Shown here: positions 1 to 25,738 of the stretch, piece by piece
Layout: each line of letters opens with the position of its first letter
Numbering within the stretch: the first letter of the stretch is position 1
Origin: a virus
Length of the DNA stretch: 25,738 nt
IMG/VR virus record: IMGVR_UViG_3300044681_000219
Location: 1-25,738 of that record
Reading direction: 5' to 3' (one strand)
The notes under the pieces: model-generated
What the model was told of the DNA's origin: nothing
The model's database searches: none
What the model saw: only the letters and a program-made list of their open reading frames with translations
Made by a program: the position numbers and the translations under genes

Positions 1-68
1 CATGTCAAATACTACCACGCTTTATGGGTCTACCCCAGTAGAATCTTTGTAAAATCGGCTCCTGCGTA

Positions 69-78
69 TGCATATGCA
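69..78. repeat. 10-bp palindrome TGCATATGCA
   Basis: The ten bases at 69-78 read the same on both strands. They are embedded in a wider imperfect inverted repeat with GTATG at 66-70 and CATAC at 79-83. It lies 17-26 bases upstream of the possible -35 box. Such a site can bind a dimeric regulator, but no regulator gene is present in the window, so a role is speculative. Confidence 0.3.
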
Positions 79-94
79 CATACCCATACCCCCG

Positions 95-120
95 TTCATA
101 CCCCACCATCTATATATAAT
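95..120 (+). promoter_or_regulatory. Possible sigma70-type promoter
   Basis: A perfect TATAAT -10 hexamer sits at 115-120. The best upstream partner is TTCATA at 95-100 (4 of 6 matches to TTGACA), with a 14-bp spacer that is shorter than the usual 16-18. It lies about 165 bases ahead of the first gene, in the only sizeable non-coding stretch at the head of the operon. The palindrome at 69-78 just upstream could be an operator. The A/T-rich context makes chance TATAAT matches likely, so this is tentative. Confidence 0.3.
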
Positions 121-287
121 TACTCTACGTATATTTTTTGTACATTATGGTTTTAAGCCAATTGTGTGTGTTATTGTGTTAAGAGTTTGTTAAGATTATG
201 ATTTTTGTTTCCGATTTGTGTTGTTTTGTTCGTTGGTGTTTATGAGGGGTTGTTTTTTTTTGTTTGGCGCCGAGGGGGGTGTTTGTT

Positions 288-1004
288 TTGTCGTATTCTG
301 ATTTGGATACTGTTCCGACTAAGACGGCTGGTGTTAGTCCTGTTTTGGCGTCGGATTGGAATACTTATGTTCGTGATAATTTTGATTCGTTGAAGCGTGG
401 GCATATTGTTTTTGCTGATGCGGCTGCTAGGTCGGCTGTTACGCCTGCTGAGGGTACTATGGCTTTTCAGGAGGATACTGATGAGTTGTGGGTGTTTGCT
501 GATGCTGCTTGGCGTTTTTTCATGCGTGTTGATGGTAGTGCTTATTCTCATGATATTACTCCGCGTAATCAGACTGGGCCGACGGGTACTATTACGAATA
601 TGGATAATTTGTGTAAGTATCATAGGGTTGGCGAGCAGTATTCTTTTTATGGTAAGGTTTTTGCTAATGGTGGTGCTCCGAGTGCGTTTACTGAGTTGTG
701 GGTTAATTTGCCTTTTGTGATGAGTGATGAGTCGGATATTGAGTTGCTTCTGGGTGCTGGTGTGCTTCCGGGGTTTAATGCTGTGCTTAGGGATGATAGT
801 ACGGGTGCTTTGTATGATGTTATTCCTATTGCTAATGGTGGGGGTGTTAGTGCGCCTCAGTTTACAACGTTTAATTGGTGGTTGTTAGGGTATAGGGCGT
901 CTAGTAGTCTTATTAATATTATTACGAGTTCTGCGCCGTTTGCGTGGAGCGCGAATGATAGTATTATTATTAATTATACTGGTTTTGCTGGTGTGACGTT
1001 ATAG
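288..1004 (+). CDS. Tail fibre / minor tail-like protein
   Basis: A 238-residue protein read from TTG at 288, 9 bases after the G-rich Shine-Dalgarno-like AGGGGG (273-278). An in-frame GTG at 279 is too close to that site and a TTG at 264 lies upstream of it. The N-terminus, with a DLDTV motif followed by WNTYVRDNFDSL (about residues 24-35), resembles the start of many phage fibre proteins. Residues 56-76 have the pattern G-T-M-x-F-x-x-D-T-x-x-L-x-V-F-x-x-x-x-W, also seen in the three paralogues at 16252, 16756 and 17723. The rest is beta-rich with small residues and no recognised enzyme domain. Its position ahead of the terminase, far from the other adhesins, is notable. I infer a virion surface or minor tail role from family resemblance only. 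Confidence 0.55.
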   Translation: MSYSDLDTVPTKTAGVSPVLASDWNTYVRDNFDSLKRGHIVFADAAARSAVTPAEGTMAFQEDTDELWVFADAAWRFFMRVDGSAYSHDITPRNQTGPTGTITNMDNLCKYHRVGEQYSFYGKVFANGGAPSAFTELWVNLPFVMSDESDIELLLGAGVLPGFNAVLRDDSTGALYDVIPIANGGGVSAPQFTTFNWWLLGYRASSSLINIITSSAPFAWSANDSIIINYTGFAGVTL

Positions 1005-1022
1005 TATTTTAAAGGAGTTATT

Positions 1023-1148
1023 ATGATTGTTGGGCATATTACTGGTGAGCACTTGTTTGATATTATTCATCATGGCATGATTTTTGGTTTGGGTTTTTGT
1101 GCTGGTCTTATTGGTATTACGTGGATGGTTTATAAGAAGGTTAAGTGA
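1023..1148 (+). CDS. 41-residue single-span membrane peptide
   Basis: ATG at 1023 follows a strong AAAGGAG (1011-1017) with 5-base spacing. The product has a short polar N-terminus with several histidines (GEHLFDIIHH), one hydrophobic segment over residues 19-36 (MIFGLGFCAGLIGITWMV), and a basic end, YKKVK. This predicts a membrane peptide with a positively charged cytoplasmic tail. Its stop overlaps the next start (TGATG at 1146-1150), so the two are translationally coupled. Size and topology would fit a small holin-like or accessory membrane protein, but no family is recognised and no lysis enzyme is next to it. Confidence 0.7.
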   Translation: MIVGHITGEHLFDIIHHGMIFGLGFCAGLIGITWMVYKKVK

Positions 1149-1285
1149 TGTTTAATTCTAATGTTCAGCCTAAGGTTCGTAAGATTGATATTCGTAAGGA
1201 GCCTTGGGATTGTTTAAAGTGTAGTGCTGAAAATAAGCATTATATGGTTAAGTGTAAGGGTTGTGGTGAGCGTCGGCCTCATTAG
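1148..1285 (+). CDS. 45-residue RanBP2-type zinc-finger-like protein
   Basis: ATG at 1148 overlaps the previous stop. Residues 20-39 fit W-x-C-x2-C-x3-N-x6-C-x2-C exactly: Trp20, Cys22, Cys25, Asn29, Cys36 and Cys39. This is the published consensus for RanBP2-type zinc fingers, known mainly from eukaryotic RNA- or ubiquitin-binding proteins. Nearly the whole protein is this one finger, flanked by basic residues (KVRKIDIRK before and GERRPH after), which suits nucleic-acid binding. It lies directly ahead of the large terminase gene, whose ribosome site (AGGAGG, 1284-1289) begins inside its stop. Simple phage zinc ribbons also carry paired CxxC, so a true RanBP2 fold is not proved. Confidence 0.75.
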   Translation: MFNSNVQPKVRKIDIRKEPWDCLKCSAENKHYMVKCKGCGERRPH

Positions 1286-1293
1286 GAGGGCTT

Positions 1294-2751
1294 GTGGGTA
1301 ATTATTCGTATAACGAGTCGAAAATGACTGCTAAAGAGTTGGAGGCGCATATTCTGGATTATCCGGGGAAGATGGGCTGGTTTCTTAGTAAGGGTTATGC
1401 GCCACATTATTATCAAACCTTGTTTCATACGGATAAGCATAATAAGAATCTTACTCGTTTTCGGCATCTTGTGGCTGGTCGTCGTGGTGGGAAGACGCTT
1501 AGTGCGGCTTGGGAAGTATTATTTTATTGTTTGCATCCAGAACAATTCCATTTGGATGCTCATGGTCGGAAGAGCGACGCTCCTTTGTGGGTTTGGGCGC
1601 TTTCAGCCTCGTATAAGGTTGGCCGACCATCGTATCTTACCTTCCGAGACGTGTGTATTAAGGCTGGATTGACAATTGGTAAGGAAGTTAAGGAAAATAA
1701 GGGTGGTCTTCGCTTTGAATTTGAGAATGGGAGTCTTGTAGAGTTCAAATCGGCCGAGGATCCACAGTCCCTTCGTGGTGCTGGTCTTGATATTCTCTGG
1801 ATGGATGAGGCTGCTTTCATCAAAAATGATGAGGCTTGGGGTGTTATTCGTCCCTCCTTGTCGGATAAGCAGGGTTTGCTAATTACAACAACGACTCCTA
1901 ACCAGAAAAACTGGTTTTATGAAGAGTTTTTTAGTGATGATGCTCGTAAAGACGAGAATAATAGTCGCGTAGAGTATCGTAGTATTGATAATCCGTATTT
2001 TAGACGAGAAGAATGGGAATATGTGCAGTCTAGGTATCATCCGCTGCTTTTCGCACAAGAGTATATGGCGAGTTTTGACAGTATGGCAGGCAAAGACCTA
2101 GCCGGAGACTGGCTGCACTATTATTCTTCTGAGGATCTAATTGATGAGGAAGGAAAACCGCTAAAACTGCGAAAATACATGGGAGTAGACCCAGCGATCA
2201 GCCTATCTGCTAATGCGGACAGGTTCGTGATTACTATTATTGGGGTGTCAGACTCTAACGAAGTGTTTCTACTAGAGCAGTACGCGGCGCGTATCCCATT
2301 TGCGGAGCAACTTCTCAAGATTGAGGAGTATTATATTAAGTATAAGCCTGAGATTATTGGTATTGAGTCTAATGCTTATCAGGCGGCTCTAGTGCAGCAG
2401 ACGGAAAGGCTGCAAACGATGCCGCCAGTTGTTCCTTTGTTTGCTAAGGGTAAAAAGTGGGAGCGTATTCTTGCTATGTCGCCTCTTTTCCGTATTGGGA
2501 AGGTGAAGATTAAGAAGGATCATGCTGATTTTATTCAGGAATGGGTTGATTATGATTCTTCGCTTCGTACGCCTAAGGATGACTGTTTGGATAGTATGGA
2601 GATTGCTCTTCGTACGGCTGGCGCGTTGTTGGATGGTATTCAGGATCCTGTGAGGCCGGAGAGTGTGCTTCCGGATTGGGTTCTTGCTGATCGTCCTTCT
2701 GAGAAGAAGGAAGACCGTTTTGTTGACGAATTTATGGGGAGTATGTGGTAA
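1294..2751 (+). CDS. Terminase large subunit (DNA packaging ATPase/nuclease)
   Basis: A 485-residue packaging motor protein. The ATPase half shows a Walker A loop GRRGGKT (62-68), Walker B ILWMDEA (167-173) with the catalytic acidic pair, and a TTT coupling motif (199-201). The C-terminal RNase H-like nuclease half shows acidic candidates in VDPA (Asp299), IGIESN (Glu358) and PKDDCLDS (Asp429/Asp430). Length is normal for the family. The start chosen is GTG at 1294, just after AGGAGG (1284-1289); ATG at 1324 is an alternative with no comparable site. The protein would dock on the portal (3218) and work with a small subunit, possibly the HTH protein at 5517. Around 2080-2310 codon use shifts to A- and C-ending codons, unlike the rest of the gene. 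Confidence 0.95.
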   Translation: MGNYSYNESKMTAKELEAHILDYPGKMGWFLSKGYAPHYYQTLFHTDKHNKNLTRFRHLVAGRRGGKTLSAAWEVLFYCLHPEQFHLDAHGRKSDAPLWVWALSASYKVGRPSYLTFRDVCIKAGLTIGKEVKENKGGLRFEFENGSLVEFKSAEDPQSLRGAGLDILWMDEAAFIKNDEAWGVIRPSLSDKQGLLITTTTPNQKNWFYEEFFSDDARKDENNSRVEYRSIDNPYFRREEWEYVQSRYHPLLFAQEYMASFDSMAGKDLAGDWLHYYSSEDLIDEEGKPLKLRKYMGVDPAISLSANADRFVITIIGVSDSNEVFLLEQYAARIPFAEQLLKIEEYYIKYKPEIIGIESNAYQAALVQQTERLQTMPPVVPLFAKGKKWERILAMSPLFRIGKVKIKKDHADFIQEWVDYDSSLRTPKDDCLDSMEIALRTAGALLDGIQDPVRPESVLPDWVLADRPSEKKEDRFVDEFMGSMW

Positions 2752-2752
2752 T

Positions 2753-3091
2753 ATGCCTGAGTTTATTGATATGAGGGGTAATGGCGCTGATGCTATTACT
2801 GGTGAGCGGGTTATTCCGGGTGAGCGTGTTTTTGATACGGGTATCCGTAATAAGAGTGGTTCGTATTTTCGTAATTCTAGGAATCGTGTTCTTAAGGAGG
2901 CTACGATTGTTTGGCTGGCGGAGCAGGCAGGATACACTGTTACTAAGCGTAATGCGGGAAATTCTGGAAACGCAAAGAGCGTGGACGGAGCGGATGCTAG
3001 CGTTGGAGGAGGAAAGGCTAAGGCTGGAAAGGCTAAGGCTGGAGGGAGCGCAGCCGCTAAGCAGCGATCCGATGGGGATGCTAAGGATTAG
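2753..3091 (+). CDS. Unknown small protein, C-terminus overlapped by the next gene
   Basis: ATG at 2753 is one base after the terminase stop, giving 112 residues. Residues 1-65 look genuine and use the phage's normal T/G-ending codons. They include a GERVFDTGIRNKSG segment (23-36) and a helical stretch LKEATIVWLAEQAG. From about 2952 the reading becomes low-complexity Ala/Gly/Lys/Ser, while another frame (2952-3206) shows the better codon pattern. The true C-terminus is therefore uncertain. It may read through the overlap, shift frame into the downstream coil, or have lost an earlier stop by a one-base change. I do not recognise the family. Position between terminase and portal suggests a head or packaging accessory. 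Confidence 0.6.
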   Translation: MPEFIDMRGNGADAITGERVIPGERVFDTGIRNKSGSYFRNSRNRVLKEATIVWLAEQAGYTVTKRNAGNSGNAKSVDGADASVGGGKAKAGKAKAGGSAAAKQRSDGDAKD

Positions 3092-3206
3092 TGAAGAGGA
3101 GCAGGATGCGGATTGGGCTTTGAAGCATGGTATTATTTCTCCTGAGGAGTATAACACGTTGCTTTCTAGTGCTGGTTTGGCTCCTACTGATATTCAATTT
3201 GATTAG
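2952..3206 (+). CDS. Overlapping coiled-coil protein, SHOCT-like tail
   Basis: An 84-residue reading in a different frame from the gene it overlaps by 140 bases. Residues 1-33 are a charged amphipathic helix, including the exact duplicate RLRLE-RLRLE encoded by a 15-base tandem repeat (3015-3044). Residues 47-73 (EEEQDADWALKHGIISPEEY and after) resemble the SHOCT helical hairpin, which often ends proteins that oligomerise. Third codon positions are mostly G/A/T, as in neighbours, supporting this frame over the other after 2952. No good Shine-Dalgarno precedes ATG 2952, so it may instead be the frameshifted end of the 2753 gene. The portal follows after 11 bases. Confidence 0.6.
   Translation: MREILETQRAWTERMLALEEERLRLERLRLEGAQPLSSDPMGMLRISEEEQDADWALKHGIISPEEYNTLLSSAGLAPTDIQFD
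3015..3044 (+). repeat. 15-bp tandem duplication inside coiled coil
   Basis: Two adjacent copies of a 15-base unit beginning AGGCTAAGGCTGGA differ only at the last base (A at 3029, G at 3044). In the 2952 frame each encodes RLRLE; in the 2753 frame they give KAKAG-type low complexity. The unit is a multiple of three, so expansion would not disrupt either frame. Confidence 0.85.
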
Positions 3207-3217
3207 GGGGTTAGGCT

Positions 3218-5527
3218 TTGGATAAGACTGGTTATGAAGTAGTTGATGAGCAGGATACGAAGGGGCTGTCGTCGGCTGCCAGTCTTGTGAAGCGTGTTGA
3301 CGAGTTGCAGCGTCAGCGTAATGAGATGGAGCGGCAGTGGAAGTTGAATCTTGCTTTTTATAAGGGTAAGCAGTATGTGTTTTATAATCGTAAGAGTCGG
3401 CGTATTGAGTCGCTTCCGACGGATGAGGGTGATAAGCCGCGTTATCGTGTGCGCCTTGTTTCTAATCAGATTGCTCCTAATACGCAGTCGCTTCTTAGTC
3501 GGCTTGTGAAGTCTAAGCCGCAGTTTTTTGCTACTCCGGGTCAGGCGTCGTATGAGGCTCAGAAGGCTACTGAGGTTGCTGAGAATCTTCTTGAGTATTG
3601 GTGGGACGCGCTGAGTCTTACTGAGAAGCGCGAAGAGGCGATGATGTGGAGTATTATTGCTGGTAATGGGTTTTGGAAGATTACGTGGGATGATAAGGCT
3701 GGGCCGGGTATGAAGGTGCTTATTGATCCTATTGAGGGTAAGCCGATTATTGATCCTATGGTTCAGCATTATTTTAGGCAGAATCTTGAAGAGGCGGGTG
3801 TTGATTACGAGCAGTTTGAACAGCGGGTGTATCAGGGCGAGATTAAGGTTGATGTGTTGTCGCCGTTTGATGTGCTTCTTGATGATTCTGCGTCGGTGTT
3901 TGAGGATTGTAAGTATGCGTTTTGTGTGCATCCTATGACTCCTGAGGAGATTCATTCTCGTTATGGTGTTCGTTTGAAGGCTAATGCTGTGAATAAGTAT
4001 CCTGATGAGACTCTTCCGGGTGTGTTTGGTAATAATGAGTCTAAGACGCAGGAGAATGTTCGTGTTGTGTATTATGGGTATTTCCTTCCGGGGGATAAGT
4101 ATCCTGATGGGCGTTTTGTTGTGTTTACAAAGGATCCTAGTGTTATTCTTTATGATGGTCCTTGGCCGTATCCGTTTGATAAGTTGCCGCTTGTGAAGTT
4201 TCCGGGATTGCGTGTTCCGGGCCAATTGTGGGATACGAGTGTTGTTGAGCAGGCGATTCCGCTTCAGAAGGAGTTGAATCGTACGTTGTCGCAGATGATT
4301 GAGTATAAGAATCTTACGTTGAAGCCGCAGATGTTGGCTCCGGTGGGTTCGCTTCGTCAGCGTATTACGGATGAGCCTGGTGCTATTTTTGAGTATAATC
4401 CTGTTGCGGGTAAGGTTCCCGAGTCTATTCCGATTCCGTCGCTTCCTCCGTATGTGTTTGAGCATCTTCAGGATCTTGGTGCGCGGTTGAAGGATATTTT
4501 CTCGTTGAATGAGATTGTTGAGGGTAGTGTGCCGCCGAATGTTGAGGCTGGTGTGGCTATTGACTTGTTGCAGGAGGCCGCTACGGATCGTATTGCTCCT
4601 CAGATTATGCTTATGGAGAAGAGTTTGGAGCGTTGTGGTAATCTTATGCTTCAGTTGGCGCAACAGTATTATACTGAGCCGCGCACGATGATTATTACGG
4701 GTTCTGGTTCTAAGCCTAAGGTTGAGCGGTTTGAGAGTGCGGATCTTATTAAGGGTGTGACTATTAAGGTTGAGGCTGGTTCTGGTCTTCCTCGTACTCG
4801 TGCTGGTCGGCAGGCGCGTGTGATGCAACTTATGCAGATGGGTATTCTTTCGCCTACGAAGGCGTATAAGTATCTTGATATGGCTGATTTTAAGGGTGTT
4901 CAGATGCAGTATGAGGCTGATGAGGAACAGGCTATGCGAGAGCATGATAAGTTGCTTGAGGGTGGTATTGTGAATGAGCAGGCCGCTAAGCAGGCAAATG
5001 AGGCTCTTATGATGAGTATTATGCAGGGTGGTGATATTGATCCGCAGATGCTTCAGCAGAGTGTTGAGGCCGGGTTGCAGCCGCTTGCGTTTGAGAATAA
5101 GGCGGTGCATTTGGAGGTTCATGCACAGTTTATGAAGAGTGCCGAGTTTGAGTCGCTTCCGCAGATGATTAAGGATCAGTTCTATAAGCATTATGAGTTT
5201 ACGCAGCAGGCTGTTGCTGCTGATGCTAATCCGACTGGGGATGCTCCGCGCGTGTCGCTGCAACTTCGTGGTGCTGTTGGGCCTACTACTGGGTCTAAGA
5301 TTCTTAATCAGGCTGGTGTTAAGGATGTTACTCCGCAAGAGTTGTTGGAGCCGCCGCTTGATACTGTGGTTATTGATAATAAGGATAAGCCTAATGCGCC
5401 TGAGGGTGCGGGCGGTGCGATGGATCAGTATCAGATGGAGTTGTTGCAGAAGTTGCAGCAGAATCAGGCTGAGGCGGATCAGAAAATGGCTAATGAGATG
5501 ACTATGAGGACGGTGCGTGGTGAGTAG
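3218..5527 (+). CDS. Portal protein (P22-like, podovirus type)
   Basis: A 769-residue portal read from TTG at 3218, 7 bases after AGGGGG (3205-3210). It would form the dodecameric ring at one capsid vertex through which DNA enters and leaves. Visible family-like features are an N-terminal helix with WKLNLAFYKGKQYV (about 41-54), VRLVSNQIAPNTQSLLSRL (78-96), and a helical ENLLEYWW ... MWSIIAGNGFWKITWDD segment (122-155). The C-terminus is a long Gln/Met-rich helix (about residues 560-640 and 725-765), like the barrel of P22-type portals. The length is close to P22's 725 and well above T7's roughly 535. Its stop overlaps the start of the small-terminase-like gene. Codon use is the typical keto-rich style. 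Confidence 0.88.
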   Translation: MDKTGYEVVDEQDTKGLSSAASLVKRVDELQRQRNEMERQWKLNLAFYKGKQYVFYNRKSRRIESLPTDEGDKPRYRVRLVSNQIAPNTQSLLSRLVKSKPQFFATPGQASYEAQKATEVAENLLEYWWDALSLTEKREEAMMWSIIAGNGFWKITWDDKAGPGMKVLIDPIEGKPIIDPMVQHYFRQNLEEAGVDYEQFEQRVYQGEIKVDVLSPFDVLLDDSASVFEDCKYAFCVHPMTPEEIHSRYGVRLKANAVNKYPDETLPGVFGNNESKTQENVRVVYYGYFLPGDKYPDGRFVVFTKDPSVILYDGPWPYPFDKLPLVKFPGLRVPGQLWDTSVVEQAIPLQKELNRTLSQMIEYKNLTLKPQMLAPVGSLRQRITDEPGAIFEYNPVAGKVPESIPIPSLPPYVFEHLQDLGARLKDIFSLNEIVEGSVPPNVEAGVAIDLLQEAATDRIAPQIMLMEKSLERCGNLMLQLAQQYYTEPRTMIITGSGSKPKVERFESADLIKGVTIKVEAGSGLPRTRAGRQARVMQLMQMGILSPTKAYKYLDMADFKGVQMQYEADEEQAMREHDKLLEGGIVNEQAAKQANEALMMSIMQGGDIDPQMLQQSVEAGLQPLAFENKAVHLEVHAQFMKSAEFESLPQMIKDQFYKHYEFTQQAVAADANPTGDAPRVSLQLRGAVGPTTGSKILNQAGVKDVTPQELLEPPLDTVVIDNKDKPNAPEGAGGAMDQYQMELLQKLQQNQAEADQKMANEMTMRTVRGE

Positions 5528-6023
5528 GCAAGAGCGTACTGAGTGGGATGATGCCGCTCGTGCTGCTACGTATGTGCAGTGGATTGCTTGTGATAAGAAG
5601 ATTCGTGAGACTAGTCGTGTGACTGGTGTTCCTCATGCTACTGTGGCTTATTGGGCTAAGCAGTGGGAGAAGGATGGTCCTCCTGAACATCTTGATAGCG
5701 AGATTCGTAAGAATGCTTACGAGTTTGTGGATCATGCTAATCGTGTTCGTAAGCAGGCTATGGAGAAGTTAGAGGAACTTATTCCTGATGCTGAAGTGAA
5801 GCAGTTGAGTGCTATTGCTACTGTGGTTGGTATTATGGATGATAAGATTCGTTTGGCTCAGGGTCTTGCAACTAAGCGTACTGAGACTGTTCATACTCTT
5901 CCCACGAAGGAGGAGATGAAAGAGTTGATGGCTGGTTTTGCTGATGGGCTTGTTGGTGCGGCGGAAGACCGTGCTAGTGATACTGTTAGTATTGAGGCTG
6001 AGAGTGTTGTTGTGAATAATTAG
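5517..6023 (+). CDS. Small terminase-like HTH protein
   Basis: A 168-residue protein with GTG starts at 5517 and 5520; GAGGA (5506-5510) serves either. It overlaps the portal stop by 11 bases. Residues 29-51 form a clear helix-turn-helix (IRETSRVTGVPHATVAYWAK, then QW), as in phage small terminases and recombinase-type HTH domains. Residues 82-115 (MEKLEELIPDAEVKQLSAIA, then TVVGIMDDKIRLA) form the helical central part seen in many TerS-like proteins, which assemble into rings that recognise the packaging site. A short acidic tail follows. Its place after the portal, not ahead of the large subunit, is unusual. A different DNA-binding role, such as a late regulator, is the main alternative. 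Confidence 0.65.
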   Translation: MVSRQERTEWDDAARAATYVQWIACDKKIRETSRVTGVPHATVAYWAKQWEKDGPPEHLDSEIRKNAYEFVDHANRVRKQAMEKLEELIPDAEVKQLSAIATVVGIMDDKIRLAQGLATKRTETVHTLPTKEEMKELMAGFADGLVGAAEDRASDTVSIEAESVVVNN

Positions 6024-6070
6024 CGACCAACCGGAATAAGCCGGAGTCGTTTGTGTTATAGGAGGATACC

Positions 6071-6901
6071 ATGAGTGATGGTATTGATATGGATGGCGCT
6101 CTTGAGGCGCTGTCGGCCAATCTTCCGGACGAGGCTCCGGTTGTAGAGGCTAGTGTTTCGGATGAGGCTGTTGTGGAGGATAATCCGGTTTCTGCTGATG
6201 CGGAGGTGGAATCCTTTACTGGTTTTGATCCGAACACGCTTCCTGAGGATATGCAGGCTGTTTATCGCTCTATGCAGGGTGATTATACGCGCAAAACTCA
6301 GGAGATTGCAGAGTTACGGCGTCAGTACGAGTCGTTCTCTGAAGCAGGAGTTGATCCAGATGTTGCTCTACAAGCAGTTGGATTCTTGCAGGAGTTGAAT
6401 ACTAATCCGGAATTTGCTATGCAGGTTGCGGAACAACTTCAACAGACTTCGGGAACACCCAATGTTAGCCAGACGATTGAAGAGTTCACTTCTGAGAATG
6501 TTGATAATAGTTATGAGGGGCTTCCTCCGCAGTTAGCGGAAGAGTTGAAAGAGATGCGAGCATTTCGTGAAGAGATGCTAACGATGCAGGCGCAACAAGA
6601 GTCGCTTGCAGAGTTGGAGGCTATGGAGAATACTATTAAGACGACGAATCCTCATTATACTGATGATGATATGGAGGCGATTTATTCGCTTGCGTATGCT
6701 CATGATGGGGATCTTATGGCCGCTCAGGAGGCGTATGCTACTATTCAGCAGCGTCTTTTAGGTAGTTATTTGGAGTCTAAGCAGGTGCCGCATGGTGCTA
6801 CGCCTGCTCCGGCTGCGCCGTCTAGTGTTCCCGGTAAGTCTTTTGCTAGTCTTGATGACGCGCATAAGGCGGCTTTGGAGGTTCTTCGTAACATTTCCTA
6901 A
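6071..6901 (+). CDS. Capsid scaffolding protein
   Basis: ATG at 6071 follows GGAGG (6061-6065). The 276-residue product is very acidic at its N-terminus, with many Asp/Glu in residues 1-50. It then has the motif FDPNTLPEDMQAVYRSMQGD (52-71) followed by YTRKTQEIAELRR, common in podovirus-type scaffolds. Long charged helices follow and a short basic helix at the end may touch the coat protein, as in known scaffolds. It sits directly before the major capsid gene, the usual scaffold position. It would guide procapsid assembly and then leave. Between about 6280 and 6620 the codons turn more A-ending than in the flanks. Confidence 0.82.
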   Translation: MSDGIDMDGALEALSANLPDEAPVVEASVSDEAVVEDNPVSADAEVESFTGFDPNTLPEDMQAVYRSMQGDYTRKTQEIAELRRQYESFSEAGVDPDVALQAVGFLQELNTNPEFAMQVAEQLQQTSGTPNVSQTIEEFTSENVDNSYEGLPPQLAEELKEMRAFREEMLTMQAQQESLAELEAMENTIKTTNPHYTDDDMEAIYSLAYAHDGDLMAAQEAYATIQQRLLGSYLESKQVPHGATPAPAAPSSVPGKSFASLDDAHKAALEVLRNIS

Positions 6902-6919
6902 TAAGGGGGTGTTGTAAGA

Positions 6920-8182
6920 ATGGCTCTGACTAATGGGACTAATCTTACTACGCTTAGCGATATTCTCAAGGAGTATTACCTTGGGCCGGTCGCTGAGCAG
7001 TTGAATAATGAGGTGCTTCTTCTGGCGCGGTTGAATTCGCGTTCTGAGGATCTGGTGGGTAAGCGGGCTTATGTTCCGCTTCATACGTCGCGGTCGGCTG
7101 GTATTGGCGCTCGCGCCGAGGCTGCCGCTCTGCCTGCGGCTGGTAATCAGGACTACGATAAGGCTGTATACGACCTGAAGTATCTGTATGGTCGTGTGCA
7201 GGTTACGGGTCCGTCGATGGCTAAGACGAAGAACGAGGCTGGTGCTTTCCTTCAGGCTCTTAAGTCTGAGTTGGATGGTATTCGCAACGATCTTCAGAAG
7301 GATCTGGCTCGTCAGGTCTATGGTAATGGTACTGCTCAGATTGTGCAGTGTGGTACTACCACGTCTGATACGACGGTTGTTCTTAATACCGCTGCTGGTA
7401 AGGAGGCGATTCGTAAGGGTCAGTTGTATGTTGGTATGACTATTGACATTGGTACTGTTGCTGATGTTGATACGATTAGTGGCGCGACTCCTCGTACGAT
7501 TACGGCTGTTGACTTTGCCAATGCCACGATTGATATTTCGGGTGCTGCTGTGACGACTTCTTCGTCGCATTACATTACTCGTGCTGGCGCTGGTGTTGAC
7601 GGTGGGGCGACCGCGAACGGTTCGCGCTCGTCCGAGGTTGATGGTCTTCAGCGGCTCGTGTCTGAGTCTGCTACGTATGTTGGCGAGATTGATGCGTCGG
7701 CAAATACGTGGTGGGATAACAAGCGCGTGACGTCTGTTGGCGCTCTTGCTCTTGATGACATTCAGCAGGGTCTTAACCTTGTTCGCCTTGAGGGTGGTAC
7801 TCCCACCGTCATGGTTACGTCGATGGGTGTGCAGCGTGAGTTGTATAACCTGCTTCAGGATCAGGTTCGTTATGTTGATCCGATGTCGTACAATTATGCG
7901 GCTGGTTTCAAGACGCTGGAGTATGCTGGTATGCCGATTATCTCGGACATTGATGCTCCGTATGGTAATCTGTACGTGCTGGACGAGTCCACCATTAAGG
8001 TGTTCTCGGATCAGGATTGGCATTTCCTTGATTCTGACGGGCAGACGCTTCGTCAGGTGTCGGGTTATGATGCTTTTGAGGCGATCATGACTCGCTACAT
8101 GAACCTTGGTATGACCAAGCGGTCTAACCAGTGTGTCCTTGCGGACATTACTGTTGACGGCTCGGCTGATCTCGGTATCTAA
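6920..8182 (+). CDS. Major capsid protein
   Basis: A 420-residue protein from ATG at 6920, with AAGGGGG (6903-6909) ten bases upstream. It would form the icosahedral shell with the HK97 fold, and it shows features expected of such coats: an N-terminal helical LSDILKEYYLGPVAEQLNNE (12-31), a YVPLHTSRS turn and E-loop-like segment (50-85), then the central helix GAFLQALKSELDGIRNDLQK (108-127). The beta/alpha middle and the C-terminal VSGYDAFEAIMTRYMNLGM are also typical. Codons here are richer in C-ending forms (GAC, TAC, AAC) than in neighbours, which often marks the most highly expressed gene. It lies between scaffold and a strong hairpin, which would limit read-through. Confidence 0.9.
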   Translation: MALTNGTNLTTLSDILKEYYLGPVAEQLNNEVLLLARLNSRSEDLVGKRAYVPLHTSRSAGIGARAEAAALPAAGNQDYDKAVYDLKYLYGRVQVTGPSMAKTKNEAGAFLQALKSELDGIRNDLQKDLARQVYGNGTAQIVQCGTTTSDTTVVLNTAAGKEAIRKGQLYVGMTIDIGTVADVDTISGATPRTITAVDFANATIDISGAAVTTSSSHYITRAGAGVDGGATANGSRSSEVDGLQRLVSESATYVGEIDASANTWWDNKRVTSVGALALDDIQQGLNLVRLEGGTPTVMVTSMGVQRELYNLLQDQVRYVDPMSYNYAAGFKTLEYAGMPIISDIDAPYGNLYVLDESTIKVFSDQDWHFLDSDGQTLRQVSGYDAFEAIMTRYMNLGMTKRSNQCVLADITVDGSADLGI

Positions 8183-8188
8183 TTTGGG

Positions 8189-8218
8189 TAGGGAGGGGCT
8201 TAGGCCCCTCCCTATTCT
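8189..8218 (+). terminator. Strong hairpin terminator after the capsid gene
   Basis: Arms 8189-8199 and 8204-8214 are perfectly complementary over 11 bp, nine of them G/C-rich (GGGAGGGGC with its complement), closing a TTAG loop (8200-8203). It begins six bases after the capsid stop. The tail TTCT is only weakly T-rich, so it may be a partial terminator or an mRNA-stabilising end that raises capsid expression over the genes below. Terminators directly after the major capsid gene are known in podoviruses such as T7. Confidence 0.82.
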
Positions 8219-8234
8219 AGCATAAGGAGTGATA

Positions 8235-8351
8235 ATGCCTAAGAAGTTGGATGATATTGTTAGTGCTTTGAAGCGTGATAATCCGTCTTGGCCTGAGTCT
8301 AAGGTTTGGGCTATTGCACAGTCTACGTATAAAAAGATGCAAGGAAAGTAG
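8235..8351 (+). CDS. 38-residue helical protein
   Basis: ATG at 8235 follows AAGGAG (8224-8229) just after the terminator hairpin. The product is one small basic helical unit: MPKKLDDIVSALKRDNPS and then a WPESKVWAIAQSTYKK segment (19-34). Short proteins with a similar [SK]KVWAIA-x-x-x-YKK ending accompany head genes of other environmental phages, in my recollection. The function is unknown; a capsid-associated or DNA-contacting peptide is possible. It is the first gene downstream of the hairpin and is clustered with the next small basic protein. Confidence 0.65.
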   Translation: MPKKLDDIVSALKRDNPSWPESKVWAIAQSTYKKMQGK

Positions 8352-8358
8352 GTGAGTT

Positions 8359-8616
8359 ATGTCGGAGGCTTGGACTCGTAAGGAAGGTAAGAATCCTGAG
8401 GGTGGTTTGAATGCTAAGGGCCGTAGGTCGTATAAGAAGGGTACGCTTAAGCCTCCGGTGTCTGCTAAGCAGGCTAGGAAGTCGCCTAAGGCTGCTGCTC
8501 GGCGGCGCTCGTTTTGTGCGCGTATGAGTGGTATGAAAAAGAAGTTAACGTCGGCTAAGACGGCTAATGATCCTAATAGTCGTATTAATAAGAGTTTAAG
8601 AAAGTGGGATTGCTAA
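8359..8616 (+). CDS. Small basic DUF6321-like protein
   Basis: ATG at 8359 gives an 85-residue, strongly Lys/Arg-rich protein. The N-terminus WTRKEGKNPEGGLNAKGRRS (5-24), the middle KPPVSAKQARKSPKAAARRR (31-50), the FCARMSGMK segment (52-60) and the closing LRKWDC match my memory of the DUF6321 family found beside head genes in aquatic phages. No function is established for that family. The charge suggests binding to DNA or to the inner capsid surface. Its stop overlaps the next start (TAATG at 8614-8618). Confidence 0.75.
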   Translation: MSEAWTRKEGKNPEGGLNAKGRRSYKKGTLKPPVSAKQARKSPKAAARRRSFCARMSGMKKKLTSAKTANDPNSRINKSLRKWDC

Positions 8617-9053
8617 TGAGTGGAATTTATATTCCGGGTCATGGTGAGATGACTTTTGCTGAGGCTCGCGTTGATCGCGCGGTTCGTGAGTATGATGAGC
8701 GTTTGTTTTTTGCGCGGAATGCTGAGACTTGGGATTGGTGTGTGTATATTAAGATGCCTCGTCCTGAGCCTGCTTATCCTGTTATTGGGTTTGGTAATGA
8801 GATTCCTAGTGTTGATGTTGTTATGCAGCGTATTATGGCTGCTGATACGATGCGGCATGGTTGGCAAATTCTTCATGATGTTGTTAAATCGCAAGAGGAT
8901 TATAAGAAGCAGTTTAAGGATAAGACGGATGAGGCGGGTGAGGAGTCGGCTGAGCATATTGAGTTTATGCTTCGTCAGCATGGCGAGTCTCCTGTTATTA
9001 AAGAGTTTATTGATTATGATGTACCTAAGGAGGTGAGTAATAATGACGCTTGA
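8616..9053 (+). CDS. Conserved head-associated protein of unknown function
   Basis: A 145-residue product from ATG at 8616, which overlaps the previous stop; an in-frame GTG at 8604 would add four residues. Residues 9-30 carry GEMTFAEARVDRAVREYDER, then a WDWCVYIKMPRPEPAYPVIG segment (40-59) and FGNEIPSVDVVMQRIMAADT (60-79) before a charged helical half. Proteins of this size and layout lie between capsid and adaptor genes in several environmental and actinobacterial phages (recollection). It could be a head-completion or decoration factor. No catalytic motif is visible. It overlaps the adaptor gene by 11 bases. Confidence 0.65.
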   Translation: MSGIYIPGHGEMTFAEARVDRAVREYDERLFFARNAETWDWCVYIKMPRPEPAYPVIGFGNEIPSVDVVMQRIMAADTMRHGWQILHDVVKSQEDYKKQFKDKTDEAGEESAEHIEFMLRQHGESPVIKEFIDYDVPKEVSNNDA

Positions 9054-9741
9054 TGAGATGTATGATGAGATGGATTTGTATGGGTTTGAGGATTTTGAAG
9101 AGGCGCAAAAGTTGCTTTTGCTGAATGAGGCGTATTTTGATATTGTTACTCGTGAGCCTTGGCCGTTTCTTGAGAAGGTTGTAGAGTTTATTGTTCCTAA
9201 TGGGACTTCTCAGATTACTAGTGGTTCTAGTTTTCGTGTTGTGAATTCTACGAATACGCTTAATAATAGTGCTGGTGTTGGGACGTATACTGAGCATAGT
9301 GTGAATACGGTGCTTAGTTTTCTTGATGTGTCAAATGATATTGTTATGGTGCCTGAGCGTGCGGATGTGATTGAGAAGAATTATCGGGTTGCTAATGATA
9401 CGAGTACGCCTAATAAGTATTATTTTGTTGGTGATGATATGTTTGTGTATCCGGCTATTAATGGTTCGCCGACGATGCGTTTGTATTTTCTTCAGTTGCC
9501 TGTTGCGGCTACTGATACTTCGGGTACGGGTGCTTGGCTTATTCCTAGTCGTCATCATAGTATTGTGTTGTATGGTGCGCTTGTTAAGGCGTTTCTTGTT
9601 AATGATGATCCGCAGGCTTCTGTGTTTCAGAATTTGTTTGAGCAGCGTTATCAGCAGATGCGGGCTGATGTTTGGATGAATCAGTATGATCGTACGGATA
9701 GGATTTATACTCTTACGGATTCGTATGATTGGTCTTATTAG
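9043..9741 (+). CDS. Head-tail adaptor (tail tubular protein A / gp4-like)
   Basis: ATG at 9043 has the strong AAGGAGG (9027-9033) upstream. The 232-residue protein opens with helices ending in LLLNEAYFDIVTREPWPFLE (25-44). The REPWPF segment is typical of podovirus adaptors related to T7 gp11 and P22 gp4. A beta-rich middle follows (PERADVIEKNYRV and FVYPAINGSPTMRLYFLQLP). The C-terminal helices contain FLVNDDPQASVFQNLFEQRY. It would form the ring joining portal to nozzle. The nozzle-like gene immediately downstream supports this. Confidence 0.78.
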   Translation: MTLDEMYDEMDLYGFEDFEEAQKLLLLNEAYFDIVTREPWPFLEKVVEFIVPNGTSQITSGSSFRVVNSTNTLNNSAGVGTYTEHSVNTVLSFLDVSNDIVMVPERADVIEKNYRVANDTSTPNKYYFVGDDMFVYPAINGSPTMRLYFLQLPVAATDTSGTGAWLIPSRHHSIVLYGALVKAFLVNDDPQASVFQNLFEQRYQQMRADVWMNQYDRTDRIYTLTDSYDWSY

Positions 9742-9752
9742 GGGGTGATTGA

Positions 9753-12524
9753 GTGACTGGTTTGACTTATGCTAATCAGGTTGGTGCGCCGGGTGGGTTA
9801 AATCAGGCCGCTCCGGGGACGTTTATTCCAGAGGATTTTGTGCGCTGGTCGCAGGATGTGTTGTTTGATAGGGCTGGATTGTTGCGTCGTCGTAAGCCGT
9901 TTGAGACATTTACGCTTTATAATAATGATGGTAGTACGGTTAGTCAGCCATCTACTGCTGGAGAGCGTGTCATTGGTGTTATTTCTACGCTTAATTTTGA
10001 TAATGAAGCGGTTTTTGGTCTTGTTGTTACTAATGATACGATTATTCCTGCTTATACTAAAATTTATTTTTATGATAAAGAATTTAAGTATCAGTCTTTT
10101 TCTACGCTTGATGCTTTTTCTAGTAATGCTATTTTGTCTGCTAAGCCTGATATTAATAATAGTTTGTGGATTGGTATTTTAGACGAGTATGGTTTGGCGT
10201 CGGAGAGTAATACGCAACAATTGTATTATTGGCGTGGAGCGACGGGTGTTGATGGTACTACAATTACTTTTGTTGATGATAGTGGTCCCATAAATATTTA
10301 TGATAGTTGTGCTACTATTAGTGCTTATACTGTTACTGAGACTGTAGGCGCGTTAACCCCTAGTAATAAAATTCTTACTAATGTTATTAGTGTTAGTGCT
10401 TCTAATGCTACTTATACGTCTTCTTATAATTCTAATGAACTTAGTAAGGGTATGTTTTGTTTTGCGCGTCACCGGGACACTGGTGAAGAGTATTATATTG
10501 GAGATGTAAAAAGTTTTAATGCTATTAGTGTTACTTTAGAGAAGAATGTGCTTACATGGCCGAGTACTTTTGTTGATGAAGCACTTTCCGATTATTATGA
10601 CTTGGTTTTTTATAATACTCGTCCTTATATTCATAATCATGGACGAGGATTATTAACTATTGAAAAAGGTGCTACTAATTTAACTGGTGTTAGTGGTCCT
10701 ATTGGTAGTGAGGGTGAGGGGCATTTTGCGGCTGCTGGTCTTGGAGAAGTAGATCGCACATTTCGCGTATTTCGGTCGTCTGATAATCTTCTTTTAGGCG
10801 CGTTGACAAGTACGGATTCTTATAATGCTGCTCCTGATAATGAAACTTTAAAGTTTGAGTATGGTACAGCGAGTGGCGGCGGATCGTCAATTCAGTATCG
10901 GGCATTCGGCGATTTTACTGTTAAGATGGCTGCCGACGAGTATGTTATTTATGATACTACTAAGCCTGTTTCTTGGCATAAGGATCGTACTAATAAGAAG
11001 TTTCCCGGAGTATTTCATGCGACTTACTCGGGACTTAACTGGTATGGTAATGCTGGCGAATTAGAAAACCAGAATCGTATTGTATTTAGTGCTCCGCATA
11101 ATTCTGAAAGTGTTGATCTTTCTAAGGATTCTGCGGACTCTATTCTGCTGCCTACAAACCAGCAGATGCGTGGTATGGCTACGTCTAACTCTGGCCTTCT
11201 CGTATTTTTTGAGGATAAGACGTATATTATTCGTGGTAATTATCGTCTTAACTTTTCTGTAGAGGAGTTGTATCCTGAGGGGTGCTTGTCTGCTCAGAGT
11301 ATTGTAGAGTTTGGTGGTGGCGTGTTCTGGGCTTCTAAGCGTGGTATTATGCTATTTGATGGTAATACTGTACGTAATCTTGTTCAGGATAATCTTGGCT
11401 CGTATTATACTGATAGTATTAAGCCTTTTGATGCTATTAATAATGCTGTGTATGCGTTTGTGTATAAGGATTATTTGTTTATGCATTTTACTCGCTTCCA
11501 GTCTCCGTTTAATCCTGTTAGGTATGAGCCTATTTATGCAGAGGGTATTGATACTACGGAGGCTATTGCTAATTATACTGCTGAGGATTGGGATCCTGAT
11601 TTTGAGATTGATGATTTTGATCCTGTTAATAATGTTCCTATTTATTGGGATTATATTAAGATGTATAAGTCTGGGCGTACTGGTGCCTTATGGGGAGAAG
11701 ATGTTCCTTCAAACGAGACTTATTGGGGTGATGGGGATTCGGATGTGTATTGGGGGCCTATCTACCAAGATTATGGTATGACGTTTGCTATTTATCTTCC
11801 GACTAATGCTATCACTACGCTTAGTAATTTTGATTTTCGTGGTTTTACTTCGCTAGACTTGTTTGATGCTGTACGTGGTCTAGTTGGTGTTAACGCGGTT
11901 AATCCGACCGGAGTTGTTGGTGTTGCACCGCGCATTATTGATTTAGATAGTATGATGCGGATTGAGAATAATCATACGACTTCTGAGGATTCAGAGTTGT
12001 GTGAGAATGTTTTTAAGCCTGCTGAATTGTATTATAAGGGGCCTGATTTTTATCTTCAGACTAAGCATTATACGTTTGGTGATCCGACGCTGCGTAAGTG
12101 GTTCCGACAATTATTCCTTAATCTTTATCAGATTGATGGTGGTTTGCGGCTTGATATTGTTGATAATGAGGATAAGGATCTTATTGATATTGAGAAGAAG
12201 CGGCATCGTAATTGGGAGATTTTTGTTGAGGATTTGTATAATTGGGGAGAGATTCAAGATGTGATTCTTCCTAAGCAGTTGTCTCCTAATCGTTCTACGT
12301 GGGAGAATGTTGAGAATGTTGGCTTAACGTGGTACGAGTTTTCTGATGCTCAGTATGAGCGGCGTAAGAAGAAGTTTAGTTGGCGTTACCCTTCGATGGG
12401 TTTTCGTTTGTATCAGATGAATAATTTTAGGCCGCGTAATTATCAGACGGCTCAGCGTCCTCATACTGTGGATATTGATTCGTGGAGTATTGGTTTTAAG
12501 CCTATGCGTCAAAGTAGGGTGTAA
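9753..12524 (+). CDS. Tail nozzle protein (tail tubular protein B / gp10-like)
   Basis: A 923-residue protein from GTG at 9753, 7 bases after AGGGGG (9740-9745). The start GGLNQAAPGTFIPEDF (14-29) followed by DVLFDRAGLLRRRKPF is characteristic of T7 gp12- and P22 gp10-type nozzles. The body is beta-rich. Around residues 439-540 it carries NRIVFSAPHNSESVDLS, LLPTNQQMRGMATSNSG, LVFFEDKTYIIRG and GGVFWASKRGIMLFDG, the propeller-like signature of these proteins. The far C-terminus is rich in Tyr/Trp/Phe. It would build the tip of the short tail on the adaptor ring. It is longer than T7 gp12 (about 794), within the range of environmental relatives. Confidence 0.78.
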   Translation: MTGLTYANQVGAPGGLNQAAPGTFIPEDFVRWSQDVLFDRAGLLRRRKPFETFTLYNNDGSTVSQPSTAGERVIGVISTLNFDNEAVFGLVVTNDTIIPAYTKIYFYDKEFKYQSFSTLDAFSSNAILSAKPDINNSLWIGILDEYGLASESNTQQLYYWRGATGVDGTTITFVDDSGPINIYDSCATISAYTVTETVGALTPSNKILTNVISVSASNATYTSSYNSNELSKGMFCFARHRDTGEEYYIGDVKSFNAISVTLEKNVLTWPSTFVDEALSDYYDLVFYNTRPYIHNHGRGLLTIEKGATNLTGVSGPIGSEGEGHFAAAGLGEVDRTFRVFRSSDNLLLGALTSTDSYNAAPDNETLKFEYGTASGGGSSIQYRAFGDFTVKMAADEYVIYDTTKPVSWHKDRTNKKFPGVFHATYSGLNWYGNAGELENQNRIVFSAPHNSESVDLSKDSADSILLPTNQQMRGMATSNSGLLVFFEDKTYIIRGNYRLNFSVEELYPEGCLSAQSIVEFGGGVFWASKRGIMLFDGNTVRNLVQDNLGSYYTDSIKPFDAINNAVYAFVYKDYLFMHFTRFQSPFNPVRYEPIYAEGIDTTEAIANYTAEDWDPDFEIDDFDPVNNVPIYWDYIKMYKSGRTGALWGEDVPSNETYWGDGDSDVYWGPIYQDYGMTFAIYLPTNAITTLSNFDFRGFTSLDLFDAVRGLVGVNAVNPTGVVGVAPRIIDLDSMMRIENNHTTSEDSELCENVFKPAELYYKGPDFYLQTKHYTFGDPTLRKWFRQLFLNLYQIDGGLRLDIVDNEDKDLIDIEKKRHRNWEIFVEDLYNWGEIQDVILPKQLSPNRSTWENVENVGLTWYEFSDAQYERRKKKFSWRYPSMGFRLYQMNNFRPRNYQTAQRPHTVDIDSWSIGFKPMRQSRV

Positions 12525-12526
12525 TT

Positions 12527-13372
12527 ATGGCTGGTTATGATCTTAATACTGCTGCTGGTCAGGCAGAGTTTGAGCGGCGTATGGCGAGTATTATTAAGAA
12601 TGAGGTTGGTTCTTATACTCGTACTGCTTTGTCTCAGAGTCTTGGTGGTGTGCAGCAGACGCAGAATAATCTGGATAATACTAATCTTAGTATTGTTCCT
12701 ATTGGTAGTATTATTGCGTTTGGTGGTGTTACGCTGCCGAACGAATTTTTGTGGTGTGATGGTAGTCTTATTCGTAAGGATAAGTATGCTCGTTTGTTTA
12801 CTGTTCTTGGTGTTGATCGTTATGGTAGTGATACTTCTGATGAGTTTTATTTGCCTAATTTGCTTAGTAGAAATCCGCGAGGAGCGTCTAGTGTTAATGC
12901 TAATGTTAGCCTTAATGCTGTTAATGTTTTAAGTCATACGGGTGTATTAAATCATTTGCAGGCTAATACTAACGCTAATATTGCTATTGCCGATACAGAC
13001 CTTACTCATGCACATAATCATGATCATAATTTTAATCATGGTCATAGTAATAATAATGCTGGTCAAGGAGACACGCATAATCATGCTTTTCAAGGCGCTA
13101 CTACTAGTATTTCTCGTGCTGCTGGTAATCAGGCGGGCCTAGCGGCCGCTACACACAATCATGGTTTTACTGGTAGTTCGGCTACACATACTCATGCTCA
13201 TGGATTAAACTCAAATAATAGTAATGTGGGTGCTGGAAATAGTACAAACGCAAACGCTCTCGGTAATCATACTCATAATTTTGTTGGTGGCGTACGTGAT
13301 CATAGCATTAATGATCATACTGTTTCTAGTTTTTCTGCTTATCAAACTGTTAATTATATTATTAAATATTGA
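12527..13372 (+). CDS. Tail collar protein with histidine-rich tip
   Basis: A 281-residue adhesin from ATG at 12527, two bases after the nozzle stop. Residues 1-55 are helical (an anchor-like region). Residues 56-120 match a phage tail collar domain: IVPIGSIIAFGGVTLPNEFL, WCDGSLI, and then YARLFTVLGVDRYG and FYLPNL. The rest is Asn/Gly/His-rich with H-x-H pairs at 161-167, 171-173, 184-186, 210-212, 221-225 and 248-250, totalling 17 histidines in 161-265. In T4 gp37 and gp12 such H-x-H motifs bind Fe or Zn in a trimeric needle or spike. I infer a metal-held trimeric tip that touches the host surface. Confidence 0.82.
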   Translation: MAGYDLNTAAGQAEFERRMASIIKNEVGSYTRTALSQSLGGVQQTQNNLDNTNLSIVPIGSIIAFGGVTLPNEFLWCDGSLIRKDKYARLFTVLGVDRYGSDTSDEFYLPNLLSRNPRGASSVNANVSLNAVNVLSHTGVLNHLQANTNANIAIADTDLTHAHNHDHNFNHGHSNNNAGQGDTHNHAFQGATTSISRAAGNQAGLAAATHNHGFTGSSATHTHAHGLNSNNSNVGAGNSTNANALGNHTHNFVGGVRDHSINDHTVSSFSAYQTVNYIIKY

Positions 13373-13377
13373 GGATT

Positions 13378-14118
13378 ATGAAAACTATTCAATTTACTCC
13401 AATTAAAAAGTCTGTTTTGGGGCTTATCCCTCCGCCTATTCCGGCGAGTAAAATGCTACCAGAGTGGTATAAGCAGCAGAATAGTATTATTGATGATAAA
13501 CTTATTATGAATGATAAAGGTTCTTTAAATATTACTGTTAAAAAGTGTATGCCCGTACTTGATGATATGACAGCGGGATATTATATCACGCTTCCTTCGG
13601 ATGTTATTGTTTCTTTTAAAGAGGGACGAGCATTGTTTAGTTGGAGTTTAGATGTTTTATCTCAACAGAATACGGATGGTAAAATTGATGTTCTTCCTAA
13701 TTTAGTTTCTTCTCATAGTGTTGAGCAAGTATCTAATCTACAAATACCATATGAGTATTCTAATGAGCCGTTTAAGTGGAATAATTATTATCGTATTACA
13801 ACGCCTGAGGGTTATTCTTGTATGTTTAGGCAACCGTCTTGGCGTTTTGATTTGCCTTTTTATACGTTTTCTGGTATTGTTGATACGGATAAGCATCCTG
13901 TTCCTGTTAATTTTCCTTTTCTTATTCGTCAAGACTGGGAAGGTATTATTGAGGCTGGTACGCCTATTGTTCAGGTTATTCCTTTTAAGCGTACTGATTG
14001 GTCTTCTGAAGTTTTGGGTACTAATAATAAAAAGGGTTCGCGCGAATTTCGTAAAAGCACCAAGAAACTTATGCATCGTTATAAAGATAATTGGAGGAGT
14101 ATTAAGGTATGGAAATAA
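13378..14118 (+). CDS. Unknown protein in the fibre region
   Basis: A 246-residue protein from ATG at 13378, with GAGG (13371-13374) spanning the previous stop; a TTG at 13369 would add three residues but lacks a site. Conserved-looking parts are PPPIPASKMLPEWYK (18-32) and KKCMPVLDDMTAGYYITL (55-72), then a Trp- and Pro-rich centre (FKWNNYYRI; FRQPSWRFDLPF) and a basic helical end. Similar proteins, as I recall, occur near fibre genes of marine phages but remain uncharacterised. No signal peptide, membrane span or enzyme motif is visible. Its AT-rich, A-ending codons differ from the head genes. Confidence 0.6.
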   Translation: MKTIQFTPIKKSVLGLIPPPIPASKMLPEWYKQQNSIIDDKLIMNDKGSLNITVKKCMPVLDDMTAGYYITLPSDVIVSFKEGRALFSWSLDVLSQQNTDGKIDVLPNLVSSHSVEQVSNLQIPYEYSNEPFKWNNYYRITTPEGYSCMFRQPSWRFDLPFYTFSGIVDTDKHPVPVNFPFLIRQDWEGIIEAGTPIVQVIPFKRTDWSSEVLGTNNKKGSREFRKSTKKLMHRYKDNWRSIKVWK

Positions 14119-14516
14119 ATCCTATTATTCTAGCCCTTAGTATTCATGGGCGTATTTATTGTGGGCTTGATGCTGAGGAAGCGTTAGCCGTCGCCGAACA
14201 AACAGTCGAATTAGCAATGGCTGATAATGAGGCTGATATTGTTGATCTTCTTGATATGTTTGATGATGTTTGGGCTGCTAGTCTTCTTGCTGGGACTATT
14301 CATGATGAGTCTACGATTCCTGAGCATCCATTAGATAATAAAACAAGGGTTTTAAATAATGCGGCTGATCCTGAAGAGTATGAAATGCTTGCTCTTTTAC
14401 CAGAAGAAAATTTTGGTGTTAAAACTAAGCCGCCTAAGCGTTATAAAGACCCTAAGTTTGTTGCTGTTAAAAAGAATAAGAAAAAGCGTCGTAAATGGGA
14501 TAAAGGAGGTGAATAA
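14109..14516 (+). CDS. Unknown acidic protein with lysine-rich tail
   Basis: ATG at 14109 overlaps the previous gene by 10 bases and gives 135 residues. GGAGG (14093-14097) is 11 bases upstream. Residues 20-60 are acidic helices (AEEALAVAEQTVELAMADNE and DDVWAASLL), followed by a flexible part. The end is strongly basic, with KKNKKKRRKWDKGG near 120-133. No family is recognised. The acidic core plus basic tail is common among small virion or chaperone-like proteins. Its stop overlaps the next start (TAATG at 14514-14518), coupling it to the fibre gene. Confidence 0.6.
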   Translation: MEINPIILALSIHGRIYCGLDAEEALAVAEQTVELAMADNEADIVDLLDMFDDVWAASLLAGTIHDESTIPEHPLDNKTRVLNNAADPEEYEMLALLPEENFGVKTKPPKRYKDPKFVAVKKNKKKRRKWDKGGE

Positions 14517-16249
14517 TGGCTACTAGTGCTACTCCGACATATAATTTTCCGTATCCTCTTGGAACAGAATCTTTGTCGAATCTAAACGAGAATATTCAAG
14601 CGCTTGCTGAGCGCATTGAAGAGACTTATACTATTCTTGATATTAACCTGTCTGGTGCTGCTCAACTTGTGCAGGCGGGTGACGCTCTTGTCGCTGGTGA
14701 TATTCAAGGTAACTGGCCTACATTCACTATCCGTAATGATGCTGTAACAACGGATAAGATTCTTAATCGTAATGTTACTGGTAATAAGATTGATGAGTAT
14801 ACGATTACGAATATTAATGTTGATGATGATGCTATTGAGACTCGTAATATTCTTGATCAGAATGTGACGACTGCGAAGATTGATGATCTTGGTGTAACGA
14901 CTGCTAAGATTGATGATCTTGCGGTTACTACTGGTAAGATTAATGATGCGGCTGTTACGACCGCTAAGTTGGATGTTGTTGATCTTCCTGATGGTTCTAC
15001 GGCTAATACGTATGCTGTTAGTGATACCACGAATAAGGTTGCTACTAATGCTTTTGTGAATAATGTGGCGGCTAACTTTGTTCTTGGTGCATTATCGGCT
15101 AATAGCGTTGTAGAGTTCATGATGGATGATGATAGTGTTGATACTCGTGCTATTGTTGATGGTGCGGTTACGTCGGCTAAGATTGCTGATGATACTATTG
15201 TTAATGATGATGTGAATGCGTCTGCTGGTATTGTGTATTCTAAGTTGGATCTTACGGATAGTATTGTTAATGCTGATGTTAATAGTGCTGCTGCGATTGC
15301 GGATACGAAGTTGGATACGATTAGTACGGCGGGTAAGGTTGCTAATAGTGCGACTACGGCTACTGCTGATGATGATCCTAGTACGATTATGCTTCGTAAT
15401 GCTGATCGTGCTACGACTATTGGTGGTCTTGATTTTGATGTTACGAATATTCCTACTGATCAGGCTGCGCGTGTTGTGTGGAGTGTTGAGGATGGTGGTC
15501 CAAAGTTTGGTGCTACTGGTGGTCTTCAGGTTCCTATTGGGCAGAAGAATATTATTTTTGTGAAGAATGATTCTGGTGTGCAGATTCTTAAGGGTCAGTC
15601 TGTGATGGCTGTTGGGGTGACTGGTGATCGTATTAGAGTTGCTAAAGCGGTTGCTGATGGTAGTGTTAATGCTCGTTATATGCTTGGTATTGCTGCTGAG
15701 AATATTGATGATGGTACTGAGGGTTTTCTTGTTACGAATGGTTATGTTCGTAATGTGAATACTAGTGCTTATGGTTTGGGTACTGTATTATTTTTTGATC
15801 CTAATACTGCTGGTGGGCTTACTACTGTTGAGCCGTCTGCTCCTAATCTTAATCTTCCTGTTGCTATTGTTAGTAAGGTTAATGCTGCTAGTGGTATTCT
15901 TTATGTTCGTATGAAGACTGGTGAGTATCTTAATGAGGTTCATGATGTTCAGATTACGAGTGCTAGTGATGGTGACTCGTTAGAATACGATTCTGGTACT
16001 GGTGTTTGGAAGAATGTGCCTTATGGTAATGTTCCTGTGGGTACTATTACTGCGTATGCTGGTGCTACTGCGCCTGATGGGTGGCTTCTTGCTAATGGTG
16101 ATGTTGTGCCTAATGGTAGTGGCACTGTGCAGTCTAAGACGTATGATTTTGCTGCGTTGTATGCTATTGTGGGTTCGCAGTATGGTACTGCTGGTACGAT
16201 TCCTACGTTTTCTAGTACGACTGGTATTTATATTATTAAGGCGGTCTAG
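14516..16249 (+). CDS. Repeat-bearing tail fibre with C-terminal collar domain
   Basis: A 577-residue fibre from ATG at 14516, with AAAGGAGGTG (14503-14512) just upstream. Residues 5-35 (TPTYNFPYPLGTESLSNLNE, then NIQALAERI) are a standard fibre N-terminus that attaches to the tail. Residues 76-155 hold eight imperfect 10-residue repeats of the type [AV]-V-T-T-x-K-I-x-x-x, which build a trimeric shaft. Further repeats follow to about 300. Residues 345-480 are beta-rich. Residues 505-577 (VPVGTITAYAGATAPDGWLL and after) are a second collar-type domain, with YDFAALYAIVGSQYGTAGT near the end. It would be a receptor-binding fibre. Confidence 0.8.
   Translation: MATSATPTYNFPYPLGTESLSNLNENIQALAERIEETYTILDINLSGAAQLVQAGDALVAGDIQGNWPTFTIRNDAVTTDKILNRNVTGNKIDEYTITNINVDDDAIETRNILDQNVTTAKIDDLGVTTAKIDDLAVTTGKINDAAVTTAKLDVVDLPDGSTANTYAVSDTTNKVATNAFVNNVAANFVLGALSANSVVEFMMDDDSVDTRAIVDGAVTSAKIADDTIVNDDVNASAGIVYSKLDLTDSIVNADVNSAAAIADTKLDTISTAGKVANSATTATADDDPSTIMLRNADRATTIGGLDFDVTNIPTDQAARVVWSVEDGGPKFGATGGLQVPIGQKNIIFVKNDSGVQILKGQSVMAVGVTGDRIRVAKAVADGSVNARYMLGIAAENIDDGTEGFLVTNGYVRNVNTSAYGLGTVLFFDPNTAGGLTTVEPSAPNLNLPVAIVSKVNAASGILYVRMKTGEYLNEVHDVQITSASDGDSLEYDSGTGVWKNVPYGNVPVGTITAYAGATAPDGWLLANGDVVPNGSGTVQSKTYDFAALYAIVGSQYGTAGTIPTFSSTTGIYIIKAV
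14741..14980 (+). repeat. 30-bp imperfect tandem repeats in the fibre shaft
   Basis: Eight 30-base units encode the 10-residue shaft motif. The clearest are 14864-14893 and 14894-14923, which encode VTTAKIDDLG and VTTAKIDDLA and match at most positions, with synonymous drift in others. Such units allow shaft length to change in steps of ten residues without loss of frame. Confidence 0.8.
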
Positions 16250-16251
16250 TT

Positions 16252-16740
16252 ATGAGTGTTCTTGGTCATGGTGTTGAGATTGTTCCTAGTGCTTTACAGC
16301 GGCCTACTACCCCAACAGAAGGAACGCTTATTTACCAATTAGATAATCATAAATCTTTTATTTATAATGGTTCTTCTTGGATTGAAATTAATGATTTAGA
16401 TAACACGGGCGCGGCGACCGACGGTTTAATTACCGCATTAACGGGTAAAATGAATACGGGCTCTTATATTAGCGCACATGGTGGTCTTGTATACGGTAAT
16501 ATGTATGCTGGAACAAGCGGCGCAGTTACTAAAAATATTGGAACTGTAACTCATAATTTTGGAACGGGTAATTATTCAATTAATTTAACTCCTTGGACTA
16601 CAAACGCCTATAATGATGGTTTTTCTGCAAATGCACAGTCTAGAACCTCTAATAGTTTTGCTATTATTATTAGTCGTGTAGGCGGCTCTGGTTGGGGAGA
16701 TACTGGTCTTTATTGTTCTTATTTTGCTTGGCGATGGTAA
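16252..16740 (+). CDS. Adhesin paralogue 1 with MSVLGHGVE head
   Basis: A 162-residue protein from ATG at 16252, two bases after the fibre stop. It opens with MSVLGHGVEI and then RPTTPTEGTLIYQLDN and a YNGSSWIEI strand, a head shared with the genes at 16756 and 17723. The distal part (about 70-162) is Gly/Asn/Ser/Thr-rich and ends with an aromatic cluster, LYCSYFAWRW. No match between its distal part and the other two is apparent. I infer a small adhesin or fibre-tip protein whose head docks on a common partner. Distal codons are more A-rich than in the upstream fibre. Family assignment is by resemblance only. Confidence 0.65.
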   Translation: MSVLGHGVEIVPSALQRPTTPTEGTLIYQLDNHKSFIYNGSSWIEINDLDNTGAATDGLITALTGKMNTGSYISAHGGLVYGNMYAGTSGAVTKNIGTVTHNFGTGNYSINLTPWTTNAYNDGFSANAQSRTSNSFAIIISRVGGSGWGDTGLYCSYFAWRW

Positions 16741-16755
16741 TAAGGGAGGTGTAGT

Positions 16756-17406
16756 GTGAGTGTTTTTGGTCATGGTGTAGAAGTTTGTACTAGCACTACT
16801 CGTCCTACTCCTACTGAGGGTAGTCTTATTTACGAGACTGATACTAATAAGTTAATGCTTTGGAATGGTACTAGTTGGGTAACTCCTATGACTAATCAGA
16901 GCGCTGGCGGGGATCTCAGTGGTACATATCCTTCTCCAACAATTAGCAGCGTTCCACACGCGGCTTTCCCATCGGGGACAATTGTTCAAATACAAACAAG
17001 AGTAACTAGCGCCTCTCAATCTTGGAATAGTTATGCTAATAATACTACTGATTGTTATTGTTATATTACTCCAAGGTTTAATGATTCTAAAATTTTTGCT
17101 ATTTGTACTGCTGCTGTGTTTCATGATACACAGGGTAGTGATACCGGTTATGGTGGCGGTATTTATAGTAATATTGGTGGTCAGATTTTTCCGGGTTCAA
17201 AAATCGCTCATGGTTATGATGGCGGCGGTGGTGGAGCAACTAATCTTGCCATTACACATCTTGCAAGCCCAAACTCAACAAGTAATCATTATTATCAGTT
17301 AACGCTTATGCCCTATAATAATAACTCTGGTACTAGGGTTTATCTTAATCGTAATTATCAGGGCACTGATTATTCTCGTATGACTTTGTTTGAGGTAAGG
17401 CCATGA
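16756..17406 (+). CDS. Adhesin paralogue 2 with MSVFGHGVE head
   Basis: A 216-residue protein from GTG at 16756, preceded by AAGGGAGG (16742-16749). It has the shared head (MSVFGHGVEV, then RPTPTEGSLIYETDTNKLML and SWV). This is followed by GGDLSGTYPSP (51-61), a motif seen in many fibre proteins. Residues 75-216 form a Gly/Asn/Tyr/Thr-rich beta region with several Cys (TDCYCYI). The end, YSRMTLFEVRP, is hydrophobic, like a packed C-terminal strand. It overlaps the chaperone-like gene by four bases (ATGA), which fits a fibre and its helper. I infer a receptor-binding or decoration role. Confidence 0.7.
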   Translation: MSVFGHGVEVCTSTTRPTPTEGSLIYETDTNKLMLWNGTSWVTPMTNQSAGGDLSGTYPSPTISSVPHAAFPSGTIVQIQTRVTSASQSWNSYANNTTDCYCYITPRFNDSKIFAICTAAVFHDTQGSDTGYGGGIYSNIGGQIFPGSKIAHGYDGGGGGATNLAITHLASPNSTSNHYYQLTLMPYNNNSGTRVYLNRNYQGTDYSRMTLFEVRP

Positions 17407-17711
17407 TTATTTCTGATTATATTGCTGCTATTATTTCTTTGCGTCCTGATGCTGATTTTACTTTGCATGATTCTAATAATTTAGATACTCTTGAGTGGAT
17501 TACTTGTGTTGATCCGCCTAGTATTGAAGAGATTATTTTAGAACAGAAGCGTTTGCAAAATGAAGCAGAATTATTTGATTATCAGATAAAACGTAGGTTT
17601 GAATATCCCAATATTGGTGATCAGTTAGATGCGCTTTATCATGCTGGTGTTTTTCCTACTGATATGGCAGAACAAATTAGACTAGTTAAAGAAAAGTATC
17701 CTAAACCGTAA
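17403..17711 (+). CDS. Probable tail fibre assembly chaperone (XkdW-like)
   Basis: A 102-residue protein from ATG at 17403 that overlaps the previous stop. The N-terminal half has SLRPDADFTLHDSNNLDTLE (12-31) followed by WIT and a helix IEEIILEQKRLQNEAE (41-56). The end carries RRFEYPNIGDQLDALYH (64-80), a signature common in small proteins just downstream of phage fibre genes. The layout resembles XkdW and related tail-assembly helpers. It sits between two paralogous adhesins, so it likely helps one or both to fold. Its length and composition are typical of such chaperones. Confidence 0.65.
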   Translation: MIISDYIAAIISLRPDADFTLHDSNNLDTLEWITCVDPPSIEEIILEQKRLQNEAELFDYQIKRRFEYPNIGDQLDALYHAGVFPTDMAEQIRLVKEKYPKP

Positions 17712-17722
17712 GGAGGTGTTGT

Positions 17723-18334
17723 ATGAGTGTACTAGGACACGGAGTAGAAATATGCACTACAGCAACACGCCCTGCTAGTGCGCCTAATGGGACTCTTATT
17801 TTTGATACTGATACTAGTCAGTTACTTGTTAGGGTTGGTGGTAGTTGGGTTAATCCTGTTAGTAATCATAATGTTGGCGGGGACCTTAGCGGTACCTACC
17901 CTAATCCAATACTTCCTAGTGGTTCTGTTTTACAGTTTTCTAATAGACAAGAAAATACATCAAGAAACGTTTCTGGTGGAACACCAATAGAATATACACA
18001 AATGACTCAAACATTAACAACAGGTGGCAATAGTCGTGTAGTAGTACAAGGTAAGTTTGCTTCAATGCAAGGAATGGGTAGCGTTACGGTTAGAAGTCAT
18101 TTTAATGTTACTTTAAATAATTCAACAGTTATTGGTGGCGGGGCATGCGAGTGGAATAATAATGGTTGGGAAGTTAAAGAAGTACCTATTTATGGCGTTA
18201 GTGGTGTTCTTCCAGCGGGCACTTATACTATGCGTATTAAAAATTGGTTAAGTAGTGGTAGTTATGTTCAATGGAATTGGCATAGTTATACTGAACAAAT
18301 AACTAGTGTTAGTTTTATGGAAATTAAGGCCTAA
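17723..18334 (+). CDS. Adhesin paralogue 3 with recoded MSVLGHGVE head
   Basis: A 203-residue protein from ATG at 17723 after AAGGAGG (17710-17716). The head is MSVLGHGVEI, then RPASAPNGTLIFDTDTSQLL and SWV, and it has GGDLSGTYPNP (52-62). The head's codons differ systematically from those of the first paralogue. The distal half (about 70-203) is unlike the others and has an A-rich base composition (29 A of 60 at 17941-18000). It contains strands such as GSVTVRSHFNVTLNN and a closing Trp-rich YVQWNWHSYTEQITSVSFME. This looks like a carbohydrate- or receptor-binding beta-sandwich, but that is inference. It is probably an exchanged tip module. Confidence 0.68.
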   Translation: MSVLGHGVEICTTATRPASAPNGTLIFDTDTSQLLVRVGGSWVNPVSNHNVGGDLSGTYPNPILPSGSVLQFSNRQENTSRNVSGGTPIEYTQMTQTLTTGGNSRVVVQGKFASMQGMGSVTVRSHFNVTLNNSTVIGGGACEWNNNGWEVKEVPIYGVSGVLPAGTYTMRIKNWLSSGSYVQWNWHSYTEQITSVSFMEIKA

Positions 18335-18348
18335 TAGGGAGGTGACTT

Positions 18349-18609
18349 ATGATTGATGATGCAACAACAAATTTTGGCTTCAAGCATCTAGAGGGATCCG
18401 ATGAAGCCGGATATAATAGTATTAATGAACTTGTTACGGATATTGATAATGAGTTGTATGATCGGGTCGCTGTTCCCGGTATGGTTATGATTTTTGATAC
18501 TGCGGGTAGTATTCCTACTGGGTGGACTAATCTTGGTCAGAATCCGGGTAACGCATTACCCGACCTTAGTGGTGATACGGTGTATACTTGGATTAAGAAG
18601 GATGCTTAA
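18349..18609 (+). CDS. Mini tail-collar protein
   Basis: An 86-residue protein from ATG at 18349 after GGGAGGTG (18337-18344). Residues 7-40 (TNFGFKHLEGSDEAGYNSIN, then ELVTDIDNELYDRV) look like a fibre-type anchoring N-terminus. Residues 41-60 (AVPGMVMIFDTAGSIPTGWT) are the start of a tail collar domain, comparable with VPVGTITAYAGATAPDGW in the 14516 fibre. The rest ends after NLGQNPGNALPDL without the full collar. It is therefore a minimal anchor-plus-collar protein, perhaps a cap or spike. It closes the adhesin cluster. Confidence 0.6.
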   Translation: MIDDATTNFGFKHLEGSDEAGYNSINELVTDIDNELYDRVAVPGMVMIFDTAGSIPTGWTNLGQNPGNALPDLSGDTVYTWIKKDA

Positions 18610-18611
18610 TA

Positions 18612-19394
18612 ATGGCTAGTATCCAAGATTATATTAGTGGTAGTGGCGCTGCCGCTATCGCTTATCGTAATGCGCTTAATCAGTCTAAAGATACTGTTAA
18701 TGCTCTATTCCGTTCTTATGGTTGGAATATGCCGGGTGCTAGTGGTTATAGCGTTGAGAGCGCTCAAGGCGCGTTTGATCCTAATAAGTTGTTTGATGTT
18801 AATACTGGTGGTCTTGATCTTGATAAGGTTAAGGCGATGGCGGGACAATTATCGTATGGTGGTAAGGGTGTTATGGCTGATATTGCTCGTGGTGGTGGCG
18901 CTGCTGAGGCGGATGTTGCGCTTGGATTGCGCGAAGCGGGCATTGCGCGGGGTGGCCTTGCCGAGCAGCGTAGGCGCCTTGTAGAGGCTCAGACGGGTAA
19001 AGAGATGACTGGTGCTAAGGAGCAGTTCCTTGCTGGCCTTGCTGGTGCTTATGCGCCTATTGGTACGGCTTATCAGGATGTGCTTGCTGAGAAGGTTGCG
19101 GCTGAGGCTGATACGGAAGGCAGTTCTGCTGAGGCTGACACTACACCTAATTATGCTGATACTACTGTGACGCCTCCTATTCCTGTTGCGCCTATTTTTC
19201 CAGCGACGGCTAATACGGCTGGTGGTGTTCTTCCGGGGCCTTCTCGCGGTAGTTATACTGTTAAGGGTACTCCTACTGGGGATGTGCCGAGGAATCCTAA
19301 GCCGGGACAGACGTTTAAGGGGCGTGGTGGTGTTAGTTGGGTTTATCGTGAGCGCGGACCTAAGGGTGCGGGCTGGTATAAGAAGGGGGCGTAG
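18612..19394 (+). CDS. Putative internal virion protein 1
   Basis: A 260-residue protein from ATG at 18612. The N-terminal two thirds are helical and Ala/Gly-rich, including LREAGIARGGLAEQRRRLVE (105-124) and LAGLAGAYAPIGTAYQDVLA. A Pro/Thr-rich linker (about 170-225) follows. The end is basic, GQTFKGRGGVSWVYRERGP then KGAGWYKKGA, and may bind DNA. The place between adhesins and a giant protein matches the internal core proteins of T7-like phages, so I infer an ejected or core-associated protein. No enzyme domain is visible. The family is not named with confidence. Confidence 0.6.
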   Translation: MASIQDYISGSGAAAIAYRNALNQSKDTVNALFRSYGWNMPGASGYSVESAQGAFDPNKLFDVNTGGLDLDKVKAMAGQLSYGGKGVMADIARGGGAAEADVALGLREAGIARGGLAEQRRRLVEAQTGKEMTGAKEQFLAGLAGAYAPIGTAYQDVLAEKVAAEADTEGSSAEADTTPNYADTTVTPPIPVAPIFPATANTAGGVLPGPSRGSYTVKGTPTGDVPRNPKPGQTFKGRGGVSWVYRERGPKGAGWYKKGA

Positions 19395-19397
19395 TTT

Positions 19398-20306
19398 ATG
19401 GCTAAGAAGGGTAGTAAAAAGAAGCCTGATCCTGATTGGTGGAAGAGTTTTGCTGGTGCTCCCTCGTTGAAGCAGTGGCGACAATTTCAGCGTCAGCAGA
19501 GGCAACAGTTTAATCCGCTGATTCGTTTTTATCAGCGCGAGGCGGGTAAGGATGTTGGGGCTGATCCTATTGTGGCGCGTATTGCTAGTATGATTGGTGC
19601 TGAGCCTACGGCTGAGGCTGTTAGTGGTAGGTTTGATACGGCTACTGATAAGATTAGGCAGTTGATTGCTTCTACTGATTTTGGTGCTGCTGGGCGTAGT
19701 GTTGGGCAGGCGGTTGAGGCTATTGGTGGTGCTCTTGGTGTTGAGGGTGCTGCTCAGATGGGTGAGGCTGCTGGTCGTGTTAGTGGTATTGGTGAGGGGC
19801 AGGATGTGTTTTCTCAGGCTATTACTGCGGGTGTTGCGGCTGATTATAAGCGTCTTGAGAAGGAAACTCTTAAGGAGCGTGCTGATCGTTTGATGCAGTT
19901 GGGTTTGTCTAAGGCTGAGGCTGAGAAGGCTGCTCGTGATGAGAAGAAGCAGGCGCGTTTGTCTTTGGCTGAGTTGCGTAGTCAGCGGCGTGGTTTGATG
20001 GCTCAGGATCCTTTTGAGCAGGCTATGAAGTTTATGCAGTTTGGTGAGGCTTTGCGTGGTTATCAGGGTTATGGTGCTGGTGGTTATGGTGCTGGTGGTT
20101 ATGGTGCTGCTTCAACTGATGCTACGGGAGATGGTGAAATTGTTGGTTCGACTGCTCCAGAGATTCTTAGGTGGCTACAGTCGCCTACTGGTGGCGGTTA
20201 TGGTGTTGTTGGTCGTGGTGGCCTTGGTTCTGAAGGTGCCGCTGCTCACGGTAGGCCGCCTCGCGGTTATCGTAGGCCCGCTGGTTCTAGAACCCCTAAT
20301 TATTAA
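19398..20306 (+). CDS. Putative internal virion protein 2
   Basis: A 302-residue protein from ATG at 19398 after AGAAGGGGG (19380-19388). The N-terminus is very basic (MAKKGSKKKPDPDWW). Then Gln/Arg-rich helices (QWRQFQRQQRQQFNPLIRFY, 26-45) lead to an Ala/Gly-rich core (95-150). A long charged helix (about 155-205) contains LSKAEAEKAARDEKKQARLS. The C-terminal third is Gly/Tyr-rich, including three GYGAG/GYGAA units (20067-20111). The amphipathic and low-complexity layout suits a protein of the inner core that is threaded through the tail. Location before the giant protein supports that. No family is recognised. Confidence 0.6.
   Translation: MAKKGSKKKPDPDWWKSFAGAPSLKQWRQFQRQQRQQFNPLIRFYQREAGKDVGADPIVARIASMIGAEPTAEAVSGRFDTATDKIRQLIASTDFGAAGRSVGQAVEAIGGALGVEGAAQMGEAAGRVSGIGEGQDVFSQAITAGVAADYKRLEKETLKERADRLMQLGLSKAEAEKAARDEKKQARLSLAELRSQRRGLMAQDPFEQAMKFMQFGEALRGYQGYGAGGYGAGGYGAASTDATGDGEIVGSTAPEILRWLQSPTGGGYGVVGRGGLGSEGAAAHGRPPRGYRRPAGSRTPNY
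20067..20111 (+). repeat. Three 15-bp tandem units (GYGAG)
   Basis: Three adjacent 15-base units, GGTTATGGTGCTGGT twice and a third ending GCT, encode GYGAG, GYGAG and GYGAA. The first two units are identical at the nucleotide level, which suggests recent duplication. The segment is a flexible, aromatic/glycine spacer in internal protein 2. Confidence 0.85.
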
Positions 20307-20321
20307 TAATGGAGGTGTGTA

Positions 20322-23300
20322 ATGGCTACGAGTAACAATATGACTCGTAATGCTCCTGCTCGCGCTACTATTCGTGGTAATAAATTAGTTCCTACTTATT
20401 CTGCTCCTCAGCAGATTAATAGGCCCAATGCTATTAGTATTGGTAAGAAACTTGTTAATGTTGCGGATGTTAAGCAGCCGAAGTATACGTTTGGCGAGGC
20501 TATGGGGCTTGCTAATTATGGTTATGCTGGTCTGTTTGGTCGTTCTAAGACTAAGAAGACTGTGGGTCTTCTTGGTGAGAATTGGCAGCAGGCGGTTGCT
20601 TTGTCGCGTTATCGGCGTAATCAGGCTATTCCAGAGTTTAAGTTATTTAAGGATACGCCTAAGGATGTGTTGCTTGATACTGCTGCTGCTACTCAACTTA
20701 TTCCGGGTAAGCCTCAGTATAATTCTCTTTTGCAATTATATACTGATTTTGCGGAGAAGTATGGCGCTGATGCGAGTGGTTTTGTTAAGCGTTATGGTGC
20801 TATGCCTTCTAAGGAAGGTAAGTATGGGGTTCTTTTTGATCTGAATAATCGTAAGATTCGTCGTGATGATATTCGTGGTACGTATCAGAATAATCTTGCT
20901 AAGACTATGATTAATGCTGGTAAGGCTATGAGTGCGGATGGTATGACGGATGAGGATAAGGCTATTGGCTTAGAGTTAATTGCTCTTGGTCAGGATGCGA
21001 AGTTGTCGTCTTCTAGGTCTAAGCCTAATAATGAGAAGATTAAGGTTCTTGAGGAGCAGTTAGGGATTCTTGAGGATCGTTATTCTCCGCAGGTTCAGGC
21101 GGCTGTTAGCGCGGCTAGTGGTACTGATGCTGCTGCTCCTTCGTATTCTAAGCAGGCTACTAGTGCTGCGCTTTCTCTGCTGGCTGGTCCGCTTGGTGGT
21201 ATTATTGGTAATACTACTGCTGGTAGTGATATGACTAATCGTGCGCTTGATTATATGAGTGGCTTGTCAGAGTCTAATATTATGAAGGGTAAAGAGGTTT
21301 GGTGGAAGGACTCGGAGAAGCCTGAGAATGCTTCTTGGGATTCTAAGGGTCTTGTTGGGTTGTATGTTAACTTTACTAAGGGTGTTGCTAGGTTTGGTCT
21401 TGGGTTGCCTGCTGGAGTGTTTGCTGTTGGTGGCGAGGCCCGGCTGGCGGCTGAGGAGTCTATTAAGGCGCCTAAGCAGGCTGCTGCTGGGCTGGTTAGT
21501 GCTAGTCTGGCTGTGGGTACTCTTGGTGTTATTGATCAGGATAAGGCTAAGAAGGCGATTGAGAGTGTTATTGGGCGCGAAGAGCGTGATTGGGGCGATG
21601 GCGTAGACTTCCAACTTGGCGATGCTATGTGGGCTGATTATGCTAAGCGGTATTATGATCCGTTTGCTTATGAAGTTGATGAGAATGGTAATTTTGTTCT
21701 TGATGAGCAGAATAAGCGTAAGTTTCAAGGTTTCTGGTCTGGTGTTACAAACCAAGATAATTATGATGCGCTTGGTAATGTGATTGCTGTTGATCCTGTT
21801 GCGTATACGCTTGATGCTCTTGATGTGGCTCCTATTGTTGGTTTTGCTGCTAAGTCTGCTAGTGTTGCTAGTATTGGTGCTCGTGTGCCGCGTTATGGTG
21901 GTAAGATGGGCATTACTCGGGCGGATATTGTTGCGCTTGAGCAGGCTGAGAAGCGTGCTGTGGCTGCTGGAGAGGCTGTTGAGGCTATTCCTAGTGTTGC
22001 GCGAGAGTCGGCTGAGAGTATTATTCAGAAGTTGGATGAGAGTCCAGAGTTGGTTGATGTGCTTGATGAGGATCAGATTCTTGAGGCTGGTCGTATTCTG
22101 GCTCCTGTTGAAGAGGCTAGGGCGGCAAAGTTTGAGTTGGATATGCTTCAGCGTAAAATTGATTCTGCTCCAAGCCCTCGTAATTTTAGAAAGATTCTTC
22201 GTGCCGCTATTAATGGTGATCCTGAGAGTGTACGCCGGTTTGATGAGTGGAAGGCTCAGGGTATGCAGTTTGATGGTATTCAGAATGCTTGGACTGTTCG
22301 TGCTAGTGCTTTGTTTGAGCCGCGTTCTAAGGTTCTTGATAAGCCGGAAAGTATGCTTGAGGCTTCTGATAAGGCTATTGTGCGGTTGCCTGCTAGTCCT
22401 ATTGTGCGCGGTCTTAAGGAAGGCTGGTACTGGGTTGGTCGTAAGACTGAGGCTGCGGCTGCTAAGAAGTTGGCGGAGCCTGAGACTGGTGCGCTTACTG
22501 CTACGCTTTTAAGTAAGTGGATTGATATGCCGCGTTTTGGTTATCGCTGGTCGTATACTAAGGCTATTCAGAATGAGGCTATTTATGATTGGGGCGATAA
22601 TGCGTCTGAGATGTATCGTCAGTCGCGTATTCTTCAGATTGAGGGTGCTGCTAATGTTAGTGCTCCGATGCGGCAGGCTATTGAGGCGGAGATTTTTGGT
22701 GGTACTGGTCTTGCTGGTCCTGCTAATGCTCCTCAGATTCAACGCGCAGCATTGAAGGATAAGTTGGCCTCTCTTGTAGACCCTAAGACAGGCCAAATTC
22801 CTAACTCGTTAAAGAATGATGAGGCTTTGTATCTTAAGAAGTTAGATGATCTTATGGATCGTGAGATTGCTAAGGTTGATACTGATCTTGCTGAGGCTGC
22901 GTTTGATGAGGTTTGGGAGTCTGGTCGTCAGGATCTTAAGGCTCGTATTGCGGATCCTGCTTATAAGGCGGGGGATGCAGAGTTGGATGCTGCTATGGAT
23001 TTGTATCGTCGTCTTATTCGTCAGGATGAGGCTATTAGGCATCGGCTTGTTCATGAGGATATGACGCCTACTGCGTTGGCTCATTTGAGGCAGTTGTATG
23101 CTGAGCCTATGAATGGTCTTAGGTTGACACCTGAGCACTTGTTTGGTAAGCGGGGACGTTTGAATAAGTATCGTGAGCGTGTTCTTCGTCCTAATAATGC
23201 GTTGGCTATGTATCTTACTCGTTTTGTTGATATTGATAATGCGGATGAAATTATTTCTGCTGCTCAGGCTGAGAATCGGGTCGGTACTGTGTTTGACGAG

Positions 23301-25738
23301 TTAGAGCCTAGCGTTCGTAAGGAGCGTGAGGAGCAACTTGTTAATGCGGTTCAGGCTTTGACTAAGGATAATGCTGGTATTTTCCGGGATGGTCTTGGTG
23401 GTGCTGGTGATATTGGTCGGCCTGTGCTTGTCCTTGCTAAGGAGCAGACCGCTGGCGCTGATTTTGTGCAGTTCCATATTCCGCGCTTGCGGCATACGCT
23501 TGATAATGGTAAGGTTATTAATGGCAAGTTAGTTGACGAGGCTGAGGTTTTTACTATGCCTAAGGTTTTCTTTGTGCGTGGTAAGAAGGGTAAGAAGGCT
23601 GCTGTTGTTGAGTCTGCTGAGCAGGGACAAAAGTTGCTTGAGACTGGATCGTTAAATGCTATGGCGGATATTTATCCTAATGCTCGTTTTTATTCTGAGA
23701 AGGTTGCTGAGACTGGTCAGCAGGGCACTAGGTTAAATGAGAAGATGGTTAAGAATGAGCAGATTATCGCTCATAGTGCTATTCGTGAGCATAGTTTGGC
23801 TCAGGCTGTTCGTAGTCAGTATAATTATTTTGTTTCGCGTGTTGAGCGCGACCTGTCTACGCTTGCTGAGTCTCAGGCCGTGTTGATGCCTGCTTCTCAA
23901 CTTGTCGGTCGTGATCCTCGCGTGTCTGGTTATCGTGTTCTTAAGAATCTAAGGACGTTTGATAATATTGAGGATGCTCGTGTTTTTGCTCGGCATCGTG
24001 GGGTTCTTGACGAGTTTGAGCAGAATGTTGCTTTGTTTGAGAATGGTCTTCTTGATGAGGTTTCGTCTACTGTTGATGTTGCTGCTGGTATGGGTATTCG
24101 TCGTATGCCGGATGGTAGGGTAGAGTTTATTGTTCGTGGTGGAGTGGAGGATTGGGCGCCTTATGCTATTAATGAAAGTCTGGAGAATCATAGTACGCTT
24201 GCTGCTTATAGGGACACTATGTATTCTGATCCTGTTGACATTCCCGATCACGGCTTTGTTCTTGCTGTCCCTAATCAGGTGGATCGTCAATTAAGTGTTC
24301 TTGCTATTCAGGGCGATGATTTTGCTACTCGCTTGTTGTCTAGTCCTATGGTTAAGGGTTCTACTAATATCTTTAAGTGGTGGGTTCTTAACTTTAGTCC
24401 TAAGTTTATTTCTAATAATGTTATTGGTGGGCTTTCGCTGATGATGATTCATAATCCTTCGGCTGCGCCTAGGATTCTTTTTAGGGCTGCTCAGGCTATT
24501 GGGCGGAAGCAGGGCGATGCGCGTATGGCGAATGTTGTGCGCGAGTCGGATGCGGTTAATCGTCAGTTGCAGTACGAGTTTAATCATAATGTGTATCGTA
24601 AGGATGCTAACTTTAGGGATAATACTCCGGATACTATTCGTGATTTGTCGAATAAGCATGAGTGGTTCCGTAAGTATATTCAGAATTTTGGTTATACTAC
24701 GATTAGTGCGTTTGAGGAGTTTATTCGTAGGAATGTTGCTATTGATTATTTGAGGCAGGATCCTACGTTTAAGGCTTTTATGCTTGGTGATGAGGTTGCC
24801 GAGTATATTCGTCGTGGTGTGGACTGGGATGGTAATGTTCGTGCTGGTGATGATGCGATTACTCCGTTTGAGGCTGCTACGGATCTTCTTCTTGATCGTA
24901 ACTCTCCGTTCTTTAATGCAGAGTTGAAGCATCGTATGCGTTATACTACGAATACTGTGTCGGGTAATTATCATCGGTTTAGTGCTATGGAAACTTTTAT
25001 GCGTAACTCGCTTATGCCGTTCTATTCGTGGCAGCGGCACTCGTTGACGTACTCGTACCGGCTCGCTGTTGATAAGCCTATTACTGCTAATGTGTTGTAT
25101 AATGTGGGTCAGTATGGGTATGTTCAGGCGGCTAATTCTGGTGTTCCTGATTATCTTATGATGACGGTTCCTCTGCCTGATACTATTAAAGAGATGTTTG
25201 GTATTACGGATGAGGATTATCGTATTGATATGAATGCTTTGTCTCCGTTTGCTACTACTGGTGATATGGCTGCTGCTGCGGCTAATTTGCTTACTGGTAC
25301 TGATCTTGGGACTACTGTGTTTGAGTTTACTAACCCTTATGTTAATCAGATTATTAAGGATACGCTTGGTGTTGATCCTCGTACTGGTAATTTTGACTTT
25401 ACGGGCGAGCGGTCGGGCAAGGGCTTTATTAGCGCCTTGTATGATACTGCTAAGGGTATTGGTAAGGGTTCTTATATTGGTCGCGCTAAGGGCCTATATG
25501 ATGCGGTAGATAAAGAGTACGAGGCGGATGCTCTGGCTAATAAGTATGCGGCTATTGATAATGCTGCTGATATTCTTAAGAATTATGAGGCTGGTGAGAG
25601 TTTTTCTGATTGGAAACTTTCTATTCCTGAAATGCGTTCTACTGAGCAGGTTGTTGGTGATCCTAATGCGGCTATTCTTGGTGCGCTTGGTATTGGAACG
25701 TATAAGGTTAATCTTGATGCGCTTGATGAGAAGCAGCG
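20322..25738 (+). CDS. Giant internal/ejection-type virion protein, 3' end beyond window
   Basis: ATG at 20322 follows GGAGGTG (20311-20317). The frame stays open to the right edge, giving at least 1805 residues with no stop. The N-terminus is basic and disordered. Hydrophobic glycine-rich segments near residues 278-302 (LSLLAGPLGGIIGNT), 360-405 and about 498 look membrane-active. The middle is long charged helices. Around 1352-1382 lies KWWVLNFSPKFISNNVIGGL, and near 1555-1585 a LMPFYSWQRHSLTYSYRLAV segment. Both recall large phage polyvalent proteins. Place and size match T7 gp15/gp16-type ejection proteins. A tape-measure role is less likely because no tail tube is present. Confidence 0.75.
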   Translation, partial: MATSNNMTRNAPARATIRGNKLVPTYSAPQQINRPNAISIGKKLVNVADVKQPKYTFGEAMGLANYGYAGLFGRSKTKKTVGLLGENWQQAVALSRYRRNQAIPEFKLFKDTPKDVLLDTAAATQLIPGKPQYNSLLQLYTDFAEKYGADASGFVKRYGAMPSKEGKYGVLFDLNNRKIRRDDIRGTYQNNLAKTMINAGKAMSADGMTDEDKAIGLELIALGQDAKLSSSRSKPNNEKIKVLEEQLGILEDRYSPQVQAAVSAASGTDAAAPSYSKQATSAALSLLAGPLGGIIGNTTAGSDMTNRALDYMSGLSESNIMKGKEVWWKDSEKPENASWDSKGLVGLYVNFTKGVARFGLGLPAGVFAVGGEARLAAEESIKAPKQAAAGLVSASLAVGTLGVIDQDKAKKAIESVIGREERDWGDGVDFQLGDAMWADYAKRYYDPFAYEVDENGNFVLDEQNKRKFQGFWSGVTNQDNYDALGNVIAVDPVAYTLDALDVAPIVGFAAKSASVASIGARVPRYGGKMGITRADIVALEQAEKRAVAAGEAVEAIPSVARESAESIIQKLDESPELVDVLDEDQILEAGRILAPVEEARAAKFELDMLQRKIDSAPSPRNFRKILRAAINGDPESVRRFDEWKAQGMQFDGIQNAWTVRASALFEPRSKVLDKPESMLEASDKAIVRLPASPIVRGLKEGWYWVGRKTEAAAAKKLAEPETGALTATLLSKWIDMPRFGYRWSYTKAIQNEAIYDWGDNASEMYRQSRILQIEGAANVSAPMRQAIEAEIFGGTGLAGPANAPQIQRAALKDKLASLVDPKTGQIPNSLKNDEALYLKKLDDLMDREIAKVDTDLAEAAFDEVWESGRQDLKARIADPAYKAGDAELDAAMDLYRRLIRQDEAIRHRLVHEDMTPTALAHLRQLYAEPMNGLRLTPEHLFGKRGRLNKYRERVLRPNNALAMYLTRFVDIDNADEIISAAQAENRVGTVFDELEPSVRKEREEQLVNAVQALTKDNAGIFRDGLGGAGDIGRPVLVLAKEQTAGADFVQFHIPRLRHTLDNGKVINGKLVDEAEVFTMPKVFFVRGKKGKKAAVVESAEQGQKLLETGSLNAMADIYPNARFYSEKVAETGQQGTRLNEKMVKNEQIIAHSAIREHSLAQAVRSQYNYFVSRVERDLSTLAESQAVLMPASQLVGRDPRVSGYRVLKNLRTFDNIEDARVFARHRGVLDEFEQNVALFENGLLDEVSSTVDVAAGMGIRRMPDGRVEFIVRGGVEDWAPYAINESLENHSTLAAYRDTMYSDPVDIPDHGFVLAVPNQVDRQLSVLAIQGDDFATRLLSSPMVKGSTNIFKWWVLNFSPKFISNNVIGGLSLMMIHNPSAAPRILFRAAQAIGRKQGDARMANVVRESDAVNRQLQYEFNHNVYRKDANFRDNTPDTIRDLSNKHEWFRKYIQNFGYTTISAFEEFIRRNVAIDYLRQDPTFKAFMLGDEVAEYIRRGVDWDGNVRAGDDAITPFEAATDLLLDRNSPFFNAELKHRMRYTTNTVSGNYHRFSAMETFMRNSLMPFYSWQRHSLTYSYRLAVDKPITANVLYNVGQYGYVQAANSGVPDYLMMTVPLPDTIKEMFGITDEDYRIDMNALSPFATTGDMAAAAANLLTGTDLGTTVFEFTNPYVNQIIKDTLGVDPRTGNFDFTGERSGKGFISALYDTAKGIGKGSYIGRAKGLYDAVDKEYEADALANKYAAIDNAADILKNYEAGESFSDWKLSIPEMRSTEQVVGDPNAAILGALGIGTYKVNLDALDEKQ

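Follow-up and report, generated by a model that had tools for sequence, protein, structure and literature searches.

RanBP2-type zinc fingers (PF00641) occur in Nup153, RanBP2, ZRANB2, FUS, TAB2 and Trabid. Other small zinc ribbons serve as points of comparison for the protein described here: the generic prokaryotic ribbons (Zn_Ribbon_1, DZR, RadA and LapB) and the ribosomal protein eL40 (archaeal L40e), which is small, basic and built on a C4 ribbon. Among phages, the Com protein of phage Mu is a small zinc-binding protein that binds mRNA and activates translation; its cysteine spacing and gene context differ from those reported below. In ZRANB2, the GG of the RNA is read by W79, R81 and R82 and the U by N76 and N86 (PMC5499739). 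In archaea, a RanBP2-type finger is one of the domains of ArnA, a larger protein of the FHA kind (PMC6509490), and a viral use of the finger is indicated by a Nitrososphaera provirus protein annotated as RanBP2-type, the gene context of which is unlike the one described here. We characterized a 45-residue phage protein, referred to as ZnF, that shares with the RanBP2-type fingers the exact spacing and the tryptophan two residues before the first cysteine. Unlike them it is a stand-alone protein and lacks their RNA- or ubiquitin-recognition residues. If the family acts in packaging or assembly, it would show that phages use, as an entire protein, a fold familiar mainly from the nuclear pores and splicing factors of eukaryotes.

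The ZnF gene lies at the edge of a hypervariable stretch

The window, a virus record of 25,738 bases, codes for the large terminase subunit (TerL), a portal and a major capsid protein (MCP). Its features are listed in Table 1.

Table 1. Positions of the ZnF gene, its neighbours and other features in the window
Feature	Position	Strand	Remarks
246-aa ORF and 41-aa membrane peptide, upstream of ZnF	264..1148	+	hypervariable stretch
41-aa membrane peptide	1023..1148		within the region swapped from phage to phage
45-aa zinc-ribbon microprotein (ZnF)	1148..1285	+	RanBP-like finger, residues 20–39; basic N-terminal segment, residues 1–19
Zinc-ribbon core, Trp20 to Cys39 codons	1205..1264	+	sequence and alignment of 82 homologues
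TerL, directly downstream of ZnF	1294..2751	+	PHROGs phrog_2, E 2.5e-35
Gene after TerL	2753..3091		no cysteines
168-aa protein	5517..6020		helix-turn-helix resembling a sigma-factor region (PHROGs E 4e-4)
ORF of at least 1805 aa	20322..25736		runs past the right end of the window

The ZnF protein has the sequence MFNSNVQPKVRKIDIRKEPWDCLKCSAENKHYMVKCKGCGERRPH. The ORF, its length, its basic character and the pattern W-x-C-x2-C-x3-N-x6-C-x2-C at residues 20–39, with Trp20, Cys22, Cys25, Asn29, Cys36 and Cys39, had all been given in a first-pass annotation and were found as described; the net charge is +6. The ATG start shares one base with the TGA stop of the upstream 41-residue ORF (TGATG), and 8 nt separate the TAG stop (1283–1285) from TerL, which starts with GTG. 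Translated in six frames, the window contains a single instance of the full pattern; it was absent from 60 dinucleotide shuffles, in which the bare spacing C-x2-C-x10-C-x2-C turned up four times. As intact homologues stand just upstream of TerL in close relatives and 82 distinct homologues could be collected, the motif is not a product of chance, and both ORF and motif are real. Purifying selection on this conserved gene is shown by a median pN/pS of 0.40 (46 close homologues, 1035 pairs).

The first-pass annotation had placed ZnF between a membrane peptide and the large terminase gene. This describes the downstream side well, but the membrane peptide is a changeable rather than a conserved neighbour. 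Among phages with near-identical TerL the hypervariable stretch, at positions 264–1145 of the window, consists of unrelated DNA and ends at the ZnF gene: identities of the upstream DNA are mostly 0.33–0.67, about random in most segments, while the DNA of TerL is up to 99% identical. DNA identities are ∼0.8–0.96 in ZnF and 0.92–0.99 in TerL for the closest phage pairs, and ZnF is the first conserved gene past the stretch. The stretch may therefore be an exchanged cassette of fibre genes that has the ZnF gene at its recombination edge. The 246-residue ORF found no match in PHROGs; judged by position, it probably codes for a fibre or other virion protein. Since ZnF is kept where everything upstream is replaced, it belongs to the core genes and its role should be independent of the fibre genes.

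ZnF homologues form one family in uncultured phages

Homologues were gathered via TerL: phages were collected by their TerL and the DNA upstream of it was inspected. Iterated profile searches over 189 loci yielded 82 distinct full-length members, which come from phages with TerL down to ∼50% identity. An intact homologue is present just upstream of TerL in 46 of the 47 close relatives with enough upstream DNA, usually with 11–12 nt from the last codon before the stop to the TerL start. The exception (L024:1390-1528) carries a broken ORF, which has lost the first knuckle to a deletion and is frameshifted by it; this is either a true loss or an assembly error. In the far set ZnF was found in 29 of 37, a rate that is only indicative since the set was checked partly after the matches were known; some contigs without a homologue extend only a short way upstream, and L058 has a ZnF fragment at its contig edge. 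Each of 12 larger contigs searched contains one copy. Near-type members begin with MF[NG]SNVQP[KR] and far-type members with M-x-[IV]-x-V and, after it, [NG]GTxAG[WR][KR]; the near and far alignments represent one family (hhalign probability 99.7, E 2e-25).

Other genes can separate ZnF from TerL by 1–3 kb in distant members, and in many distant phages the ZnF gene starts a few bases after a structural-looking gene. A ClpP-like protease, judged by the appearance of its sequence, is encoded between ZnF and TerL in five distant phages (L071, L080, L109, L175 and L188), and an HNH-endonuclease-like ORF, apparently an insertion, occupies this place at L020:3661-4004. The contig that carries the homologue L188:514-651 and its TerL is part of a metagenome-assembled genome of Dehalococcoidia, possibly a hint at the host for part of the lineage and possibly a binning error.

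Among close relatives, ZnF identity follows TerL identity loosely (Spearman 0.40, and 0.08 when TerL is restricted to its first 60 columns), and phages with 99.6% identical TerL can have ZnF proteins that are just 80% identical. Either recombination at the boundary or the absence of tight co-evolution could explain this.

With three members as tblastn queries, a set of 50,697 phage records yielded only weak, unconvincing matches; TerL relatives among cultured phages are ∼27% identical or less, and MCP relatives (phages of Arthrobacter, Microbacterium and Cellulosimicrobium) lack a ribbon gene of this kind upstream of TerL. No family named in Pfam, PHROGs or NCBIfam covers ZnF (best PHROGs match ∼1e-4, ‘unknown function’), and our literature search found no paper joining RanBP2, zinc finger, phage and terminase. 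ZnF represents an undescribed, conserved phage family at the junction of fibre genes and TerL in a large uncultured lineage, with a fold of known kind.

Database searches and structure prediction point to a RanBP-like ribbon

The best PDB sequence matches of the single window protein were RanBP2 ZnF8 (E 0.0011, isolated finger) and Nup153, with archaeal eL40 chains next after the RanBP-type fingers (E 0.15). Matches of the family profile were led by Nup153 (2.3e-5), RanBP2 and RBM10, with RadA also among them; the far profile likewise placed RanBP fingers first, with RadA and rubredoxins below. The AlphaFold2 model, a single chain without zinc, reached a pLDDT of 81 (∼90 over the finger) and displays two crossed hairpins round one putative zinc site. 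Foldseek superposed it on the Nup153, RanBP2, Trabid and ZRANB2 fingers at 0.4–0.8 Å over 25–28 residues, and VIA Z was 3–4 for RanBP-type fingers; so tiny a domain yields weak E-values in Foldseek, the best being 0.03. The ArnA finger (8s05), a use of the same finger in a prokaryote in a different gene context, was among the fold matches, and a distant ZnF member without Asn29 gave the same RanBP-type result. With sequence, family-profile and fold matches all led by RanBP2-type fingers, the predictions agree with the fold proposed in the first-pass annotation, and a RanBP2-like two-hairpin fold can be regarded as well supported at the level of modelling.

Membership in the Pfam family was a different matter. 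The zf-RanBP profile search suggested earlier gave 14.3 bits (E 0.025) for the window protein, below the PF00641 gathering cut-off of 27 bits. At E up to 1, 19 of 32 alignment members match PF00641 (best 8.5e-6); DZR and Zn_ribbon models are the more frequent matches of far members, and distant members score equally well or better against the generic prokaryotic ribbons. The C-x2-C-x10-C-x2-C spacing is also that of Zn_Ribbon_1 and RadA. Unlike these generic ribbons, ZnF has an invariant tryptophan before the first cysteine, and RanBP fingers come first in its profile and fold searches. The NCBIfam models of RadA/Sms and LapB were matched weakly and locally, at 12.5 of 403 and 11.7 of 430 bits, by homologues alone; as they cover whole proteins, a lone ribbon cannot attain their cut-offs. 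The sole NCBIfam match of the window protein was L40e (NF003161, E 0.04), far below the cut-off at 13.4 of 54 bits. Because the gathering score is missed and far members favour DZR and Zn_ribbon, we term ZnF RanBP-like and do not count it as a PF00641 member. Its initial description as one exact RanBP2 finger is correct for the motif in the window, but does not extend to the Pfam score or to Asn29 in the family.

The tryptophan is invariant and the RNA-reading residues are absent

Conservation of Trp20 and Asn29 had been chosen beforehand as a test of the assignment, and the outcome is divided: Trp20 passes, whereas Asn29 does not, which weakens the label of an exact RanBP2-type finger. Trp20 is present in 82/82 homologues, as are Cys22, Cys36 and a basic residue (K/R) at position 9, whereas Asn29 is found in 42/82 (His in 18, the remainder mostly hydrophobic or Cys). 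Cys25 is kept in 79/82 and Cys39 in 73/82, so that these two cysteines vary more than Trp20 does. The other nine members (L056, L062, L067, L074, L076, L114, L119, L120 and L121) read CPxD, and from the alignment the aspartate at the fourth position may be a changed zinc ligand. Some members have C-x-C or C-x2-G-H as first knuckle; the ribbon of this family tolerates ligand changes while Trp20 stays constant. Position 32 is Tyr, Phe or Trp in 78/82 homologues (Tyr32 in the window protein) and position 33 mostly Tyr, Trp or Met; Arg43 and Pro44 are conserved in 78/82 and 71/82, respectively. Net charge is positive in all members, from +1 to +10 with a median of +5.

A test of the peptide for GGU-type RNA binding had been suggested. 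By spacing from the cysteines, the equivalents of W79, R81, R82, N76 and N86 of ZRANB2 in ZnF are K30, Y32, M33, A27 and K37. None of the five contacts is kept, and GGU reading was rejected on this basis. Ubiquitin or Ran binding was also discarded: in the ubiquitin-binding NZF fingers Thr-Phe (TF) directly follows the second cysteine, ZnF has Ser26-Ala27 there and its homologues other residues, and such partners are not expected in bacteria. The face of ZnF equivalent to the RNA-reading face is aromatic (Tyr32 and an aromatic residue or Met33) and lies beside conserved basic residues. Together with the uniform positive charge this suggests unspecific contact with nucleic acid; an interface with a protein is almost as good a fit.

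Possible roles of ZnF

We tentatively propose that ZnF is a late two-hairpin zinc ribbon that contacts nucleic acid or nucleoprotein in assembly or packaging. The protein would be expressed late, and zinc, with the four cysteines as predicted ligands, would hold a small platform. The aromatic pair at positions 32 and 33, the C-terminal Arg43-Pro44 and the invariant Lys/Arg9 would form its exposed face. As the phage is assembled or packaged, this face may touch nucleic acid, or a partner bound to nucleic acid, and would do so without GGU recognition. A role in packaging itself is possible from the gene order. As a packaging or assembly factor, ZnF would bring a conserved zinc protein into the terminase module of an uncultured phage lineage that is widespread. 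The fuller version, in which a whole family of stand-alone RanBP-like ribbons serves packaging or assembly and holds nucleic acid by an aromatic-plus-basic face instead of Trp/Arg, appears rather unlikely. Several observations count against nucleic-acid contact in packaging: the weak tracking of TerL identity is unlike a tight TerL partner, although recombination at the boundary could explain it; TerL is distant from ZnF in far members; and for eukaryotic RanBP-type fingers proteins are no less frequent as ligands than RNA.

An alternative is a protein–protein adaptor, modelled on Ran-, ubiquitin- and RPL11-binding fingers, in which the ribbon docks on one partner protein (TerL, portal, the virion or host RNA polymerase) via its aromatic face and the charge is incidental. 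The best structural matches include the protein-binding fingers of Nup153, RanBP2, TAB2 and Trabid, and the conserved aromatic pair and RP motif (43/44) suit a protein interface. Such an adaptor needs neither positive charge in every member nor an invariant basic residue 9, and ZnF lacks the TF motif that marks ubiquitin-binding fingers; we consider it doubtful, if a serious contender to nucleic-acid contact.

The eL40 matches, together with the one-base overlap with the upstream ORF and the short distance to TerL, would fit a ribosome- or mRNA-binding regulator that modulates late mRNA translation in the manner of eL40 or Mu Com. These matches are weaker than that to RanBP2, and the family-invariant Trp20 is a RanBP feature, which makes such a regulator improbable. 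Least probable of all is a host-takeover microprotein kept variable by an arms race with a host factor. ZnF does diverge faster than TerL, but its gene is located in the structural and packaging region, its position at the edge of a recombining stretch explains the variation and its pN/pS indicates constraint.

Other genes of the window and its relatives

Some relatives encode a second C-x2-C…C-x2-C protein after TerL (L071:4254-4634, L072:5438-5803 and L080:5028-5462); any homology between these genes and the cysteine-free gene at this place in the window is weak. The 168-residue protein with the helix-turn-helix is, by position, possibly the small terminase subunit.

Follow-up and report, generated by a model that had tools for sequence, protein, structure and literature searches.

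Receptor-binding proteins of the short-tailed phages K1-5/SP6 and Klebsiella KP32/KP34 carry short conserved N-terminal docking peptides of 7-11 residues (PMC6872550). In the K1 lyase of Klebsiella phage NTUH-K2044-K1-1 (PDB 7W1C), a collagen-XVIII-like domain lies at residues 10-70 (PMC8822698), and in the branched tailspike complex of Ackermannviridae, TSP1 and TSP3 have a TD1 docking domain in common, for which gene duplication has been proposed (PMC11414711). Neither modular tips nor N-terminal docking peptides are new. The closest known kind to the locus described here is that of the multi-adhesin podoviruses with short conserved N-terminal attachment peptides (K1-5, KP32/KP34). The likeness lies in the short tail, a conserved N-terminus of very few residues (down to 7 in those phages) with a variable distal part, and tips that differ between near relatives; here too, the short N-terminal peptide, which we call GHG after its motif, is conserved across the phage group while the rest varies. 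There are also differences: K1-5 has two adhesins with different peptides whereas the window, i.e. the whole 25,738-base stretch of DNA analysed, has three adhesins with one peptide; the K1-5, KP32 and KP34 adhesins usually carry an enzymatic depolymerase whereas the small tips of the window's three adhesins gave no depolymerase match; and the quoted KP34 heptapeptide, MALxxLV, bears no relation to the GHG peptide. We regard the locus as a variant of the known kind, which departs from it by three tandem adhesins with one peptide and one module, and by the swap of all three tips between near-identical phages.

The adhesin island of the window

The window (44% G+C) is a phage fragment from an IMG/VR virus record, in which terminase, portal and major capsid genes are present according to PHROG matches. 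The phage is uncultured, and its gene set points to a short tail. An actinobacterial host is likely, because the portal's nearest named relatives come for the most part from phages of Arthrobacter, Microbacterium and Cellulosimicrobium (25-28% identity). The adhesin island follows the nozzle, with genes starting, in order, at 12527, 13369, 14109, 14516, 16252 (A), 16756 (B), 17403, 17723 (C) and 18349. The features concerned are:

264-1004, + strand: structural gene upstream of the terminase; N-terminus SYSDLDTVPTKTAGVSPVLASDWNTYVRDNFDSL, then a degenerate RP...SWV-like module (426-512, E = 0.002)
9753-12524: tail protein called nozzle from its position, 923 aa; weak PHROG matches only
12527-13372, + strand: small tail protein; N-terminus DLNTAAGQAEFERR.. 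(DLNTAAGQ..), Collar tip (E 1.1e-12)
14516-16249, + strand: long fibre, 577 aa; own N-terminal anchor TPTYNFPYPLG.., C-terminal Collar domain (Pfam, E 2.2e-6)
16252-16740, + strand: adhesin A, 162 aa, intact reading frame; N-terminal peptide 16252-16299 (MSVLGHGVEIVPSALQ), RP...SWI module 16300-16389, tip 16390-16737
16756-17406, + strand: adhesin B, 216 aa, GTG start, intact reading frame; peptide MSVFGHGVE, RP...SWV module to about 16887, linker GGDLSGTYPSP 16906-16938, tip 16939-17403
17403-17711, + strand: small accessory gene, 102 aa, phrog_9114; starts within the last bases of B
17723-18334, + strand: adhesin C, 203 aa, intact reading frame; peptide MSVLGHGVE, RP...SWV module to about 17857, linker GGDLSGTYPNP 17876-17908, tip to 18331
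18349-18609, + strand: a further anchor type found in this island (NFxFxxLxGxDxAGYNSIN..), 86 aa, Collar-like stub tip

The 249-aa protein of 13369-14118, which strongly matches phrog_7084 (E 8e-52; a family without known function), is placed after the Collar protein and ahead of the fibre both in the window and in its sister phage L003. The counterpart of gene 18349 in the relative L068 has 421 aa and a full Collar.

The original prediction had described A, B and C as three adhesins with one shared head and unrelated distal domains. Sequence comparison confirms homologous starts and distal parts unrelated by sequence. A and C have the same nine N-terminal residues, from which B departs at one position, and in alignments against 300 shuffles the heads, taken as the first 44-46 residues, gave z = 25.0 (A/B), 19.7 (A/C) and 27.1 (B/C), compared with 1.0, -0.5 and 0.8 for the tips in the same order. 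The GGDLSGTYP-x-P motif announced for the last two genes is present in both as the linker. A fourth gene, 17403-17711, lies between B and C and goes with tip B. Homology between the distal parts was looked for and none was found by sequence; heads without a common fold were looked for likewise, and the heads share a predicted one, which in the AlphaFold models of B and C comprises a strand at 9-11, a helical turn at 13-15 and strands at 24/25-28, 32/33-38 and 41-43.

It is probable, in our judgement, that A, B and C are paralogous tail adhesins, each built of an anchor peptide, a clamp module, an optional linker and an exchangeable tip. We propose that the short N-terminal peptide M[ST]V.GHGVE, with a few further residues, would plug the adhesin into the tail, and that the 35-residue RP...SWV module would trimerise it as a small clamp, with the optional GGDLSGTYP linker between module and tip. 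The exchangeable distal tip would bind the host surface, a role assigned by analogy because confidence in the predicted tip folds is low. Recombination beside the conserved start would replace the tip, or tip and clamp, sometimes with the linked helper gene 17403. Through such a set of tips, the host range may be broadened.

Tip C is predicted as all-beta with low confidence (AlphaFold model md3cdcefef534; tip pLDDT near 48), and neither tip B nor tip C is confidently modelled. No PDB match at E<=0.001 was obtained by Foldseek with model C, and its weak lectin- or carbohydrate-module-like matches were set aside, the tip pLDDT being near 48. A homology of tips B and C, hinted at by PSG[TS][IV][VL]Q close to the beginning and [TS][LF]xEx close to the end, was rejected for sequence: BLASTP gave E 0.30, the shuffled alignment the z of 0.8 above, and the profile of tip B with a 49% relative matched 19 columns of tip C with a probability of 4.7% (hhalign). 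Both tips may be beta-sandwiches. Searches in named phages gave no matches for tips B and C and one non-significant Proteus match for tip A; a DNA search of the named phages found no match, nor did a search of genome contigs with tip C. Codon usage of the tips (-0.16 to 0.08 bits/codon) lies 1.9-2.8 sd under the mean of 120-codon core blocks (0.575, sd 0.265), with some core blocks equally low; this fits a recent arrival of the tips and is only suggestive.

A sister phage with the same starts and other tips

A degenerate DNA pattern for MSV[LF]GHGVE located L003 (IMGVR_UViG_3300025889_002199), the one close sister phage behind the comparison of the triplicate, which matches the window at 96.7% identity along 12,125 columns (12.1 kb), up to gene A. 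Strains with swapped tips had been suggested as a check, and L003 is such a strain: the three heads are kept in the window's order and all three distal parts are different. In gene A, codons 1-16 hold 2 synonymous and no amino-acid changes, and codons 17-46 hold 18 amino-acid changes; in gene B, codons 1-38 hold 2 synonymous changes and 1 amino-acid change, beyond which the sequences are unrelated, with 9 amino-acid changes in codons 39-48; in gene C, codons 1-43 hold 3 synonymous changes and 1 amino-acid change, and the sequences differ thereafter. The break points are sharp, falling at codon 16 in A, codon 38 in B and codon 43 in C. The tip of A is a Collar domain in L003 and that of B a C1q domain (PF00386, E 3.5e-10), while gene C runs past the contig end with another sequence as its distal part. 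Gene 17403 is absent, B ending at 13399 and C starting at 13410. Two phages of 97% identity with the same three starts and three different ends amount to a clean natural experiment on tip change in short-tailed phages, in which the crossover points can be read to the codon; the modularity and swapping of these genes are shown. The tail-fibre island has the look of a small natural rack for exchanging tips.

The conservation of the starts also bears on how the three adhesins are used. Each head shows 0-1 amino-acid changes against its positional counterpart in L003, compared with ~50% identity to its neighbours, and the order of the heads is the same in both phages; homogenisation might be expected of freely interchangeable copies. 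This positional likeness mildly favours specialised heads, by which A, B and C would each occupy their own tail position, in fixed numbers and free of competition, and the two adhesins of K1-5-like phages do bear different peptides (PMC6872550). However, the nine residues are the same in A and C with one difference in B, so that one site could take all three, and the triplicate is known from two phages only. We hold separate positions to be possible, though somewhat doubtful.

Alternatively, one tip would be used at a time, the others being spare for recombination by cassette switching. The tandem homologous starts and common GGDLSGTYP linkers would be ready crossover sites, and a recombination-endonuclease-VII-like gene adjoins the GHG gene in L056. 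Yet the three reading frames are intact, strong Shine-Dalgarno sequences stand at B and C, and the changes in the conserved starts between the window and L003 are mostly synonymous, so all three genes look used; such a reservoir seems to us highly improbable. It is conceivable, since A, B and C have one anchor and one probable trimerization module in common, that one clone makes virions with a random mix of the three tips, or even mixed trimers. We give this little chance; if true, particles of one phage would differ in receptor specificity, a protein-level bet-hedging with no genetic switch.

Relatives with a single GHG gene

A profile of the nozzle yielded 34 loci, whose islands were read. 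GHG-type genes are single-copy in every locus read but the window and L003, and among the scanned IMG/VR contigs just 6 contain the pattern M[ST]V.GHGV[DE], as a single copy in all but L003. Strains with fewer copies, the other proposed check, are consequently at hand: the remaining relatives have one copy each, most of them with other tips, and the triplication is lineage-specific. The tip is a Collar in L067 and L068, a phrog_4492 fibre C-terminus in L062 and a phrog_30994 match in L057; bar the near-identical pair L067/L068, the distal parts differ among the six contigs. A related start, MTV.GHGYD, is followed in L045, L055 and L056 by a body without RP...SWV. The GHG-Collar gene (L068:2917-3420, L067:514-1194) encodes 226 aa in one of the pair and 167 aa in the other, the C-terminal ends differing in otherwise near-identical contigs; a frameshift would fit. 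In L056, the endonuclease-VII-like gene (16765-17181; PF02945, E 3.7e-8) stands just before the GHG gene and may drive the exchange of tips within the island.

Gene 17403 matches phrog_9114 over residues 5-102 of 102 (E 4.6e-16), a family of unknown function. A relative of tip B (49%) is found in L081-L084 on a foreign N-terminus, and in L084 a homologue of 17403 follows it directly (BLASTP E 4e-23). Because this homologue adjoins the tip-B relative on a foreign N-terminus, tip B is mobile together with gene 17403, and the two are, as far as sequence tells, a travelling pair. Gene 17403 may be a tip-specific assembly helper, which suggests a tip that travels with its own helper gene.

The RP...SWV module

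The module has a length of ~35 residues and lies directly behind the N-terminal peptide M[ST]V.GHGVE (9-16 residues). Apart from its degenerate form in gene 264-1004, it occurs behind a different N-terminus in a gene upstream of the terminase in L071-L073, and behind yet another, together with the tip-B relative, in L081-L084. Because the module occurs behind other N-termini, anchor peptide, module and tip are three separable parts. The shared head of the original prediction is thus homologous in the three genes but consists of two separable pieces, the nine-residue start and the RP...SWV stretch. Likewise, the idea of alternative tips on one docking head holds for the common start and the swapped tips, but docking by the whole 45-residue head does not stand, as its RP...SWV part follows other N-termini and, in gene A and in L084, is exchanged together with the tip.

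The module is probably a trimer clamp rather than a dock, as far as models and profiles indicate. It is predicted confidently in C (pLDDT block means 88-91, residues 11-40) and moderately in B (66-83). The collagen XV/XVIII trimerization domain PF20010 matches it at E 0.0038, with 16.3 bits for protein C and 17.7 bits for its module, below the gathering score of 23.8 bits; hhalign against collagen XVIII gave p 0.0012, a match that modestly exceeds all 200 shuffles (17.9 vs best 16.6). Foldseek with the whole model listed no match to a collagen trimerization domain. In the K1 lyase, the collagen-XVIII-trimerization-like domain comes straight after a short N-terminal stretch, which is the layout proposed for A, B and C; however, the tip of the lyase is an enzymatic beta-helix, the window's module of ~35 residues is predicted only, and the module has no significant sequence match to the lyase (PDB 7W1C). 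The locus sets the likely docking peptide apart from the likely trimer clamp.

A CTSTTRP...IYETDTNR module stands upstream of the distal part in a structural gene of Bxz1-type mycobacteriophages (Alice gp112) and of Gordonia and Rhodococcus relatives. There it is internal, at one place per record and with no GHG peptide, and these phages are contractile-tailed (a tail sheath gene lies nearby). The distal part of Alice gp112 has a weak, non-significant resemblance to CD40 ligand (TNF-like). A weak module match to PDB 9D83 (Gp49; E 0.041) was also obtained, and a literature search on 9D83 returned nothing relevant.

Candidate docking partners

The GHG genes lie directly 3' of the fibre gene, and adhesins that dock on a first fibre are known in G7C and KP32 (PMC6872550); the adhesins might then form a branched complex on the long fibre 14516 instead of on the tail body, a dock that had been suggested together with the nozzle. 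The Ackermannviridae complex, like the window, combines several adhesins, conserved N-terminal parts and exchangeable tips, but it has large gp10-like platforms and tailspikes. An anchor protein bearing a T4 gp10-like docking domain is likewise a mark of the K1-5, KP32 and KP34 kind. A single-sequence search of the fibre against the PDB (phmmer) found no T4 gp10-like platform, with nothing at E<=1. Moreover, the central domain of the fibre is present only in the window, L003 and L067 among the fetched loci, and the fibre N-terminus had no match in L067 (a 45-kb contig) and L068. Because the GHG gene is present in L067 and L068 without such a match, the GHG peptide is unlikely to dock on the fibre, and we consider a branched complex unlikely as well. 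The 12527 protein and the nozzle are better candidates, because a 12527-type N-terminus is found in 10/11 GHG contigs, and the one contig lacking it is truncated.

In some relatives the adhesin island also contains a family-2 glycosyltransferase-like gene (PF00535, E about 2e-9), at L057:13745-14809 and L051:16236-17297, and in L056 a gene that only resembles it, at 18291-19358. Collagen-like GPQG repeats occur in the fibre/adhesin genes of L040, L041, L042, L043, L049, L052 and L059, and the window fibre has VTTAKIDD-type repeats in their place.
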